From Prolixibacteraceae bacterium (lineage in GTDB: Bacteria > Bacteroidota > Bacteroidia > Bacteroidales > Prolixibacteraceae): a stretch of 64,000 nt of DNA. Under the pieces are notes generated by a model, which was not told the origin of the DNA, ran no database searches, and saw nothing but the letters and a program-made list of their open reading frames with translations. Position numbers and translations under genes: made by a program. Each line of letters starts with the position of its first letter. Positions within the stretch are counted from its first letter, which is position 1. The stretch spans positions 1-64,000 of the forward strand of contig JAQUIJ010000006.1 in assembly GCA_028683385.1 (NCBI GenBank), in the 5' to 3' direction. This document shows positions 1 to 64,000 of the stretch, piece after piece.

Positions 1-26
1 TTTTTTTGATTTTTTCATAAACATAA

Positions 27-58
27 AAAGTTTGATGAAACTAAGTTCATCAAACTTT
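27..58. repeat. Perfect inverted repeat at left edge
   Basis: A 13-bp arm beginning AAAGTTTGATGAA is repeated inverted after a 6-base loop. It lies before the first gene and has no clear U-tract on either strand, so it may be a terminator of a gene outside the window or a regulatory dyad. Confidence 0.5.
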
Positions 59-139
59 CTACAATCCCAAATAAAACTAGGGGTTCAGAGCTTTTTACCA
101 ACCATTTTTCAGTAATATGCCTTTTTGAATGGTTTAATT

Positions 140-607
140 ATGAAAACAAGTCGAATAAATCGGGTTGCAGGGACATTCCTTGCCCTAATCGTAACTGCCG
201 GAATTGCAGTTTCAAATAATAATCCGGATGGAAAAAGCTGGAATAATCCTCATCAGGAGACCTGCATCAATTCAATTTCAGGTTTAAGTGAGTACCAAAA
301 AGATCGGATTGTTGCCATGGAAACTCAAAATCAAAAAGTCATGAATGAGCTTCGGGAAAGGCAACATTCAGCATCGGGAAAAGCTCAAAGGGAAGAGATC
401 AAAAAACAAATGGACAAACAAATTGAGAATCACGGAAATGCTATAAAGACTGTATTGAGCGCCGATCAGCAGAGACAATACATTCTGTTTCAAAGCAACG
501 GAGGCAATCCGAATCATCAGGGGCAAAAGCAAGGTGCCGGTAAAGGTTCTGGCAGGGGAAATGGCTCAGGTGGTGGCCGTGGAAATGGAAATAAATGCAG
601 GATGTAA
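140..607 (+). CDS. Secreted Spy/CpxP-like protein with Gly-rich tail
   Basis: This encodes about 155 residues. The ATG at 140 is preferred over the upstream in-frame TTG because it gives a normal signal peptide (MKTSRINRVAGTFLALIVTAGIAV). The mature part is charged and helical, with two LSxxQ motifs (LSEYQ and LSADQ) that recall the LTxxQ motifs of the periplasmic chaperones Spy and CpxP. The last 30 or so residues are a low-complexity Gly/Asn/Lys/Arg tail ending in NKCRM. The family assignment rests on these motifs and the helical pattern only. The two genes that follow on the same strand carry similar tails, which suggests one operon of exported proteins. No function can be assigned with confidence. 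Confidence 0.6.
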   Translation: MKTSRINRVAGTFLALIVTAGIAVSNNNPDGKSWNNPHQETCINSISGLSEYQKDRIVAMETQNQKVMNELRERQHSASGKAQREEIKKQMDKQIENHGNAIKTVLSADQQRQYILFQSNGGNPNHQGQKQGAGKGSGRGNGSGGGRGNGNKCRM

Positions 608-679
608 AACGAAAATACGATTACCGAAATAATTCAATTTTTAAAACACTAAATGTTTAACAATTAAAAAACAACAATT

Positions 680-1009
680 ATGAAAGCAAAGATTTTTTTA
701 GCAGGATTAGCTCTTGTGGTAGTAGCAGATTTTGCAAGTGCCCAAAATCCGGTTGGTAAAAAGGGAAATGGTAATGGAACGTGTAACGGAACTACCAAAT
801 GCGCTGCATTTGTTGATGCCAACAACAATGGTATTTGCGATACCTACGAGAATCGTACACCAAATGCGACAGGCAAAAAGGGAAAAGGAAATGGAACCGG
901 AACTTGCACTGGCAACGGACAAGGACAAGGCAAAGGTAAAGGCAAAAATTTTGTTGATGCCAACAATAATGGAGTTTGTGATACCTACGAAGCCCGCACA
1001 AAAAAGTAA
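680..1009 (+). CDS. Small secreted protein with two EF-hand-like loops
   Basis: This encodes 109 residues with a signal peptide (MKAKIFLAGLALVVVADFASA). The mature protein contains two copies of the 12-residue block DANNNGICDTYE / DANNNGVCDTYE. Each has acidic or Asn residues at positions 1, 3, 5 and 9, Gly at 6 and Glu at 12, as in an EF-hand calcium loop. The loops are separated by Gly/Lys/Asn-rich linkers, and Cys pairs flank the repeats. Its ATG follows an A-rich leader, and it sits 72 bp after the Spy-like gene and 70 bp before the DUF2202 gene. Calcium or other metal binding outside the inner membrane is inferred; no named family was recognised. Confidence 0.6.
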   Translation: MKAKIFLAGLALVVVADFASAQNPVGKKGNGNGTCNGTTKCAAFVDANNNGICDTYENRTPNATGKKGKGNGTGTCTGNGQGQGKGKGKNFVDANNNGVCDTYEARTKK

Positions 1010-1079
1010 ATATTTTCTGAATTGCAGAATAGAAATAACCAATGTCCAATAAATAAAAACCAGAAAAATGGAAACAAGT

Positions 1080-1862
1080 ATGAAAAATTTAGTTCTTGGC
1101 AGCTTTATGGTTGCATCGTTATTCGTGGCAAGTTCATGCCAGAAAGATAATATGGAAAATGCGCAGTATGCAAGCGTTTTAGCAGTTTCAGCCGATGGAA
1201 CAACATCGGTTATTGAAACGAATCTGAAATCGGCATTGATTACAACTTCAGACTTAACTGATAGTGAATTAGCATCAATCTTAAAAATGAAGGAAGAGGA
1301 AAAACTGGCTCGCGATGTTTATTCAGTTTTGGCTCAAAAATGGGGCGGTGTTGTTTTTTCGAACATTTCGGCAGCAGAAAGCAATCACCTGAATGCGATC
1401 GTTCTGCTTATGACAAGCTACGGAATAAGCGATACCTCAATAGGCGAGGCTGGTGTATTCGCTGACCCGGTTGTTCAGGCTTTGTATGACGAGTTGGTTG
1501 CCAAAGCCAGCGTGTCGGTTGATGAAGCCTATAAAACCGGAGCTTTGATCGAAGAAATGGACATTAAAGATCTTGATGAAGTGCTTGCAGCTACCACCAA
1601 TGAGAATGTAACCCTGGTATTTGAGAATTTACTCAAAGGTTCACGCAACCATCTCAGAGCATTTAATCTACAGTTGACAAACCTGGGAATTGTGTATACT
1701 CCAACCTATATTAGTCAAACTGATTATGACCTGATTGTAAATTCTCCAATGGAAAAAGGGAAACAATACCGCATGAATGGACAGGGAAACCGTCAAGGGA
1801 ATGGTAACGGAAAAGGTCAAAAAGGACAAGGAAATCGGGGCACAGGTATTTGCAATAATTAG
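1080..1862 (+). CDS. DUF2202 ferritin-like lipoprotein
   Basis: This encodes about 260 residues. The second ATG (1080) is chosen because it starts a compact lipoprotein signal ending in the lipobox VASSC; an ATG at 1068 is also possible. Residues about 75-210 contain the DUF2202 pattern: KMKEEEKLARDVY, then AESNHLNAI, and a second half with FENLLKGSRNHLRAF. The paired ExxH-type helices suggest a ferritin-like four-helix bundle that could bind a di-metal centre. The C-terminus is a GQGNRQGNGNGKGQ-type tail ending in GICNN, like the tails of its two upstream neighbours. A terminator hairpin follows at once. Biochemical function of the family is unknown. Confidence 0.8.
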   Translation: MKNLVLGSFMVASLFVASSCQKDNMENAQYASVLAVSADGTTSVIETNLKSALITTSDLTDSELASILKMKEEEKLARDVYSVLAQKWGGVVFSNISAAESNHLNAIVLLMTSYGISDTSIGEAGVFADPVVQALYDELVAKASVSVDEAYKTGALIEEMDIKDLDEVLAATTNENVTLVFENLLKGSRNHLRAFNLQLTNLGIVYTPTYISQTDYDLIVNSPMEKGKQYRMNGQGNRQGNGNGKGQKGQGNRGTGICNN

Positions 1863-1887
1863 AGATTTTTCAATAGCTTAATCAAAC

Positions 1888-1922
1888 AAAAAACCGGCCT
1901 ATGCTTCATAAGTCGGTTTTTT
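1888..1922. terminator. Bidirectional terminator
   Basis: AAAAACCG and CGGTTTTT arms enclose a loop of about 19 bases, giving a U-tract on both strands. It separates the DUF2202 gene (+) from the convergent small gene at 1946-2104 (-). Confidence 0.7.
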
Positions 1923-1945
1923 ATTGATTAAAAAGTCGTCATCTT

Positions 1946-2104
1946 TCAGGAGTGCCCGCCAACAATGATACGCATGATCTTCAGATTCAAAACAATGAAG
2001 CGGCAGGCTTGCCAAATCAGGCAGCCACGTAAGAATTTGGTCGATTTGGTAGGCAATGGCGGATACGATTCGTCGTAATAACCGCGTACAATATTTTTAG
2101 CCAT
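1946..2104 (-). CDS. Conserved-looking 52-residue protein after sqr
   Basis: This short gene reads ATG to TGA on the minus strand and begins MAKNIVRGYYDESYPP. It starts 41 bp after the stop of the sulfide:quinone oxidoreductase gene and ends just before a terminator, so it is probably the last gene of that transcript. It is basic and rich in aromatic residues, with two Cys in the middle (RGCLIWQACRF) and a hydrophobic amphipathic C-terminal half ending IIVGGHS. No family was recognised. Full-length reading without rare composition, tight operon placement and an A-rich leader before ATG support it as real. It may be a small accessory subunit or membrane-surface anchor of the quinone reductase, but that is inference. 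Confidence 0.6.
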   Translation of the reverse strand: MAKNIVRGYYDESYPPLPTKSTKFLRGCLIWQACRFIVLNLKIMRIIVGGHS

Positions 2105-2145
2105 TTTTTAATATTTTGAGTGTTTAATAAATCAGTTTACCACGT

Positions 2146-3603
2146 TTATTCAGGAATTAACCACCAGAACGGATAACCTTTGGCCTTATGAATAAACATA
2201 TAATGGAGTACAATCTTGATCCAGTGCCCGGCCAAACCGGCTTCACCGACTGTGTAATTGAGATCGCGTCCCCATTGCGGATATTTCTCCCAATCGGGAA
2301 CAATCGGGAAAACAGTCATCGTTGCAGCATTGCCTTTTATCATACCATATCCGGCTGAAACCACGCATGCAGCACCCATTTTTCCCATCGAGGCTTTGTG
2401 TTTGAAATCGGTTCGTCCAGTTTTAATTCGGTCAACAATATTCAAAGCCACAATCTTTCCAATTACTCCTGAAGGCATTCCGGTACGCGGAGGCGCAGGG
2501 GTAATCAGTGTTCCATTTGGACTTTTCATGGGTTTCGAAATCTGATGAGGCGGAGCAAAGGCGATACCAGTTGCAAAAATATTGGAGAAAGCTGGGTTTT
2601 GGTAGGTCGATGGCCAATCTTCAACTGACCAGTCTTCGAAAGCTTTTCCTGAATAATCAGCATCCACTTTCATGAAACCGCTTGGTGCAAACAATTGTGG
2701 GGTAATATCCTCGCCAGCTTTGTTGTATGCTTTTAATCCTGCACCTGAAAAAGCGGGAATGAGCATGGCAAAATCGAATGCAGCAGTTTTCATTTCGCCA
2801 TCAAGGGTTTCGTAATGAGCAATTCCCTCTTCTATTTTGGTTACTCCGGCACGCTTGATCCAGCGAATGCCATATTCAGCAAAAATTGATTCGCTGAAAA
2901 CTTTGGTTGGAGTGACGTAACCACCACGCTTGATAAATGCACCACCCATTCCGAAGTCGCCCAATTCATATTCGTTCGAAATCCAGGTAATTTCGGCTTT
3001 ATCCTGAAGTCCGCGAGCTTTGATCTGATGAGCTACATTGAGCGCATACTCAAAAGCTGCACCCTGACAAGTCGCCCCGGGATGGCCGGTACCAATAAGG
3101 AAACGAAGTTTTTCACCTTTCGCCATCCGGTCCATGCAAAGTTTCAGCGCATCCCAGGTTGCCACTGCATGATCACACGAACAAACCGAATGGGTGAATT
3201 TCCCGGGTCCGAGGCCTTCGGTGGCGGCAAAATTTAGCTTGGGACCGGTTGCATTGACGAGGTAGTCGTAGTCCACATTTTCTGTTTCTCCCTGACGTGT
3301 TTTGTCGGTGTATTCAATACTTACAAAGGGCCGTTCCTGTCCATTTCCACCTTCAGGATAAATGGCTGTCGCTTTGGCCTGTTTGAAATCAATTTTCCAG
3401 CGATCGTAAACGGGTTTTAGTTTGAACCGAACCTGATCAATGGTCATTTTTCCGACACCAACCCAGATGTTGGAAGGAATCCACTGGTAATATTCCGCAG
3501 GACTAACAACCACGACCTGATGTTTCGGGCCTAGTTTCTTTTTTATGAATGCCGCAGCAGTGTGACCTGAGATTCCGGCACCCAATACAACAACTTTTGC
3601 CAT
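2146..3603 (-). CDS. sqr: Sulfide:quinone oxidoreductase
   Basis: This 485-residue flavoprotein of the disulfide oxidoreductase superfamily oxidises sulfide and passes electrons to the quinone pool at the cytoplasmic membrane. The N-terminal GAGISG (8-13) binds FAD and a second nucleotide-fold segment (LIGTGHPGATC) follows. Three cysteines match the catalytic set of SQR: C141/C143 in SVCSCDHA, C179 in GATCQGAAFEY, and C413 in GAACVVSAG near the end. The C-terminus is amphipathic (HWIKIVLHYMF and KGYPFWWLIPE), as expected for membrane attachment. It is probably co-transcribed with the 52-residue gene downstream. Two dyads lie in its 163-bp upstream gap. A flavocytochrome-type or type III SQR cannot be separated by eye, but the assignment to SQR is good. 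Confidence 0.85.
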   Translation of the reverse strand: MAKVVVLGAGISGHTAAAFIKKKLGPKHQVVVVSPAEYYQWIPSNIWVGVGKMTIDQVRFKLKPVYDRWKIDFKQAKATAIYPEGGNGQERPFVSIEYTDKTRQGETENVDYDYLVNATGPKLNFAATEGLGPGKFTHSVCSCDHAVATWDALKLCMDRMAKGEKLRFLIGTGHPGATCQGAAFEYALNVAHQIKARGLQDKAEITWISNEYELGDFGMGGAFIKRGGYVTPTKVFSESIFAEYGIRWIKRAGVTKIEEGIAHYETLDGEMKTAAFDFAMLIPAFSGAGLKAYNKAGEDITPQLFAPSGFMKVDADYSGKAFEDWSVEDWPSTYQNPAFSNIFATGIAFAPPHQISKPMKSPNGTLITPAPPRTGMPSGVIGKIVALNIVDRIKTGRTDFKHKASMGKMGAACVVSAGYGMIKGNAATMTVFPIVPDWEKYPQWGRDLNYTVGEAGLAGHWIKIVLHYMFIHKAKGYPFWWLIPE

Positions 3604-3644
3604 AAATTAAATTTAAATGAGTTCTGAAATAGACAAAACAAAAA

Positions 3645-3692
3645 TTAAGAGTTACGCTCTTAAATTTATGAACAATTATTTGATAATCAAAT
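3645..3692. promoter_or_regulatory. Two dyads upstream of sqr
   Basis: TTAAGAG-N5-CTCTTAA occupies 3645-3663 and ATTTGAT-A-ATCAAAT occupies 3678-3692. Both are perfect inverted repeats in the gap between chrA and sqr and could be operators of the sqr promoter. No TAnnTTTG box was found there, so the promoter itself is not located. Confidence 0.35.
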
Positions 3693-3766
3693 AAATTAGC
3701 AAACGAAGTTTCAGGAATTTGATGCCTTGAAAAAATATTCAGGAGTAGATTTTATTTTTCCTGTAA

Positions 3767-4915
3767 TTATATGATTAATGAAATGATGACACCGCCTAGT
3801 ATTACCCAAATCACATCGACTTTCCGAAGCAGCAATCCAAATGCAGCCAGGGTAAACAATATGTTGCCCAAATTCCAGGAAATGCCATTGGTAAAGCGAT
3901 AAGTTACAACAGCCAATAAGCCTACGAACGAACATAAAATTCCGTTAATCACTTTATTGAATTGTGGATAGGACCGGAGTTTATCAAAAAACGGGATAAT
4001 GCCCATCAATATCAGGAAAGACGGGGTAAATACGCAAATTGTGGCAAGAACACTCCCCAAAATTCCAAAGTGCATGTACCCGAAAAAAGTTGCTGCAATG
4101 ATGATAGACCCAGGAGTTACCTGACCAAGAATGACTCCGTCCATGAAAGTTTGCTCGTCAAACCAATGGAACAGTTCGACTAATTCGTGGTACATCATTG
4201 GCATGGCGGCCAACCCACCTCCAAACGAAAAAAGGTCGATACGCAACATCATCGTTGCCAGGGTGAAGTATTCCTTATTCACAAAAAACAGGATTGTTGA
4301 GCAAACGGCCACTATAGCCAATAAAATCAGGAAAAACCTAAAGGTTCTGGCTTTTGAAAATTTGCCTGCCGATGAAGATTCTTTGTTCGTAAGAGCCAAA
4401 CCTAACAGCGATGCGACAAGCAAAACCAGAACAGGGTGTAATTTGGTCAGGAATAATCCGGCGGCAATCAGGGCTATAATCCAATCGTTCACATTCTGGA
4501 AATTCTTTTTGCCGAAAACATAAGCCGCATTGGCTACAATGGCCACTATAATGACCCGTAATCCACTTAAAACCGCTTCTACTCCTGAAATATTCTTGGA
4601 TTGTTTGTACAGCACTGAAAGGATGAACATGATCAGGAAGGCAGGTAATCCAAACCCGACAAAACTTACAATGGCACCTCTAACTCCTTTTAATTTCAGG
4701 CCAATATAGGCTGAAAGCTGCATCACAATTGCTCCGGGAATAAGCTGACATAGCGCCAAACCTGAATCGAATGTACTTCCATCCAACCACTTTCGTGTAT
4801 CAACAATATGCCTTCGGATGTGGGCTGTCATGGCCAGACCGCCAAAACCAGTTAATCCGATCCAAAAGAACGATAGGAATAATTCGAAATAGGACGGATT
4901 TTCTTTGTGCTTCAT
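3767..4915 (-). CDS. chrA: Chromate-transporter (CHR) family protein
   Basis: This 382-residue polytopic inner-membrane protein has two homologous CHR halves. The first begins with FFWIGLTGFGGLAMTAHIRR and carries CQLIPGAIVMQLSAYIG; the second carries FSFGGGLAAMPMMYHEL and GQVTPGSIIIAATFFGY. Glycine-rich FGG and PG motifs at matching positions in both halves are the family signature, and the length is normal for the two-domain form. Family members export chromate, and chromate resembles sulfate. Its position between a YeiH-type exporter and sqr suggests a role with a sulfur oxyanion rather than chromate, which is inference. It starts 43 bp after the yeiH-like gene. Confidence 0.85.
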   Translation of the reverse strand: MKHKENPSYFELFLSFFWIGLTGFGGLAMTAHIRRHIVDTRKWLDGSTFDSGLALCQLIPGAIVMQLSAYIGLKLKGVRGAIVSFVGFGLPAFLIMFILSVLYKQSKNISGVEAVLSGLRVIIVAIVANAAYVFGKKNFQNVNDWIIALIAAGLFLTKLHPVLVLLVASLLGLALTNKESSSAGKFSKARTFRFFLILLAIVAVCSTILFFVNKEYFTLATMMLRIDLFSFGGGLAAMPMMYHELVELFHWFDEQTFMDGVILGQVTPGSIIIAATFFGYMHFGILGSVLATICVFTPSFLILMGIIPFFDKLRSYPQFNKVINGILCSFVGLLAVVTYRFTNGISWNLGNILFTLAAFGLLLRKVDVIWVILGGVIISLII

Positions 4916-4958
4916 GTTAAAGGTCTATGAAAACAATTGTTACGCAAGACACTGCAAT

Positions 4959-5882
4959 TTACAAAACAGTATGGATAATTACGACTAGTGATAAAACCGA
5001 AATGAAAGCCCAAAGTAAAACTCCCTGGATGAGCGGTTTTATGCCGACCGAAGCAACTAGAGCTTTTGAAAGACTTGACCCGATTAAAAAGAGTGTAATT
5101 TTTAGCCCAATTTTTGAAATCACCACGATGGCTGAAGCTTCGGCATGTATGGCTGGCACAAACGTGTTGAGCAGCATGGCCAAAACAAAGAGGAAGATAA
5201 AATAGGGGATTTTTACCTTTTTTGACTCGCTTTTAAAAACGAACACTGAGATTATGGCCAAAGGGATAATCCACAAAGCCCTTTCGAGTTTGATGGTTGT
5301 GGCTATTTGCAGCGCCTCGGCTCCATATTGATTGGCTGCACCAACCACCGAACTGGTATCGTGAATGGCTATGGCTGCCCACACTCCAAACTGATGCTGA
5401 GAAAGATGCAAGAGATGACCAATCCATGGAAATAGAAAAAGTGCGACTGAATTCAAAACAAAAACAGTTCCCAAAGCTGTTGAAATTTGCTTTTCGTTCG
5501 ACTTAACAATTGTTGAAATCGCGGCAATGGCAGATCCACCACAAATGGCTGTTCCTGTCGAAATCAGGTACGACGTGTTGTTTTCAACTTTCAGGCGTTT
5601 CCCAATCAATAAGCCTAATGTTAGCGTGGTCGTTATTGAAAAAATGGTAAACAAAAGGCCTTGTTTACCGGCGTCAAGCGCCTGCCAGGCATTCATCCCG
5701 AAACCCAAACCGACAACTGAAACCTGCAATAAAATATGAGTTAGTTTTTTGCTCGTTTTGTGAAACGGATGTTTAATGGTTTGTGCCAGGATAATTCCAA
5801 TGAGTAAGGCAAACGGAGTATCAATAAAAGGAAAGGTGCATATTAGAATAACTCCAATGTAGATAATCTTGGGTACGTTCAT
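4959..5882 (-). CDS. YeiH family putative sulfate/sulfur-compound exporter
   Basis: This 307-residue membrane protein of the UPF0324/YeiH family has about ten hydrophobic segments. The family core GTAICGGSAIAAIS sits near residues 112-125 and AAIAIHDTSSVVGAA near 170-185. YeiH relatives are called sulfate exporters by annotation, and the best-studied context is next to the LysR regulator YeiE. Here a LysR gene lies directly upstream on the same strand, 76 bp away. The gene is followed by chrA after 43 bp. Export of sulfite or another sulfur oxyanion is a reasonable guess; the substrate is not shown by the sequence. Confidence 0.85.
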   Translation of the reverse strand: MNVPKIIYIGVILICTFPFIDTPFALLIGIILAQTIKHPFHKTSKKLTHILLQVSVVGLGFGMNAWQALDAGKQGLLFTIFSITTTLTLGLLIGKRLKVENNTSYLISTGTAICGGSAIAAISTIVKSNEKQISTALGTVFVLNSVALFLFPWIGHLLHLSQHQFGVWAAIAIHDTSSVVGAANQYGAEALQIATTIKLERALWIIPLAIISVFVFKSESKKVKIPYFIFLFVLAMLLNTFVPAIHAEASAIVVISKIGLKITLFLIGSSLSKALVASVGIKPLIQGVLLWAFISVLSLVVIIHTVL

Positions 5883-5958
5883 TACGACTGGTTTTTGTTA
5901 CCGCAAACGTAACTCAAAGAAAATCAGTAGTCAAATTGTAAAAAGTTATGCCTGATAA

Positions 5959-6852
5959 CTACAAGTTATAATGCTGTTGAACGAAATTCAGGAATAGCTT
6001 GACAAGCCCAACAGGTTCAGGACCTTGTGGCGAAATGAAATAGAATTGACGGTTAAATTTTAGGCCTGAAGTATTAATTTGCCTGAAGATCTGATTCGAT
6101 AATTCGGGTTCAATTGCAAAGCGCGATGCAATTCCAACGCCGTTACCCGTTTTTATAAACGATTTTATGGCTTCGGTACTTCCCAGAAACAGCAATACAT
6201 TCAATTGTTTCGGACTAATCTGGCCTTGCTGAAGATTTTTTTCAATGATTTCCAAGGTTCCTGAACCTCTTTCACGCAAAACCAGCGGAAGTTTCAGGAA
6301 TTCGTCGTTTGTAACGGAGTTTGGAATGGAGGTGTTTCGTGTCGAAGTAAAGACCAATAGTTCGTCGTTCAGGAACGAAGAATACCGGATGTCAGCATTC
6401 GAAGGTTTTCCCTCTACAATTCCAATGTCAATTTCGTTTTTCAGGAGACGTTTTTCAATCGCTTCGGTATTCCCGTTAATGAGTGATAGCTTTATTTCGG
6501 GAAATCGCTGGTTGAACTTTGCCAGACCTGCCGGGATTACATACTGCGAAATGGTTGAACTGGCGCCTATCCGAAGGGCGCCTTCAGGATTTCCGTTGAG
6601 TTGGCTTAACTCAAATTTGATTTCGTTGTGCAGCGAAACGATTCGATCGGTGTAGGCTAGCAAAATTTCGCCGGCCGTTGTAAGCGATATTTTATTGCCA
6701 ATCCGGTTAAACAGCTTTACCTCATACTCCGATTCCAGCTCTTTAATGTGTTTCGAAATGGCGGGCTGAGTAATAAACAACTCGTTTGATGCTTTTGTAA
6801 AGCTCAAATTCAGGGCAACACTTTGAAAAACTTTTAGTCGGAAATCAACCAT
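5959..6852 (-). CDS. LysR family transcriptional regulator
   Basis: This 297-residue protein has an N-terminal winged helix-turn-helix (about residues 3-60, with ASNELFITQPAISKHIKELE) and a C-terminal periplasmic-binding-protein-like effector domain (about 90-290, beginning ALRIGASSTISQYVIP). The effector region resembles the CysB/CbbR/YeiE branch. It lies 19 bp after the DUF5320 gene and 76 bp before the YeiH-type exporter, all on the minus strand. It therefore probably rides on the DUF134-controlled transcript as well as regulating the exporter genes downstream. The usual divergent LysR layout is absent. The effector is unknown; a sulfur metabolite is inferred from context. Confidence 0.85.
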   Translation of the reverse strand: MVDFRLKVFQSVALNLSFTKASNELFITQPAISKHIKELESEYEVKLFNRIGNKISLTTAGEILLAYTDRIVSLHNEIKFELSQLNGNPEGALRIGASSTISQYVIPAGLAKFNQRFPEIKLSLINGNTEAIEKRLLKNEIDIGIVEGKPSNADIRYSSFLNDELLVFTSTRNTSIPNSVTNDEFLKLPLVLRERGSGTLEIIEKNLQQGQISPKQLNVLLFLGSTEAIKSFIKTGNGVGIASRFAIEPELSNQIFRQINTSGLKFNRQFYFISPQGPEPVGLVKLFLNFVQQHYNL

Positions 6853-6871
6853 CCGGATGCTATTTTATGGA

Positions 6872-7060
6872 TTATTTAATTTTCAAACCGCTTTGTAAAC
6901 GTTTTCCACGACCTTGCCCGCCACCGGCTCTCCGGCGCAAACCCATGCCTTTTCCTAGCTTTTCAAGCGCTTCTTCTTTGGGTACAATATGGCATTTTCC
7001 TAGTTTCCTGCCAGTTCCTGAATCCTTTTTTTCAGGACCAGTTCCGTCTAATTGTGGCAT
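6872..7060 (-). CDS. DUF5320-type small protein
   Basis: This 62-residue basic protein starts MPQLDGTGPEKKDSGTGR and ends in an RRRAGGGQGRGKRL stretch. The MPxxDGTGPxxxGxxTGRxxGxC opening is the hallmark of DUF5320 proteins, which are commonly encoded next to NifB/NifX-like dinitrogenase cofactor-domain proteins in anaerobes. It lies 7 bp after such a gene here. The single Cys (KCHIVPK) and the Gly/Arg tail are the only other features. The family has no assigned function; iron-sulfur or metal-cluster handling is inferred from its constant neighbour. Confidence 0.75.
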   Translation of the reverse strand: MPQLDGTGPEKKDSGTGRKLGKCHIVPKEEALEKLGKGMGLRRRAGGGQGRGKRLQSGLKIK

Positions 7061-7067
7061 ATCAAGA

Positions 7068-7391
7068 TTAATTTTTGTGGTTCAACAAGTTTATAATTTC
7101 ACTGATTTTTTTTTCAGAATTATTTAGTACGACCAGTTGTATTTTAAGGCTATCGAAAATGGATTTTACTTTAGCGCCAAATTCGCCCGATACCACTTTT
7201 TCGGCGCCTTTTGAGGCGACTAATTGTACCGATGCCTGACCTGCGCCTTCAACATTTTCTTTATTTGGGTTTGGAATAAATTCAATTGACTGGCTTATCG
7301 TGTCGTAAATCACAAAATAAGAACAACGGCCAAAATGGCTGTCAAGTTTTGATTCGGTGCTGTTCCCGGTTGATGTAATTGCTACTTTCAT
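7068..7391 (-). CDS. NifB/NifX family Fe-Mo cofactor-binding-domain protein
   Basis: This 107-residue protein is a single dinitrogenase iron-molybdenum cofactor domain. It opens MKVAITSTGNSTESKLDSHFGRC, with the family HFGRC motif, and continues with an RNase H-like alternating beta/alpha pattern (ASVQLVASKGAEKVVSGEFGAKV). No nif genes occur nearby, so it is one of the many stand-alone members thought to carry or sense metal clusters. It is 15 bp after the DUF134 regulator and 7 bp before DUF5320, a compact three-gene unit. A second copy lies at 15879-16253, also beside a DUF134 gene. Confidence 0.85.
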   Translation of the reverse strand: MKVAITSTGNSTESKLDSHFGRCSYFVIYDTISQSIEFIPNPNKENVEGAGQASVQLVASKGAEKVVSGEFGAKVKSIFDSLKIQLVVLNNSEKKISEIINLLNHKN

Positions 7392-7406
7392 CGCGGTTGA
7401 TTAATT

Positions 7407-7982
7407 TTAATTACAATTTTCGTTACTTGTTTTATGATTGTGAGGAGTTCCTTTTCGCACCATTTGGCAATTACAATCCGGGCAAATCTCATTTCTGCAA
7501 GGAGTTGTTGGCAAATGAACCTTTTCGTATCCACACTTTGGACAAATGCAGATGTCTTCTGCTGAAGTTAACCTGACATTCTCATTGTACTGTTCAATAT
7601 CGGAAGAACCGCAAAGCGTGCAATTCTTCACCTCCAGTTCCTTCTCCGGATGATTGAACCAACAGCCACAATTTTTACACGAATACCATTCGGTGTCGAA
7701 ATATACCTTACCTCCTTCAAAAACAATTGCTTTGCCTTGAACAAAAGCCTGGGCGACTTTGCGGCGAGCGCTTTCATAGATACGGGCAAAAGTGGGTCGT
7801 GAAACTTCCATGATTTTAGCAGCTTCCACCTGACCATTAAGTTCAAAATCGCTTAGCCGAATGGCTTCGTACTCCTCAAAATTAATAACGACGGGGTTAT
7901 TTTCTTCGGGTAAACCCATAGGCCTGAATCCCTTAAAATGAGGAGGATTATTCATTTTACGTATTCGCTTTGGTCTTGGCAT
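7407..7982 (-). CDS. DUF134 (UPF0251) regulator with C-terminal zinc ribbons
   Basis: This 191-residue protein has the DUF134 opening MPRPKRIRKMNNPPHFKGF and the EEYEAIRLSDFELNGQ segment. A helix-turn-helix follows (about 50-85: QVEAAKIMEVSRPTFARIYESARRKVA), resembling sigma-70 region 4. The C-terminal half holds Cys pairs for two zinc or iron sites: CKNC/CTLC at about 105-130 and CICPKC/CPDC at about 155-180. Family members are predicted DNA-binding proteins that travel with NifX-like proteins. Its promoter contains the palindrome proposed here as its own operator (8013-8030), so autoregulation is likely. Confidence 0.85.
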   Translation of the reverse strand: MPRPKRIRKMNNPPHFKGFRPMGLPEENNPVVINFEEYEAIRLSDFELNGQVEAAKIMEVSRPTFARIYESARRKVAQAFVQGKAIVFEGGKVYFDTEWYSCKNCGCWFNHPEKELEVKNCTLCGSSDIEQYNENVRLTSAEDICICPKCGYEKVHLPTTPCRNEICPDCNCQMVRKGTPHNHKTSNENCN

Positions 7983-8005
7983 AAATTATTAGCATTTGAT
8001 TGAAA

Positions 8006-8030
8006 CAAATATAACGAGCATTTGCTCATT
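8006..8030 (-). promoter_or_regulatory. DUF134-1 promoter and proposed operator
   Basis: The minus-strand -7 box TATATTTG lies at 8006-8013, about 24 bp before the DUF134 start. Directly upstream is AACGAGCA-TT-TGCTCATT (8013-8030), a dyad with one mismatch in 8-bp arms. The same dyad occurs at 13129-13150 and 16880-16895. A repressor here would block RNA polymerase. Confidence 0.65.
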
Positions 8031-8052
8031 ATGAATATATTTTTTACCTTTG
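8021..8052 (+). promoter_or_regulatory. Divergent promoter for 8102-9012
   Basis: TTTG at 8021-8024 and TACCTTTG at 8045-8052 are spaced by 20 bases and match the Bacteroidota -33/-7 consensus. The -33 element lies inside the DUF134 operator, so the same regulator may control the membrane protein and peroxiredoxin-like genes. Confidence 0.55.
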
Positions 8053-8101
8053 ATTTTATTCAAATGGTTAAGTTGATGAATCTAAGCTAAAATTAATCAA
8101 A

Positions 8102-8326
8102 ATGAAACATTCACTGGTAAAATTGCTGCTCATTATTCCAGCTCTTCTTTTTTTGGATTGGATAATCATGGTTCTGGTTGGATCTGTTTCAAATATTCTT
8201 GGTGCAAATGATAATTTTTTCTGTACCATTTATTGCGATTTCGGTATTGCATTGCTTATTGAAACGATTCTATTTGTTGTGTATATAGCTATTAATCAGA
8301 ATTTTCATCACAAGGTGCAAATCTAA
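8102..8326 (+). CDS. Small two-helix membrane protein
   Basis: This 74-residue protein has two hydrophobic segments (about 5-32 and 46-66) separated by a short polar stretch with two Cys (NFFCTIYC). No family was recognised. A good promoter precedes it and the peroxiredoxin-like gene starts 14 bp after its stop, so the two are probably co-transcribed. The Cys pair beside the membrane could be redox active or bind metal, which is speculation. Confidence 0.55.
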   Translation: MKHSLVKLLLIIPALLFLDWIIMVLVGSVSNILGANDNFFCTIYCDFGIALLIETILFVVYIAINQNFHHKVQI

Positions 8327-8340
8327 TCTTGCAATAAAAG

Positions 8341-9012
8341 ATGGATGACTTCTTATCTCTTAATGAAACAAAAATTTCACGCATTGGCAACCAGGCTCCT
8401 GCATTTAGATCAGTAACAACGCAAGGTACTATTTATTTTCCTGCCGATTATTTTGGCAAATGGATCATTCTATTCAGCTATTCTCCCAATTTCGCTTCTG
8501 AATCTACTTCAGAACTTAAGATGTTAACTGCCGTGCAGAATGATTTTAAAGCGCTTAATTGTGAATTTATAGGCGTATCGATTGATGGATTGTGTCGCCA
8601 AACAACCACATCCCGATCCCTCAAAGAGCGAACGGAGCGCAATGGCAGGAAAGATTCCGGAATCAAAATTCCGGTCATCGAAGATATTACTATGGAAGTG
8701 GCCAGAAGATATGGCATGATTCCCCCAGACGAGAACCATGTAAAAGCGGTTCGCTCGGTATTTATTATTGATCCACTGTGCATGATCAGAAGTGTAATCA
8801 ATTCTCCTTTAGCTGTGGGTCTTAATTTTGATGAATTGAAACGGGTAATTGTAGCTCTTCAAACAGCAGATGCTTTTTGTGATGAAATTCCAGCCGGAGA
8901 ATACAATATTGCTGGTAAACACATTGAAAACCAAATGCTAGGCACGAAATCGCCGAAGTGGTTTTTGTGCACCAAAGAATTATCGGAAGAAAAAGTGATG
9001 AACTCAAATTAG
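8341..9012 (+). CDS. Peroxiredoxin-like protein lacking the catalytic Cys
   Basis: This 223-residue protein aligns end to end with the Prx6/1-Cys peroxiredoxin group. It has GNQAPAFRSVTTQG, FGKWIILFSYSPNF, the VRSVFIIDPLCMIR strand with the conserved Arg, and the C-terminal dimerisation part (LQTADAFCDEIPAG). In active enzymes the loop reads PxxxTxxC; here it reads SPNFASES, with Ser55 where the peroxidatic Cys should be and the Pro and Thr also changed. It cannot act as a normal peroxidase. The frame is intact with no sign of decay, so a sensory or structural role is more likely than a pseudogene. It follows the small membrane protein gene by 14 bp and ends at a strong terminator. Confidence 0.75.
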   Translation: MDDFLSLNETKISRIGNQAPAFRSVTTQGTIYFPADYFGKWIILFSYSPNFASESTSELKMLTAVQNDFKALNCEFIGVSIDGLCRQTTTSRSLKERTERNGRKDSGIKIPVIEDITMEVARRYGMIPPDENHVKAVRSVFIIDPLCMIRSVINSPLAVGLNFDELKRVIVALQTADAFCDEIPAGEYNIAGKHIENQMLGTKSPKWFLCTKELSEEKVMNSN

Positions 9013-9030
9013 AACCAAATAGTGATTAGA

Positions 9031-9085
9031 ACCAAACAAAAATCGGTTATTCCAGAATTTATGAGATAACCGATTTTTGTTTGGT
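9031..9085. terminator. Strong bidirectional terminator
   Basis: A perfect 20-bp stem (9031-9050 with 9066-9085) encloses a 15-base loop, with T/A-rich flanks inside the stem. It lies between the convergent peroxiredoxin-like gene and the YeeE/YedE-rhodanese gene and should stop both transcripts. Confidence 0.85.
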
Positions 9086-9113
9086 CGTTTAATTTCAAAC
9101 CCATCCTGAAACG

Positions 9114-10310
9114 CTAACACCCACCTTTTATTTTTGATGTTTTCACAATCACAGGTTCAGTCGAATTTTTAAGCGCTTCAACCAGCATTTTCATGTCGGT
9201 GGCTGCTTTTTGCCTGAAATTATAAGTGTTCAACTCATTTTTGCTTGCATTTGAATCTGGAGGAGTCAGGTTAGAAAATAAGTTTTTAAAATCTGACGAC
9301 GATTCGATGAGAATATAATTTTCAGCTTTGCCCAGAAATTCAGCTTTCAAATATCCTTTCTTAGCAAGTTGTTGATCATCAGCATAAAAATAATTTGTCT
9401 TGTGTTTTTGATCCAGAATTGTTTTCCATTGCCTGTCGCTCATCTTGTCAAACGGAATATTAATTGCAAAAGGCAAATGATAAGCTTTGAAAGCTTCAGG
9501 AGAGCGAACATCGATGATATTGATTCGGTAATAATTATTTACAATTTCTGTTGCCAGCTTATCTGCCGGGACTTCCACCGTAGTTAAATCTGAATGAGCA
9601 AGTGCGTGATTAATTCTTGATTCCAAACGACTGTATCTATCCGGCATAATGGCGATAATGATTAACACTGCAAATGCAAAACCGACAGCCGACAAATATC
9701 CGTATACCCGTCTTTTAGGTAATTTCGACTGATCATTGTTTACCTTTTTTTCGATTAAGCGGGTGAGAAAGAAAGCGATAAATGCAATCGCAGTCAGGAG
9801 GAATCCGAACACAATTTTCGACATTCCCAGTTTTTCGTTAATCAGAACCGGTCCCCAGGCTTCAGCGAGGTAGATTTTTTCAAACATCGGATATCCTTGA
9901 GCAAAGGCAAGAACGCCAAGTCCTGATCCGAAGACAAAAGCCAAGCCGTCAAGTTTTCCAATGGAAGCAGCACAAACACTGGTTCCCGGACAAAAGCCAC
10001 CAATAATAAAACCCAAACCCATGATTGCTCCTCCAACGAGTGCGGACCAAAGAAATGTTGGATTAATATAGATCAGGCTCAAATCGAGAATTCCCATCTG
10101 GCCGAACAATAAGACTCCAATCATGGCGGTTATTCCGGCGGTAAAAAATACTTTAAGCACGGTAAAATCGTATCCGTAGAATAAACCAACCAATTTTTTG
10201 GTTGAAGAAAAACCTGCCTGCTCAAGAGTAAATCCAAAGCCAATTCCGGCAATTAGTGCAACGATCAGATTAAATTCATTGCTGATAATATTTGGTACTA
10301 ATGGTCCCAT
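9114..10310 (-). CDS. YeeE/YedE transporter fused to rhodanese-like domain
   Basis: This encodes about 398 residues from the ATG at 10310 (an upstream TTG is possible). The first 230 or so residues are a YeeE/YedE (TsuA-type) membrane domain with the signature GGFCPGTSVCAA near residue 104; relatives import thiosulfate through conserved Cys residues. Residues about 245-345 form a rhodanese-like domain (INIIDVRSPEAFKAYHLPFAINIP), but the active-site loop reads YFYADDQQLAKKGY and has no Cys, so it should not transfer sulfur by the usual mechanism. The gene is last in the octahaem cytochrome operon, 5 bp after another YeeE/YedE gene. Import or export of thiosulfate or a similar sulfur compound is inferred. 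Confidence 0.85.
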   Translation of the reverse strand: MGPLVPNIISNEFNLIVALIAGIGFGFTLEQAGFSSTKKLVGLFYGYDFTVLKVFFTAGITAMIGVLLFGQMGILDLSLIYINPTFLWSALVGGAIMGLGFIIGGFCPGTSVCAASIGKLDGLAFVFGSGLGVLAFAQGYPMFEKIYLAEAWGPVLINEKLGMSKIVFGFLLTAIAFIAFFLTRLIEKKVNNDQSKLPKRRVYGYLSAVGFAFAVLIIIAIMPDRYSRLESRINHALAHSDLTTVEVPADKLATEIVNNYYRINIIDVRSPEAFKAYHLPFAINIPFDKMSDRQWKTILDQKHKTNYFYADDQQLAKKGYLKAEFLGKAENYILIESSSDFKNLFSNLTPPDSNASKNELNTYNFRQKAATDMKMLVEALKNSTEPVIVKTSKIKGGC

Positions 10311-10315
10311 GTCAA

Positions 10316-10834
10316 TTATTTTAACCAAAGTTTTCTAAAGAAATAAGCAAAAGCATAACCCGATCCAAAAATAGCGATCATGGTGATGATACCTCCGAAT
10401 GACATTACGGCCATTCCACTTAACGCTGCTCCGCTGGTGCATCCACGCCCAAGTTGCGAGCCTAAGCCAAAAAGTGCCCCTCCAATAATAGCGGCAATTA
10501 TGCGTGTGCTGTTGGTAATGTTTGGACCCCGCTCCAACTTAATTCCAACCCTGTTTGAAATCACTCCGGAAAAAAAAGCGCCGATGACAACGCCAACCAC
10601 TTCCCAAACAAGCCAATCTTTCAATGGACCTCCGGGATGCTCTTCGTGATACGATTTGATGAAAGGAGTATTGGCCGAATGTTGGGGAGCCACCTCAACA
10701 ACTGAAGTAACAACCACACTTTTAATTGCACCACTGGCTCCCAGACCTCGCCCGGTCACATATATTGTTCCAAGCAAAACCAAGCCAAGTAAAAACCCGG
10801 CCAGATACGGGTTCATGTATTTATTTGGTTTCAT
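10316..10834 (-). CDS. YeeE/YedE family transporter half
   Basis: This is a membrane protein of about 172 residues. The ATG at 10834 overlaps the cytochrome b gene by 14 bp; another in-frame ATG at 10816 (MNPYLAGF) lies just after that gene's stop and is also plausible. It holds the second YeeE/YedE signature, GLGSQLGRGCTSGAALSG, at about residues 125-142. Together with the next gene it gives the two-gene YeeE/YedE arrangement seen for thiosulfate-type transport, each with a conserved Cys in a re-entrant loop. Substrate is inferred from family and operon. Confidence 0.85.
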   Translation of the reverse strand: MKPNKYMNPYLAGFLLGLVLLGTIYVTGRGLGASGAIKSVVVTSVVEVAPQHSANTPFIKSYHEEHPGGPLKDWLVWEVVGVVIGAFFSGVISNRVGIKLERGPNITNSTRIIAAIIGGALFGLGSQLGRGCTSGAALSGMAVMSFGGIITMIAIFGSGYAFAYFFRKLWLK

Positions 10835-11462
10835 GATTCTGTATATTTTCGTTTTCATTTTCTTCAAGTTCCTCGTAACCGGTAATCATCGCGTTGATAT
10901 TTGATGTTGGTGTTTTCCCGGTGGTGGTCATATAAACGTGAACAACAAGAAATATCATCAGCAAAATTGCTCCCATGGTATGCCAAAATGCAATGCTGGC
11001 AAGTGGGTAATCTTCAATAACAATCAGATTATTTTCATCGATTGTTTTGTACAGCATGTATAAAATTCCGGAGGTAGTTGTTAAGGGGATAAGAATGATT
11101 TTAAACCCAAGATAAACAAGCCGTTGCAAAGGATTAAGTTTGCTAAGTTCTGACTTTTGGGTTGGATGGTGTTCCCCTTTAAATATTCCTGAAATATAGA
11201 ATTGAATCTGCTCTTTTAGTTGTTTGGTGGTTGGGATGTATTGTCGCCATTCGCCCGTTGTCAGGTGCCAGAAGATGGCAAAAATCAACAACCCGATTAG
11301 CATCCACGAAGCAACGCGGTGATATTCCGTTGCTTTTTCGAACCCGAATATGGAATATGAACCGTGAACTTCGAATCCGGTTACAGCCAGAAACATAATG
11401 AGCGAAGCCTGTGTCCAATGCCAAAAGCGTTCAAAACCTTTATAAATATATACTTTACGCAT
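10821..11462 (-). CDS. Cytochrome b561-type membrane subunit
   Basis: This 213-residue membrane protein has four hydrophobic helices and spaced His residues fit for two b haems (FERFWHWTQ, EYHRVASW, FAIFWHLTTG, AFWHTMGAILLMIFLVVHVY). It resembles the di-haem membrane subunits of formate dehydrogenase, hydrogenase and thiosulfate reductase (PhsC type). It starts 43 bp after the octahaem cytochrome gene. It would connect the quinone pool with the periplasmic octahaem enzyme. A Glu/Asn-rich tail (EELEENENENIQ) ends the protein. Confidence 0.8.
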   Translation of the reverse strand: MRKVYIYKGFERFWHWTQASLIMFLAVTGFEVHGSYSIFGFEKATEYHRVASWMLIGLLIFAIFWHLTTGEWRQYIPTTKQLKEQIQFYISGIFKGEHHPTQKSELSKLNPLQRLVYLGFKIILIPLTTTSGILYMLYKTIDENNLIVIEDYPLASIAFWHTMGAILLMIFLVVHVYMTTTGKTPTSNINAMITGYEELEENENENIQNHETK

Positions 11463-11505
11463 AGCTTATTTATTATACTAGTAATCTGATAGTTCATTTA
11501 TTGAG

Positions 11506-13110
11506 TTATTCTGTAGGCTTATCATCATCATAGTTAATGATTTGCTTCTCGTATTTATTCCTTCTAATCAATACAAAAATCCGAATTAAAGCGTGACCCA
11601 TTACTGCGGCAAGCGTTAGGAAAAATGCCCAAATTCCTATGCTATCCTGAACAACATTTCGGTCACGGCCAGGAAGATAGAATCCGGTTAATTTGGCCAA
11701 ACGACCGTTATCCCTGGTATGGCATTCAGCACAACTTACCGATTGTTCTTTTGGAGAAACCATGTGGTTTACAGGCCAGTACATCACAGTTTCTACAAAT
11801 CCGTACTGTCCGCTGTATTTTAGTCCTGATGTTTTCATTCCGGCGGCAACTGCTTTTTCCCAGTTAAAATCTTTCCAGAATGCGCTATCGCCTTCGGCAT
11901 CGCCATAAAGTTTGGGCTGTACCAATCGGTTATAAACCTTGTCGTAAATCTGATCGCCAACATGAATTTTTACAGGGATAATTTTTGAATGGCGATCGTT
12001 GTACGAACCGTTTAACGTATTCATTTTTACCGGAATCGATTGAATGCTGTCTCCCAACAAATAATGGTCAGCCGTGCCGTTAAACCAAATATAATCAGGC
12101 TTAACATTTCGCTCCCAAACAAACGAACCTTTAATCGACATGTAATTGTGATTGCCCAACGAATCTTCTTCTTCATAAGGCTTTCCATCTTTCAATTTCC
12201 CGGCGTCCGACCATTTCCACGACATTTTTGTTGAATTTACCTTGGCGTACTGCGGAATGTGACAGGTCTGACAGGCGATCCTCGAACCATGACGATTGAG
12301 CACTTCACGAAGGTGAGGAGTTGAAGTGTGGCATTGTTCGCAGGTTGCCCGGTTCGTATTATCTGAAGAAACCGAATATAATTTACCTATGATGTTGTGA
12401 TTTTTTGCTGTATGGCAGGCAACACACTCCATGTTCATACCGTTTGCTCCCATGTGAACATCAACATCGCGACTACACGAGTTTAATGCAACATCCAGGT
12501 CGCCATGTTTCACATTATTTCCACCCCCGCCAAACGAGTGGCATGATCCACAATTGCTTTTGCGGGGAGAACCTACACTCTGAGCCACGTTTTCAAGGTT
12601 TACCGTACGATCGGGATACCCCGCCATTGAAGCTCCTTTCAGATATTCTTCACTGTTGTCGTGACACACCATACAATCAACATTCCGTGCATTGTTAAAA
12701 TCAAATTGGCTACTGGTCATTCCGTAACCAATGTGGCATTTTGCGCACGACTGTTGGTTGGAATTCGTCCCGATACAAAAATTATTCATTACGTTTTTCT
12801 TTCCAGCGGACGAAATACCGCGCCCCTCAACGTATGATGCCCTTTCCCAATTCCAATGCGAAGAAGCCATTACCTCTTTGTGTGTTTCGGTGTGGCACGA
12901 AAGACAGGCTTCCGTTACTTCCTGCGGAGTTTTAAATTCCTTTTGCAAGGCCGGAAGTTTGCTGTGATCGACGGAAGGAACTGCTTTTAATGCATAGTTG
13001 TGCTTCAGTTCTTCTAATTTGAGGTTATAATTATCGTCTCTGTGGAGTATGTTTACCATTACCAGCGCGATAATGACAACAAGAATTACAAATATCAGAT
13101 TCCTTTGCAT
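11506..13110 (-). CDS. Octahaem tetrathionate reductase family cytochrome c
   Basis: This encodes about 534 residues. The ATG at 13110 is preferred to the GTG at 13128 because it gives a clean N-terminal anchor (MQRNLIFVILVVIIALVMV). Eight CxxCH haem sites are present: CLSCH, CAKCH, CMVCH, CGSCH, CVACH, CEQCH, CQTCH and CAECH. A C-terminal helix (about 495-520) adds a second membrane anchor. The spacing of the early sites and the NFCIGTNSNQQSCAKCH region fit the octahaem tetrathionate reductase family, whose Shewanella member reduces tetrathionate and, in vitro, nitrite and hydroxylamine. The downstream cytochrome b and YeeE/YedE genes support a sulfur-compound reductase. The physiological substrate is not proved. 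Confidence 0.85.
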   Translation of the reverse strand: MQRNLIFVILVVIIALVMVNILHRDDNYNLKLEELKHNYALKAVPSVDHSKLPALQKEFKTPQEVTEACLSCHTETHKEVMASSHWNWERASYVEGRGISSAGKKNVMNNFCIGTNSNQQSCAKCHIGYGMTSSQFDFNNARNVDCMVCHDNSEEYLKGASMAGYPDRTVNLENVAQSVGSPRKSNCGSCHSFGGGGNNVKHGDLDVALNSCSRDVDVHMGANGMNMECVACHTAKNHNIIGKLYSVSSDNTNRATCEQCHTSTPHLREVLNRHGSRIACQTCHIPQYAKVNSTKMSWKWSDAGKLKDGKPYEEEDSLGNHNYMSIKGSFVWERNVKPDYIWFNGTADHYLLGDSIQSIPVKMNTLNGSYNDRHSKIIPVKIHVGDQIYDKVYNRLVQPKLYGDAEGDSAFWKDFNWEKAVAAGMKTSGLKYSGQYGFVETVMYWPVNHMVSPKEQSVSCAECHTRDNGRLAKLTGFYLPGRDRNVVQDSIGIWAFFLTLAAVMGHALIRIFVLIRRNKYEKQIINYDDDKPTE

Positions 13111-13128
13111 AGCATACTTAAATAACAC

Positions 13129-13169
13129 ATAATGAGCATTTGCTCATTATAATTAAAAATGCAAATATA
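13129..13169 (-). promoter_or_regulatory. Octahaem operon promoter and perfect DUF134-type operator
   Basis: The minus-strand -7 box TATATTTG lies at 13162-13169. The dyad ATAATGAGCA-TT-TGCTCATTAT (13129-13150) has perfect 10-bp arms and lies just downstream of the expected transcription start, inside the leader. It is the best copy of the palindrome shared with both DUF134 promoters, so repression by a DUF134 protein is the simplest reading. Confidence 0.65.
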
Positions 13170-13299
13170 ATAATATATCAATACATGGAAAGTTAATATT
13201 GAAAAATTACCTGTTTGGGTGAAAAAAGTTGAGTTTTATTTGTCGATTTACAGATGGGAATGATTCAGGAAGAATATTGGACTTGAAAATTTAGGTATA

Positions 13300-13352
13300 A
13301 AAAAACTGATCAAATAAATAAACGACTGGTTTACTCATTTGATCAGTTTTTT
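13300..13352 (-). terminator. Terminator after thioredoxin operon
   Basis: A 16-bp perfect stem (13300-13315 with 13337-13352) ends in A/T runs on both sides. It lies 46 bp beyond the stop of the thioredoxin gene and insulates it from the octahaem operon. Confidence 0.8.
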
Positions 13353-13397
13353 AGTTCAGGTTTCTCTCCTGATTATGCTTTTGATTTGTGTTTGGTA

Positions 13398-13871
13398 TTA
13401 TTCAACCAATAAAACTTCATGAATTGCTTTCACGAGGGTTTCTTTTGGTAAAGCTCCCATGGTAGCCTGAGGTTGGCCTTTGACGGGAATAAACAATAGG
13501 GTTGGCAAACTTTGAATTCCCATGTTTTGCGCGAGCAATTGTTCGGCATCGGTGTCAACTTTATAGACGATGATCTTTCCGGCGTATTCTTTCGCAATTT
13601 CTTCTACGCGAGGCGATAGTTGTCTGCAAGGGCCACACCAACTGGCATAAAAGTCAATAATTACGGGCAGGTTTCCTTCGAATTTCCACTCTTTATTAAC
13701 CTCGTAATTAAAAATCTTCTGCTTGAAAATCTCGTTTGTCAAAATATTCACTGATCCAACTCCTGTTGTGGATGCGACAGTCTTATTCGTTGTTTTTTCA
13801 GGATTACCTGCATTACAGTTGCTTAGTAATAGCACTAACCCAAGCGATATAAATATTACAACTTTTTTCAT
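13398..13871 (-). CDS. Thioredoxin-fold lipoprotein
   Basis: This encodes about 157 residues from the ATG at 13871, which gives a lipoprotein signal (MKKVVIFISLGLVLLLSNC). The mature part is a full thioredoxin domain with the active site ASWCGPCRQL, the cis-Pro region IQSLPTLLFIP and the VDTDAEQLLAQ segment. It should be a periplasm-facing, lipid-anchored disulfide reductase or oxidase. It follows the DUF6132 gene, whose stop overlaps the longer possible start. The neighbouring multihaem cytochrome operon needs reduced Cys for haem attachment, which could explain the proximity (inference). Confidence 0.85.
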   Translation of the reverse strand: MKKVVIFISLGLVLLLSNCNAGNPEKTTNKTVASTTGVGSVNILTNEIFKQKIFNYEVNKEWKFEGNLPVIIDFYASWCGPCRQLSPRVEEIAKEYAGKIIVYKVDTDAEQLLAQNMGIQSLPTLLFIPVKGQPQATMGALPKETLVKAIHEVLLVE

Positions 13872-13897
13872 GATCTTATTTTTATTGATTTTATTAT

Positions 13898-14143
13898 CTA
13901 GCATCTACCTCTGGCACAAGGACTATTCACCAAAAAGTAACCCATCGCACCACCCCAGATGGTACTCATATACGGACTGCTTGTAATGGCGCAGGTTCCT
14001 GAAGAACATCCAACAAAATGATAGTACGAAAATCCGGCGATGGCTCCAACAGCAACACTTAAAAATGGTCTCCAGAATTTCCATGTTTTAAGATTCTCTT
14101 TGAATGTTCCCGGGTTTGGTTTAATTTCACAATTGTTTTCCAT
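13898..14143 (-). CDS. DUF6132-type small membrane protein
   Basis: This 81-residue protein has two hydrophobic helices around a conserved loop with GCSSGTCAITSSPYMSTIWG, the pattern of DUF6132 proteins in Bacteroidota. It ends in PCARGRC. The Cys residues in the loop (C..GTC) and tail could bind metal or take part in thiol exchange. It is directly upstream of the thioredoxin lipoprotein and probably co-transcribed. The family has no assigned role; a YeeE/YedE-like sulfur link has not been shown. Confidence 0.7.
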   Translation of the reverse strand: MENNCEIKPNPGTFKENLKTWKFWRPFLSVAVGAIAGFSYYHFVGCSSGTCAITSSPYMSTIWGGAMGYFLVNSPCARGRC

Positions 14144-14169
14144 AGCACATTTTCTAAATTGTTTGACAG

Positions 14170-14246
14170 CAAAAATAGTAATAAAACAGATTAAATCGCA
14201 TTAGTGACACTTAAATCTTTTTAGTGACACTATTTTTTTACATTTG
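14170..14246. promoter_or_regulatory. Divergent promoters with two direct operator repeats
   Basis: Minus-strand -7 box TATTTTTG (14170-14177) serves the DUF6132-thioredoxin pair and plus-strand TACATTTG (14239-14246) serves the zinc-ribbon gene. Between them TTAGTGACACT occurs at 14201-14211 and 14221-14231, exactly 20 bp apart, two helical turns. Each copy is itself a TAGTG-A-CACT(A) dyad. A dimeric regulator bound in tandem could control both directions. Confidence 0.6.
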
Positions 14247-14265
14247 CACCGCGGAGAATTAAAAT

Positions 14266-14700
14266 ATGAGCGTAATATTCAGTAATAGCCTTAGTCCTGA
14301 ACAACTTGAAGAGATGTTTAGAAATGATGAAAAGTGTCTCGAATTTTTAGCCGGGATCAAATGGGCGAATGGTTTTGTATGCAAAAAATGTGGGAATACG
14401 AATTCTTGTGCCGGAAAGGAACCGTTTTCGCGACGTTGTACCAAATGTAAGGCCAAAGAAACGGCTACAAATGGCACCGTTTTTCATGGCGTTAAATTTC
14501 CGATCAGTAAAGCTTTTTACATCGCTTATCAGGTTTGCAAAGGCAAGGAGGATGTTTCGTCGTACGAGTTTGGACGCCGACTTTCGTTACGCCAAATGAC
14601 TTGCTGGAACTTCAAAACCAAAATACAGCATGCACTCGATGAAATGGATTCGCTCACCGAAAATGAACGAAATTCGATGGAGAAAATTCTGACAAGCTAA
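14266..14700 (+). CDS. Stand-alone IS1595-type zinc-ribbon protein
   Basis: This 144-residue protein resembles only the N-terminal part of ISXO2/IS1595 transposases. A zinc ribbon CKKCGNTNSCAGKEPF...RRCTKCKAKE (about 39-66) is followed by the TNGTVFHGVKFPISKAFYIAY helix segment. The DDE catalytic domain is missing, and no terminal repeats or target duplication surround the gene. It has its own well-formed promoter with tandem operators. It may be a transposase-derived DNA-binding regulator, possibly of this divergent region, or a decayed insertion; the clean frame and stop favour the first. Function is unknown. Confidence 0.65.
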   Translation: MSVIFSNSLSPEQLEEMFRNDEKCLEFLAGIKWANGFVCKKCGNTNSCAGKEPFSRRCTKCKAKETATNGTVFHGVKFPISKAFYIAYQVCKGKEDVSSYEFGRRLSLRQMTCWNFKTKIQHALDEMDSLTENERNSMEKILTS

Positions 14701-14709
14701 AGTTTTTGT

Positions 14710-14859
14710 TTACCGAACCGGATACACTTCCATACTACCGCACGAAGGGCAAACTTCAACTTTATCGCTTCCGGAGCAGGTATCAACATCTTCCCAGTCG
14801 ACCTCTTCGGCCGATCCCTGCCAATTGCACTGCTTACATTTCAGAATAGTTGATTCCAT
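14710..14859 (-). CDS. 49-residue zinc-ribbon protein
   Basis: This short gene reads MESTILKCKQCNWQG and ends CPSCGSMEVYPVR. Two CxxC knuckles 25 residues apart form a rubredoxin- or zinc-ribbon-like site. It starts 9 bp after the stop of the methyltransferase gene, so both share a transcript, and it converges with the IS1595-type gene with a 9-bp gap. The acidic middle (AEEVDWEDVD) is unlike a DNA-binding protein. No function is assigned. Confidence 0.65.
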   Translation of the reverse strand: MESTILKCKQCNWQGSAEEVDWEDVDTCSGSDKVEVCPSCGSMEVYPVR

Positions 14860-14868
14860 GAGGCTGGA

Positions 14869-15468
14869 TTATTTTTGACCGACCAGTAAGAAAACCGGGT
14901 ATTTGGCGCCCGACTCACGTTTAACCTCGAAACAAGTTTTGTATTTAATATTCTTAAAACCGGTGATTTGCAAGATTTCAGTTAATTTATCAGGATCAAA
15001 ACCCAGGTGAACTTTGACGTCTGGACCATGAAACGAACCATCTTCAGGATACAAATCAGCAATGGCCAAATACCCTTCCGGATTTAGCATGGAATAAAAA
15101 GTACCGATTATACTTTCATAATCACCTACATGATGTAATACCATCTGATTGTAAATGATATCGAAATTTCCATCATAATCCTTGTGTTCCAGATCGAACC
15201 AAATGGGCAGAATGTGATTGGTTTGGTAGAATTCAGTCTTCTCGGCACACACTTTGATCATTTCCTGAGAATTATCCATCAGGGTGATTTCCGAAAACCG
15301 ATCTTTCAGCAGAAAACTGAGGATTCCTGTACCTGCTCCATATTCAAGAGCTTTCATGGAAGGGTTGAGGGGAACCATCTTTTCGAGTTCAGCAGCAATG
15401 GCTACCGAACGATCCATGTGCATTTTATCTTTGTCCCACTCACGGGCTCGGGCATCAAATTCGCTCAT
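14869..15468 (-). CDS. Class I SAM-dependent methyltransferase
   Basis: This 199-residue protein has the Rossmann methyltransferase core: motif I ALEYGAGTGILSFLL (about 40-54), motif II acidic residue in ITLMDNSQEM, and the FDIIYNQMVLHHVGDYE block. It resembles the UbiE/Tam-like group (Methyltransf_11/25). The substrate cannot be told from sequence. It is followed by a small zinc-ribbon gene. Neighbouring metal and sulfur genes raise the possibility of a role with a metalloid or thiol, but this is only context. Confidence 0.8.
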   Translation of the reverse strand: MSEFDARAREWDKDKMHMDRSVAIAAELEKMVPLNPSMKALEYGAGTGILSFLLKDRFSEITLMDNSQEMIKVCAEKTEFYQTNHILPIWFDLEHKDYDGNFDIIYNQMVLHHVGDYESIIGTFYSMLNPEGYLAIADLYPEDGSFHGPDVKVHLGFDPDKLTEILQITGFKNIKYKTCFEVKRESGAKYPVFLLVGQK

Positions 15469-15576
15469 TATGTTTTTCTTTAATTGGTGAATACAATCGA
15501 TATCGGTTTTCTTACTTTTTTACAAACAATCAATGGTCACCATGAACTTGTTTCAGTGTCTGATCAGCCTACAGAT

Positions 15577-15763
15577 GCTGAAACAAAAGTGATTATGCTT
15601 TTTCAAAAACTTACAATTTGAAAGTACGGACATTGTTAAACCCCTAAATCCCCTCAAGGGGACTTCAAAGCCGCCCCTTCAGGGGAGGTTTGGAGGGGTG
15701 AAATGAAGGCGAACTTACAATTTGAAAGTTGCATTTGTGAAATTTTGACTTTTGATACAACCT
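15577..15763. mobile_element. MITE-like repeat, copy 1
   Basis: About 187 bp closely matching 40144-40352. The right end ACTTTTGATACAACCT is intact; the left end is altered (GCTGAAACAAAAGT). Inside are two direct copies of AACTTACAATTTGAAAGT and a GC-rich dyad with CCCCTTCAGGGG. It has no coding capacity. It fills most of the 410-bp gap between the methyltransferase and NifX-like genes. A hairpin CTTGTTTCAG...CTGAAACAA abuts it on the left. The remainder of the gap (15764-15878) shows nothing recognisable. Confidence 0.65.
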
Positions 15764-15878
15764 TTACGTTGCGATACGACCCAGATGACACGACATGATT
15801 ATACTAACAGCCGAAACCGATATTTGATCGGGACATAAAGAAAACTAATTTTTGAATCGACTTTACATCAAATCGATA

Positions 15879-16253
15879 TTAATGTGAGCACTGATGTTCT
15901 TCGCCTTCATGCTCATGATGCGAACAGCCTACTCCGGAATCGCCTATTTTGCCTTCTAAAAATGATTCGGTTAATTCACGCACATCGCCTGAACAGCCCC
16001 GATAAACTTCAATTCCATGTCGGTTAAGTACATTTAATGCGCCACCGCCCATGTTTCCGGCAAGCATTACTGTTATGCCCATTTCTTTCAAAACTGAGGC
16101 GATATTGCTTTTACAACCACAACCTTGTGGCGATGGCAATAATTCGGTTTTTTCAATTTTGTTACTTGCATCAACGGTAAAAATGGTGTATGCTTCGCAA
16201 TGACCAAAATGGTCATCAACATTATTTCCCCTTGTTGGTACTGCTACTTTCAT
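15879..16253 (-). CDS. NifB/NifX family protein with metal-binding tail
   Basis: This 124-residue protein is a second dinitrogenase cofactor-domain protein. It opens MKVAVPTRGNNVDDHFGHCEAY, with HFGHC in place of HFGRC, then SPQGCGCKSNIASVL and GNMGGGALNVLNRHGIEVYRG. It ends in a Cys/His cluster (CSHHEHEGEEHQCSH) that looks like a metal-binding tail. It overlaps the zinc-ribbon frame upstream by about 30 bp, so the two are translationally coupled. Together with DUF134-2 it mirrors the cluster at 7068-7982, but DUF5320 is missing. Confidence 0.85.
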   Translation of the reverse strand: MKVAVPTRGNNVDDHFGHCEAYTIFTVDASNKIEKTELLPSPQGCGCKSNIASVLKEMGITVMLAGNMGGGALNVLNRHGIEVYRGCSGDVRELTESFLEGKIGDSGVGCSHHEHEGEEHQCSH

Positions 16254-16428
16254 GATTTATTTCTCCTAATTTTTGTAAATATAACTGGTGATGATAACTT
16301 CCTTCACGCATCATTTTTTTGCCACATTGCGGGCACATTGTTTCACGACACGGAGTCCCCACTGCATGTAAAATCCGCAAATTACAATGCACACAAATAC
16401 AATATCCGTTGCAATCAGTTGGTTCCAT
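16222..16428 (-). CDS. Zinc-ribbon fragment homologous to DUF134 C-terminus
   Basis: This 68-residue frame begins inside the end of DUF134-2 (ATG 14 bases before that gene's stop, +1 frame) and holds CICVHC, TPCRETMCPQCGKKM and a YHHQ stretch. The same elements form the C-terminus of the longer DUF134 protein at 7407-7982 (CICPKC, TPCRNEICPDC). The gene may therefore be a split-off domain made by coupled re-initiation, the product of a frameshift mutation, or joined by programmed frameshifting. The tail after the ribbon is probably non-homologous sequence overlapping the NifX-like start. Confidence 0.6.
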   Translation of the reverse strand: MEPTDCNGYCICVHCNLRILHAVGTPCRETMCPQCGKKMMREGSYHHQLYLQKLGEINHESSSTNKGK

Positions 16429-16837
16429 TGGTCCCGATCATTTTGTTTAACCTGCGCAAGGTTTTCGATTGGCAGTAGTTGCAGGTATTTATTTCGGTCT
16501 GGCAAATATTCAGTTTCATGCAGTTGTCGCATCGGTACCAGCATTCTTCGGTATGGTAATTTCCACCTTCAATAAAAATGGCTTTTCCTTCAACAAATGC
16601 CTTCGCAATGGTCCGTCTGGCCTTTTCATAAATTCGGGTAAATGTTGGACGTGAAACGTTCATGTGTTCAGACGATTGTTCCTGAGTAAGTCCCTCATAG
16701 TCTGATAATCTGATCGATTCATATTCTTCGTACAACAAAATGACCGGTTCTAAATTCGTCATCGGGATTCCGAAAGGTTTAAATCCTTCCATGACGGGAG
16801 GGTTAACAATCGATCGACTCCGCTTTGGCCTGGCCAT
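16415..16837 (-). CDS. DUF134 regulator, shorter form
   Basis: This 140-residue protein shows the DUF134 core (MARPKRSRSIVNPPVMEGFKPFG, then YEEYESIRLSDYEGLTQ) and helix-turn-helix (about 52-85: QEQSSEHMNVSRPTFTRIYEKARRTIA). Its first Cys region (YRCDNCMKLNICQTEINTCNYC) is present, but the protein stops where the longer paralogue continues into the second zinc ribbon. That ribbon is encoded in the overlapping +1 frame. The promoter carries a close copy of the proposed DUF134 palindrome, so auto- or cross-regulation is expected. Confidence 0.8.
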   Translation of the reverse strand: MARPKRSRSIVNPPVMEGFKPFGIPMTNLEPVILLYEEYESIRLSDYEGLTQEQSSEHMNVSRPTFTRIYEKARRTIAKAFVEGKAIFIEGGNYHTEECWYRCDNCMKLNICQTEINTCNYCQSKTLRRLNKMIGTNGTN

Positions 16838-16862
16838 GCTAATTATTTTAATTCTTTCGAAG

Positions 16863-16899
16863 CAAAAGTATAAATAATAATGAACAAATGCTCATAATT
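16863..16899 (-). promoter_or_regulatory. DUF134-2 promoter and proposed operator
   Basis: The minus-strand -7 box TACTTTTG lies at 16863-16870. ATGAACA-AA-TGCTCAT (16880-16895) is the third copy of the palindrome, with one mismatch in 7-bp arms and further symmetric A/T bases to 16876 and 16899. It lies between the -33 and -7 positions, as at 8013-8030. Confidence 0.6.
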
Positions 16900-17045
16900 A
16901 TTTAAATTTATAAAGTTTGTTTGAATTGACTTCACCGTAAGTTTAGCATGAAGTGCTGATGAAATTGTCGCATTAAAATTCGCATCGAAATTCTTTTGAA
17001 CTTTCAATTATCAGTATTTTGAAAAAAATAATGGCTTTAATTTCC

Positions 17046-17849
17046 TTACCCTCGGTTATAAATATCCTGAATCACCAATCCGGCCAGTGTGAACCCATAG
17101 ATGGCCGTAATGTGGGCTACGGTTCCGTTAATCACGGCTTTCTGGCTGCACCATTCGTGATCGGCTAAATCCGGATCGCCTGGCGCATTTTTCAATTTGG
17201 GGCACAAGCATTTATCAGTACCACATGATGCTCCTGCGCCTTTGTTTTCAAGCAATTCTTCGCTGTAAATGCACATAAATTCCTTGGCCGGAAGGTCACC
17301 TTTGCGAATTTTTTTACGGACAATATGACCCAACGGACAACCTTTCACTTTCCAGAATTCGGCCACCCGTATTTTGGTCGGGTCGAGTTTGAGCGAAGCG
17401 CCCATCGACGAGAAGAAAACGGCTTTGGTGCGGGTTGCCTTGCGAATTAGGTCGATTTTGTTGCTTAAACTGTCGATGGCATCGATGATAAAATCGTACT
17501 GATCAAGCTCGAAGAAGTCGGAGCTTTCGGGTTCGTATATTTTCTGGAAAGTTTGAATTTCGGCTGAAGGATTAATTTCGAGTAGACGTTTTTTTAGCGC
17601 ATCGGTTTTAACTTCACCAACAGTTAGCGTGGTGGCATGCAACTGCCGGTTGATGTTGGTAATGCACACCAGATCCGAATCAACAAGGGTTAGCTGACGA
17701 ATTCCGCTTCGCACAAGGCTTTCGGCACACCAGCTCCCAACACCACCAATCCCGAAGATAATTACTTTCTTGGATGCAATCTTCTCCATCACTTCATGAC
17801 CAAGCAATAACTCGGTACGTTGAAATATCCCCTTCTCTAAATTTGCCAT
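17046..17849 (-). CDS. tcdA: tRNA threonylcarbamoyladenosine dehydratase
   Basis: This 267-residue protein of the ThiF/MoeB/E1-like superfamily cyclises t6A at position 37 of ANN-decoding tRNAs to ct6A. It has the nucleotide-binding GIGGVGSWCAESLVRSGI, the VDSDLVCITNINRQ segment with the adenylation Arg, and FIIDAIDSLSNKIDLI. A C-terminal Cys-rich insert (SCGTDKCLCPK...EWC) may bind zinc and is longer than I would expect for the E. coli protein. It stands alone between the regulator cluster and the TlpA-like gene. Confidence 0.85.
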   Translation of the reverse strand: MANLEKGIFQRTELLLGHEVMEKIASKKVIIFGIGGVGSWCAESLVRSGIRQLTLVDSDLVCITNINRQLHATTLTVGEVKTDALKKRLLEINPSAEIQTFQKIYEPESSDFFELDQYDFIIDAIDSLSNKIDLIRKATRTKAVFFSSMGASLKLDPTKIRVAEFWKVKGCPLGHIVRKKIRKGDLPAKEFMCIYSEELLENKGAGASCGTDKCLCPKLKNAPGDPDLADHEWCSQKAVINGTVAHITAIYGFTLAGLVIQDIYNRG

Positions 17850-18075
17850 CAGCTAAAACGTTTTGAATAGCAGTTGATTACCTGCTCTCTATTTTTAATG
17901 TTTGGTCGGCGAAAATACAAAAAATACGAAACAAGTGATCCACTGAATGGATGTCATTGATTTGATGCCAATAAAAATGTATTTTTCCGCAGATTTGATT
18001 GGAATCACCTTTTGTAAACTTATTGAAATCGGAATTGTTTTGGTTGGATCAATTAATTGCTTTAAATTCTTTAAT

Positions 18076-19299
18076 ATGAATAAATTAAAAGGATCAAATT
18101 TTATCGTTCTGCTTGTCGTTCTATTCGGGCTTACTTCATTTCAGCAAGATTCTAAAACCCTGAAAGAAGGTTTATGGAGAGGAGTTTATACTGTTCCGGA
18201 TAACGAAATTCCTTTTTTGTTTGAAGTAAAGGACAATTCTGTTTTCCTGATTAATGGAGAAGACCGCTTTCAGGCTAAAAATATAACTTACCGAAGCGAT
18301 TCGGTTTTTATTCCTTTTGATTTGTACGATGCCGTTTTGAAGTGCAAAATGGAAGGAAACCAACTTCAGGGTAAACTGGTTAAAACATCTGGGGGAAAGG
18401 TGGTAAGCGAAGTTCTGTTTAAAGCTGAATATGGTAACCCGAATCGGTTCCCGGTTAGCAACGAAAAACCTGAAATTTCATTGGCCGGAACTTGGGATAT
18501 CAACATTGGTGAAGGCGCTGATGCCGAGAAAACGGTTGGAAATTTCAATCTTAATGGGTCAATACTTACAGGTTCGATCCTTACCACAACTGGCGATTAT
18601 CGGTTTCTGGATGGTGTGGCTCACGGAAAAACATTCGAATTATCGGCTTTTGGCGGCTCGTCGCCTTATTTATTCAAAGGCGAATTTACCGACAACAATA
18701 CTTTCAAGGGAGAATTTGTTACTTCTCGGAAAACAACCAAATTGGAAGGGAAGCGCAATGCCAAAGCTGCTTTGCCCGACGCTTATAACGTAACTTATCT
18801 GAAAGAGGGTTTTTCAACGGTTGCTTTCTCATTCCCGAATCTGGATGGGAAAAAAGTTTCGTTAACCGATGAAGCGTACAAAGGGAAAGTAGTGATTGTT
18901 ACCATTTTGGGAAGTTGGTGCCCGAATTGCCTCGACGAAAATAAATTTTTATCCGGATGGTACAAAGAGAATAAGAACCGGGGAGTTGAGATTATTGGAT
19001 TGGGTTTTGAACGGAAAAATGATTTTGAATCAGCCCAAAAATCGCTGACAGCACTGAAAAACCGGCTTGGTATTGATTATCAGATTCTTTTTGCCGGACA
19101 ATCCGGAACTGAATCGGCATCGAAAGCGCTTCCGCAATTGAATGGTATTTCATCTTTTCCAACGACCATTTTTATCGACAGAAAAGGAAATGTTCGAAAA
19201 ATACATTCCGGATTTAGCGGGCCTGCCACGGGTAAATTCTATGAAGAATTCAAAACTGAATTCAACGCTCTGATCGATGAATTAGTCGCTGAAAAATAA
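18076..19299 (+). CDS. TlpA/ResA-like thioredoxin protein with N-terminal beta domain
   Basis: This encodes about 407 residues from the ATG at 18076, chosen because it starts the signal peptide (MNKLKGSNFIVLLVVLFGLTSF); an ATG at 17947 is upstream in frame. Residues about 20-230 are beta-rich with no named domain. Residues about 265-400 form a TlpA-type thioredoxin fold with active site LGSWCPNCLDE and the SSFPTTIFIDRKGNVRK strand. It is exported and likely acts as a thiol-disulfide reductase outside the inner membrane. A terminator follows. Confidence 0.8.
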   Translation: MNKLKGSNFIVLLVVLFGLTSFQQDSKTLKEGLWRGVYTVPDNEIPFLFEVKDNSVFLINGEDRFQAKNITYRSDSVFIPFDLYDAVLKCKMEGNQLQGKLVKTSGGKVVSEVLFKAEYGNPNRFPVSNEKPEISLAGTWDINIGEGADAEKTVGNFNLNGSILTGSILTTTGDYRFLDGVAHGKTFELSAFGGSSPYLFKGEFTDNNTFKGEFVTSRKTTKLEGKRNAKAALPDAYNVTYLKEGFSTVAFSFPNLDGKKVSLTDEAYKGKVVIVTILGSWCPNCLDENKFLSGWYKENKNRGVEIIGLGFERKNDFESAQKSLTALKNRLGIDYQILFAGQSGTESASKALPQLNGISSFPTTIFIDRKGNVRKIHSGFSGPATGKFYEEFKTEFNALIDELVAEK

Positions 19300-19327
19300 A
19301 ACTTCAATTCCCAATCCATTGAGACAT

Positions 19328-19362
19328 AAAAAAAGCAGAATCATTCGGTTCTGCTTTTTTTG
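19328..19362. terminator. Bidirectional terminator
   Basis: AAAAAAGCAGAA and TTCTGCTTTTTT arms enclose a short loop, between the convergent TlpA-like (+) and DUF4249 (-) genes. Confidence 0.85.
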
Positions 19363-19374
19363 TGAGTTTAAAAC

Positions 19375-20352
19375 TTATTTCTTCAATTGATCTTCAATTT
19401 TTTGGTCAATCAAAACCTGATTTGAAACGGAGACATCGCGGGCGGTGAATAGTCCAAGTACCGGTTTGCCATCAGTAGCCGTAAAATTGCTTTTAATGTT
19501 GGCCGTTGGAACACTGAACAGTGAACCTGTTGAGCTTTGGTTAATCATCTGGAAATAAAAGTTGTATCCAAATTCAGAGATGGATGTTTGTTTCACCTTT
19601 ACCTTGTCATTCAACTTCAATTTCCGGTCTTCAGGTTTATTTGTATCGTAGAAATCGGTATAAATTTCGAGCTTCGAAATGTAATTTCCATCCACAAATT
19701 CATCACTTGCAATGGCCATGCGGTCAGCGTCATGTATCAGTTTATCATTTAAATAGATGTCCCATTTGTAATAATTGCCCAATCCCTTTGGTTCTTTTCC
19801 GTACGTAAAAACTCCCAAAAAGCGCTTTTCGCCACGCTGCGAAGGCACAACCTGAATGGAATCAATCGGCTCAACTTTTGCCAGTTTGTCTTTAGCAGTC
19901 AGTGTCACACCTTCAGTTTGTATGGTCACTGTGTATTCACGACCTGTTACCCCCAAATATTCTTTACCATCCGGAACAAGGTATTGGCCTGCTTTTGCAG
20001 GGTTTTCAGTCAGGATAAGTTGGTTGGCAGGTGTCGCATTGTCTGAAATAGTTACAACTGCACCACTGATTCCGGGGTAAGTCACATCTTGATCAACTTT
20101 CAAGGTTTTATAAAGGAATACGGTGGGCTGGTCAACAGTTGTAATGCTGGCTTCAACACCAATCAGGTTCAGGTTTTCGTCACTCAGTTTTACATCAATT
20201 ACATCTTCGCACGAAGTGAAAACAATGGATGAAATCAAGAATGAGATAAAAGTCAGGAAACCGAAGACCGGAGACCGGAGACCGAACACTGAACACTGAG
20301 ACTGAACACTGAGACTCGTTTTACCTTTGATATTTTCTATGTAGTTTTTCAT
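19375..20352 (-). CDS. DUF4249 lipoprotein
   Basis: This 325-residue protein is probably an outer-membrane lipoprotein with lipobox-like IVFTSCEDVIDV near residue 48, followed by a beta-rich DUF4249 domain. Such proteins are encoded next to TonB-dependent receptors in Bacteroidota and probably help capture or release the cargo; here the receptor gene ends 4 bp upstream. The segment before the hydrophobic core is unusual: residues about 13-31 are encoded by short tandem repeats of the ACCGGAG and ACACTGA type, so the N-region appears lengthened by repeat DNA. No nearer Met is available as a start. Confidence 0.75.
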   Translation of the reverse strand: MKNYIENIKGKTSLSVQSQCSVFGLRSPVFGFLTFISFLISSIVFTSCEDVIDVKLSDENLNLIGVEASITTVDQPTVFLYKTLKVDQDVTYPGISGAVVTISDNATPANQLILTENPAKAGQYLVPDGKEYLGVTGREYTVTIQTEGVTLTAKDKLAKVEPIDSIQVVPSQRGEKRFLGVFTYGKEPKGLGNYYKWDIYLNDKLIHDADRMAIASDEFVDGNYISKLEIYTDFYDTNKPEDRKLKLNDKVKVKQTSISEFGYNFYFQMINQSSTGSLFSVPTANIKSNFTATDGKPVLGLFTARDVSVSNQVLIDQKIEDQLKK

Positions 20353-20356
20353 GGCT

Positions 20357-22711
20357 CTAAAAATTGAAATTGTAAGTGACTGATGGAATCATGCTTCCGA
20401 TAATCGATAAACGGGTGGCTTCCGAAACATTCGGGTTATCCTCGTTTTGCCTGAAGGTTACTGAATAAGCATTTCGCCGTGCGTAAAGGTTGTAAATCGA
20501 GAAGTTGAGCGATTGCTTCACTTTTCGGTGATCGTTTTTCTTGAAATCATAGGTAAACGAAACATCGAGGCGATGATAATCAGGAATCCGGTTGCTATTT
20601 CTGGCGGCATAATAATACATGGTATTTCCCTGAACGTCGTATTTGGCAATCGGGTACGAAGTTGGATTTCCGGTTGCAAAAATCCAACTGGCAGAGAAAT
20701 TCCAGCGTTTGCTTAGGTCATAATTGGTCACCAGCGAAACATTATGCGTGCGGTCGTAACTCGAAGGATAAGCCTCTCCTTCGTTAATTCCCGGTATTTT
20801 TCGCATCGATTTGGCTAAGGTGTAACTTACCCAGCCGGTTAGCCGACCTTCCTGCTTTTTGGCGTAAAGTTCCAATCCGTAGGCATAACCACTTCCGTGA
20901 AGCAACTCCGTTTCAAGGTTCTCTTTCAGAAACAGTTCGGCGCCGTCGACATAGTCGATTACATTTTTCATTTTTTTGTAATACACTTCGGCTGAAGTCT
21001 CAAACATGTTTTTGTTGAAATTCCTGAAATACCCTAATCCAACCTGATTCGCGATCAGCGGTTTGATGTAAGTACTGCTGGGCAGCCAAATGTCAAGCGG
21101 GGTAGGAGAGTTGGTATTCGAAATGAGGTGAAGGTTTTGAACCATCCGGTTGTACGATGCCTTGATCGAACTTTCCGGAGAAAGCATGTATTTCAATGCC
21201 AATCGTGGTTCCAGATTGTGATAAGCCGGAGGAACCAGTTTGCCTGATCCGTATTCGATTGTACCAATAACTTCTTTTTCGTTTGGCTTGTCGGGATGAA
21301 GATATTCTCTCACTTTTCCTTTGCCTATTTGTTGAAAATAGGAATATCTCAGGCCATATCTCATTGTTAACCGCGAACCGATGGATTGCTCGTTCGATAA
21401 GTACACCGAGTTGTCCAGCGCATTGTAATTGGCTAGTTTTAAGTCGGTGAAATACGATTTTTCGTTGGCATCAACCTGCCCAGGTTCAAAATGGTGGTAA
21501 ATCATGTTTAACCCGAGGGTTAACTTATTTTTTGAATTCAGGTACCACGAAAAATCTTGTTTGAAATTGTAATCCCTGATTTGCGAAGTCCAGTCGAATT
21601 GATCGGCTCCTGAACCTGGTACTCCAAGGTTGTAGTTATATCGTGAAAAGATAAGCGATGTATTTGAAAATAATTTATCGGTAAACAAATGGTTCCAACG
21701 GACAGTGGAGGTCAAATTTCCCCATTTCATGTAAATCGATTCGCCAACTTTAAAATAATCGTCGCCAGTATAGGCTGAGAGATATAAGCGATTTTTGGCA
21801 TTGATCTGGGCATTTGTTTTCAGGTTGAGGTCGTAGAAATAGAGCTGGTTTTCTTTTAAAGCTTCAAGGCCCACCATTCGTCCGAGGTAGTCGGCATAGG
21901 TACGGCGTCCCGAAACAATGAAACTCCATTTATCTTTGATGATCGGCGCTTCAACAGTCAGACGACTCGAAATGTTGCCAATTCCACCACTCATTCCCAG
22001 TTTTTGTGAGTTACCATCTTTCATCCGGATGTCGATTACTGAGGAGGCTTTTCCGCCATATTCGGCCGGGATTCCACCTTTGTATACCTGAACGTCGTTA
22101 ATGGCATCGGAGTTAAAAACCGAGAAAAAACCGAGTAGATGTGAAGCATTGTAAACCGGCGCTTCATCCAGGATCATCAGGTTTTCGTCGGGGCCACCGC
22201 CGCGGACATAAAGTCCGGAACTGCCCTCTCCTCCATTCTGAATTCCGGGCAGCAGCGTGATGCTTTTAATGATGTCGATTTCGCCCATGAACGATGGCAA
22301 CTTTTTGATCATTTTTACCTGAACTTTCTCCATGCTCATCTGGAGATTTTCCACGTTCCGGTTTTTCTTTTCGCCGGTGACCACCACTTCGTCAATTTGT
22401 TTCGTTTCCTCTTCAAGCATCAAATTGAATTGCTGGCTTGTATTGAGGTTGATCGACGGTGATTGGGTTTGGTAGCCGATAAAAGAAAAGCTGACCGAAT
22501 AATTCCCCGGAGCCACCGAAATGGAATAAAATCCGTATGGGTTGGTTATCACACCGGTTTTTAGTTCCGGAAAATAAACCGTAGCACCAATCAGCGCTTC
22601 GCCGTTGGCTTTGTTTTTAAGATAGCCGCTTAAGGTTACAACACCGGCAATTTCGGCAATTGCTGGCATTGTAAGTACCCAAAGGAGCAAAAAGATACTG
22701 AACTGTTTCAT
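20357..22711 (-). CDS. TonB-dependent receptor with carboxypeptidase-like domain
   Basis: This 784-residue outer-membrane receptor has a signal peptide, a CarboxypepD_reg-like domain (about 25-105: LSGYLKNKANGEALIGATVYF), a plug domain (about 130-240, with GLYVRGGGPDENLMILDEAPVYN) and a 22-strand beta-barrel. It pairs with the DUF4249 gene 4 bp downstream. This class differs from SusC/SusD glycan systems; the ligand is unknown. No regulator or anti-sigma factor lies nearby. Confidence 0.85.
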   Translation of the reverse strand: MKQFSIFLLLWVLTMPAIAEIAGVVTLSGYLKNKANGEALIGATVYFPELKTGVITNPYGFYSISVAPGNYSVSFSFIGYQTQSPSINLNTSQQFNLMLEEETKQIDEVVVTGEKKNRNVENLQMSMEKVQVKMIKKLPSFMGEIDIIKSITLLPGIQNGGEGSSGLYVRGGGPDENLMILDEAPVYNASHLLGFFSVFNSDAINDVQVYKGGIPAEYGGKASSVIDIRMKDGNSQKLGMSGGIGNISSRLTVEAPIIKDKWSFIVSGRRTYADYLGRMVGLEALKENQLYFYDLNLKTNAQINAKNRLYLSAYTGDDYFKVGESIYMKWGNLTSTVRWNHLFTDKLFSNTSLIFSRYNYNLGVPGSGADQFDWTSQIRDYNFKQDFSWYLNSKNKLTLGLNMIYHHFEPGQVDANEKSYFTDLKLANYNALDNSVYLSNEQSIGSRLTMRYGLRYSYFQQIGKGKVREYLHPDKPNEKEVIGTIEYGSGKLVPPAYHNLEPRLALKYMLSPESSIKASYNRMVQNLHLISNTNSPTPLDIWLPSSTYIKPLIANQVGLGYFRNFNKNMFETSAEVYYKKMKNVIDYVDGAELFLKENLETELLHGSGYAYGLELYAKKQEGRLTGWVSYTLAKSMRKIPGINEGEAYPSSYDRTHNVSLVTNYDLSKRWNFSASWIFATGNPTSYPIAKYDVQGNTMYYYAARNSNRIPDYHRLDVSFTYDFKKNDHRKVKQSLNFSIYNLYARRNAYSVTFRQNEDNPNVSEATRLSIIGSMIPSVTYNFNF

Positions 22712-23144
22712 TGTTTGGTTTTCTGTTTTCTGAACTTGTTATTGTTTTATAGACGAATGAGACGATGTGATATTTTAAAGTACATTTTTTGGAAGTTAAT
22801 AAAAATGCTATTATCAACCATAGATTGACTTTTTCTGGAAAGGTTGCTTTCTACTCCGGAAAATTACTTCTGATGGTTGGTTTTAACTGTTTTTTAATGG
22901 CGCAACAAAGGAACGATCTTTATGCAAGGTTTGAGAAAATAAATCAGTGAATGCCAGATTTCAGTCGGCGAACGGCTGGTTTTTGTTCAACTGACCGGGA
23001 TGACTTCAAGTCATCCATTTTGTTCGATTACGAAGCTTCTAAAAGCAAGTCAGGGCTTCACTTTGTAGTGAAACCCTGCCTGAAAAGTAAATCCAAAACT
23101 TTATTATTTGAAATCACCTTTAGTTTAAAAAAATAGATATTTTG
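22712..23144. other. Intergenic stretch with hairpins
   Basis: No convincing gene was found. It holds a perfect hairpin GGATGACTT-C-AAGTCATCC (22998-23016) and a dispersed hairpin CAGGGCTTCACT...AGTGAAACCCTG (23049-23080). The region upstream of the receptor gene (22712-22990) should contain its promoter, but no clear TAnnTTTG box was located. Confidence 0.5.
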
Positions 23145-23732
23145 CTATAGTTCTTTGAAGAGAAAGACTTCTCCTTCAGCATTAACCTGTACAACAATTT
23201 TCTTTGTATCTTTTGATAGTTCAACAAAATAGTTATCGGCATCGCTAAACTGAGTATTATAGAAATACATATCCGAGTCATTTGCTTCATTGTCATCAAA
23301 GAAAACAACTGTTCCGATTTTATAATCTTTATATTTTGCTTTGATCTCTTTTTGAGACTTTATTGGCAGATCTGCAAATGTTTTAAGCATGGTTGTTCCA
23401 ACTAGTTTGGAATAGAAATCGTAATAGGCTTTCATTTCTTTTCCATCTTTGGTAAACACAGCCTCATCTAAATAAACAGCCCTTTTCCACTTTACATTCG
23501 GAACCTTGCCAAAATCGGCATAGAAGGCAGTTTTTGTCTGTTCAGATACTACATTACCCTCCAGCTTATGGAGCTCTTCCCTTTCCGTTTTTATAGCTTT
23601 TTTTTCAACTTTAATGTCCTTTTTCTCCGTCTTAATTTCCGTCTTAATTTCTTTTTTAACATCTTGAGCTGAAAGTTGTACAAATGCCAATGCGAACATG
23701 GCGGTCATCGATAAAACAGCTAACTTTTTCAT
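23145..23732 (-). CDS. Secreted PepSY-like (BLIP-like) protein with Lys/Glu coiled coil
   Basis: This 195-residue protein has a signal peptide (MKKLAVLSMTAMFALAFVQLSAQ), then a highly charged Lys/Glu helix (about 24-55), then a domain beginning FYADFGKVPNVKWKRAVY. The last resembles the PepSY-like/beta-lactamase-inhibitor-like proteins of Bacteroidota (FxxxFxxxxxVxWxxxxxxxxAxF pattern). Function is unknown; such proteins are often abundant and stress-related. A 15-bp palindrome lies about 67 bp upstream, and a dispersed hairpin lies beyond the stop. Confidence 0.65.
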   Translation of the reverse strand: MKKLAVLSMTAMFALAFVQLSAQDVKKEIKTEIKTEKKDIKVEKKAIKTEREELHKLEGNVVSEQTKTAFYADFGKVPNVKWKRAVYLDEAVFTKDGKEMKAYYDFYSKLVGTTMLKTFADLPIKSQKEIKAKYKDYKIGTVVFFDDNEANDSDMYFYNTQFSDADNYFVELSKDTKKIVVQVNAEGEVFLFKEL

Positions 23733-23798
23733 GGCTTAATTTTTAATGTTAGTACTAAATAAATTTTTGATATCTGACAATTTAAATCTATAATAGTT

Positions 23799-23813
23799 TA
23801 CTGACAGTCAGTA
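23799..23813. promoter_or_regulatory. TACTGAC-A-GTCAGTA palindrome
   Basis: A perfect 15-bp dyad in the 237-bp gap upstream of the PepSY-like gene. Its form resembles operators of TetR-family repressors, but no such regulator is encoded in the window. Confidence 0.35.
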
Positions 23814-23918
23814 TTTTAACAAAATTTAAACAGCGTAAACACAATTTAATACACGTGAAATAGAAAGGATAAAAACGATAGTTGTTTATGAAAGATTATT
23901 CAATGCTAGTATAAAAAA

Positions 23919-23950
23919 GTAAGGGCTTCACTTTGCAGCGAAACCCTTAC
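23919..23950 (-). repeat. Dispersed hairpin after trpS
   Basis: GTAAGGGCTTC...GAAACCCTTAC, 20 bp beyond the trpS stop. It belongs to the GTCAGGGCTTCACT hairpin family seen at 23049, 27457 and 54989 and probably acts as a transcript end. Confidence 0.6.
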
Positions 23951-23970
23951 CTCAATTTATATTTTTAAGA

Positions 23971-24972
23971 TTAGAACAGCCTCCTGAATCCAATCACATC
24001 TTTTACTTCGTTCAATGTTTTTTGTGCCGATTCGCGGGCACGTTCGGCTCCCATTCGGGCAACTTTACCCAAATAAGCGTCATCCTTCAGGATTTCCAGA
24101 ATGCGTTCTCGGATTGGCGAGGTAAAAGCAATTATGTCTTCCGCAAGCTGTTTTTTCAGGTCTCCGTAACGGATGCTGCAATCGTTGTAAGCCGCATCAA
24201 AATGGCTAACCACCTCAGGTGTTGAAACAATTTTCAGCAGGGTGAACAGGTTTTCTACGGCTTCAGCTTTTTTGCTGTTTGGCTCAAGCGGGCCAGCATC
24301 GGTTACTGCACGCATCACTTTTTTGCGGATGTCTTTCGGATCTTCAACCAGAAAGATGCCGTTTCCTTCCGATTTGCCCATTTTGCCGCTGCCATCCAGC
24401 CCCGGAACTTTAATCATGTCGCCGCCATCGAAGGTAAACGGCTGAGGCAATGGGAACAATTCGCAGTTGTACATGCGGTTGAAACGTCCGGCAAACTTGC
24501 GAGCCATTTCGAGGTTTTGCTCCTGATCTTTTCCGACCGGAACAAATTGTGCTTTATGAATAATGATGTCGGATGCCATTAAAACCGGGTAGGTAAGCAA
24601 TCCGGCATTCACGTTTTCTGGATTTTTACGGGCCTTTTCTTTAAACGAAGTGGTACGTTCCAACTCGCCCAGGTAAGCATTCATATTCAGGAAAGCGTAC
24701 AGTTCCGACACTTCAGGCACATCGCTCTGGATAAAAATGGTTGATTTTTCCGGATCGATTCCGCAAGCCAGGTATTCGGCCAACACCTGTTTTACGCCCG
24801 ACTGTAAATTTATCGGGGTCGGATGCGTGGTGAGCGAATGAATATCGGCGATGAAAAAATAGCAGTTGTAATCTTCCTGCATTTTCAAAAAGCTACGCAC
24901 AGCACCGAAATAATTTCCGAGGTGCAAATTTCCGGTTGGCCTAATGCCACTAACAACTATCTGTTTGGTCAT
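23971..24972 (-). CDS. trpS: Tryptophan--tRNA ligase
   Basis: This class I aminoacyl-tRNA synthetase has about 333 residues from the ATG at 24972. It charges tRNA-Trp with tryptophan in the cytoplasm. It starts MTKQIVVSGIRPTGNLHLGNYFGA, with the HIGH-type HLGN motif. It has the MASDIIIHKAQFVPVGKDQEQNLE substrate region, and the KMSKS-type loop reads KMGKSEGN. The length is normal. It is monocistronic between repeat-rich gaps. Confidence 0.95.
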   Translation of the reverse strand: MTKQIVVSGIRPTGNLHLGNYFGAVRSFLKMQEDYNCYFFIADIHSLTTHPTPINLQSGVKQVLAEYLACGIDPEKSTIFIQSDVPEVSELYAFLNMNAYLGELERTTSFKEKARKNPENVNAGLLTYPVLMASDIIIHKAQFVPVGKDQEQNLEMARKFAGRFNRMYNCELFPLPQPFTFDGGDMIKVPGLDGSGKMGKSEGNGIFLVEDPKDIRKKVMRAVTDAGPLEPNSKKAEAVENLFTLLKIVSTPEVVSHFDAAYNDCSIRYGDLKKQLAEDIIAFTSPIRERILEILKDDAYLGKVARMGAERARESAQKTLNEVKDVIGFRRLF

Positions 24973-25107
24973 GATTTTCAATTCAGTTCAATGGGCAGCA
25001 AAAATACACGAACTATTTTCAATTCACAAGAAATGTGGGAAAAGTTGCGGGTTTCACCCTTCGACAAACTCAGGGCAAGGGTTTTAAGTTCCAGGTTCAC
25101 AAAAAAT

Positions 25108-25191
25108 AACCACAGAGTTTCGCGGAGTTAACACAGAGTGACAGTGAGTTTTTTAGTTATATCTCTGTGTTAATCTGTGTTCTCTGTGGTT
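25108..25191. repeat. AACCACAGAG inverted repeat
   Basis: AACCACAGAG at 25108-25117 is repeated inverted as CTCTGTGGTT at 25182-25191, with further ACACAGA/TCTGTGT symmetry inside. Related sequences occur at 32783-32916 and 41896-41972. It occupies much of the 231-bp gap between trpS and the radical SAM gene. Confidence 0.65.
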
Positions 25192-25203
25192 AACATTGTA
25201 GTT

Positions 25204-27402
25204 TTACAGCATCAGCAACCCATTCTCCCGCAGTTCCTTTATTGCAGGGCTGTTCCAGAAGAGCACGAAATCTTCTCCGGTATGCTGTTCGAAGCTTTTT
25301 TCGAGTTCGCCAAAGGTGGTTTGTGCCGGATTGTAAACTGAAAGCGCTGGAATTTGCTCAAATAACCATTCGCCTTCAGTCTGTTTCAACTGAATCACCA
25401 AATCGTGCTTTTTATTGCTGAAGGTGAGCTCGGCCATCTCGAAACTGTGGTTTTTCTTCTTTTTGGTATAAGTCCGAATCGATGGAACGCCGCCCAGCCA
25501 AACGATTTTGGCATTGGGGCTGGCCGGTTCGTAGGCCTGTTCGTCAATGGATTCCTGAATGTATTTGGGTGCAACTGTTGTTCGTGGCACTTTAAAATCG
25601 AACCAGTCCTGAAGCGGGAAATCGAAGCAAATGCCGTGCATGTAGTTGAATAGCGATTTTTTCAATCCTTCGCTGAATCGTTCGTGATCGGTTCCGGTTG
25701 GATCGGTGTGAACCAGATCGTTGTTGGCGAAAGTTCCGGGTTTTTTGTTTTCAATTTTCACTTTAAATTGTGCTGGGTTCAGGCCAACCGGACTGTGGGC
25801 CGTCATGGCAAACTGGTGCCAGAAGCCGGATTGAATGACTCCGGCTTCGAACAACTGACGGACCACTTCCAGCGAATCGATGGTTTCCTGCGCGGTTTGC
25901 GTCGGAAAACCGTACATTAGATAGGCATGAACCATGATTCCGGCACGAGTGAAATTGTCGGTAACCTTCGCAACTTTCGCAACACTCACGCCTTTGTTAA
26001 TCATTCCCAGCAATCGGTCGGAAGCCACTTCCAATCCTCCGGAAACCGCGATACAGCCTGATTCTTTCAGGAGCAAACATAAATCGTACGTAAAACTTTT
26101 TTCGAAACGAATATTTGTCCACCAAACTACCGTGAGTTTGCGGCGAATGATTTCGAGAGCCAAAGCGCGCATCAAAGCTGGTGGCGCGGCTTCATCCACA
26201 AAATGAAACCCGATTTGCCCGTTTTGGCGAATCATTTCTTCAATGCGGTCGCACAAAAGCTGAACTGTATTGGGTTCGTAGCGGCGGATGTAGTCGAGCG
26301 AAGTGTCGCAAAAGGTGCAGCGACCCCAATAGCAGCCGTGCGCCAGTGTGAGTTTGTTCCAGCGGCCATCGCTCCAAAGGCGGTGCATCGGGTTCACAAT
26401 TTCGATCACCGAAAGGTACCTGTCCAATTGAAAATCGGAATAATCCGAAGTGCCGATTTCAAACTGAGAAAAGTCATTCTGTTTGGAGCCGTTCAGGTAA
26501 ACGACTTCTCCATTTTCAAGGGCAAAAGTCCGTTTCAAATCGGCTTTTTCGCGTTTCCCATCGAGGTGTTCAATCAGGTTGAGGATTGGCGCTTCACCAT
26601 CGTCAAGTAAAATATAATCGAAGTATTCGAAAACGCGTGGATCGCTCAGTGAGCGTAGTTCGGTATTTGGGAAACCGCCGCCCATTGCGATTTTCAGTTC
26701 AGAATAATGCGTTTTGAGATACTGGGCGCACTTAAAAGCGCTGTATAAATTTCCGGGGAAAGGAACAGAAAATGCCACCAGGGTTGGATTGGAAAGTTCG
26801 ATTTTCTCCTGAAGTAATTTCAGTAGAATGCGATCGATAAAACTTTCGGGCTTTTGCAGTTCGGCGTGCAATTCGTCGAAAGTTGCTGCTGATCTTCCCA
26901 AACGTTCAGCATAACGGCTAAATCCAAAATGCGGGTCGATGGCTTCCACAATCAAATCCGACAAATCTTCGAGGTAAAGTGTTGCCAGATGTTTGGCTTT
27001 GTCGCGGGTTCCCATCGTCCCGAAAGCCCATTCCAAATCTTCGGTTTGGGCAAAGCGCGAGGCTTCAGGCAAATAATTTCCTTCGCAAATTACATGAGCC
27101 AAAGTCACATTCTTTTCCTGCAAAAAAGCGATGACCTGATCAATGGTTTGAATGTAGCTTTCGCGCAGATTGAAAATGCGCTGACTGTTGGGCGAAAGTG
27201 GGGAGTCGGGAGCTCGAAGTCCGGAGAAAAGGGAAGTGAGTCCTTCAGATGAAAACAACTTCAGGATAACTTCAATTCCCAAATCACACTGAAACGAATC
27301 CATATTCTGCGTATTCAGAAACCCTTTCAGGTAGGCCGTTGCCGGATACGGCGTATTCAGTTGGGTAAACGGCGGTGTGATGAGAAGTACTTTTTGACTC
27401 AC
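25204..27402 (-). CDS. B12-binding-type radical SAM protein
   Basis: This 732-residue protein starts with GTG at 27402, because the conserved opening SQKVLLITPPFTQLNTPYP begins there. Residues about 1-300 hold an extended cobalamin-binding-like Rossmann region (VAFSVPFPGN, IAMGGGFPNTE, YILLDDGEAPI). The radical SAM core follows, with cluster ligands in GCYWGRCTFCDTS (C357, C362, C365). The spacing is CX4CX2C rather than the usual CX3CX2C. The fold continues with HFVDEAAPP and GLEVASDRLLGMINKGVS. The C-terminal part (about 560-732) is unassigned. It stands alone, so the substrate is unknown. Confidence 0.75.
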   Translation of the reverse strand: MSQKVLLITPPFTQLNTPYPATAYLKGFLNTQNMDSFQCDLGIEVILKLFSSEGLTSLFSGLRAPDSPLSPNSQRIFNLRESYIQTIDQVIAFLQEKNVTLAHVICEGNYLPEASRFAQTEDLEWAFGTMGTRDKAKHLATLYLEDLSDLIVEAIDPHFGFSRYAERLGRSAATFDELHAELQKPESFIDRILLKLLQEKIELSNPTLVAFSVPFPGNLYSAFKCAQYLKTHYSELKIAMGGGFPNTELRSLSDPRVFEYFDYILLDDGEAPILNLIEHLDGKREKADLKRTFALENGEVVYLNGSKQNDFSQFEIGTSDYSDFQLDRYLSVIEIVNPMHRLWSDGRWNKLTLAHGCYWGRCTFCDTSLDYIRRYEPNTVQLLCDRIEEMIRQNGQIGFHFVDEAAPPALMRALALEIIRRKLTVVWWTNIRFEKSFTYDLCLLLKESGCIAVSGGLEVASDRLLGMINKGVSVAKVAKVTDNFTRAGIMVHAYLMYGFPTQTAQETIDSLEVVRQLFEAGVIQSGFWHQFAMTAHSPVGLNPAQFKVKIENKKPGTFANNDLVHTDPTGTDHERFSEGLKKSLFNYMHGICFDFPLQDWFDFKVPRTTVAPKYIQESIDEQAYEPASPNAKIVWLGGVPSIRTYTKKKKNHSFEMAELTFSNKKHDLVIQLKQTEGEWLFEQIPALSVYNPAQTTFGELEKSFEQHTGEDFVLFWNSPAIKELRENGLLML

Positions 27403-27456
27403 AATTCAAATTTTGTTTCAGGTAAAAGTACAATAAAAGATGTAATCTGATTGAAT

Positions 27457-27489
27457 AGTCAGAGCTTCACTCAAAGAGAAGCCCTGACT
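27457..27489 (-). repeat. Dispersed hairpin after SDR-like gene
   Basis: AGTCAGAGCTTC...GAAGCCCTGACT, 8 bp beyond the stop of the gene at 27497-28135; same family as 23049, 23919 and 54989 and a likely terminator. Confidence 0.6.
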
Positions 27490-27496
27490 AAGTATT

Positions 27497-28135
27497 TTAC
27501 GCGTTTGCAATAAAGGGCGATTTCCTGAAATAAGTTTCGTTGGTAAGTTGAGCAACTAGAAAGTCTGCAATATTTCCTGCGCAGATCTTATTTCCAGGGC
27601 AATCTTCCAGATTTACGGCCAATTCGCCTGAAGTTTCTAAAAACTCAATGAAAGGAACCCGAACAAAAGTCCAATTTAGCTCACTTGCCGACAAAATAGA
27701 ATATGCTTTTTGCCTGTCGGCATGAATTTCAGGAAAGTTAGCTTTCATCCATTCGGTGGCCAGACTGGTTTCTTTTCCTTTTTTGTCGAACGGCGTATCG
27801 ATGTTTATCCCAGCCAGCGAAATAAAACGATTGATTCCCGATTTATTCATGGCTTCCAACACATTTGTTACAGACAGACTGGCTACAAGCGGCTCGCCTG
27901 GACGTTGTCCGACTGTACTGATTACAGCCTGACAACCTTGAACCAGATTACAGATATCTTCAGGATTGATGGCATCTCCTTTGATAATCTCGATTAACGA
28001 ACTTTTGATTTGGAATTCTTCAGGTTTCCGGAGAAGTAGTTTGATTTGGAATCCCCGAGCGATTAATTTATTTACCAGATATTTACCAGTTCGGCCACCG
28101 CCGCCAAGAACTGCAATTTTTATTTCTTGTTTCAT
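27497..28135 (-). CDS. NAD(P)-binding NmrA/SDR-like protein
   Basis: This 212-residue protein opens KIAVLGGGGRTGKYLVNKLIARG, an NAD(P)-binding Rossmann motif, and continues with DAINPEDICNLVQGCQAVISTVGQ and FISLAGINIDTPFDKKG. It is an atypical short-chain dehydrogenase of the NAD(P)H-binding (NmrA/YwnB-like) group. There is no catalytic YxxxK in the classical position, so it may bind cofactor as a sensor or reduce a small substrate. It is monocistronic. Confidence 0.75.
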   Translation of the reverse strand: MKQEIKIAVLGGGGRTGKYLVNKLIARGFQIKLLLRKPEEFQIKSSLIEIIKGDAINPEDICNLVQGCQAVISTVGQRPGEPLVASLSVTNVLEAMNKSGINRFISLAGINIDTPFDKKGKETSLATEWMKANFPEIHADRQKAYSILSASELNWTFVRVPFIEFLETSGELAVNLEDCPGNKICAGNIADFLVAQLTNETYFRKSPFIANA

Positions 28136-28396
28136 AATTCTTCTTTATAAATTTTTGACAATAATCGAACATTCGTTCCACTTTTTCGTGAAACAAAATC
28201 AGCAGAATGAATTTGGTCTGCTGCCTGAAATCAATATTTATAAAGAGAGTTTAATGGCGCAAAGCTACGATAAATATTTGCAGGAAGAACATTCTTAAAT
28301 GGTCGAGAAGAATTTGGAGAGAAGGAGGCAAGAAACAACATCTTCTAAAATCTCGGAACTTTCCTAACTTTACCGGAAATCATTAAAAATCGCCCC

Positions 28397-29032
28397 ATGA
28401 ACGATGCTCTTTCCTTCGGACTTTTATGTTTTACCTCCTTCTTTACGCTGATCAATCCATTGAGTACCATGCCGGTTTTTATGACCATGACTGCCGGTTT
28501 GAGCGAAAAAGAACGAACCCATACTGCACGGAAAGCATCCATCGTTGCCTTGATTACCATCATCATTTTTGCACTGTCGGGTCAATTGCTCTTCAAGTTT
28601 TTCGGCATTTCGGTTAACAGCTTTCGGGTAGTTGGCGGCGTCATCTTTTTTATCATGGGCATGGATATGCTTCAGGCACGGCTCGGGCAGGTGAAAATTA
28701 AAGATTCGGAAGTAAAAACTTATGTGAATGACATTTCGGTGACGCCGCTGGCCATCCCGATGATTTGCGGTCCCGGCGCGATTACCAACTCTATCGTTCT
28801 GATGGAAGATGCCTCGACCCTGACCCGAAAGATTGTTCTTTTTGGTATGATATTATTGGTCATGTTCATCACCTACCTCGTCTTTTACAGCTCGTCGCGC
28901 ATCCTGAAGTTACTCGGGCAAACCGGCATCAATGTAATGATGCGCCTGATGGGATTGATTGTCATGGTAATCGCCGTCGAGTTTTTTTTCAGCGGATTAA
29001 AACCCATTATTCTCGATATGATTAAAGGGTAA
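28397..29032 (+). CDS. MarC family integral membrane protein
   Basis: This 211-residue protein has six hydrophobic helices. It matches the MarC/NAAT family with FFTLINPLSTMPVFMTMTAG at the start and TPLAIPMICGPGAITNSIVL near residues 117-137. Despite the name, the family is not proved to act in multidrug resistance and may transport amino acids or other small molecules. The 260 bp upstream hold no gene that I can support. The cobalamin riboswitch follows 37 bp after its stop. Confidence 0.9.
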   Translation: MNDALSFGLLCFTSFFTLINPLSTMPVFMTMTAGLSEKERTHTARKASIVALITIIIFALSGQLLFKFFGISVNSFRVVGGVIFFIMGMDMLQARLGQVKIKDSEVKTYVNDISVTPLAIPMICGPGAITNSIVLMEDASTLTRKIVLFGMILLVMFITYLVFYSSSRILKLLGQTGINVMMRLMGLIVMVIAVEFFFSGLKPIILDMIKG

Positions 29033-29058
29033 CGCACCGATTCGTCCGGAATATTTTC

Positions 29059-29250
29059 TACTTTTGCAGCGATTTGGTTGACGATCTTCCTGTTTCGGAA
29101 GTGAGTCAAAAAAAGGGAATCCGGTGCAATACCGGAGCTGTACCCGCAGCTGTAAGCCTTTGTAAAAACTTTTTGTAATCCCTGCCACTGCCCCGAGCAC
29201 TCGGGGCGGGAAGGCCGCAAAAAGCGAGGTGAGCCAGAAGACCTGCCAAT
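29059..29250 (+). promoter_or_regulatory. Cobalamin riboswitch 1 with promoter
   Basis: A -7 box TACTTTTG (29059-29066) precedes a typical B12 riboswitch. It shows AATCCGGTGCAATACCGGAGC, the CCCGCAGCTGTAAGCC core, TGCCACTG...GGGAAGGC and the B12 box GAGCCAGAAGACCTGCC (29231-29247). A variable hairpin CCCCGAGCACTCGGGG sits at 29191-29206. It lies 97 bp before the Dph6-like gene and should reduce expression of the 29347-32781 operon when adenosylcobalamin is abundant. Confidence 0.95.
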
Positions 29251-29346
29251 TCGAAATCAATTTAAGTCGAATCTTCGGGAAAAAAGATCGGTGAGAGGGC
29301 AACTGCTGTTTCCATTTCATTTCTTCCGGAATAACATTTTTGTACA

Positions 29347-29994
29347 ATGCAATTATTTTCGTCGTGGAGTGGCGGCAAAGACTGTATGTTAGCGCTTTAC
29401 CGCATTCAGAAATCTAAAAATCATCAGGTTAAAGTTCTCCTGAACATGTGCGATGCCGATTCGGATTTTTCGCGTTCGCATGGAATTCATCAGGAGTTGG
29501 TAGTCCGGCAAGCTGAGGCGATGGGCATCGAACTGCTTCAACCGAAAACAGATCGGGCTGGTTATGAGCAGAATTTTAAAGCTGCCATCCTGAAACTGAA
29601 AGAACAGGGAATCACCGGCGGCGTGTTTGGTGATATTTACCTTTGGGAACATCGTCACTGGATTGAGCGGGTGTGCAACGAGTGTGGTATTGAAGCCATC
29701 TTCCCATTGTGGGACAATCCGGTTAACGAACTGGCTGCTGAAATTATCGACGAAGGTTTTAAAACCCTGACTGTTTCGGTGAATGCCAAACAACTGACCG
29801 AAGATTTTCTGGGGCAGGTGTACGATTCGGCATTCGTTGAAGAACTTTCGAAAATTGAAGGAGTTGATGTTTGTGCCGAGTTGGGCGAATTTCACACTTT
29901 TGTGTACGATGGGCCTAACTTTCATCATCCGGTTTCGTTTCAAAAAGGAGCCGTTAGTTTTCGCGACAACCATTGGTTTCTGGAGATAATCTAG
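29347..29994 (+). CDS. Dph6-like (DUF71) PP-loop ATPase
   Basis: This 215-residue protein opens with the PP-loop SSWSGGKDCMLALYRIQ and has the family EQGITGGVFGDIYLWEHRHW and TVSVNAKQLTEDFLG segments. DUF71/COG2102 proteins include eukaryotic and archaeal diphthine-ammonia ligase, which bacteria do not need. A bacterial branch has been tied to B12 salvage by comparative genomics. Here it is first gene under a cobalamin riboswitch and overlaps the reading region of btuF, which fits that view: an ATP-dependent amidation or amide-processing step on corrinoids is likely but unproved. Confidence 0.8.
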   Translation: MQLFSSWSGGKDCMLALYRIQKSKNHQVKVLLNMCDADSDFSRSHGIHQELVVRQAEAMGIELLQPKTDRAGYEQNFKAAILKLKEQGITGGVFGDIYLWEHRHWIERVCNECGIEAIFPLWDNPVNELAAEIIDEGFKTLTVSVNAKQLTEDFLGQVYDSAFVEELSKIEGVDVCAELGEFHTFVYDGPNFHHPVSFQKGAVSFRDNHWFLEII

Positions 29995-30002
29995 TTTCAA
30001 AT

Positions 30003-30815
30003 ATGAAAAAATCACATCTTATCCTGATTGTGCTGCTGGTTTGCCAGTTGGCGGTTTCGGCGCAGCAAGCCAAACGCATCGTTTCGCTGGTTCCGTGGGT
30101 AACCAAAAGCATTTACCTGATGGGCGAACAAGATAAACTGGTGGGCTGTACCAGCTATTGCCCGGTTGAGGCTTCCGACAATATTCCGGTAGTGGCCTCG
30201 GCCATGAGCGTTAACATCGAAAAAACACTAACATTGCGGCCTGACGTTGTGATCGCGTCGTCGTTAATCAAACCTGAAACCATCGACAATCTGAAAAAGC
30301 TCGGACTGAAAGTCGTTTACCTGCCTTATCCGAAATCGTTTGAAGAAATATGTTCCTATTTTATTCAGGTTGGTGAGCTGATTGGAAAACCTGAAAAAGC
30401 GCGCGAAATTGTGTCTCAGCAAAGGGCGCGGTTGGCTAAACTAATCTCAAAAGTTCCTGTCGGGAAAAGTCCAAAAGAGTTCTTCCAAATTGGAGCCAAA
30501 CCCTTATTTTGCGCGGTACCCAATACGTTTCAGGACGATTTTATTCGCTTTTCAGGAGGTAAAAATATCGCTTCGGGATTAAAAATGGGTGGCGTCACCC
30601 GCGAATTTGTGCTCACTCAAAATCCTGATGTTATTTTTATCGTGACGATGGGAATTGTGGCGGAGGAAGAAAAAGATACCTGGATGGGCTATTCGGTGCT
30701 TTCAGCCAGCAAGGAGAAGAAAATTTTTGTTCTCGATGCCGATAAAACCTGCAGCCCGACTCCTGTTTTGTTTCTGGATGCGCTGGAGGAAATCATCAAA
30801 CTGATTTATGAGTAA
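30003..30815 (+). CDS. btuF: Cobalamin ABC transporter substrate-binding protein
   Basis: This encodes about 270 residues from the ATG at 30003, which gives a signal peptide (MKKSHLILIVLLVCQLAVSA) and starts 8 bp after the previous stop. The mature protein is a class III periplasmic binding protein (RIVSLVPWVTKSIYLMG, then CPVEASDNIPVVASAMSVNIEKTLTLRPDVVI). It should capture corrinoid in the periplasm for the BtuCD-type transporter encoded at 42642-44488 in the second riboswitch operon. The split of BtuF from BtuCD is notable. Confidence 0.85.
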   Translation: MKKSHLILIVLLVCQLAVSAQQAKRIVSLVPWVTKSIYLMGEQDKLVGCTSYCPVEASDNIPVVASAMSVNIEKTLTLRPDVVIASSLIKPETIDNLKKLGLKVVYLPYPKSFEEICSYFIQVGELIGKPEKAREIVSQQRARLAKLISKVPVGKSPKEFFQIGAKPLFCAVPNTFQDDFIRFSGGKNIASGLKMGGVTREFVLTQNPDVIFIVTMGIVAEEEKDTWMGYSVLSASKEKKIFVLDADKTCSPTPVLFLDALEEIIKLIYE

Positions 30816-30829
30816 AAGTTTCTTGTCTC

Positions 30830-31846
30830 ATGATTAACGGACATGGCGACGACAGTCATTGCCTGAAAGTACCAATTAGGGCTGACTTCAGTTCAAACGT
30901 TTGGTTCGAAGGTCCTCCTCCTGAACTAATTTGTCATTTACAACAAAACCTGCATTTGATTGGGAATTACCCCGAACCTGATGCGGCTGGTTTTTGCCAG
31001 GGAATTGCAAATTTTCATGAGGTAAATTCGGAACAGGTGTTGGCTTTTAACGGCTCGGTCGAGGCATTTTATACGGTTGCCTTGGCTTTTCGGAAGGCAG
31101 TTTCGGCCATTCTTTATCCGGCTTTTTCGGAGTACGGGGATGCCTGTCGGTTGCATCGGCATGTTCCTTCATTTTTCAGGAGCGATGAAGCGAAACAAGC
31201 CCTAAATTCGGGAGCAAACCTGTTTTGGATTGGGAACCCGAACAATCCTGATGGACATATTTTCAGTTTTCGGGAAATTGAGCAATGGCTAAACAGATTT
31301 CCAAATACCATTTTTGTAATTGATGAGGCTTATGCCGCGTTTATTCTCGATTTTCAGTCGGTCATTCCGTTGACCCAAAAATATCCGAACCTGATTATCA
31401 TCCGTTCGCTCACGAAATGCTGTGCGATTCCGGGTTTGCGATTGGGGTATGTGGTCACTTCGGCGAAACTGTCAAAACGGCTTCGGAAGTTTCAGCAACC
31501 TTGGTCGGTAAATGCCTTGGCACAGGAAGCCGGCAAATTCCTGATGGAACATTTGAAAGTTCACTCTTTTGATGCTCAGTCGATTCAGCAATTGTCGATG
31601 AACCTTCAACAATCGATTGGTGAAATTTCCGGATTTAAAGTGATTCCTGCCCAAACTCCATATTTTCTGGTTGAGATGCAATCGGGAACGGCTGCTGAAC
31701 TGAAAGAATTCCTGGTTCAGAAACACGGCATCCTGATTCGTGATGCTTCAAATTTCAGGGGATTGAACGAACGCTATTTCAGGGTTTGTACGCGGAACAA
31801 CAGCGACAATCAGTTATTGATTGAAGGTTTGAAAAACTTTAAGTAA
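30830..31846 (+). CDS. cobD: CobD-type aminotransferase-fold decarboxylase
   Basis: This 338-residue PLP enzyme of fold type I resembles histidinol-phosphate aminotransferase and, by context, L-threonine-O-3-phosphate decarboxylase, which makes the aminopropanol-phosphate linker of cobalamin. It has an N-terminal INGHGDD, FWIGNPNNPDGH, FVIDEAYAAF and the PLP lysine in RSLTKCCAIPGLRLGY. It lies 14 bp after btuF and 5 bp before cbiB, whose product attaches that linker, which strongly supports the decarboxylase role. It is somewhat shorter than typical CobD. Confidence 0.8.
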   Translation: MINGHGDDSHCLKVPIRADFSSNVWFEGPPPELICHLQQNLHLIGNYPEPDAAGFCQGIANFHEVNSEQVLAFNGSVEAFYTVALAFRKAVSAILYPAFSEYGDACRLHRHVPSFFRSDEAKQALNSGANLFWIGNPNNPDGHIFSFREIEQWLNRFPNTIFVIDEAYAAFILDFQSVIPLTQKYPNLIIIRSLTKCCAIPGLRLGYVVTSAKLSKRLRKFQQPWSVNALAQEAGKFLMEHLKVHSFDAQSIQQLSMNLQQSIGEISGFKVIPAQTPYFLVEMQSGTAAELKEFLVQKHGILIRDASNFRGLNERYFRVCTRNNSDNQLLIEGLKNFK

Positions 31847-31851
31847 TTGAG

Positions 31852-32781
31852 ATGACGCCCGAACAATTGATTATTATCCCACTTCTAATTGGCTTTTTGT
31901 TCGATTGCTTGTTGGGTGATCCGCTTTGGCTGCCGCATCCTATCAGGCTTTTCGGCAACTCCATCTATTTTTTTACTGAAAAACTAAATTCAGGAAGATA
32001 CCGGAAAGCGAAAGGCGCTGCGATGGCAGTTGGATTAATTGCCGTTACTTTTGGCACGGTTTGGCTGATGCTCCATCTGGCTAAATCTATTGAGCTATTA
32101 TACATTGGGTTAGCCAGTTTGGGTGTTTTTTATGGTTTGGCCAACCGAAGCCTGATTCAGGAATCGTACAAGGTAATGAAAGCTTTGCAAGGGGAAGGAC
32201 TGGGGGCAGGACGAAAACAACTAAGTTACATTGTTGGCCGTGAAACCAGTAACCTAAACGAGCAACAAATACGCACAGCGGTACTCGAAACACTGGCCGA
32301 AAACCTGAGCGACGGGGTAATTGCACCGCTGTTTTTCTATGCGCTGGGCGGCGTTCCGGCTATGCTGACCTATAAAATGGCCAACACGCTCGATTCCATG
32401 ATTGGCTATAAAAACGAACGTTTCAGGCAGTTTGGATGGTTTGCCGCGCGGTTCGACGATGTGATCAATTTCATTCCGGCACGAATTACTGCCTTGCTAA
32501 TGGTTGTTCTCAGTTTTAGCTGGCGCGGACTGGCGTATATTTTCCGCTACGGACATCGGCACAGTAGCCCCAATGCCGGATACCCCGAAGCTGCGCTGGC
32601 CGGAATCCTGAATTGCCGGTTTGGCGGCCCGAATGTGTATCACGGCATTTTAGTCGAAAAACCATACATTGGAAAGAACGTCAGGGAAATTACGAACCGC
32701 GATTTTTACAAGACCTGCGTTCTGAATTTCTTCACTTGTTTGGTGATGATTGGATTGATTTGCTTAATCGAAATGATTTAG
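31852..32781 (+). CDS. cbiB: Adenosylcobinamide-phosphate synthase
   Basis: This 309-residue polytopic membrane protein attaches aminopropanol or its phosphate to adenosylcobyric acid. Signature segments are FLFDCLLGDPLWLPHPIRLFG, VGRETSNLNEQQIRTAVLETLAENLSDG (in pieces) and YKNERFRQFGWFAARFDDVINFIPARIT. It is last in the first riboswitch operon. Naming differs between species (CbiB in Salmonella, CobD in Pseudomonas). Confidence 0.95.
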   Translation: MTPEQLIIIPLLIGFLFDCLLGDPLWLPHPIRLFGNSIYFFTEKLNSGRYRKAKGAAMAVGLIAVTFGTVWLMLHLAKSIELLYIGLASLGVFYGLANRSLIQESYKVMKALQGEGLGAGRKQLSYIVGRETSNLNEQQIRTAVLETLAENLSDGVIAPLFFYALGGVPAMLTYKMANTLDSMIGYKNERFRQFGWFAARFDDVINFIPARITALLMVVLSFSWRGLAYIFRYGHRHSSPNAGYPEAALAGILNCRFGGPNVYHGILVEKPYIGKNVREITNRDFYKTCVLNFFTCLVMIGLICLIEMI

Positions 32782-32782
32782 C

Positions 32783-32916
32783 ACCACAGATAACACAGAT
32801 TTTCACAGATTCGATTCCTTTTTACTTCCTTAATATGTAATAATTTACACTGCAATTGTGGCTTGTTTCAGGCAAAAATTGTTTTTTATCTGTGTTTGTC
32901 TGTATAATCGGTGGTA
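32783..32916. repeat. ACCACAGAT...ATCGGTGGT inverted repeat
   Basis: An imperfect member of the ACCACAGA family, with ACACAGATTTTCACAGATT at the left and ATCTGTGTTTGTCTGTATAATCGGTGGT-type sequence at the right. It lies between cbiB and the second riboswitch. Confidence 0.55.
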
Positions 32917-32925
32917 AATAATTTC

Positions 32926-33118
32926 TACTTTTGCCTTCGGAAATGGTTCCAGAGTTGGTTAACAAGCCAACAAGGAATAATAGGGAATCCGGTGTAAAAC
33001 CGGAGCTGTACCCGCAGCTGTAAGCCTTAATTCAAACTTTTTGAAACTCCTGCCACTGTCCCGAGTACTCGGGATGGGAAGGCCTCAAAAAGCAAGGTGA
33101 GCCAGAAGACCTGCCAAT
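32926..33118 (+). promoter_or_regulatory. Cobalamin riboswitch 2 with promoter
   Basis: A -7 box TACTTTTG (32926-32933) precedes the aptamer: AATCCGGTGTAAAACCGGAGC, CCCGCAGCTGTAAGCC, TGCCACTG...GGGAAGGC and B12 box GAGCCAGAAGACCTGCC (33099-33115). The variable hairpin TCCCGAGTACTCGGGA (33059-33074) differs from riboswitch 1 by compensating base changes. The 160-bp leader after it (33119-33279) contains a pyrimidine-rich stretch and probably the expression platform for btuB. Confidence 0.95.
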
Positions 33119-33279
33119 TCCACGCACGTTAATCATAGCTTTCGGGATAAAAGCAATGGGGTGATCGTTTTCATCTAATTTATCCATTTGTTCCTTTTTT
33201 TGTCAGCCCGGGATGTATCGGGGAACATGCTGAAAGTTTATGGTCGACATTTTTTAATGTTTAACCATAAAAAATTGTT

Positions 33280-35385
33280 ATGAATTTTAAACAAATGACC
33301 TTTGTTTGCATGGGATTGTTCTGCTCGTTAGGCGCAGCAGCCGACCTGCTCGACTCAACCAAAGTGTATCCAATCCAGGAAGTTACCGTTCATGCATCGC
33401 GCATGGAACGCAAACTAAAAGACCTTCCGCAAAAAGTTGAGATTGTTTCGCAAAGCCTCATCAAATCGCTGCCGTGCGAAAATCTGGCCGAAGTGCTTAA
33501 GCGCACCACGAACCTCGACATCGTTCAGTACCCCGGATTATCTGCTGCCGTTGGAATGCGCGGTTTTTCTCCAAGCGCCCACTCGCGCAGTTACACCTTG
33601 TTGCTCATCGACGGAAAGCCTGCCGGAACAACTAACCTGGCAACCATCGATCTCAACAATGTGGAACAAATCGAAATTGTTAAGGGTTCGTATTCGGTGC
33701 TTTACGGCTCGGATGCGATGGGCGGCGTGGTCAACATCATTACCAAAAAAGGTGGTGCAGTTCCTGAAGGGCACGTTTCGGTTGAATCCGGAAGTTTTGG
33801 TTACCGCAAATTTTCAGGAAATTTCACCGGAAATTCAGGAACGAAATTTACTTATGGCTTGGGATACAGCCGTCAGGAACAAACCAAAGATTACCGCATC
33901 GGACAGAAAAACCTGCTAAAAATTTCGGACGTTGATAAGCTGATTCTCGATAAAGCTTCGTATGGCGATGCAATGGACAACTCGCAGTACGAGCTGAATG
34001 CGGCCAATGCGTTTGTGAATTACGACATCAGCAAGCAGTGGAAAATTAGTGCTGAGGGCGCCTACACTTTTGCTTACGATGTGGAAACTGCCGGAAATTA
34101 CTGGGGAACCTACGGACAAAGCAAGAAGGATGTGAACCGCCTGAATTTGTATGTGACGCTGGAACAAAACAACGCAAAAAATCATTTCCGCTTTAGCCCG
34201 TATTACACCAACGACCAGAATCCAAATTATTCAGACAACACCGACAAGGGCTTTATAAGCTTTAAAAGTACAGTAAAAGAATCGGGTTATCAGCTTCAGG
34301 ATAATTACAAATTGGGTAATTTTGATGTGCTAGTAGGAACCGACCTGAAAGTTTACGACTATGTGTCGAACCGTTTTTCGGCCATCGGTACACCTGCCGA
34401 TCCGTACAAGCCAAACAATAAATTCACCAATGTGGCTGCATTCACGCAACTGGCTTATTCGGTGAAAAACCTGAACTTGAATGTAGGAGTTCGTTACGAT
34501 CGTTTCACGTACCACATCGATGCCAACGACGGGTTGAAAGCCCCGGAAGCCAATGCCGATTACAACACAGTGAATCCATCGGTGGGTGCACAGTACCAGT
34601 TCCTGAAAAATTTCAAGGCTCACAGTTCTTTCGGAACTGCATTTTCGGTTCCGGATGCCTTTAAAGTGGCCGGAAAATATACTGTTTCAGGGAAATCGTA
34701 CGTTGGAAATCCTGACCTTGACCCGGAGAAATCGCGCACAACCGACTTTGGTATCGGCTATTCGTCAGAAAAAAACAGCCTGAGACTGGATGTTTCGTAC
34801 TTCCAGACTTTGCACGACCATAAAATTGTGGAAGAAAAACTGGCGTCGGGCGAATACACATATGCCAATGCCAACAAATCGACAATGAAAGGAATTGAGG
34901 CCATGTCGTCGTATAACCTTGGACAATTATTTGGTCACCCGTTTGAACTGGAAGCGTATGCCAACTTCACCTGGATCCTGAAAAACGAATTTTCGCAGTT
35001 GGTTGGCACCGAGATGCTGACCCGCGACATGCAATATGTACGGAAAGCCAATGGGAACTTCGGACTGAATTACCGGCACGATAAAATCAACATGCGCCTG
35101 AATAGCCGGTTCATCGGTTCGCGTCTCGAAAAAGATTCGTTCAGCTCCATCCGTACAGGAATTACTTCGGCAAATTTTTACACGAAAGGCGGATATGTGG
35201 CTTCGGATAAAATTCTACAGCATCCTGAATATTTGCTGTTCGATTATTCGATTGGCTACGCATTCAGCGAAAAGGTAAATTTTGGCATTACGGTTTCGAA
35301 CCTGTTGGATGAAAATTATTCGGAAAAAGATGGCTATAACATGCCCGGACGAAGCATTGTTGCCAAGTTGGGTTATACGTTTTAA
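33280..35385 (+). CDS. btuB: TonB-dependent corrinoid receptor
   Basis: This 701-residue outer-membrane receptor has a signal peptide, a TonB-box-like start (TKVYPIQEVTVHASRMERK), a plug domain (about 40-155: GMRGFSPSAHSRSYTLLLIDG, VEIVKGSYSVLYGSDAMGGV in pieces) and a beta-barrel ending in an aromatic (KLGYTF). Being first after a cobalamin riboswitch and before corrinoid genes identifies its cargo as cobalamin or other corrinoids. Confidence 0.9.
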   Translation: MNFKQMTFVCMGLFCSLGAAADLLDSTKVYPIQEVTVHASRMERKLKDLPQKVEIVSQSLIKSLPCENLAEVLKRTTNLDIVQYPGLSAAVGMRGFSPSAHSRSYTLLLIDGKPAGTTNLATIDLNNVEQIEIVKGSYSVLYGSDAMGGVVNIITKKGGAVPEGHVSVESGSFGYRKFSGNFTGNSGTKFTYGLGYSRQEQTKDYRIGQKNLLKISDVDKLILDKASYGDAMDNSQYELNAANAFVNYDISKQWKISAEGAYTFAYDVETAGNYWGTYGQSKKDVNRLNLYVTLEQNNAKNHFRFSPYYTNDQNPNYSDNTDKGFISFKSTVKESGYQLQDNYKLGNFDVLVGTDLKVYDYVSNRFSAIGTPADPYKPNNKFTNVAAFTQLAYSVKNLNLNVGVRYDRFTYHIDANDGLKAPEANADYNTVNPSVGAQYQFLKNFKAHSSFGTAFSVPDAFKVAGKYTVSGKSYVGNPDLDPEKSRTTDFGIGYSSEKNSLRLDVSYFQTLHDHKIVEEKLASGEYTYANANKSTMKGIEAMSSYNLGQLFGHPFELEAYANFTWILKNEFSQLVGTEMLTRDMQYVRKANGNFGLNYRHDKINMRLNSRFIGSRLEKDSFSSIRTGITSANFYTKGGYVASDKILQHPEYLLFDYSIGYAFSEKVNFGITVSNLLDENYSEKDGYNMPGRSIVAKLGYTF

Positions 35386-35398
35386 GAAAATTATCATA

Positions 35399-35429
35399 TT
35401 GAGCAGGTGAGTCCGAGTCAACTGCTCAA
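35399..35429. repeat. Hairpin between btuB and DUF4430 gene
   Basis: TTGAGCAG...CTGCTCAA with inner TGA/TCA pairing, 14 bp after the btuB stop. It resembles the hairpin at 35871-35901 and may attenuate or protect the transcript. Confidence 0.6.
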
Positions 35430-35442
35430 TAAACTAAACAAA

Positions 35443-35844
35443 ATGAGAAGAACATTAATTATTTCACTGATCATCTTTGCCTTTTCGTTTATGGGACAGG
35501 CCAAAGAGAAAAATCCAGTAGCATCGAAACCCATTGTGGTAGAGATTGATTTTGGAAGTGGACACGAAGTCAAACGTGTTGAAGTTGCCTGCGACAAAAC
35601 CATTACCGCATTGGAGGCGCTTCAAAAAGCAGCCGAAGTTAAAACTCATCCGGTAGGGCAATACGTTTTTGTAACGGAGATCGACAATGTTGCCGCCGAG
35701 CGGGGAAAAATGGCCTGGTACTACAAGGTGAACGGCGAAAAACCAAAGCTGGCCATTGAACAACGCTTAAAACCCGGAGACACGGTGAATTGGCGTTTTG
35801 TAGAGGATGTTTGCTCTGGCAAGGTTGACGGAACAAAGAAATAA
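35443..35844 (+). CDS. Exported DUF4430 (transcobalamin-like domain) protein
   Basis: This encodes about 133 residues from the ATG at 35443, which gives a signal peptide (MRRTLIISLIIFAFSFMGQA). The rest is a DUF4430 domain (VVEIDFGSGHEVKRVEV, TALEALQKAAEVKTHPVG, KMAWYYKVNGEKP, LKPGDTVNWRFVEDVC), a fold related to the C-terminal domain of transcobalamin/intrinsic factor. Its place directly after btuB points to a periplasmic or surface corrinoid-binding accessory. It has two Cys at most and no lipobox. Confidence 0.75.
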   Translation: MRRTLIISLIIFAFSFMGQAKEKNPVASKPIVVEIDFGSGHEVKRVEVACDKTITALEALQKAAEVKTHPVGQYVFVTEIDNVAAERGKMAWYYKVNGEKPKLAIEQRLKPGDTVNWRFVEDVCSGKVDGTKK

Positions 35845-35870
35845 AAGATAAGAAAACTGAAAATGCGAGA

Positions 35871-35901
35871 GTGAGCGGGTGACTTCGAGTCACCCGCTCA
35901 C
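35871..35901. terminator. 14-bp perfect hairpin before cobU
   Basis: GTGAGCGGGTGACT and AGTCACCCGCTCAC enclose a TCG loop. There is no long U-tract, so it may be a partial terminator, an RNA-processing site or a repeat. It separates the receptor part of the operon from the enzyme genes. Confidence 0.6.
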
Positions 35902-35918
35902 TTAATAAACAACAAAAT

Positions 35919-36428
35919 ATGGCTCAAATCACATTCATTACCGGGGGCGCCCGTTCAGGAAAAAGCAATTACGCGCAAAAACTGGCTGAATCGTCAAGCC
36001 CGAATCCGGTTTATCTGGCAACCGCCAGGGTGTGGGATGAAGATTTTCGGCTTCGCATCGAACGGCACCAAAACGATCGTGGACCGCACTGGATCAACAT
36101 CGAAGAAGAAAAGCAACTTTCGGCTTGCACGGTTGAAGGCCAAACTGTTTTGCTCGACTGCATTACTCTGTGGCTGACCAATATTTTTTTCGACAATCAG
36201 TTCGAATTGGAACGTTCGCTTGAAGAAGCCAAAGCCGAATGGAACCGTTTTGTTCAGAAGGATATGAGCCTGATTGTGGTGAGCAATGAGTTGGGAATGG
36301 GCGTTCATCCGATAGAAGAATCGGCACGAAAATTTGCCGACCTGCAAGGTTGGATGAACCAACACATCGCCCAACAAGCCAGCGAGGTTTTCCTGATGAT
36401 CTCGGGAATTCCGGTGAAAATTAAGTGA
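35919..36428 (+). CDS. cobU: Adenosylcobinamide kinase / GTP:adenosylcobinamide-phosphate guanylyltransferase
   Basis: This 169-residue bifunctional enzyme phosphorylates adenosylcobinamide and transfers GMP to give AdoCbi-GDP. It has the P-loop FITGGARSGKSNYAQ, the RIERHQNDRGPHWINIEEE segment with the His that takes GMP, VLLDCITLWLTN and VVSNELGMGVHP. Length and motifs are standard. Confidence 0.95.
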   Translation: MAQITFITGGARSGKSNYAQKLAESSSPNPVYLATARVWDEDFRLRIERHQNDRGPHWINIEEEKQLSACTVEGQTVLLDCITLWLTNIFFDNQFELERSLEEAKAEWNRFVQKDMSLIVVSNELGMGVHPIEESARKFADLQGWMNQHIAQQASEVFLMISGIPVKIK

Positions 36429-36448
36429 TCAGTTGGCAGAAATTTGAA

Positions 36449-36660
36449 CCACATAGGACACAGAGAAACAAATAAAATACCCTGAAAGGGTTAAATATCA
36501 ATAACCCGGGGTAAACGACGAAGGAGTGCCACCCCGGGAAATGAAGAAAAAAGATTTCCGTCCGTGCGATGAAGATTAGAGAGGAGAGAATCATCTTTCG
36601 GACGGAAGGGCGAGAACATATTGGGTTATTCACGGATTCACTTTGTGTGAAACCCTGACT
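36449..36660. repeat. Composite repeat block between cobU and cobT
   Basis: The 287-bp gap has no gene. It holds a half copy of the ACCACA family (36449), ACCCTGAAAGGGTT (36479-36492), a CCCGGGGT...ACCCCGGG hairpin (36505-36538), a TTCCGTCCG...CGGACGGAA hairpin (36556-36607) and a TTCAC-TTTGT-GTGAA relic of the GTCAGGGCTTCACT family (36633-36660). Confidence 0.55.
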
Positions 36661-36716
36661 ACAACCGACAACTTTGACAACAATTACAACAATAATAACA
36701 TTTTATCCATCAACCC

Positions 36717-37721
36717 ATGACTTTAAAAGAACAACTCAAGCACAAAATCGATTTCAAAACCAAACCGCTGGGTGCGCTTGGATTACTCGAAAGCCTTGCC
36801 CTACAGGTTGGCCAGATCCAGAACACGCTGACTCCGGAGTTAAAAAAGCCAACTATTTTGGTGTTTGCTGCCGATCACGGTTTGGCCGACGAAGGCGTGA
36901 GCCCTTACCCGAAAGAAGTAACCTGGCAAATGGTGATGAATTTTGTGGCCGGAGGCGCTGCCATCAATGTGTTTTGTCGCCAGAACGGCATCAACCTTAA
37001 AGTGGTGGATGCCGGTGTCGATTTCGATTTTCCGGCTGATGCGCCAATTGTCAATGCGAAAGTGGCTCGCGGATCCCGTAACATGCGCTATGAACCGGCC
37101 ATGACTTCCGAAGAATGTTCTTTTGCCGTTCAAAAAGGTCGCGAACTGGTCAAACAGGAAGCAGCGAACGGTTGCAACATCGTTGGTTTTGGCGAAATGG
37201 GTATTGGCAACACGTCTGCTTCTTCGCTCCTGATGCACCGCTTCCTGAACATCCCGATTGAAGAATGTACCGGCGCCGGAACGGGTTCGCACGGCGAACA
37301 GTTGACTCGTAAAATGCAAATCCTGAAAGAAGTATCGGAAAAATACGATCCGAAAACGCCCGAAGAGACTTTGACTACTTTTGGCGGTCTGGAAATTGCC
37401 ATGATGGTTGGTTCCATGCTCGAAGCCCGCGAACAAGGCATGATTCTGCTGATCGATGGTTTTATTGCCACTGCGGCGGCATTGACAGCTATTTGTATGA
37501 ATCCTGAAGTACGTGATAATTGCGTATTTTGCCATTCGTCAGACGAGCGCGGGCATAAGCAGATGCTCGAACAGTTGGATGCACGGCCAATGCTTCATCT
37601 CGATTTGCGGTTGGGCGAAGGAACCGGAGCTGCATTGGCATTGCCTTTGGTGCAGGCAGCCGTCAATTTCCTGAACGAAATGTCGAGCTTCGAATCAGCC
37701 GGAGTGGCGAATAAAGAGTAA
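36717..37721 (+). CDS. cobT: Nicotinate-nucleotide--base phosphoribosyltransferase, copy 1
   Basis: This 334-residue enzyme makes alpha-ribazole phosphate (or an analogue) from a lower-ligand base and nicotinate mononucleotide. Typical segments are KTKPLGALGLLESLALQ, VFAADHGLADEGVSPYP, NIVGFGEMGIGNTSASSLL, TGAGTGSHGEQL and the catalytic-Glu motif DLRLGEGTGAALALP near the end. A second copy lies at 39072-40133. A strong hairpin follows its stop. Confidence 0.95.
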   Translation: MTLKEQLKHKIDFKTKPLGALGLLESLALQVGQIQNTLTPELKKPTILVFAADHGLADEGVSPYPKEVTWQMVMNFVAGGAAINVFCRQNGINLKVVDAGVDFDFPADAPIVNAKVARGSRNMRYEPAMTSEECSFAVQKGRELVKQEAANGCNIVGFGEMGIGNTSASSLLMHRFLNIPIEECTGAGTGSHGEQLTRKMQILKEVSEKYDPKTPEETLTTFGGLEIAMMVGSMLEAREQGMILLIDGFIATAAALTAICMNPEVRDNCVFCHSSDERGHKQMLEQLDARPMLHLDLRLGEGTGAALALPLVQAAVNFLNEMSSFESAGVANKE

Positions 37722-37726
37722 AAATA

Positions 37727-37759
37727 AGACCTAACAGGTTTTTAAAACCTGTTAGGTCT
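37727..37759. repeat. AGACCTAACAGGTTT palindrome
   Basis: A nearly perfect 33-bp palindrome with AGACCTAACAGGTTT and AAACCTGTTAGGTCT arms, between cobT and cobS. It resembles dispersed hairpins common in Bacteroidota genomes. Confidence 0.6.
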
Positions 37760-37771
37760 CAAACTTATATT

Positions 37772-38536
37772 ATGCGAAAACAACTGCACATATTTCTGAA
37801 TGCCATCATGTTTTATTCGCGCATTCCGGTGCCAAAAAACCTGCCGTATTCCGACGAAATGCTGAACCGCTCAACGCGGTATTTCCCTTTCATTGGCTGG
37901 ATTATAGGTGGGATTGGCGCCACAGTTTTTTATGGGTTGCAGTTTGTTCTTCCTCCTGAATTGGCTATTCTGTTGAGTATGCTGGCTACCATTTTTGTCA
38001 CCGGAGCTTTTCACGAGGACGGTTTTGCCGATTTTTGCGATGGCTTTGGTGGCGGTTACACCCGCGAGCGTATTCTCACCATCATGAAAGACAGCCGCAT
38101 TGGCACTTATGGAAGTATCGGCCTGATTGGTATGCTGGCCACCAAATTTATGAGTTTGCATGCCATCGATGTCGCCCAAATTCCGGTAATTCTTTTGGCC
38201 GGACATTCGCTTAGCCGGTTGATGCCCATTCTGGTCATTTATACTTCGGAATATTCGCGCGAAGATGCCACCAGCAAAACCAAGCCGATTGGCAAAAAAG
38301 GCAAAGGGTTCGATTTTTTGCTGGCACTGATCTTTGGTACTTTATTGTTGGTTTTCATTCCAATTTCATATTCGCTGATTATTTTGCCAGCGCTTTTGTT
38401 TACCACATTCGTTTTCAGGCGATACATCACCAGCAAATTGGGTGGCTACACCGGCGACTGCCTGGGCGCTTTGCAGCAAATGGCCGAAGTGGAATTTTAC
38501 CTCGGGTTTGTCATCTTTCAAACACTTCAGGCATGA
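37772..38536 (+). CDS. cobS: Adenosylcobinamide-GDP ribazoletransferase
   Basis: This 254-residue membrane enzyme joins AdoCbi-GDP with alpha-ribazole (or its phosphate) to give adenosylcobalamin (phosphate). It starts MRKQLHIFLNAIMFYSRIPVP and has the metal-binding GAFHEDGFADFCDGFGGG and IMKDSRIGTYGSIGL motifs. Its end overlaps cobC by 4 bp. Confidence 0.95.
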   Translation: MRKQLHIFLNAIMFYSRIPVPKNLPYSDEMLNRSTRYFPFIGWIIGGIGATVFYGLQFVLPPELAILLSMLATIFVTGAFHEDGFADFCDGFGGGYTRERILTIMKDSRIGTYGSIGLIGMLATKFMSLHAIDVAQIPVILLAGHSLSRLMPILVIYTSEYSREDATSKTKPIGKKGKGFDFLLALIFGTLLLVFIPISYSLIILPALLFTTFVFRRYITSKLGGYTGDCLGALQQMAEVEFYLGFVIFQTLQA

Positions 38537-39075
38537 AACTTACTTTGGTCCGACATACTTCGGTTGATGTGCCCAAAGGCATTTGCTACGGAATAACCGA
38601 TGTTTCTCTGGCTTCGTCGTTCTCCGAGGAATTGAAAAAAGTCAGACAAAAACTGGTTTATAAGAAGTTCGACGTAGTATATTCCAGTCCTTTGACGCGG
38701 TGTACCAGTCTTGCTAGAGAAATAATTTCTGATCAGCCAATTCAAACCGATAGCCGTTTGATGGAACTCGACTTTGGGGATTGGGAAATGGCAACCTGGA
38801 AGTCTATCTATGAATCGGAGGCTGGGAAAGAATGGTTTTCCAATTACGTCAACGTCCGTTGCCCAGGTGGGGAATCGTTTATCGACCTTATTAATCGTGG
38901 GGAATCGTTTCTCAACGAGCTGAAAAGTAGAAACTTACAAAATGCAGCAATTTTTACCCACGCCGGAATCATTCGCGCGATGATGTGCCTGCTTCAGGAT
39001 AAAACTCCGGAAGAAGCTTTTAGCACACCATTCGAGTATGGCCAGATCATCACTTTTAATCTTGAAAACGAATGA
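38533..39075 (+). CDS. cobC: Alpha-ribazole phosphatase (histidine phosphatase)
   Basis: This 180-residue histidine phosphatase opens MKLTLVRHTSVDVPKGICYG, with catalytic RH, and has VYSSPLTRCTSLAREI, LDFGDWEMATW and the second His in IFTHAGIIRAMM. It removes phosphate from alpha-ribazole phosphate or adenosylcobalamin phosphate. It overlaps cobS before it and cobT-2 after it by 4 bp each, so the three are translationally coupled. Confidence 0.9.
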   Translation: MKLTLVRHTSVDVPKGICYGITDVSLASSFSEELKKVRQKLVYKKFDVVYSSPLTRCTSLAREIISDQPIQTDSRLMELDFGDWEMATWKSIYESEAGKEWFSNYVNVRCPGGESFIDLINRGESFLNELKSRNLQNAAIFTHAGIIRAMMCLLQDKTPEEAFSTPFEYGQIITFNLENE

Positions 39076-40133
39076 ATATTGAATTTGACATTCCGGAATT
39101 CGACACGGAATTGAGACCGCTTTTACAACACAAACTCGATAATAAAGCCAAGCCGGTTGGGTCGCTTGGGAAACTGGAAACGCTGGCTTTGCAGATTGGA
39201 TTGATTCAAAACTCACTTTCTCCGGAATTGAAAAATCCGGTGATGCTTACCGTTGCAGCCGATCACGGAATTACAGCCGAAGGTGTGAGTGCCTGTCCGG
39301 TTGAAATTACATGGCAGCAGGTGCTTAATTTTCTGGCTGGCGGCGGTGGAATTGGCTTGCTTTCGCGCGTTTACGGAATGGACTTGTGGGTGGTTGACGC
39401 CGGTGTTAATTACCAGTTTGAACCTCATCCGAAACTGATTGATGCCAAGGTCGCTTTTGGCTCCGAAAACTTCAGATATCAGCCGGCCATGGGAATAGAA
39501 AACTGCACGAAAGCGTTTAACAATGGGAGGGAAATTGTAAGGAAGTTAGCCGGGCAAGGAACCAATGTGATTGGTTTTGGCGAAATGGGTATTGGGAACA
39601 CAACCCCGGCATCGGCGCTGATGTCGATTATTTGCAGATTGCCGGTTGAAGAATGCGTTGGGCCTGGAGCCGGATTAAACAGCGAAGGCGTTCAGCATAA
39701 AGCAAAAGTTATTCAGGATGCTATTGACAAACAGGGAATTTCCGACTCGGTATTCGAAAACCTGGCGCGGTTTGGCGGATACGAAATAGCGACCATTGCT
39801 GGTGGGATGATTGAAGCCGCCTGCAATCGCATGGTGATTCTGGTTGATGGGTTCATCACGACTTCGGCTTTGCTGGTAGCCCAGGAAATGGATCGTCGGG
39901 TGCTGGATTATTGCATTTTCTCGCACGAGTCAGACGAACAGGGACACCGGAAAATGCTTCGGCACATGAATGCTTCGGCTGTCCTGAAATTGGGTTTGCG
40001 CCTCGGAGAAGGAACGGGAGCCGCCATTGCTTATTCCGTGCTGAAAGGCGCAGTGGCTGTGCTTTCGGAAATGACTTCGTTTGAAGAAGCTCAGGTGATC
40101 AATACCAGTCATATTAGGTTTGAGAGTGCCTAA
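39072..40133 (+). CDS. Nicotinate-nucleotide--base phosphoribosyltransferase, copy 2
   Basis: This 353-residue CobT paralogue has the same landmarks as copy 1: KAKPVGSLGKLETLALQ, VAADHGITAEGVSACP, NVIGFGEMGIGNTTPASAL, VGPGAGLNSEGVQHK and GLRLGEGTGAAIAYS with the catalytic Glu retained. Segments around the base pocket differ from copy 1, for example TGAGTGSHGEQ against VGPGAGLNSEG. Two active-looking copies suggest different lower-ligand bases, or a heterodimer like ArsAB. It overlaps cobC by 4 bp. A MITE-like repeat follows. Confidence 0.9.
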   Translation: MNIEFDIPEFDTELRPLLQHKLDNKAKPVGSLGKLETLALQIGLIQNSLSPELKNPVMLTVAADHGITAEGVSACPVEITWQQVLNFLAGGGGIGLLSRVYGMDLWVVDAGVNYQFEPHPKLIDAKVAFGSENFRYQPAMGIENCTKAFNNGREIVRKLAGQGTNVIGFGEMGIGNTTPASALMSIICRLPVEECVGPGAGLNSEGVQHKAKVIQDAIDKQGISDSVFENLARFGGYEIATIAGGMIEAACNRMVILVDGFITTSALLVAQEMDRRVLDYCIFSHESDEQGHRKMLRHMNASAVLKLGLRLGEGTGAAIAYSVLKGAVAVLSEMTSFEEAQVINTSHIRFESA

Positions 40134-40143
40134 AGTCACGTCG

Positions 40144-40352
40144 AGGCTGTATCAAAAGTGATTATGTTTTTTCAAAAACTTACAATTTGAAAGTACCGAC
40201 ACTGTTAAAACCCCTAAATCCCCTGAAGGGGACTTCAAAGCCGCCCCTTCAGGGGAGGTTTGCCTGCCAGCCGCAGGCAGGGAGGGGTGAACTGAAGGTG
40301 AACTTACAATTTGAAAGTTGCATTTGTGAAATTTTGACTTTTGATACAACCT
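40144..40352. mobile_element. MITE-like repeat, copy 2
   Basis: A 209-bp element with terminal inverted repeats AGGCTGTATCAAAAGT (40144-40159) and ACTTTTGATACAACCT (40337-40352), matching in 15 of 16 positions. It contains two direct AACTTACAATTTGAAAGT units and CCCC-rich dyads. It differs from copy 1 (15577-15763) by an extra GCCTGCCAGCCGCAGGCAG-type palindrome. The GGCTGTNTCAAAA-type end recalls IS1182/IS5-group elements, so a non-autonomous derivative is likely. No target duplication is evident. Confidence 0.7.
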
Positions 40353-40425
40353 CCTGACAACAGAAAAGATGCTGAAACAAGTTCAGCATGACGAGTAATC
40401 AATAATTTGTTAGTCATTATTCAAA

Positions 40426-41922
40426 ATGAAACAAAAACTTCGTCCAATCATGTTTGTCGGAACCGGTTCCGATGTGGGGAAAAGCATCATCAATGCCGGA
40501 TTCTGCCGCATTTTTAAGCAGGATGGCTATTCGCCCGCACCGTTTAAGGCGCAAAACATGTCGCTTAATTCGTTTGCGGGCATCGACGGGCTGGAGCTTG
40601 GCCGTGCTCAGGCTGTTCAGGCCGAAGCCTGCGGCATTGAACCGCTAAGCGAAATGAATCCCATTTTGCTGAAGCCAACCAGCAATCAAAATGCACAGGT
40701 GGTTTTGAACGGAAAACCCATGGGAAACCAGTCGGCCAAAGAATATTTCCTGGGAACCGATCGCGATGCCCTTTTTGCCGAGGCGATGAATGCCTACAAA
40801 AAACTGGCTGATCAATACAATCCGATGGTGATTGAGGGTGCCGGAAGCATTTCGGAAATCAACCTGCGTGAGAAAGACATCGTGAACATGCGGGTTGCAC
40901 TTGCTGTAGATGCTGCCGTTATTTTGGTGGCCGATATTGATCGTGGAGGCGTGTTTGGCAGCGTTTACGGAACATTGGAACTGCTTCCTCCCGAAGAACG
41001 CGCTTTGGTGAAAGGCATTCTGATCAACAAATTCAGGGGCGATATTGATCTTTTTGCGGAAGGAAGGAAAATACTGGAAAACATCACCGGAGTGCCTGTT
41101 GTGGGCGTGGTTCCGTATTATCACGACATTCATGTGGACGACGAAGACTCGGTAGTGATCGACCACAAATCAGGAAAAACACGCGATGGATTGGTCAATG
41201 TGGCGGTGGTTTTACTTCGGCACATGTCGAATTTCACCGACTTTAATGTGCTGGAACGTGTTCCTGAAATCAACCTGTTTTATACTGCCAATCCCGAAGA
41301 AATTGAAAGGGCTGACGTAGTGATTATTCCAGGATCAAAAAATACAATGGGTGATTTGGCTTATTTGCGTCGAACCGGACTCGCAAAGGCGATTCTGAAT
41401 AGTCAGCAAAAAGGAAATGCGGTTTATGGCATTTGTGGCGGCTACCAGATGATGGGAACAGAAATCCATGATCCGCAGCATGTTGAAGGCGAAATTGATT
41501 TTATGCCGGGGCTCGGGCTTTTACCTGTTGTTACTACGCTCATGGGCGAAAAGCGAACGGTGCAAAGCGAATTCACTTTCAGAAATGAAACGGGTTTGTG
41601 TAAAGGATACGAAATACACATGGGACAAACCGAGTTGCTCGATGGTTTGCCGCTGGCAAGTCTAAGCGACGGATCGAAAGACGGCTGTTTCCTGAGCGAG
41701 AAAACCTGGGGAACATATCTGCACGGCATTTTCGATAACTTGCCTGTCATTCAGTCTGTCCTGAAAAGCTGCGGAAAAGAAACCCGGCTTCGGGAATTTA
41801 ACTTTCAGGAATACAAAAACGGGCAGTACGATAAGTTAGCCGACCACATTCGCAAAAGCTGCGATATGGAATATGTCTATAAAATAATGAATTATAACCA
41901 CATAGAACACAATAGATTTTAA
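40426..41922 (+). CDS. cobQ: Cobyric acid synthase
   Basis: This 498-residue glutamine-dependent amidotransferase amidates adenosylcobyrinic acid a,c-diamide at four positions to cobyric acid. The N-terminal dethiobiotin-synthetase-like domain has FVGTGSDVGKSIINAGFCR and PFKAQNMSLNSF. The C-terminal glutaminase domain has the nucleophile in YGICGGYQMMG and the His in TYLHGIFDN. The last eight residues (NHIEHNRF) are encoded by the start of an ACCACA-type repeat, so the C-terminus was extended or replaced by repeat DNA. Presence of CobQ without ring-synthesis genes suggests salvage of incompletely amidated corrinoids. Confidence 0.95.
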   Translation: MKQKLRPIMFVGTGSDVGKSIINAGFCRIFKQDGYSPAPFKAQNMSLNSFAGIDGLELGRAQAVQAEACGIEPLSEMNPILLKPTSNQNAQVVLNGKPMGNQSAKEYFLGTDRDALFAEAMNAYKKLADQYNPMVIEGAGSISEINLREKDIVNMRVALAVDAAVILVADIDRGGVFGSVYGTLELLPPEERALVKGILINKFRGDIDLFAEGRKILENITGVPVVGVVPYYHDIHVDDEDSVVIDHKSGKTRDGLVNVAVVLLRHMSNFTDFNVLERVPEINLFYTANPEEIERADVVIIPGSKNTMGDLAYLRRTGLAKAILNSQQKGNAVYGICGGYQMMGTEIHDPQHVEGEIDFMPGLGLLPVVTTLMGEKRTVQSEFTFRNETGLCKGYEIHMGQTELLDGLPLASLSDGSKDGCFLSEKTWGTYLHGIFDNLPVIQSVLKSCGKETRLREFNFQEYKNGQYDKLADHIRKSCDMEYVYKIMNYNHIEHNRF

Positions 41923-41972
41923 ACTTACAAATCCTTCGGATTTAAAAATTACTCTATGTGACCTATGTGGTT
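41896..41972. repeat. AACCACATAG inverted repeat overlapping cobQ end
   Basis: AACCACATAG at 41896 is repeated inverted as CTATGTGGTT at 41963-41972, with inner AATCCTTCGGATT symmetry. The first 27 bp encode the end of CobQ. Confidence 0.65.
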
Positions 41973-41985
41973 CAAAAATTAAAAT

Positions 41986-42513
41986 ATGAAAACAGGATTA
42001 ATACACATTTATACAGGAGAAGGAAAAGGTAAAACCACTGCTGCGGTTGGGCTGGCGGTTCGTGCATTGGGTCACGGAATGACTGTTTGCTATGCTCATT
42101 TCAATAAGCGGCCTGAATTGTATGGTTACCACGAAATTCAGAGTTTGCAGAAATTGGGCGCCACAATCCTCGGATTTACCGAAGGGCATTGGTCGTTTAA
42201 CCCAAAAGTTACCCGCGAGAGTAGCCGCGAAGATGTTAAAAACGGACTGATTCAACTGACCGGGTTTATCCAGGGGAAAACACCCGATTTGCTGATCTTA
42301 GATGAGATTCTGATTTCGGTGCGCGATGGCGTTTTGGCTGAAGACGAATTGCTCGAATTTATTGCACAAAAACCAGCTAAGCTCGAACTGGTATTGACTG
42401 GTCGTGGCGCCACTGATGGACTGATTGAGGTAGCCGATTACGTGAGCAACATTCAAAAAGTAAAGCATCCGTTCGACCGAAAAATTTACAGCCGCGAAGG
42501 AATTGAGTTTTAA
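41986..42513 (+). CDS. cobO: Cob(I)yrinic acid a,c-diamide adenosyltransferase
   Basis: This 175-residue CobA/BtuR/CobO-type corrinoid adenosyltransferase adds the 5'-deoxyadenosyl group from ATP to the reduced cobalt. It has the unusual P-loop IYTGEGKGKTTAAVGLAVRA, LLILDEILISVRDG and LVLTGRGATDGLIEVADYVS. Its C-terminus (HPFDRKIYSREGIEF) is typical. The 128 bp to btuC hold no feature I can name. Confidence 0.9.
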   Translation: MKTGLIHIYTGEGKGKTTAAVGLAVRALGHGMTVCYAHFNKRPELYGYHEIQSLQKLGATILGFTEGHWSFNPKVTRESSREDVKNGLIQLTGFIQGKTPDLLILDEILISVRDGVLAEDELLEFIAQKPAKLELVLTGRGATDGLIEVADYVSNIQKVKHPFDRKIYSREGIEF

Positions 42514-42641
42514 TTGGGTGACTTAAATAGACCGGAACAATCAAAAAATGTTGAGATTCTGGCCCAAAGTAGTATCGAATGGTTACGAATGACTAATTTT
42601 GACCGATTTTAAACCGAAAATAACAGCACCGTGTGATTGAA

Positions 42642-43664
42642 ATGCAACAAAAATACCTTCGGTGGGCTTTTTATTTAGCCGGATTATTGATCCTGCTTGT
42701 CGCTTCCGTGGTTTTATCGCTGTCGGTTGGCGAGATGAATCTTGGATTCATGGACATTTTCAGTATTCTCGGGAAAGGACATGAAAGCATGGAATACACC
42801 ATTCTGAGCCAGATTCGTATCCCTCGGGTTTTGCTCGGAGTTGCGGTTGGTGGCGCGCTCAGCCTTTCAGGAATTTTGTTGCAGGGTGTTTACCGCAATC
42901 CGCTGGTTGAACCTTATACGCTGGGCATTTCGGGAGGAGCATCGCTGGGCGTGGCTTTTGTGATTGTGTTTGGCCTGCATCAATTGGTAGGCTCGTTTAT
43001 GTTGCCATTGGCCGGTTTTGCAGGTTCGTTCCTGATTATTTTTCTGGTTTACACCATCAGCTCCCGCAGTGGCCGTATCAACATTCAAAGCATGCTGCTT
43101 ACCGGGGTAATGATCAGTTTTATTGCCTCGTCGTCGATGATGCTTTTGATGGCTACCACCAGCTCTGAAAACCTGCACGGAATTATTTTCTGGATCATGG
43201 GTTCGCTCGATGAACCTGACATGTCGCTGATATACATTACACTGATCATTTCGGTTTGTGCGCTTGTTGTTTCATATTTGTTTGTTCAACCGCTCAATGC
43301 GCTACGGCTGGGTGAAGAAAAGGCCAAACACCTCGGAATTAATACCGATTTGTCGATCAAGCTCCTGTTTTTGCTGGCGTCGCTACTGGCAGGAGTTTCA
43401 GTAGCAGTGGCAGGGGTCATTGGTTTTGTAGGATTGATCATTCCCCACCTGATGCGCCTTTTGGTCGGTTCCGACTACCGTATTTTGCTGGTCAGTTCCT
43501 TTTTGTCGGGCTCTATTTTTCTGGTACTTTCGGATGTGATTGCCCGCACCATTATATCACCCAATGAGCTTCCCATAGGTGTGATCACCGGAATCGTCGG
43601 TGGAATTGCATTTTTGCTGATGATCAGCCGTTCGTCGTACCGTTCACTCAATAAAAACCGATGA
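42642..43664 (+). CDS. btuC: Corrinoid ABC transporter permease
   Basis: This FecCD/BtuC family permease has about 340 residues from the ATG at 42642 (a GTG nine bases upstream is possible) and about ten transmembrane helices. It has QIRIPRVLLGVAVGGALSLSGILLQG and NPLVEPYTLGISGGASLGVAF, the usual family segments, and VGFVGLIIPHLMRLLVGSDYR near the end. It overlaps the ATPase gene by 4 bp. Riboswitch context and corrinoid neighbours indicate B12 rather than siderophore; the binding protein is encoded at 30003-30815. Confidence 0.88.
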   Translation: MQQKYLRWAFYLAGLLILLVASVVLSLSVGEMNLGFMDIFSILGKGHESMEYTILSQIRIPRVLLGVAVGGALSLSGILLQGVYRNPLVEPYTLGISGGASLGVAFVIVFGLHQLVGSFMLPLAGFAGSFLIIFLVYTISSRSGRINIQSMLLTGVMISFIASSSMMLLMATTSSENLHGIIFWIMGSLDEPDMSLIYITLIISVCALVVSYLFVQPLNALRLGEEKAKHLGINTDLSIKLLFLLASLLAGVSVAVAGVIGFVGLIIPHLMRLLVGSDYRILLVSSFLSGSIFLVLSDVIARTIISPNELPIGVITGIVGGIAFLLMISRSSYRSLNKNR

Positions 43665-44488
43665 GCAACATTCTGAACATACAGAACCTGTGTTGCGGGT
43701 ATCCTAAATTTCAATTGTCGGATATCAACATCGACATCCCCAAAGGTTCATTCTCCGGAATTATCGGGCCAAATGGTTCGGGAAAAACCACGCTCTTCCG
43801 CGCCATTACCGGAACGCTTGGCCTGAAATCAGGAAAAATATTGCTTTCGGATAAAAATCTGAAGTCGTTTTCATTGCGTGATCGGGCGCAAAACATTGCC
43901 ATTGTTAGCCAGTTTATCGAAGCGGGTGACATGACTGTAGAAGATTATGTGCTGATGGGGCGTATTCCGTACCACAGCCGGTTCAATTTTTTCGAGACCG
44001 ACGAGGATTTTGAGATTGCCCGAAACTACATGGAAATGACTGATACCTGGCGTTTCAAGGATCAATTGATGTCGGAGCTGAGCGGCGGCGAACAGCAGTT
44101 GGCCGGGATAGCTCGTGCCTTGACACAGCAGCCACAACTGCTTTTGCTCGACGAACCTACCTCGCACCTCGACATCACACATCAGGTTCACATCCTGAAT
44201 GTGTTGCAGCAACTTAATCAGGAAATGGGGCTATCGGTTTTGATGGTTATTCACGACCTGAACCTGGCTTCGGAATATTGCGACTGGCTGATTCTGGTTA
44301 ATCAGGGTAAAATACATACGCAGGGCTCTCCGGAAGAAGTTCTCACTTTCCAAAATATCGAAGATGTTTATCAAACCGTGGTTGTTACCCAAAATAACCC
44401 ACTTTCCGGGAAACCCGCCATTTTTCTGGCATCGCAAAAGGTGCTGAAAGAAATTCAGGAGAAATTGGCTGGCAATCAGAAATTCTGA
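43661..44488 (+). CDS. btuD: Corrinoid ABC transporter ATP-binding protein
   Basis: This 275-residue ABC ATPase has Walker A IIGPNGSGKTTLF, the signature LSGGEQQLAGIARAL and Walker B LLLLDEPTSHLD with a downstream VIHDLNLA switch His. It is of the FecE/BtuD type and overlaps btuC by 4 bp. It is the last gene clearly belonging to the second riboswitch operon. Confidence 0.9.
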   Translation: MSNILNIQNLCCGYPKFQLSDINIDIPKGSFSGIIGPNGSGKTTLFRAITGTLGLKSGKILLSDKNLKSFSLRDRAQNIAIVSQFIEAGDMTVEDYVLMGRIPYHSRFNFFETDEDFEIARNYMEMTDTWRFKDQLMSELSGGEQQLAGIARALTQQPQLLLLDEPTSHLDITHQVHILNVLQQLNQEMGLSVLMVIHDLNLASEYCDWLILVNQGKIHTQGSPEEVLTFQNIEDVYQTVVVTQNNPLSGKPAIFLASQKVLKEIQEKLAGNQKF

Positions 44489-44547
44489 TTTTGTGACCGA
44501 GCTTTGCTCTAAAAGCCGTAAATTCACCAAACTTTAAAACTCACCCA

Positions 44548-44988
44548 ATGAATCCTTTGATTGATAATTTTGTGAGCTCAAAACGTATCGCAGTGGTCGG
44601 CATGTCGCGTTCAGGTAAGAAATTTGGCAACATGGCTGCAAAAGAGTTGAAAACAAAAGGCTATGAAATTTTTCCGATTCACCCGGAAGCCCTTGAAATT
44701 GAAGGAATGAACTGTTTCCCTAACCTTAAAAGTTTAAGTGGAAAGGTGGATGGTGTATGGATTTCTATTCCGCCTAAAAATGTTTCTTCGGTTTTGGAAG
44801 AAGCTGCTCTTATTGGCCTGAAAAATATTTGGTTGCAACAAGGCGCCTGGTCAAAAGAAGTTCAGCAGACGATTGACCAATTGAATCTGTCGGTTGTCTC
44901 TAAAAAATGTATCCTGATGTATGCTCCGCCAGTGAAGTCGGTTCATAAGTTTCACCGGACAATCGTTGGTATTTTTGGTAAGTTGTAG
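44548..44988 (+). CDS. CoA-binding (YccU-like) protein
   Basis: This 146-residue protein is a stand-alone CoA-binding Rossmann domain. It opens with SKRIAVVGMSRSGKKFGNMAAKELK and continues with FPIHPEALEIEG, VWISIPPKNV and NIWLQQGAWS. The same fold forms the N-terminus of succinyl-CoA synthetase alpha, but no catalytic part is present here. The ligand and role are unknown. It begins 59 bp after btuD and ends 22 bp before the aldo/keto reductase start. Confidence 0.85.
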   Translation: MNPLIDNFVSSKRIAVVGMSRSGKKFGNMAAKELKTKGYEIFPIHPEALEIEGMNCFPNLKSLSGKVDGVWISIPPKNVSSVLEEAALIGLKNIWLQQGAWSKEVQQTIDQLNLSVVSKKCILMYAPPVKSVHKFHRTIVGIFGKL

Positions 44989-45010
44989 CTCATTCCTAAA
45001 TTCAGGATTA

Positions 45011-45841
45011 ATGGCTGATATTAAAATTCCTATAACAAAATTATACAATGGAGTAGGGATGCCCTGGCTTGGACTTGGCGTTCACCGTGCTGGCGTTGGT
45101 TCAGAGGTTGTGGCAGCTATCCAATGTGCGCTTCAGGCTGGCTACCGAAGTATCGATACCGCAACCTACTACCAAAACGAACATCGTGTTGGCGAAGCTG
45201 TTGTCAAAAGTGGTATCCCGCGCGAAGATATTTTCCTGACCACTAAAGTCTGGAATACCGATCAGGGATATCATTCAACGATAAGCGCTTTTGAGGCGAG
45301 TCTCGAAAAGCTACAAACCAGTTACCTCGATCTGTATCTGATTCATTGGCCGCAAAGCAAACTCACTTTCGAAACCTGGAAGGCGATGGAAGAGCTATAC
45401 GAAAAAGGTAAAATCCGCGCCATTGGCGTATGTAATTTTCTTATTCCGCATCTGAAACGGCTAATGGAAAGTTCGCGGATAAAGCCGATGGTTAACCAGT
45501 TCGAGTTTCATCCGCAGTTGGTTCAGCCCGAATTACTTCAATTTTGCAAAGACAATCGGATTCAGCCTGAAGCCTGGCGACCAATTATGAAAGGTAGGGT
45601 GAATGAAATTGAATTCCTTCAGGAATTATCAGATAAATACCAGAAAACGCCTGTTCAAATTGTTTTGAGATGGGACATTCAGAAAGGAGTGGTGACTATT
45701 CCCAAATCGGTTACACCTGAGCGAATTACAAGCAATGCCGACATTTTCGATTTTGAGCTTTCGGCTGATGATTTGGCCCGAATTGATAAATTGGATAAAA
45801 ATGTAAGGCTGGGCCGAGATCCAAACGCCCATCATTTCTGA
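45011..45841 (+). CDS. Aldo/keto reductase
   Basis: This encodes about 276 residues from the ATG at 45011 (MADIKIPITKLYNGVGMPWLG). It has the complete AKR tetrad: Asp49 and Tyr54 in DTATYYQNE, Lys79 in LTTKVW and His112 in LIHWP. PKSVTPERI near residue 235 binds NADPH. It belongs to the AKR5-like group that reduces small carbonyls such as 2,5-diketo-gluconate or methylglyoxal; the true substrate is unknown. Confidence 0.9.
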   Translation: MADIKIPITKLYNGVGMPWLGLGVHRAGVGSEVVAAIQCALQAGYRSIDTATYYQNEHRVGEAVVKSGIPREDIFLTTKVWNTDQGYHSTISAFEASLEKLQTSYLDLYLIHWPQSKLTFETWKAMEELYEKGKIRAIGVCNFLIPHLKRLMESSRIKPMVNQFEFHPQLVQPELLQFCKDNRIQPEAWRPIMKGRVNEIEFLQELSDKYQKTPVQIVLRWDIQKGVVTIPKSVTPERITSNADIFDFELSADDLARIDKLDKNVRLGRDPNAHHF

Positions 45842-46104
45842 TTATGACTAAATATTCCGTAAAGTTATCAGCCAAACAGTCTATTTATCAATAGATATTA
45901 CAAAACGATTAATTTTTTAATTAAATTGCAATCTCAGTTTCTTTATTGAACTATAACTGAATGCTACGGAATTTATTTCAATACTTTTACGCGATTTTTA
46001 AAAATGGATTGAACGATTGTTGTTTGACAAATAAAAAATAGGACAAACCATTTGATTTGCACAGATTCTATTGATTTGTATAATCATAAACAAATAACTA
46101 TTAC

Positions 46105-48363
46105 ATGGGTATTTACATTTTCTTTTTAGTAGTACTTTTTATTTTGGCTATTTCCGACCTGACTGTTGGAGTCGCCAATGACGCTGTGAATTTTCTGAAT
46201 TCGGCTATTGGCTCAAAAGTTGCATCGCGCCGGGTTATTATGATTGTGGCTAGTGTTGGAATTATGGTTGGGGCACTTTTTGCCAACGGAATGATGGAAG
46301 TTGCACGTAAAGGATTATTCTATCCTCAGTATTACCTGTTTACCGAAATCATCATTATTTATTTAGCAGTCATGTTTACCGATGTGCTGTTACTCGATTT
46401 TTTTAACACATTTGGCTTACCAACTTCTACTACTGTTTCGCTGGTTTTTGGCTTGCTTGGTGGTGCCATCGGAATGGCATTTCTGAAAGTTGGGGAAGGT
46501 GCTACTATCATGGTCGATGGGATAGAAAAGGTCGCGCAAATAGCAGATTACATCAATTCTGCCAAGGCGCTCACAATCATATCCAGCATTCTTTTATCAG
46601 TGGTGTTTTCATTTGTTTTTGGGGTAGTTATTCAATGGATCAGCAGGTTGATCTTTACTTTTAATATTGAAAGAACCATCAAATATTATGGCTCTTTGTG
46701 GGGCGGACTGGCTATTTCGGCTATCACTTATTTTATCCTGATAAAGGGTGTGAAAGATGCCTCATTTATGACTGCAGAAATGTATGCCATGATCAAGGAG
46801 AATACACTTGTAATTCTGGGACTAAGTTTTGCTTTTTGGGCACTTTTTCTTCAATTGTTTAGTTGGATTTTAAAAGTTAATCCATTAAAAGTTGTCGTAA
46901 TGGTCGGTACGTTCGCTTTGGCTATGGCTTTTGCTGGCAACGACCTTGTAAATTTTGTGGGTGTTCCATTGGCAGGCCTTGAAGCGTTTAAGATATTTTC
47001 AGCAAATGGTGGAAATGATCTTATGATGGGTAAATTGTTGGGTGATATTATTACTCCTTCTTATTTTTTGATTATCGCGGGTGTCATCATGTTATTTGTT
47101 CTCTGGTTTTCGAAAAAAGCGCAAACAGTTATTGAAACTTCACTGAGCCTGAGTCGTCAGGATGAAGGTACTGAACGATTCGGTTCATCTGCCTTTTCAA
47201 GGGTTTTGGTTCGCCGGGTAGTTAATACGGGTACATTTTTCAGTCAGGTAATTCCTCAACCTATCATTAATAAGATTAGTAGTCGTTTCGATACCACTAA
47301 AATGGATGAAAGATCAAAAAAGGATCCTAATCCTCCAATGTTCGACATGGTGCGAGCTTCAGTAAACATGATGGTTGCATCGATTCTGATTGCGATTGGA
47401 ACCTCATACAAATTACCGCTTTCAACCACTTATGTGACATTTATGGTAGCGATGAGTACTTCGCTTGTTGATGGCGCCTGGGGTCGCGACAGTGCTGTGT
47501 ACCGAATTACCGGTGTATTCACAGTTGTTGGTGGCTGGTTTATTACCGGACTTGCTGCTTTTTCAGTGGCTTTCTTTCTCGCTTTATTTATGGGTTGGGC
47601 TCAGGTTTTCGGTGTAATTGCAATCTTATCATTTGCCATTCTTGCATTTTACAGAACCCATTTATTACACAAAAAACGTGAAGAAAGTTTTGAAGCTAAA
47701 ACGGAAGAGAGTGCGGTTATTCCAACAGTAAGCAAAATGTTTGAAACCACGAATAAGGGGATTGAAAAAAACCTGAATTTAATGAGCGACATTTTCAGTA
47801 AGACTGTTAAAGGACTTATTGATGAAGACCGAAAAGAACTGAAGAAAGAACTGAAGATTTCAGTTGAGATAGAGCAGAAACTCATCAATAAAAAGAGCAA
47901 AATTCATCAGACAATTAATTCAATGCCACCCGATTCGGTTGAGGCAAGCTATTTTTACATATTAACCCTTGATTACCTGAAAGAACTTGCACATACGGTT
48001 AATTATATGGTTGAGCCTATTTTTAATCATGTCGACAACAATCATAAGCCAATTCTTGCATCACAAGCCGATGAACTTACACAGATCGCGGTAGAATTAT
48101 CTGTATTTACCCAGAAGATGATCGAAATGCTAAATGTCAATAGCGACAGCAAACTGGATGAAATTTATGCCGAACAATTGAGAGTTATTGCTGTGGTCAG
48201 GGAAGTTCGAAGAAATCTGATTAAATCGATAAAGAAAAATGATGTAAGTACAAAAAACAGCATGCTTCTTTTAAATATTTTGAGTGGAGCCCGAAACATT
48301 CTGAATTATTCAATCAACCTGATGAAAATTCAGAGTGATTTTGCCAATATCATGAAGAATTAA
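46105..48363 (+). CDS. PiT family phosphate transporter with PhoU-like C-terminus
   Basis: This 752-residue protein has an N-terminal PiT transporter with about twelve helices. Paired family motifs are DLTVGVANDAVNFLNSAIGS (about 13-32) and MAFAGNDLVNFVGVPLAG (about 273-290). The C-terminal cytosolic part (about 535-752) is helical and resembles DUF47/PhoU regulators. It should import inorganic phosphate with a cation. It is monocistronic; the 262 bp upstream are AT-rich and show no gene or clear promoter box. Confidence 0.9.
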   Translation: MGIYIFFLVVLFILAISDLTVGVANDAVNFLNSAIGSKVASRRVIMIVASVGIMVGALFANGMMEVARKGLFYPQYYLFTEIIIIYLAVMFTDVLLLDFFNTFGLPTSTTVSLVFGLLGGAIGMAFLKVGEGATIMVDGIEKVAQIADYINSAKALTIISSILLSVVFSFVFGVVIQWISRLIFTFNIERTIKYYGSLWGGLAISAITYFILIKGVKDASFMTAEMYAMIKENTLVILGLSFAFWALFLQLFSWILKVNPLKVVVMVGTFALAMAFAGNDLVNFVGVPLAGLEAFKIFSANGGNDLMMGKLLGDIITPSYFLIIAGVIMLFVLWFSKKAQTVIETSLSLSRQDEGTERFGSSAFSRVLVRRVVNTGTFFSQVIPQPIINKISSRFDTTKMDERSKKDPNPPMFDMVRASVNMMVASILIAIGTSYKLPLSTTYVTFMVAMSTSLVDGAWGRDSAVYRITGVFTVVGGWFITGLAAFSVAFFLALFMGWAQVFGVIAILSFAILAFYRTHLLHKKREESFEAKTEESAVIPTVSKMFETTNKGIEKNLNLMSDIFSKTVKGLIDEDRKELKKELKISVEIEQKLINKKSKIHQTINSMPPDSVEASYFYILTLDYLKELAHTVNYMVEPIFNHVDNNHKPILASQADELTQIAVELSVFTQKMIEMLNVNSDSKLDEIYAEQLRVIAVVREVRRNLIKSIKKNDVSTKNSMLLLNILSGARNILNYSINLMKIQSDFANIMKN

Positions 48364-48370
48364 AACAATA

Positions 48371-48423
48371 CTCGTCCTGAAATAGGTAATATCCTTTGTG
48401 TATTAATCCTATTTCAGGATGAG
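48371..48423. terminator. Hairpin after phosphate transporter gene
   Basis: A 16-bp stem with one G-T wobble (48371-48386 with 48408-48423), 8 bp after the stop. It lacks a long U-tract. Confidence 0.6.
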
Positions 48424-48514
48424 ACTATCTATTGTAATCCGGATTCATCCCAATGTCAACTTATAGGGATATGTGGGAAGATTTTCGGATCTTTACAGTC
48501 TTAAAATCAATGGA

Positions 48515-49222
48515 ATGCATACGAAAAAGTATTCACTTCTTTTGTTTCTTTTTTCGTTTTTTCTGATTGTTGAATGCGGTTTCGCTCAAAATACCAGCAA
48601 TTATGGTCTTAAGGTTATATCGACCGAAGCTGAATACCGAAAATGTGTCGACGTGGATGCAGATCAGGAGTTGGTTGATATTCAGAAGTTTATTCCTGAA
48701 ATTGTCTTAGATATCAGGTATGCTACGGTTCACAATTTTACGGGTCAAGCGGTTTATCCTTCGGCCAGGGCATTTGCCCGGAAGCCGGTTGTGATTCAGC
48801 TAAAAGCCATTCAGGAGGAACTGAAAAGCAAAAAACTTGGGCTCAAGATATACGATGCTTATCGCCCATATGCCATTACCGTAAAGTTTTACGAACTTTA
48901 TCCCGACTCCACTTTTGTTGCCAACCCGCGAAAAGGTTCGCGGCATAACCGGGGAGCTGCTATCGATTTGACGCTAGTCGATCTCAAAACAGGAAACGAA
49001 CTTGAAATGACCAGTCAGTTTGATGATTTTTCAGAAAAAGCCATTTCTGATTACAGCGGAGGTACAGCCATTCAAAATGCCAATCGGAAACTACTCATTG
49101 AAACCATGACCAAACATGGATTTACTGTTTATTCGTCGGAATGGTGGCACTACGACTTCAACGACTGGCAAAAATTCGGATTAATGGATCTCTCTTTTGA
49201 GCAACTGGATGCGATTCATTAA
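48515..49222 (+). CDS. VanX-type D-alanyl-D-alanine dipeptidase
   Basis: This encodes about 235 residues from the ATG at 48515, giving a signal peptide (MHTKKYSLLLFLFSFFLIVECGFAQ). It belongs to peptidase family M15D: zinc ligands His in SRHNRGAAIDLTL (with the Asp) and His in EWWHYDF, and a preceding IYDAYRP segment with the conserved Arg. It cleaves D-Ala-D-Ala in the periplasm, probably for peptidoglycan turnover; no vancomycin cluster is present. Confidence 0.9.
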   Translation: MHTKKYSLLLFLFSFFLIVECGFAQNTSNYGLKVISTEAEYRKCVDVDADQELVDIQKFIPEIVLDIRYATVHNFTGQAVYPSARAFARKPVVIQLKAIQEELKSKKLGLKIYDAYRPYAITVKFYELYPDSTFVANPRKGSRHNRGAAIDLTLVDLKTGNELEMTSQFDDFSEKAISDYSGGTAIQNANRKLLIETMTKHGFTVYSSEWWHYDFNDWQKFGLMDLSFEQLDAIH

Positions 49223-49405
49223 TTTCTAAATGTAACTTCAGGAAAGCGCTGAAAGACAATAAAGTAGATCTTTACGACAGTCGGTTTAAACGGATGCAAT
49301 GATTCTATTGGAGTTTATGCAATAGTTAATCCTGAAAGATCCATTTGGCATTGATGCCCATACATCCAATTGATCTTTTATTTTTGGTGTTCAAAAAAAA
49401 TTTTT

Positions 49406-50599
49406 ATGAGCGACAGGATACCGGCATTGGAGCTTGCCACACGAATGGGTTCGTTTTGCAAAATCATGGATCAGCAGTGTTCCGAATGGAAAATGGCTGT
49501 TATTTTCAGTAAAATTAACCTGTTGTATTTCACGGGCTCGATGCCCGAAGGGATGTTGGTGATTGAGCGCGAAAATGGGGCAACTTTATGGATACGGCGG
49601 GGTTATGAACGTGCTTTGGAAGAGTCAGCATTTCCGGTAATCAAGCCCATGAACAGTTACCGCGATGCCGCGCAAGCTTACGCTCAACTTCCTGCCGAAG
49701 TTTACCTCGAAACTGAATTTGTGCCATTGGCCATGTTTCAACGTTTTCAGAAGCATTTTACAGTTTATTCATATAAACCGCTCGATTTCCAGATTGCTCA
49801 GACGCGTTCAGTAAAAAGTGCATGGGAGTTGAGTTTCATGGAAAAAGCCGGAGCCATTCATCAACGGGTTTTGGAAGAGTTGGTTCCCGGCTTGTTGAGG
49901 GAGGGAATAACAGAAACTGATTTGGCTGCCGAAATGTACCCGGTGATGGTAAAAGAAGGGCATCAGGGATGCGTTAGGTTTGGAATGCACGATACTGAAA
50001 TGGCCTTGGGGCAACTTGGTTTTGGCGAAAGTTCTTTGCACCCAACAAATTTCGACGGCCCTGGGGGAAATCGCGGAATGGGGATTGCAGTTCCCAGTTT
50101 TGGAAATCGTAACCGCAAATTGAAAAAAGGAGATTTAGTGTTTGTTGATGTGGCGGTGGCGGTAAATGGCTATCATTCTGATAAAACCATGACCTATATG
50201 TATGGGAAATCGCTGCCTGATGAGGTGATCGCCATTCACCAACAGTGTGTCGATGTTCAGGATCGTGTGGCCGAATTGCTTGTGCCGGGCAATTTTCCTG
50301 AAGTGATCTACGAAACCATCATGGCCGGATTATCTCCGGAATTTCAACAGAATTTTATGGGTTTTGGTGGCCATCAGGTGAAGTTTCTGGGTCATGGCAT
50401 TGGGTTGACGGTTGATGAATATCCAGTGTTGGCCAAAGGGTTTAAAGAATCCTTGCAAGAAAACATGGTTTTTGCTGTTGAACCGAAAAAAGGAATTAAA
50501 GGCATCGGGATGGTTGGTATAGAAAATACCTTTATTGTTACTCCCGAAGGTGGCCGTTGCATCACCGGACCCAATCCCGGGTTGATATTCGTTGAATAG
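49406..50599 (+). CDS. M24 family metallopeptidase (Xaa-Pro dipeptidase-like)
   Basis: This encodes about 397 residues from the ATG at 49406. An N-terminal creatinase-like domain (about 1-150) precedes the pita-bread catalytic domain. Metal ligands are Asp in VFVDVAVAVNGYHSDKTMT (two), His in FLGHGIGLTVDEYP, and Glu in FAVEPKKG and GIENTFIV. It is cytoplasmic by absence of a signal peptide and likely trims proline-containing peptides. The substrate is not certain. Confidence 0.88.
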   Translation: MSDRIPALELATRMGSFCKIMDQQCSEWKMAVIFSKINLLYFTGSMPEGMLVIERENGATLWIRRGYERALEESAFPVIKPMNSYRDAAQAYAQLPAEVYLETEFVPLAMFQRFQKHFTVYSYKPLDFQIAQTRSVKSAWELSFMEKAGAIHQRVLEELVPGLLREGITETDLAAEMYPVMVKEGHQGCVRFGMHDTEMALGQLGFGESSLHPTNFDGPGGNRGMGIAVPSFGNRNRKLKKGDLVFVDVAVAVNGYHSDKTMTYMYGKSLPDEVIAIHQQCVDVQDRVAELLVPGNFPEVIYETIMAGLSPEFQQNFMGFGGHQVKFLGHGIGLTVDEYPVLAKGFKESLQENMVFAVEPKKGIKGIGMVGIENTFIVTPEGGRCITGPNPGLIFVE

Positions 50600-50730
50600 T
50601 AAAGTTGCTAAAATCAGGATTAGGAAAGCTCGCAGATCTTTTATCCGGAAAGTTCATATTCAGAAATACATCGGGAATAACTGCTCCTGTTGATTTTCTG
50701 TCAGACCATCATTAAGGCATAATACAGAGA

Positions 50731-50773
50731 ATAATAACAAACCCTGAATCGAGAGAATCCGGGTTTATTATTT
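50731..50773. terminator. Bidirectional terminator
   Basis: AATAATAACAAACCC and GGGTTTATTATT arms (one bulged base) between the convergent M24 peptidase and the 925-residue gene. Confidence 0.65.
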
Positions 50774-50781
50774 GAGAGTCT

Positions 50782-53559
50782 TTATTCAATCCTATAATTT
50801 ATCAACGTATTGTCCTGTTCTCCAATGATCAGGTTGAACCAGTTATTTGAATCGTTAAATTTCCCCAGAATAAAGTTGGTATCACCCTCCAACGGAAATC
50901 CATGCATTACCGATCCGTTTTTGTCGAGCAGGTAAACCTTGTTCTCGCCTTTAATTACAACACCAATTTTAGTGATTCCAGCTCCCATATTGCATATGAA
51001 AGGGGTTTCGCTGATTTCATCAGAGAACATATGTTCACTCATTTTTTTCCCGTCAGCAGAGAATATGGTCAGTTTTTTATCGTCAGCAAAAATATACTCA
51101 GGAGAACCATTGCCATCCAGATCTTCAGCAACAAAACGATGAGCCGAGCCAAACTTACCAACTTCTTTTATCTGAGCCTGACCCGCAAAATCCATGATGT
51201 GAATGCGACCAACCTGATCGGTTGCAATCAAACGAGGATTCCCATCGCTAATGAAATACAATGGGTTTGCCGACCGAACGAACGGAGCAGGCTGACCATC
51301 TCTTGCTTTGCCCTGCCGGTCGAGAAAATAGACGTTTTGCTTGTCCGAAACAATGAGATAATCTTTTCCGTCAATATCGAAGTGTTGCACTGGATTGGTT
51401 ACCAAACTTTCAGATCCTCCAAAATTCCATTTGGGGATTAACCTTCCGTCACGATCAAACAGGTAAATTTGCTTGTCTTCGCCGGCAATGATAAACCGAT
51501 ATTCTTTATTCTGACCATATTCAGCAATACAAACTCCGTTTGAGGCCATCGACTTCAATGTAATTGGATATTTACCCACATTATTGCCCATCCGGTCGAT
51601 GCAATAAAGTTGAGTTTTCGTATTAAAGACGTATTGAAACCGATTATTCCGATAGATGTCGATCTGATGAATGTCTGAAATGATCTCACCCGGAATGTTT
51701 ATCGTCCATAAAACCAATCCTTCCTTGTTGATCAGCGATAAATTATTCTGGCTGTCGCAAACGATCACTTCACGGTTTGGAAGGTCTTTGTGATTCACAA
51801 CCAAAAGCGGCTTCTTTGCCAGTTTCCCGCCAAGTTTCAGTTGCCATACAGCTTGTGGCTCCTCTTTAAAATTCGGATCATATTTCAAAGCAATGCGATT
51901 TTTTATCATTTTGTCTGAAGCGGAAAATTGCCAGGAGAAAGTGCTGAATTTTCGAATAACGTCTTCGTTTGATGAGAGCATCGTGCTTACCTCTGGCCTG
52001 AAAAGGACATCCTTCAAACGGAAGACTTTCGGGATTTTGGAATACAGATAAAAATTCGGTTTAGCTTGCGATTCTTTGTTATTGGCCTGATAAGTCGAAT
52101 CCTTGTCCAATGTTTTTCCGGAAGCCAGGCTTTGCAGATAATTCTTCATTCCGGACAGATTGTCGCCACAAATAAGGTACTTTTCGTACAAAGCAAAATA
52201 TTGAGCATTAATACCTGCAAAAGCTCGCCCAAAAAGCGATTCGGCCATGTTGGCAATAGGCAACCGGTAAATATTAAACGATTTTTTACCGCCTACGGCA
52301 TATTCAGTCTGCATTGTTTCATCGCCAAGTTTACTCAATTTCCGATATTCATAAAATGCTTTGCTCAATTTTTCACTGGCGTCTGAATTATTAACCAGTT
52401 CGGCAACAAAAAAACGATTTTGAGATGGATTCGATTTATTGATGTTCGTATAAACCCCGGCAACCTGATTACCAACGATATCCTTTATTAGCTTGCCCGC
52501 ATCGGTATTGGTCTTCTTCCTGAATTCCATCAAATTCATTTCGCGTGGATAATAATTTCCCTTGGCACGGAGGTACACTTCGTACTGATCGATGAAAAGT
52601 CTCGAATCTTTCAGATTAAGAGCCACAAAATATGACGAACTGGTAGGTATCGCCTTTTCGATGGTCAATTTTTGTGCATCCTGGTTACGGAAGATATTCA
52701 GGTAATTATCCGTTGAATCTCTTGTAACACTATATCCATTGAATTCGAGTTCTGTCGGTTTTGCTGAAAGATCGAGTTCCGACCAGTTCGAATAAGATGC
52801 AATCTGACCAAGGTTTTTCCTGATTTCAGGAGCAACAATCTTCGATAATATCTGCGAAATGGTCTGATGATCAATAAATATATTGGCTAAAGCGGTTTCT
52901 TCAATGGTTTTATAAACTTCAGTAAAGGCTTTGTTGGAGAGCAGATTAACCGAATTTGACTGACGAATGGCTTCTTCGATCAAAATAAAATCTTCACTTG
53001 CCATCAATATATCGTTCGAACAAGCAAAGTAAAAATCCAGACTGGACGACTTTGCGTTGATGATGGTTGTGTTGTCGTAATATTTTCGGGTGATGGTGTA
53101 TTCCGACCCCATTTCGCGCGAAACAACGTCAATTGCTGAACCAGACTCGCTCTGATCGTTTAACTGAACCAGAAACAAATTGGCAAGCTGGTTCTTTCCG
53201 CTTGGATTGACTGAAACTATGATTGACTTACTCTTGAGCAGATTTCCAATTCCGGAGCGGGTACTAACAAAGTCGCGAAACCGGCTGATGCTTGAGGAAA
53301 TAGTTTCAAATTCAGGAATACTTCTTAATTCAGCAAACAACGGATTGTCGCCGTTTAATGCCTTGAAAAAACCGTCCTGATCTTTTACTTCAATAATTAG
53401 CGGACTTTTGCGTGGAACAGCTTTAAAAGCTGGATTTTGTTTGGTAGAGAATGTCTGAATAACAGGCTTCTCGGTCTTCATCGGGAAATATTTGACTCCC
53501 CAAAAGGCGGCTGCTACAACCAGAATAACAATACCGGAAATGATAATTACTTTTCGCAT
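50782..53559 (-). CDS. Large anchored protein with C-terminal propeller-like region
   Basis: This 925-residue protein has one N-terminal transmembrane helix (VIIISGIVILVVAAAFWGVKYF). Residues about 40-590 resemble DUF3352-like proteins of Bacteroidota (SPLIIEVKDQDGFFKALNG, KSIIVSVNPSGKNQL). Residues about 600-925 contain repeated DxxGxxxxxW/F strands (LINKEGLVLWTINIPGE, LFDRDGRLIPKWNFGG, FLDRQGKARDG, LLDKNGSVMHGFPLEG), suggesting a six- or seven-bladed PQQ/VCBS-type propeller. It probably faces the periplasm. No function is known. Confidence 0.65.
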   Translation of the reverse strand: MRKVIIISGIVILVVAAAFWGVKYFPMKTEKPVIQTFSTKQNPAFKAVPRKSPLIIEVKDQDGFFKALNGDNPLFAELRSIPEFETISSSISRFRDFVSTRSGIGNLLKSKSIIVSVNPSGKNQLANLFLVQLNDQSESGSAIDVVSREMGSEYTITRKYYDNTTIINAKSSSLDFYFACSNDILMASEDFILIEEAIRQSNSVNLLSNKAFTEVYKTIEETALANIFIDHQTISQILSKIVAPEIRKNLGQIASYSNWSELDLSAKPTELEFNGYSVTRDSTDNYLNIFRNQDAQKLTIEKAIPTSSSYFVALNLKDSRLFIDQYEVYLRAKGNYYPREMNLMEFRKKTNTDAGKLIKDIVGNQVAGVYTNINKSNPSQNRFFVAELVNNSDASEKLSKAFYEYRKLSKLGDETMQTEYAVGGKKSFNIYRLPIANMAESLFGRAFAGINAQYFALYEKYLICGDNLSGMKNYLQSLASGKTLDKDSTYQANNKESQAKPNFYLYSKIPKVFRLKDVLFRPEVSTMLSSNEDVIRKFSTFSWQFSASDKMIKNRIALKYDPNFKEEPQAVWQLKLGGKLAKKPLLVVNHKDLPNREVIVCDSQNNLSLINKEGLVLWTINIPGEIISDIHQIDIYRNNRFQYVFNTKTQLYCIDRMGNNVGKYPITLKSMASNGVCIAEYGQNKEYRFIIAGEDKQIYLFDRDGRLIPKWNFGGSESLVTNPVQHFDIDGKDYLIVSDKQNVYFLDRQGKARDGQPAPFVRSANPLYFISDGNPRLIATDQVGRIHIMDFAGQAQIKEVGKFGSAHRFVAEDLDGNGSPEYIFADDKKLTIFSADGKKMSEHMFSDEISETPFICNMGAGITKIGVVIKGENKVYLLDKNGSVMHGFPLEGDTNFILGKFNDSNNWFNLIIGEQDNTLINYRIE

Positions 53560-53667
53560 AAAGCATAGATATTTATCTCAAAAATACAAAGCTTTCTGAG
53601 CATTGAAGTCCTGAATCTTAATTTAGGAACAATTTTTATTCAAAAATTCTAGATTCGTTGATAAAGG

Positions 53668-54924
53668 CTATTGCTGTTTTACCTCCGAAGATTCAACAAT
53701 TTTGTACAATTTATCCGACTTCCTGATTTTCGTATCAATTGGGATTGAAATGTATGATCCTTTTGGCGCTTCAGCCACCGACTGTTTATCGATCTGGATT
53801 TCTGAAACAACTGTTTTTACCAATCCGGTAGTTGGTCCGGTAATGTAAATTTCGTCACCAACCTTAAGCGGTCCGGTTTCGAGCTTAAATTCGGCCACCT
53901 TCAGGTTCGAAAAATAATTCAAGCCTTTGCCAATGTACACTTTCCGGTGCGATGCCAGCGAACCATAATTTTTGCTCCACTCGCCCAGTCGCTGCCCCAG
54001 ATAATAGCCATCCCAAAATCCCCGGTTGAAAACACTTGACAACCGTTCGTTCCAGTCAGCGACCTTTTCATCGGTAAACGTATTGTCGAAATAAGACTGA
54101 ACGGCTTCTTTATAACATTCAACCACAGTATAAACATACTCGGGCGATCGCGCCCTTCCTTCAATTTTCAAAACAGAAACTCCTGAATCGAGTAGCTTAT
54201 TCAGAAAATTAATGGATTTCAAATCTTTGGGCGACATGATGTATTCGTTGTCGATTTCAAGTTCGGCTCCTGTTTCCTTATCGGTAACAATATAAGCCCT
54301 GCGGCACGATTGCATGCAACTTCCACGATTGGCCGATGAGTTCATCTCGTGAAGGCTTAAGTAACATTTTCCCGAAACTGCCATACACAAAGCTCCGTGT
54401 ACAAACATTTCGATCCGAACCAATTCTCCGGAAGGCCCTTTAATATTTTCTTCCCTGATCTGGCGCGAGATTTCCCAAACGCGGCCAATGTTCATTTCGC
54501 GGGCAAGAACCACGACATCGGCAAATTGCGAATAAAAGCGCACGGCTTCGATGTTGGTAATATTCACCTGGGTTGAGATGTGCACTTCAACGCCAATCTG
54601 GTGGGCGTACATGATGGCTGAAATATCGGAAGCAATGATGGCCGAAATACCCGCAGCTTTTGCGGCATCAATAATCTGGCGAAGCTGATCCAATTCATTA
54701 TCGAATACAACGACATTAACTGTCAGATAAGTTTTTACACCTTTTGAATGCGCCGTTTCGGTTATTTTTTTTAAATCGTCGATGGTAAAATTATTCGACG
54801 AGCGCGCGCGCATATTGAGTTGCTCAACCCCAAAATAAACCGAGCCCGCACCTGCCTGAATGGCTGCAATCAATGATTCGTACGAACCAACCGGAGCCAT
54901 TATCTCAACCTCTTCTCTTCTCAT
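53668..54924 (-). CDS. U32 family protein, TrhP-like
   Basis: This encodes about 418 residues from the ATG at 54924 (the upstream TTG is less likely). It is a peptidase U32 family member, with EIMAPVGSYESLIAAIQAGAGSVYFG at the start, the family signature EMFVHGALCMAVSGKCYLS and the Cys set GSCMQSCRR that holds an iron-sulfur cluster. Members such as TrhP/YegQ and RlhA hydroxylate tRNA or rRNA with prephenate as oxygen-chain source; older annotation calls them collagenases. TrhP-like tRNA hydroxylation (ho5U34) is the best guess from length. Confidence 0.85.
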   Translation of the reverse strand: MRREEVEIMAPVGSYESLIAAIQAGAGSVYFGVEQLNMRARSSNNFTIDDLKKITETAHSKGVKTYLTVNVVVFDNELDQLRQIIDAAKAAGISAIIASDISAIMYAHQIGVEVHISTQVNITNIEAVRFYSQFADVVVLAREMNIGRVWEISRQIREENIKGPSGELVRIEMFVHGALCMAVSGKCYLSLHEMNSSANRGSCMQSCRRAYIVTDKETGAELEIDNEYIMSPKDLKSINFLNKLLDSGVSVLKIEGRARSPEYVYTVVECYKEAVQSYFDNTFTDEKVADWNERLSSVFNRGFWDGYYLGQRLGEWSKNYGSLASHRKVYIGKGLNYFSNLKVAEFKLETGPLKVGDEIYITGPTTGLVKTVVSEIQIDKQSVAEAPKGSYISIPIDTKIRKSDKLYKIVESSEVKQQ

Positions 54925-54988
54925 ACATGCTAAATTATTGGACTGCAAATTTAATCTTTATTTTGGCTTTTATCTGGCACTAAAAACA

Positions 54989-55020
54989 AGTCAGGACTTC
55001 ACGTTGGTAAAGTCCTGACT
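54989..55020 (-). repeat. Dispersed hairpin
   Basis: AGTCAGGACTT...AAGTCCTGACT, the fourth clear member of the GTCAGGGCTTCACT hairpin family, beyond the end of the 55091-55690 gene. Confidence 0.6.
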
Positions 55021-55038
55021 AGGAATATTGAAATAAAA

Positions 55039-55068
55039 AAAGAGCGACTTCAGTCGAAATCGCTCTTT
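55039..55068 (-). terminator. Terminator after 55091-55690
   Basis: AAAGAGCGA and TCGCTCTTT arms around a 12-base loop, with A/T runs on the flank, 23 bp past the stop. Confidence 0.75.
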
Positions 55069-55090
55069 CAATTTATCGATTGTAAATTCA

Positions 55091-55690
55091 TTATTTCAGA
55101 TCTAAATCGTATGAATACGAATTATCCTTGGTTGAAAGAACTACTGAATAAGATCCTTTTTCCAGTTTAGAAAGATCGAAACCTTCAACGATGTTGAACT
55201 TTTTACCAATTTCTTTGGAATAAACCAAATTATCATCGGTATAAAATTTTAAGCTCACGTTTTCTTCAGGGAAATTCAGATAAGACATTTTCAGAACGCC
55301 ATTTTTATAGGCAAAGTAAGGTTCAATAAGACTTTTTTCCTTGCCAACTGCGATGTTTTCAGAGTCGATAGTGAAATTACGTTCTGTTGTCAAACCGTTG
55401 GTTGAAACAGACAACTTGTAATCACCTTTTTCGAGGTTCGAGAAATCAAAGATTTTACGATAGTCTTTGTTGTCAGCATCAGTTTCTTTATAGTAAACTT
55501 TTTCGCCTTTTTCATTTTCGATGCTGATCTGAAGATTTGCAGCGTCAACAGTTGAAATTGCAACTACTGCTTTCTCTGATGTAAGAGGAAGGATGTTAAC
55601 TTTTAAGTTTCCGCCTGCCATTAATGTGTTTGCAAATGCTACAAATGCGAACAACATTGTTAATTTTGAAATTGTTTTAATTGTTTTCAT
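55091..55690 (-). CDS. Secreted beta-sandwich protein with internal duplication
   Basis: This 199-residue protein has a signal peptide (MKTIKTISKLTMLFAFVAFANTLMAGG) and two halves of about 85 residues. Each half ends in the same pattern: FDFSNLEKGDYKLSVST and FDLSKLEKGSYSVVLST, typical of Ig-like or DUF3244-type Bacteroidota proteins. There is no lipobox. The promoter region shows three AACATAC repeats with a 16-bp period. No function is known. Confidence 0.65.
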   Translation of the reverse strand: MKTIKTISKLTMLFAFVAFANTLMAGGNLKVNILPLTSEKAVVAISTVDAANLQISIENEKGEKVYYKETDADNKDYRKIFDFSNLEKGDYKLSVSTNGLTTERNFTIDSENIAVGKEKSLIEPYFAYKNGVLKMSYLNFPEENVSLKFYTDDNLVYSKEIGKKFNIVEGFDLSKLEKGSYSVVLSTKDNSYSYDLDLK

Positions 55691-55713
55691 GTTTCTGTGT
55701 TTTAATTACAGTA

Positions 55714-55754
55714 CAAACATACATGTTTTTCAACATACATGCTGTATAACATAC
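55714..55754 (-). promoter_or_regulatory. Promoter with three AACATAC repeats
   Basis: The minus-strand -7 box TATGTTTG lies at 55714-55721. AACATAC occurs at 55716-55722, 55732-55738 and 55748-55754, exactly 16 bp apart. The array overlaps and extends upstream of the -7 box, as tandem operators would. Confidence 0.5.
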
Positions 55755-55881
55755 GTTAAAACTATATTATCCTTGCGTTAACGCACACGGCTCTGGGTTA
55801 AAACAATGTAAACAAACAACAGTAAGCTGCTGAAACATTGATAAATACTGGTTTTTAGGAACTACAAAAACGTTTGATTCT

Positions 55882-56571
55882 ATGGATGTTGAAATACTAC
55901 AATTACTTGACGGGGCACGAAAAGCACAAGGATTAACTGTTATTATTGATGTCTTTAGGGCTTTTTCAACAGCGTGTTATGCCTTTGGAAATGGAATCCA
56001 ACGAATTTATCCGGTTGGCGATCTCGAAAAAGCTTATCAACTGAAACAACAGAATCCTGAATTTATATTGGTAGGAGAGCGAAACGAACAAAAACCGGAA
56101 GGTTTCGACTATGGAAACTCGCCATCACAACTGATGACGGGCAATCTGGATCAGAGAATCATGGTTCATACCACAAGTTCCGGAACCCAAGGCATAGCCA
56201 ATGCGACCAAAGCCGAAGAAATACTAACCGGCAGTTTTGTAAACGCTCAGGCTATCATTAATTATATCAGGAAACAAAATCCCGAAAAAGTGTCGTTGGT
56301 TTGTATGGGATACAGTTGTCAGTACCCTACTGATGAGGATACGCTGCTCGCAGTCTATATTAAAAATGAACTCGAAGGAAAACCCAATGATTTTGCCGCA
56401 ATGGTTGAACAAATAAGAAAAGGCGATGGAGCTCGCTTCTTTGCGCCTGAAAAACAGGAATGGGCACCAACTGCCGACTTTGACCTTTGTCTTTCGTTGA
56501 ATCGTTTCAATTTTGTACTCAAAGTCGAACAGGAAAATGGAGTAAATTATCTTAAAAAAATAAACATATAG
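55882..56571 (+). CDS. comB: 2-phosphosulfolactate phosphatase family protein
   Basis: This 229-residue protein matches ComB: VIIDVFRAFSTACYAFGNG, YPVGDLEKAYQL, LVGERNEQKPEGFDYGNSP, HTTSSGTQGI and MGYSCQYPTDEDTLLAVYI. ComB hydrolyses 2-phosphosulfolactate to sulfolactate in coenzyme M synthesis of methanogens. Bacterial homologues are common without ComA, so the substrate here is uncertain. It is followed 64 bp later by a PatB-type gene. Confidence 0.85.
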   Translation: MDVEILQLLDGARKAQGLTVIIDVFRAFSTACYAFGNGIQRIYPVGDLEKAYQLKQQNPEFILVGERNEQKPEGFDYGNSPSQLMTGNLDQRIMVHTTSSGTQGIANATKAEEILTGSFVNAQAIINYIRKQNPEKVSLVCMGYSCQYPTDEDTLLAVYIKNELEGKPNDFAAMVEQIRKGDGARFFAPEKQEWAPTADFDLCLSLNRFNFVLKVEQENGVNYLKKINI

Positions 56572-56634
56572 ACACAATTGTTCACTTAGAAATATAAATA
56601 ATCTATGTGTTCTATGTGGTTCAAATTCAAAAAT

Positions 56635-57801
56635 ATGAAAACATACAATTTTGACGAAATTGTTGATCGTAACAATACCAATTGCTTAAAATATGATGCT
56701 CGTACAACTTTCTTCGGGAAGGCCGACCTGTTGCCACTTTGGGTAGCCGATATGGATTTCAGAACTCCTGATTTTATAGTTGATGCGATAAAGAAGCGTA
56801 CAGAACACGAAATATTTGGCTATACATTTCGACCGGAATCGTACACACAATCAATCGTAAACTGGTTAAAGCGTCGTCACAACTGGGAAATAAAACCTGA
56901 ATGGATATCGTTTAGCCCAGGTGTAGTCGCCGGACTAACTATGGCAATCGAAGCGCTGTCTAAACCTGGCGACGAAGTTATTATTCAGCCACCGGTGTAT
57001 TTCCCGTTTTTTGATTCGGTAAAAGGTACTGGCCGCGAAATGATTGAAAATCCATTAAAACTAGAAAACGGACGTTATTATTTCGATCTGGAAGATCTGA
57101 AACAAAAGATTACACCCACAACTAAATTATTGCTTCTGAGCAACCCTCATAATCCAGGTGGAATGGCCTGGAACGAAAAAGAACTGACCGAATTGGCTCA
57201 AATCTGCCTTGAAAACAAGATCGTGATTATCTCCGATGAGATTCATTCTGACCTGATATTCGATGGATTTAAACACACTCCGCTGGCCGGAATATCCGAC
57301 GAAATTGCACAGAACTGCGTGGTTTGCATGGCTCCCAGCAAGACTTTCAATACCGCAGGATTGACTACTTCATTTCTGGTCATACCGAATAAACGACATT
57401 TTGTTGCTTATGAACGGGTGATGCGTTTGCCACATCTTCACATGGGTAATATTTTTGGAACAATTGCCCTGGAAGCTGCCTATACACATGGCGATGAATG
57501 GTTAGCCCAATTAATGCAATATCTACAGGAAAACTTCAACGTTCTGGATTATTTTTTCAAAGCAAATCTTCCTGAAGTAAAGGTGATGCGGCCTGAAGCA
57601 ACTTACCTGATCTGGATCGATTTCTCCGCATTTGGATTGAGTGATGAAATTCTGAATCAGAAGCTGATTGATGCGGGAGTTGGATTAAACCGTGGAGTTC
57701 AATTTGGCAAGCAGGGAAGAGGATTTATGCGGATAAATATTGGATGTACCCGCTCGATGCTTGAAGAAGCACTACTTTGTATCAAAAAGGCATTTCAATA
57801 A
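56635..57801 (+). CDS. PatB/MalY-type PLP-dependent C-S lyase or aminotransferase
   Basis: This encodes about 388 residues from the ATG at 56635 (MKTYNFDEIVDRNNTNCLKYD). It is a fold type I PLP enzyme with LPLWVADMDF, the family hallmark near the N-terminus, LLLSNPHNPGGMAW, IISDEIHSDLIF and the PLP Lys in MAPSKTFNTAGL. PatB/MalY enzymes cleave cystathionine or cysteine conjugates. The leader holds a half ACCACA repeat (CTATGTGGTT, about 56612-56621). A strong hairpin ends the gene. Confidence 0.88.
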   Translation: MKTYNFDEIVDRNNTNCLKYDARTTFFGKADLLPLWVADMDFRTPDFIVDAIKKRTEHEIFGYTFRPESYTQSIVNWLKRRHNWEIKPEWISFSPGVVAGLTMAIEALSKPGDEVIIQPPVYFPFFDSVKGTGREMIENPLKLENGRYYFDLEDLKQKITPTTKLLLLSNPHNPGGMAWNEKELTELAQICLENKIVIISDEIHSDLIFDGFKHTPLAGISDEIAQNCVVCMAPSKTFNTAGLTTSFLVIPNKRHFVAYERVMRLPHLHMGNIFGTIALEAAYTHGDEWLAQLMQYLQENFNVLDYFFKANLPEVKVMRPEATYLIWIDFSAFGLSDEILNQKLIDAGVGLNRGVQFGKQGRGFMRINIGCTRSMLEEALLCIKKAFQ

Positions 57802-57807
57802 ATAGAA

Positions 57808-57860
57808 AAAAGTCATTCGTCATACGGGAAAGGTTGAATTTCCTAATGACGAATGACTTT
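57808..57860. terminator. Bidirectional terminator
   Basis: A 16-bp stem AAAAGTCATTCGTCAT / ATGACGAATGACTTTT between convergent patB-like and GT9 genes. Confidence 0.85.
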
Positions 57861-57877
57861 TCCCATTTCCGGCGTTG

Positions 57878-58861
57878 CTAAAACTCCCTTTTCACCCACT
57901 CAACAATCCGGTCTTCAGGAATGTCGTTCATGCAGCGAAAATGTTTTTTCGGACATTCATGGTAGCCAAGCTTGGAGCACGGACGGCAAGGCAATCCTTT
58001 AACTTCGAGTATCTCTGATCCTTCGCCCGACAAGTATGGGAACATTCCTAATTCGGGAGAAGTGTTTCCCCAAACCGACAGTATTTTTTTGTGAAATGCC
58101 GCTGCAATGTGCATCAATCCAGTATCGTTGGAGATAACTAACCTGGCATTTTTTACCAGACTAGCCGATTGATTGATCCGCAATTTTCCGGTAAAATCCG
58201 CTACATTTCCGGTGTTCCATTCAAGAATACTACTAGCCAATGCACGTTCACTTTTCCCGCCAAGCAAAACAAACGGGATATTGCTTTCTGAAATTAGTTT
58301 TCTGTATTTCTCAACAGGCATTCGTTTCGTGGCATAAGTTCCGGCCAAAACCAAGGCAACAAAGCCATTCCTGAAACTTTCAGGCAATAACGAGATTTGG
58401 AATTCGTCTTCTTCAGGAATAAAATATTCGAGCCCTTCACCATCATTTACAATATTGAAAGGACGTAATGTTTCCATATTACGGTCAACAATATGCCCAT
58501 CAGGCATCGTATTCAGCTTAAATCGGGTCAACAGGATCTTGCGGAAATTTAGTTTATTGAAGCTGTACGATCGTGCCTTTATTCCGAGCTTCACACGTAA
58601 ACTACGTAAATTATTGTGCAGGTCGATGATGTAATCATAATTCTCTGCTTTCAATGTCCGAATGGTATCCGAAAGAGAATCATCAAATAACTGAATCTGA
58701 TCGATATATGGATTTGCCTGTAACAGATCGGCATTTCGGTTTTTGGTAAGAAAGTGCACTTCTGCCTCCGGAAATTGAGTTTTCAGGCAACGAACAACCG
58801 GCGATGTTAAAACAATGTCGCCAATCGAGCTAAAGCGTATGATAAGGAATTTTGTTTTCAA
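57878..58861 (-). CDS. Glycosyltransferase family 9 (heptosyltransferase-like)
   Basis: This 327-residue GT-B enzyme of family GT9 has FLIIRFSSIGDIVLTSPVVRCLK at the start, NYDYIIDLHNNLRSLRVKLG, and the nucleotide-sugar-binding C-terminal part ARLVISNDTGLMHIAAAFHKKILSVWGNTSPE. It ends with four Cys (LPCRPCSKLGYHECPKKHFRC) found in many bacterial members. It should add a sugar to lipopolysaccharide core in the cytoplasm. It is monocistronic. Confidence 0.88.
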   Translation of the reverse strand: MKTKFLIIRFSSIGDIVLTSPVVRCLKTQFPEAEVHFLTKNRNADLLQANPYIDQIQLFDDSLSDTIRTLKAENYDYIIDLHNNLRSLRVKLGIKARSYSFNKLNFRKILLTRFKLNTMPDGHIVDRNMETLRPFNIVNDGEGLEYFIPEEDEFQISLLPESFRNGFVALVLAGTYATKRMPVEKYRKLISESNIPFVLLGGKSERALASSILEWNTGNVADFTGKLRINQSASLVKNARLVISNDTGLMHIAAAFHKKILSVWGNTSPELGMFPYLSGEGSEILEVKGLPCRPCSKLGYHECPKKHFRCMNDIPEDRIVEWVKREF

Positions 58862-58868
58862 AATAAAA

Positions 58869-58895
58869 AACCCTGAAGGCTATAAATCTTCAGGG
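58869..58895 (-). terminator. Terminator of atpDC
   Basis: ACCCTGAAG and CTTCAGGGT arms around a 9-base loop, 33 bp beyond the atpC stop, with an A-run before it that reads as a U-tract on the minus strand. Confidence 0.75.
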
Positions 58896-58927
58896 TCTAA
58901 ATATAATCAGTTTATCCCTTCTGTCGG

Positions 58928-59170
58928 CTAAACCGACTCGGCAAGTACTATTATTTTGTTGTCTTTGTTTTCAACAATACCTCCCTCTACATTAAAAAAA
59001 AGCACCTGGCCATTTTCTTCCTCCACTTTAATCTTCCCTTTATCCAGTGTTGAGATGATTGGAGCGTGATGGTTCATAATCTCAAACAACCCGTTTGTCC
59101 CGGGTAGTTGAACTAATTTAACCAAACCAGAGTAAACCTTTTTATCGGGGGTAATAATTTCTAGTATCAT
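58928..59170 (-). CDS. atpC: ATP synthase F1 epsilon subunit, short form
   Basis: This 80-residue protein has only the N-terminal beta-sandwich (LEIITPDKKVYSGLVKLVQLPGTNGLFEIMNHHAPIISTL) and lacks the C-terminal helical hairpin that inhibits rotation in longer forms (about 130-140 residues). This short form is usual in Bacteroidota. It is 45 bp after atpD. The remaining ATP synthase subunits are not in the window, so atpDC is a separate locus. Confidence 0.9.
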   Translation of the reverse strand: MILEIITPDKKVYSGLVKLVQLPGTNGLFEIMNHHAPIISTLDKGKIKVEEENGQVLFFNVEGGIVENKDNKIIVLAESV

Positions 59171-59215
59171 GTATCAATAAATTGATTTTCAAATTTTAAA
59201 GAACGACGCTTTCAA

Positions 59216-60724
<1,509 letters not shown>

Positions 60725-60828
60725 TTATTGTTTTATGCTGAAAAGTTGAAATTATCAAATTTGTACGAATCAGAGACTTTAAAAGTGCTAAAAAAGTTTC
60801 TCACATCAAAAAAAGTTCCCTGAAAATT

Positions 60829-61812
60829 CTAGTGATCGCGATTCATGATCAAGTTTGCCAATTGAAGCAATTCTGCCTTCGTTTCACCGGTCAGATCAAT
60901 TTCTTTAAATACATCCAATGCCAATTTATAATATTCATCTATGTATATCTCTGTTATTCTTTTAATATCTAATTTATTATATACCTCGGTAATTGCCCTA
61001 ATTTTTTCGTTCTCATCAAAATCACTCTTATTCATCCAATCGAGGATAATCACTTTGGTGCTATCGTCAGAGATTTCAAGTGCCTTCAACAGTAGAAATG
61101 TCTTTTTGTTCGAGACAATATCACCTCCTATTTTTTTACCAAATTTATCCTGATCGGCAAAAACATCAAGCAAATCGTCCTGAAGTTGAAATGCGATTCC
61201 CAAATTCAATCCAAAAGCATAAAGCTGATCAGCAATTTTTTCAGGAGCATTTGCAGCCATGGCGCCGAGCTTTAAACTACAGGCTAGCAAAACGGCTGTT
61301 TTAAGCCGTATCATTTCCAAATATTCCGGGATTGAAACATCCAGCCTGTTTTCAAAATCCATATCAAACTGTTGTCCCTCACAAACTTCAAGTGCTGTTT
61401 GAGAAAACAACCGAATCATTGGAGCCGGTTCTGTTGAATTACACTTTAGCAAATAATTATAGGCCATAATCGACATGGCATCGCCCGACAAAATCGCTAT
61501 GTTTTCATTGTATTTTTTGTAAACCGACAAGTTGTTCCTCCTCATCTCGGCACCATCCATAATGTCGTCGTGCAGCAAGGTGAAATTATGAAACAACTCT
61601 ATAGCCAGTGCAACAGGGAATGCGTTTTCAACGGTCTCGCTAAATAAATTAAAGGCCATCAGAACCATCACCGGACGGAGCCTTTTACCACCCATCGAGA
61701 GCGCATAGCCAACAGGTTGATATAAATTTTGGGGTTCTGTTTGGTTTAAAGAATATATCTCATTCTCTATTTCAACAGAAATAAGTGATTGTAAATCTTT
61801 GACAGAATACAT
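60829..61812 (-). CDS. Polyprenyl (trans-isoprenyl) diphosphate synthase
   Basis: This 327-residue enzyme condenses isopentenyl diphosphate units onto an allylic primer. The first Asp-rich motif lies in LLHDDIMDGAEMRR and the second in FQLQDDLLDVF; GGKRLRPVMVLM precedes them. It could make the side chain of menaquinone or a C15-C20 intermediate; chain length is not told safely from sequence. It begins 7 bp after the LytTR regulator stop. Confidence 0.9.
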   Translation of the reverse strand: MYSVKDLQSLISVEIENEIYSLNQTEPQNLYQPVGYALSMGGKRLRPVMVLMAFNLFSETVENAFPVALAIELFHNFTLLHDDIMDGAEMRRNNLSVYKKYNENIAILSGDAMSIMAYNYLLKCNSTEPAPMIRLFSQTALEVCEGQQFDMDFENRLDVSIPEYLEMIRLKTAVLLACSLKLGAMAANAPEKIADQLYAFGLNLGIAFQLQDDLLDVFADQDKFGKKIGGDIVSNKKTFLLLKALEISDDSTKVIILDWMNKSDFDENEKIRAITEVYNKLDIKRITEIYIDEYYKLALDVFKEIDLTGETKAELLQLANLIMNRDH

Positions 61813-61818
61813 AGTAAA

Positions 61819-62571
61819 TTATATCCGATTGTATAACAGCCGGTTCAGAAGTTCATCCTTAAACTTAGGAGAAACCGGCAATTGAGTTTTATCATTCATT
61901 TCGATCACTCCACCATCTGATTTCAGATACCGGTTAACATTCTTTAAACTAATCAAATGCGAGCGATGAATTCGAAAAAAACCGTGCGATACCAATAAGT
62001 TATCAAAGTCAAGTAAGGTGCGACTCACCAATACAGAGGTCCCATTTTGGAAGAAAATTCGTGAATAGTTACGCTCTCCTTCACACCGGAGAATATCATT
62101 GACTTTTACAATAGTGAATCCGTTGATTTCAGGCAAGGCAATTGTCTGATCAGCATCAGAGCCATGTATTAAATTCTTTTTTAAAACCTCAACCCGTTGC
62201 TTTTCGTGGAGTACAGGGATATCATTAATGCGGTTAATGGTTGACCGAACATTTTCAATCAATACCGGCTTTACCAAATAATCGAATGCCGAATACTTAA
62301 ATGCGGTTATTGCATAATCGCTGTACGAAGTGGTAAAGACCAATTTAAAATTAATTTTGGTGAGCCTTTCGAGAAGACTAAATCCAGTTCCATCAGGCAT
62401 TTCAATATCTAGAAATACCAAATCGGGTTCCATTTCATTAATCAGCGAAATACCAGTCGCAACAGAATCGGCTTCTCCCGTAATCTCAATCTCCTGAAAG
62501 TTTTGTTCAAGAATGCGCCTAAGTCCTCGTCTGGCCAATGAATCGTCGTCAATTATTACAGTATGATACAT
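61819..62571 (-). CDS. LytTR family response regulator
   Basis: This 250-residue protein has a receiver domain (about 1-120; DD pair in VIIDDDSLA, phospho-Asp in DLVFLDIEMPDG, Lys in YLVKPV) and a LytTR DNA-binding domain (about 145-245; NGFTIVKVNDILRCEGERNYSRIFF, then FFRIHRSHLISLKNVNRY). The partner histidine kinase is not adjacent within the window. It is the first gene of a probable two-gene unit with the polyprenyl synthase. Confidence 0.92.
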   Translation of the reverse strand: MYHTVIIDDDSLARRGLRRILEQNFQEIEITGEADSVATGISLINEMEPDLVFLDIEMPDGTGFSLLERLTKINFKLVFTTSYSDYAITAFKYSAFDYLVKPVLIENVRSTINRINDIPVLHEKQRVEVLKKNLIHGSDADQTIALPEINGFTIVKVNDILRCEGERNYSRIFFQNGTSVLVSRTLLDFDNLLVSHGFFRIHRSHLISLKNVNRYLKSDGGVIEMNDKTQLPVSPKFKDELLNRLLYNRI

Positions 62572-62707
62572 CTAAATACCCTATCTTTTGAATTTTTAAA
62601 AATAGTACAAATGATCGAACTTAAAGCTTTAAAGGTTTATTTTTTTTAGGTATTCAATCAATTCAGATTTCTTTTATCCAAATCAATAATTCGTATATTA
62701 ATATCCC

Positions 62708-62715
62708 TAATTTTG
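62708..62715 (+). promoter_or_regulatory. Promoter -7 box for tsaB
   Basis: TAATTTTG matches the TAnnTTTG consensus and lies 19 bp before the tsaB start codon, implying a very short leader. No good -33 element was found. Confidence 0.45.
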
Positions 62716-62734
62716 TTCTCAAATTTATTCAAGC

Positions 62735-63445
62735 ATGGCCTTAATTTTAATTATTGAAACCTCGACAGAGGTTTGTAGCGTTTCGCTTCTAAAAGATGGA
62801 TCCCTCATTGATTTCATTGAATCCGGGGAGGGACAAAATCATGCACGTTTAGTCACTGTTTTTGCCGAAAAGCTATTATCCAGGAATAAACTACAGCCCA
62901 ATGAATTGAGTGCTGTAACCGTAAGTAAAGGTCCGGGATCATATACAGGTTTACGTATTGGTGTCTCAACTGCAAAGGGAATTTGTTACGCCGGAAACAT
63001 ACCACTTATTGCCATAGGTACACTTGAAGCCATGGCAAAACATGTTGCATTAAATAAGAAAGAATTTGGAATTCCTGACGATAAACTTACCTTATTTTGC
63101 CCCATGATTGATGCCAGACGAATGGAGGTATTTTCGATGCTTTTGGATGAAAATGGTGCAGTATTGAAACCAATTTCGGCTGATATAATTGATGACACTT
63201 TTCTTTCCATTGAACTAAGCAACAGGCAGGTTGTTTTCTTTGGTAATGGTTCGGAAAAATGCGAGAAGGTTATCAAATCGCCAAATGCAATATTTTTACC
63301 GAATATAAAAGCTTCTGCCCGATATATGACAGAATTAGCCTGGCAAGCATACAACAATAATCAATTTGAAGACGTTGCTTATTTTGAACCATTTTATCTT
63401 AAAGATTTTGTAGCAACTGTATCGAAAAAAAATATGCTGGGATGA
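62735..63445 (+). CDS. tsaB: tRNA threonylcarbamoyladenosine biosynthesis protein
   Basis: This 236-residue ASKHA-fold protein is the partner of TsaD and TsaE in t6A37 synthesis. It opens LILIIETSTEVCSVSLLKDG and has AVTVSKGPGSYTGLRIGVSTAKG, ALVSK-type IDARRMEVFSMLL and YFEPFYLKDFVA near the end. It overlaps the next gene by 4 bp (ATGA). The t6A-modifying TcdA lies at 17046-17849. Confidence 0.93.
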   Translation: MALILIIETSTEVCSVSLLKDGSLIDFIESGEGQNHARLVTVFAEKLLSRNKLQPNELSAVTVSKGPGSYTGLRIGVSTAKGICYAGNIPLIAIGTLEAMAKHVALNKKEFGIPDDKLTLFCPMIDARRMEVFSMLLDENGAVLKPISADIIDDTFLSIELSNRQVVFFGNGSEKCEKVIKSPNAIFLPNIKASARYMTELAWQAYNNNQFEDVAYFEPFYLKDFVATVSKKNMLG

Positions 63446-64000
63446 AAATTACTTTGATTTTCTTTTTGCTGTTTGCGTTCGTCATCCGACTTAATGCTGA
63501 ACCCTTGGAGGAAATGGAATACATTCTTCGGTTTGGATTTATTAAAGGTGGAAAGGCGACCTTAATTGCTGAAAATGAGAAAATAAATAAAAAATCAACC
63601 ATTCATTACCGAATGAGGGGAAGAACAACCGGGCTGGTTGATAAAATTTACGAGGTAAACGATATTTACGAAAGTTGGGTCGATCCTCAGACTTACCTTC
63701 CTGTCAAATCAGTGCGCAATGTAAAGGAACAGAAATACAGGTTTTATGACGAAGTTACCTACGATCATGTGAATGATTCGCTGTTCAGTCAAAAATCCGG
63801 TCGAAAAAAAGTACCAGAGAAAGTAAATGATCTGGTTAGTGTCTTCTTTTACATCAGGCAAAATCAATATTTCGAAGACTTACTCGCTGGAAAAAGCATT
63901 AAGATTCCAGTATATCATGGTTCTGAATTATTTATAATGGAATTGGAATATCTTGGTATTGAAACTATTGATACAAAAATTGGAAGGAAGCAATGCTATG
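63442..64000 (+). CDS. DUF3108 exported protein, 3' end cut by window
   Basis: The start ATG overlaps the tsaB stop. A signal peptide (MKITLIFFLLFAFVIRLNA) is followed by a beta-rich DUF3108-type domain (EEMEYILRFGFIKGGKATLIAE, IYEVNDIYESWVDPQTYLPVKSVRNV). The gene runs beyond base 64000, so at least 186 codons are visible. DUF3108 proteins are exported proteins of unknown role in Bacteroidota. Confidence 0.8.
   Translation, partial: MKITLIFFLLFAFVIRLNAEPLEEMEYILRFGFIKGGKATLIAENEKINKKSTIHYRMRGRTTGLVDKIYEVNDIYESWVDPQTYLPVKSVRNVKEQKYRFYDEVTYDHVNDSLFSQKSGRKKVPEKVNDLVSVFFYIRQNQYFEDLLAGKSIKIPVYHGSELFIMELEYLGIETIDTKIGRKQCY

Follow-up and report, generated by a model that had tools for sequence, protein, structure and literature searches.

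Autorepressors of the LexA and TetR types bind a palindrome at their own promoter, where it overlaps the contacts of RNA polymerase. For the DUF134 family (PF02001), which we take to be the same as UPF0251 and COG1342, the annotated function is unknown ('hypothetical protein' in NCBIfam); here an operator is proposed for it, together with a regulon and a residue that sets specificity. Proteins encoded next to DUF134 share a domain with the ORP part of MrpORP, and ORP operons reportedly have regulators of the sigma-54 type (this is said of the work of Fievet in 2011). The same domain occurs in IssA, which the available part of PMC5524996 assigns to the IPR003731 family, and like the ORP/MrpORP systems, the IssA system has been described with regulators other than DUF134. 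As a whole word, DUF134 is named in the available parts of PMC7565180 and PMC8347963; those of PMC10434189 and PMC8459023 hold prefix matches. No DUF134 operator was met in a literature search that had RegPrecise and subscription journals outside its scope, and one may be in print elsewhere.

In the window, a stretch of 64,000 nucleotides from a Prolixibacteraceae bacterium, two DUF134 genes and an octahaem cytochrome operon are each preceded by a copy of one palindrome (Table 1). The first-pass annotation had the dyad occurring three times, and the three places are real, but the copies at DUF134-1 (ACGAGCATTTGCTCAT) and DUF134-2 (ATGAACAAATGCTCAT) carry one mismatch each, and thus the exact 16-mer is present only once, at the octahaem operon, within a 22-mer (13129-13150) that indeed has perfect 10-bp arms. 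That a TAnnTTTG box lies close to each copy was also borne out (minus-strand boxes at distances of 0, 14 and 9 bp to the 16-mer), as were the gene identities, with both DUF134 proteins in PF02001, both NifX-like proteins in PF02579 and the octahaem protein in TIGR04315. All four DUF134 copies of the genome pass the PF02001 gathering cut-off of 27 bits. The MrpORP profile, which has Mrp and ORP parts and a cut-off of 450 bits, is not reached by the NifX/ORP-like proteins, which match its ORP part only (32.4 and 69 bits). By profile the octahaem protein is a member of its family, for which tetrathionate activity is only predicted.

Table 1. Genes, predicted operators and promoter boxes at the palindrome copies of the window
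Feature	Position	Strand	Properties
DUF5320 protein	6872..7060	-	62 aa; PF17253 32.4 bits (cut-off 27)
NifX/ORP-like protein	7068..7391	-	107 aa; PF02579; weak MrpORP match
DUF134-1	7407..7982	-	191 aa; PF02001 82.7 bits; Cys-rich C-terminal part
Weaker second site, DUF134-1	7986..8005	.	exactly 26 bp downstream; score 9.9; one good half
-7-type box, DUF134-1	8006..8013	-	TATATTTG; directly after 16-mer (0 bp)
Operator of DUF134-1 (predicted)	8012..8031	.	20-mer TAACGAGCATTTGCTCATTA; 16-mer 8014-8029; TGAGC type, both halves
YeeE/YedE half with rhodanese domain	9114..10328	-	PF04143, PF00581
YeeE/YedE half, Sulf_transp	10316..10867	-	PF04143
Cytochrome b561-type partner	10821..11462	-	PF01292
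Octahaem cytochrome, tetrathionate reductase family	11506..13128	-	TIGR04315 581.1 bits (cut-off 375); PF11783
Operator of octahaem operon (predicted)	13130..13149	.	TAATGAGCATTTGCTCATTA; perfect 16-mer 13132-13147
-7-type box, octahaem operon	13162..13169	-	TATATTTG; 14 bp upstream of octahaem operator
NifX/ORP-like protein	15879..16253	-	124 aa; PF02579; MrpORP ORP part 69 bits
DUF134-2	16415..16837	-	140 aa; PF02001 86.2 bits; Thr at coding position
-7-type box, DUF134-2	16863..16870	-	TACTTTTG; 9 bp after 16-mer
Operator of DUF134-2 (predicted)	16878..16897	.	TAATGAACAAATGCTCATAA; 16-mer 16880-16895; hybrid: one TGAAC half and one TGAGC half

In the structure model, the helix-turn-helix of DUF134 (about residues 30-84) superposes on region 4 of sigma-70, with short matches of about 50 residues and none at E <= 0.001, and the predicted recognition helix of DUF134-1 spans residues 62-82 with Ala66 as the coding residue. 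A search for solved relatives by sequence gave five matches at E 0.18-0.83, which were taken as spurious. DUF134-2 has a weak match to the NCBIfam sigma70-ECF profile (E 3.7e-5, 23.4 bits, covering profile positions 121-164 only) and DUF134-1 has none; membership of the ECF sigma factors was rejected, as the score is below the cut-off of 42.9 and region 2 is absent. The DUF134 site also differs from that of sigma-70 region 4 and ECF factors in being a palindrome around the promoter and not one -35 element.

The palindrome recurs at the DUF134 genes of relatives. Within the order of the source bacterium, 93 genes that belong to the family by profile were compared after dropping upstream stretches below 60 bp and duplicate proteins (DUF134 places of the order left out beforehand were mostly contig-end or fragmentary ones), and 72 of them, the source genome's own four included, have the palindrome upstream with at most two mismatches, versus none of 109 for the reversed and none of 109 for the shuffled pattern. 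A matrix learned solely from sequences of the order places a site at 81/93 of these genes (reversed matrix 1/93) and, carried to other phyla, at 23 of 51 (reversed 0/51), namely at 12/18 in Desulfobacterota, 9/30 in a Clostridia phylum, where the 30 best-scoring DUF134 places were sampled, and 2/3 in a methanogen phylum. By the matrix, 20-21 of the 30 Clostridia-phylum genes and six of the 18 of Desulfobacterota are without a site, and the strict motif is present at only 4/30 and 7/18, respectively. In the reverse direction, among 118 stretches with a perfect 16-mer from across sequenced prokaryotes, DUF134 or DUF5320 lies directly downstream in 17 of 50 intergenic cases and in none of 68 intragenic ones. 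The exact ATGARCANNTGYTCAT has 38 sites in 32 of the 149 genomes sampled in the order, and the reversed pattern is found in 10/149. Inspection of 29 exact sites placed 11 before DUF134, six before DUF5320-type genes (two confirmed by Pfam, four by resemblance), one before a ferredoxin operon with DUF134, five inside genes and six before unrelated or no clear genes. One site scored as 'inside' by the script (L242) belongs to an over-long DUF134 frame and lies upstream of the likely start. A further exact site, on contig C12 of genome G102, is also inside an ORF.

The position of the sites relative to the promoter is regular as well. In 51 of 81 cases (matrix sites of the order) the site adjoins the TAnnTTTG box at one exact offset, 24 of these 51 have a TTG 23 nt upstream, and sites are paired in a 26-bp tandem in 18/83 cases. 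Elsewhere the whole site follows the -7 box, at least at both octahaem operons of the source genome and at the downstream members of the 26-bp pairs. As the site either fills the spacer up to the -7 box or follows the box, a bound protein should block RNA polymerase, and it is solely from this placement that we infer repression. There is a limited chance that DUF134 reads the site and activates instead, like MerR, from inside the promoter spacer: the one exact distance is as rigid as that of an activator site, and the upstream TTG also speaks for it, but activation is hard to picture where the site is wholly behind the box, and Pfam finds no MerR domain in DUF134-1 or DUF134-2, with PF02001 as the sole match at E 0.001.

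The protein that reads the palindrome is indicated by covariation. Base -4 of the half-site (A or G) follows one residue of the recognition helix in 87 of 91 symmetric sites, a count that excludes motif-found genes and 16 of 107 sites with unequal halves or with neither A nor G at -4. Thr and Ser (also His and Phe) go with A (TGAAC), Gly and Ala go with G (TGAGC), and Gln is mixed (5 GG of 9). Among 101 DUF134 columns, helix column 67 is the best predictor of this base, differing in 41/43 base-differing versus 12/52 base-agreeing pairs, and it is best again on the tree (5/9 base changes, p 3e-4), where independent changes are few (8-9) and only about half co-change with the residue. DUF134-3 of the source genome is a counterexample, with Thr yet TGAGC halves. 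Six places were looked at afterwards, one of which is a fragment; the other five all obey the pairing, and one of these had been predicted in writing beforehand. As base -4 tracks the helix residue, it is very probably DUF134 itself that reads the palindrome; the residue three before the coding position may tune base -5. That the DUF134 genes are only among the targets of another regulator is highly improbable, although DUF134-1 has a LysR gene nearby (5959-6852) and an exact site occurs in eight of the 67 genomes of the order that have no DUF134. No DUF134 column other than that of the helix residue tracks base -4 as closely, which holds on the tree and in the later genes too, and several of the eight sites fall within genes or precede unrelated ones (one precedes DUF5320).

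In the 5.9-Mb genome, the perfect 16-mer has just three copies (reversed pattern: none), one before a DUF134 gene and the other two before octahaem operons; each of the four DUF134 genes has a copy of the palindrome. Of six one-mismatch copies, four (ATGAGCATTTGCTCTT) were set aside as parts of one unrelated dispersed repeat, and so was the ATGGGCATTTGCTCTT copy at C17:287632, which belongs to the same repeat. The matrix, whose training set included the genes concerned, gives the three window copies scores of 27.0, 31.8 and 31.1, against 10.2 for the highest-scoring other place in the window. That they stem from chance or from a dispersed repeat can be dismissed, for although four places in the window at up to three mismatches are not above chance (mean 2.95, reached by 31/100 shuffles) and four one-mismatch copies of the genome do belong to a repeat, the window copies lie outside it, are met again at the corresponding genes of relatives and have these scores.

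The regulon proposed in the first-pass annotation is supported, though the octahaem operon is not part of its core. Its core, as read from the sequences, consists of DUF134 with NifX/ORP-like, DUF5320 and MinD-ferredoxin ATPase genes, whereas the sulfur-transporter genes would come under it solely through their presumed place at the end of the octahaem operon. The octahaem link holds for the source genome, where both operons have a perfect site, and recurs in four relatives, but it does not extend to the majority of octahaem loci in DUF134-bearing genomes. Examined were 31 of 35 octahaem places: in DUF134-bearing genomes 6/23 have a site, five within 300 bp and one, in G052, that heads a cupin-octahaem operon, and 17/23 have none, as have all eight loci in genomes without DUF134, a difference that is not significant alone (p 0.14). 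A weak AT-rich match in G066 (13.8, threshold 11.5) was left out of this count. Octahaem control is thus a minority trait among DUF134-bearing genomes. In G123, a single palindrome lies between divergent DUF134 and octahaem operons.

The autoregulation of DUF134 suggested by the first-pass annotation is strongly supported by the sites across bacterial phyla and archaea and by the covariation, and we are rather confident that DUF134 is a sequence-specific regulator that represses its own iron-sulfur operon through the palindrome, with one helix residue setting base -4. The helix-turn-helix (about residues 30-84), probably of a sigma-region-4-like kind, would bind TTATG-A-(A/G)-CAT / ATG-(T/C)-T-CATAA, presumably as a dimer, and residue x of S-R-P-T-F-x-R (Ala66 in DUF134-1) would set the base. 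Bound in the spacer up to the -7 box or behind it, often at a pair of sites that flank the box at a distance of 26 bp, DUF134 would block RNA polymerase and thereby repress its operon, presumably under an iron-sulfur, sulfur or redox signal. This operon would provide NifX/ORP-like and DUF5320 proteins, often with MinD-type ATPases with ferredoxin parts, as an iron-sulfur handling set; in the source genome and some relatives the octahaem/b561/YeeE operon would have joined the regulon. DUF134 is thus most likely an autorepressor of ORP/NifX-type iron-sulfur genes, similar to LexA- and TetR-type autorepressors in its palindrome at the own promoter overlapping polymerase contacts, but different in fold, in the exact abutment on the -7 box, in the 26-bp tandems and in a one-residue base code across phyla.

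DUF134 is present in 82/149 sampled genomes of the order, in 61/81 of the Clostridia phylum, in 18/59 of Desulfobacterota (15 over the cut-off) and in 8/61 of the methanogen phylum (three over the cut-off). We lean towards the wider reading that bacterial and archaeal DUF134 is a sigma-region-4-like domain turned into a palindrome-reading repressor with a simple code and an iron-sulfur carrier regulon that recruits respiratory operons. If this is true, a domain of unknown function gains a role together with its DNA site and a specificity residue that can be tested, single mutants and two oligonucleotides being enough to probe the residue-base code. The palindrome would let DUF134 regulons be deduced from sequence, and it would be a handle on the roles of the NifX/ORP-like and DUF5320 proteins.

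The palindrome is very probably read by DUF134 (PF02001) itself, as judged from its covariation with the recognition helix. The half-site occurs as TGAAC, TGAGC, TGAGAA, TGCAC and TTGAC, and the best predictor of base -4 (A in TGAAC, G in TGAGC), out of 101 aligned columns in DUF134, is column 67 (DUF134-1 residue 66, the x in SRPTFxR), with an excess mutual information of 0.76 bit, the runner-up being column 64 of the same helix (0.41 bit). Gly at column 67 goes along with G at -4 in 28/28 cases and Ser with A in 7/11; both halves carry A in 46/55 cases with Thr, and G in 11/16 with Ala. For Gln the picture is mixed, with G on both sides in 5/9. Among disjoint pairs of relatives, the -4-agreeing ones being closer relatives (mean identity 0.64 vs 0.51), column 67 differs in 41/43 with unlike -4 but in only 12/52 with like -4, and no other column separates these pairs as well. 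With the helix excluded from tree building, the base at -4 changes on 9 branches, of which 5 also show a change in column 67 (p 3e-4, as compared to 0.08 for the next-best column). A two-class rule, by which Thr, Ser, His, Phe and Cys go with A and every other residue with G, fits 87/91 symmetric sites with motif-located genes left out (Gln accounts for two of the four misfits), and also without these genes column 67 ranks first, by information and on the tree (4/8, p 0.003). As a TGAGC site heads the operon of the second DUF134 gene in one genome of the order (G066), Gly, Ala or Gln was predicted in writing ahead, and the protein turned out to have Gly (SRQTFGR); four more genes, read afterwards without written prediction, also agree, and a sixth is a fragment. 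Within the own genome, TGAGC halves occur with DUF134-1 (Ala) and, against the rule, with DUF134-3 (Thr); the sites of DUF134-2 (Thr) and DUF134-4 (Ser) are hybrids. TGAGAATATTCTCA sites, in which A replaces C at base -3, occur in a DUF134 subgroup (loci L185, L202, L204, L225, L227, L235, L236, L394 and L395) where Ala is mostly the coding residue, and a further residue must therefore contribute.

DUF134 is present in 82/149 genomes of the order, and ATGARCANNTGYTCAT is found with at most two mismatches in 88/109 of the 200-bp upstream regions, or in 72/93 (own genome's four included) without the 16 genes that had been located via the motif, as compared to 0/109 for the reversed pattern and 0/109 for shuffled DNA. 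With a symmetric matrix trained on these 93 genes alone, sites exceed the 1 per cent dinucleotide-shuffle threshold at 12/18 DUF134 genes of Desulfobacterota, 9/30 of the Clostridia phylum and 2/3 of the methanogen phylum (labels are those of the loci used as sample centres), with 0/51 for the reversed matrix; strict-pattern sites number 7/18, 4/30 and 2/3. In the opposite direction, the perfect 16-mer was sought in prokaryote genome contigs (at least 118 stretches): among the matches listed, at least 50 are intergenic, 17/50 directly preceding DUF134 (16) or DUF5320 (1), and at least 68 lie inside ORFs, 0/68 directly before either gene. Within the order, exact sites occur in 24/82 genomes with DUF134 vs 8/67 without (p 0.008). 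The first-pass proposal of a palindrome shared by DUF134 genes thus stands and grows, the site appearing, by conservation and covariation, to be a property of the family at large. It had also been stated that no DUF134 operator is known, and the open-access literature searched likewise yielded no paper on DUF134 function or operator.

The dyad had been reported three times in the window, which is right as to place, but just one copy is perfect and the other two have one mismatch; the TAnnTTTG (-7) box claimed near each is there. The own genome (5.9 Mb in 54 contigs) holds three perfect copies and four DUF134 genes, and the stretches read contain seven sites that serve genes for DUF134, octahaem or NifX-like proteins. 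A further four one-mismatch copies all lie within one dispersed repeat, about 100 bp long or longer, whose own inner palindrome AATAGCCAT...ATGAGCATTTGCTCTTATGGCTATTT imitates the operator with one or two mismatches. The second copy of the octahaem-to-NifX region seen in the window lacks the DUF134 gene and retains the operator before NifX. A gene pair for a small membrane protein and a peroxiredoxin-like protein is divergent from both DUF134-1 and DUF134-3, and the operator may therefore be common to pair and DUF134. The window's LysR regulator scores 238 of 250 bits, just below the NCBIfam selenium-metabolism LysR model.

Sites and neighbouring features in the window and the own genome (G000; C, contig; L, locus)
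Feature	Position	Match	Distance to -7 box (minus strand)
Site before octahaem operon	window 13132-13147	perfect	14 bp
Site at DUF134-1	window 8014-8029	one mismatch	0 bp
Site at DUF134-2	window 16880-16895	one mismatch	9 bp
Site before second octahaem operon (same b561 and YeeE/YedE genes behind)	C34:255131	perfect	
Site at DUF134 gene	C34:181780	perfect	
Site at start of fourth DUF134 gene	C34:188313	two mismatches	
Site ahead of NifX-like gene without DUF134, adjoining relaxase-like gene	L024:14416	score 25.3	
Second copy of octahaem-to-NifX region, beside relaxase-like gene	L024 (G000:C34:244000-260006)		
Dispersed-repeat copies (L025-L029)	G000:C2:384060, C17:162157, C17:287632, C25:68120, C37:99395		
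Membrane protein/peroxiredoxin-like pair at DUF134-1	window 8102-9012		
Same pair at DUF134-3	L023:4747-5679		
YeiH-like membrane protein adjoining LysR regulator	window 4959-6852		

The proposed link to the octahaem cytochrome holds in part: both operons of the own genome have a perfect site, but sites are found at only 6/23 octahaem loci in DUF134 genomes (these two plus G123, G103, G134 and G052) and at 0/8 in other genomes. In G123, a single palindrome lies between octahaem and DUF134 genes that are transcribed apart. NifX-like and DUF5320 genes, placed in the regulon by the same annotation, probably do belong there: among 167 DUF134 genes surveyed (same strand within 2.5 kb, flanks often short, profiles self-made from a few sequences), 91 have a NifX-like gene nearby, 53 DUF5320, 39 a MinD-type ATPase with ferredoxin parts and 51 none of these, and the 29 exact order sites read include 11 before DUF134, six before DUF5320-type genes and one heading a ferredoxin-MinD-MinD-DUF134-NifX operon. 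One DUF5320 gene (L241 in G104) has a perfect operator, and no DUF134 was found in this 99 per cent complete genome. The NifX-like proteins are similar to MrpORP, an iron-sulfur carrier, in its ORP part, and are of the same domain family as IssA, which is reported to store iron and sulfur (PMC5524996).

Across the order, the -7 box begins directly 3' of the 16-mer in 51/81 sites, 24 of the 51 having TTG 23 nt further upstream; it lies upstream only in 10/81 and at +9 in 7/81, and both octahaem sites of the own genome are located after it. A second site lies within 60 bp in 40/83 cases vs 8/83 with shuffled flanks, at exactly 26 bp in 18 of the 40. DUF134 bound at a site that abuts or follows the -7 box should block the polymerase in both placements, and repression is therefore the simpler reading of its action. 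The DUF134-1 model (mean pLDDT 82.8) has helices at 35-46, 51-57 and 62-82, the coding residue being close to the beginning of the third; the resemblance of residues 30-84 to sigma region 4 is at a level insufficient alone to prove kinship, and DUF134-2 matches the sigma70-ECF profile weakly. The Cys-rich C-terminal part, which is missing from short members, may, as a guess, sense metal, cluster or redox state.
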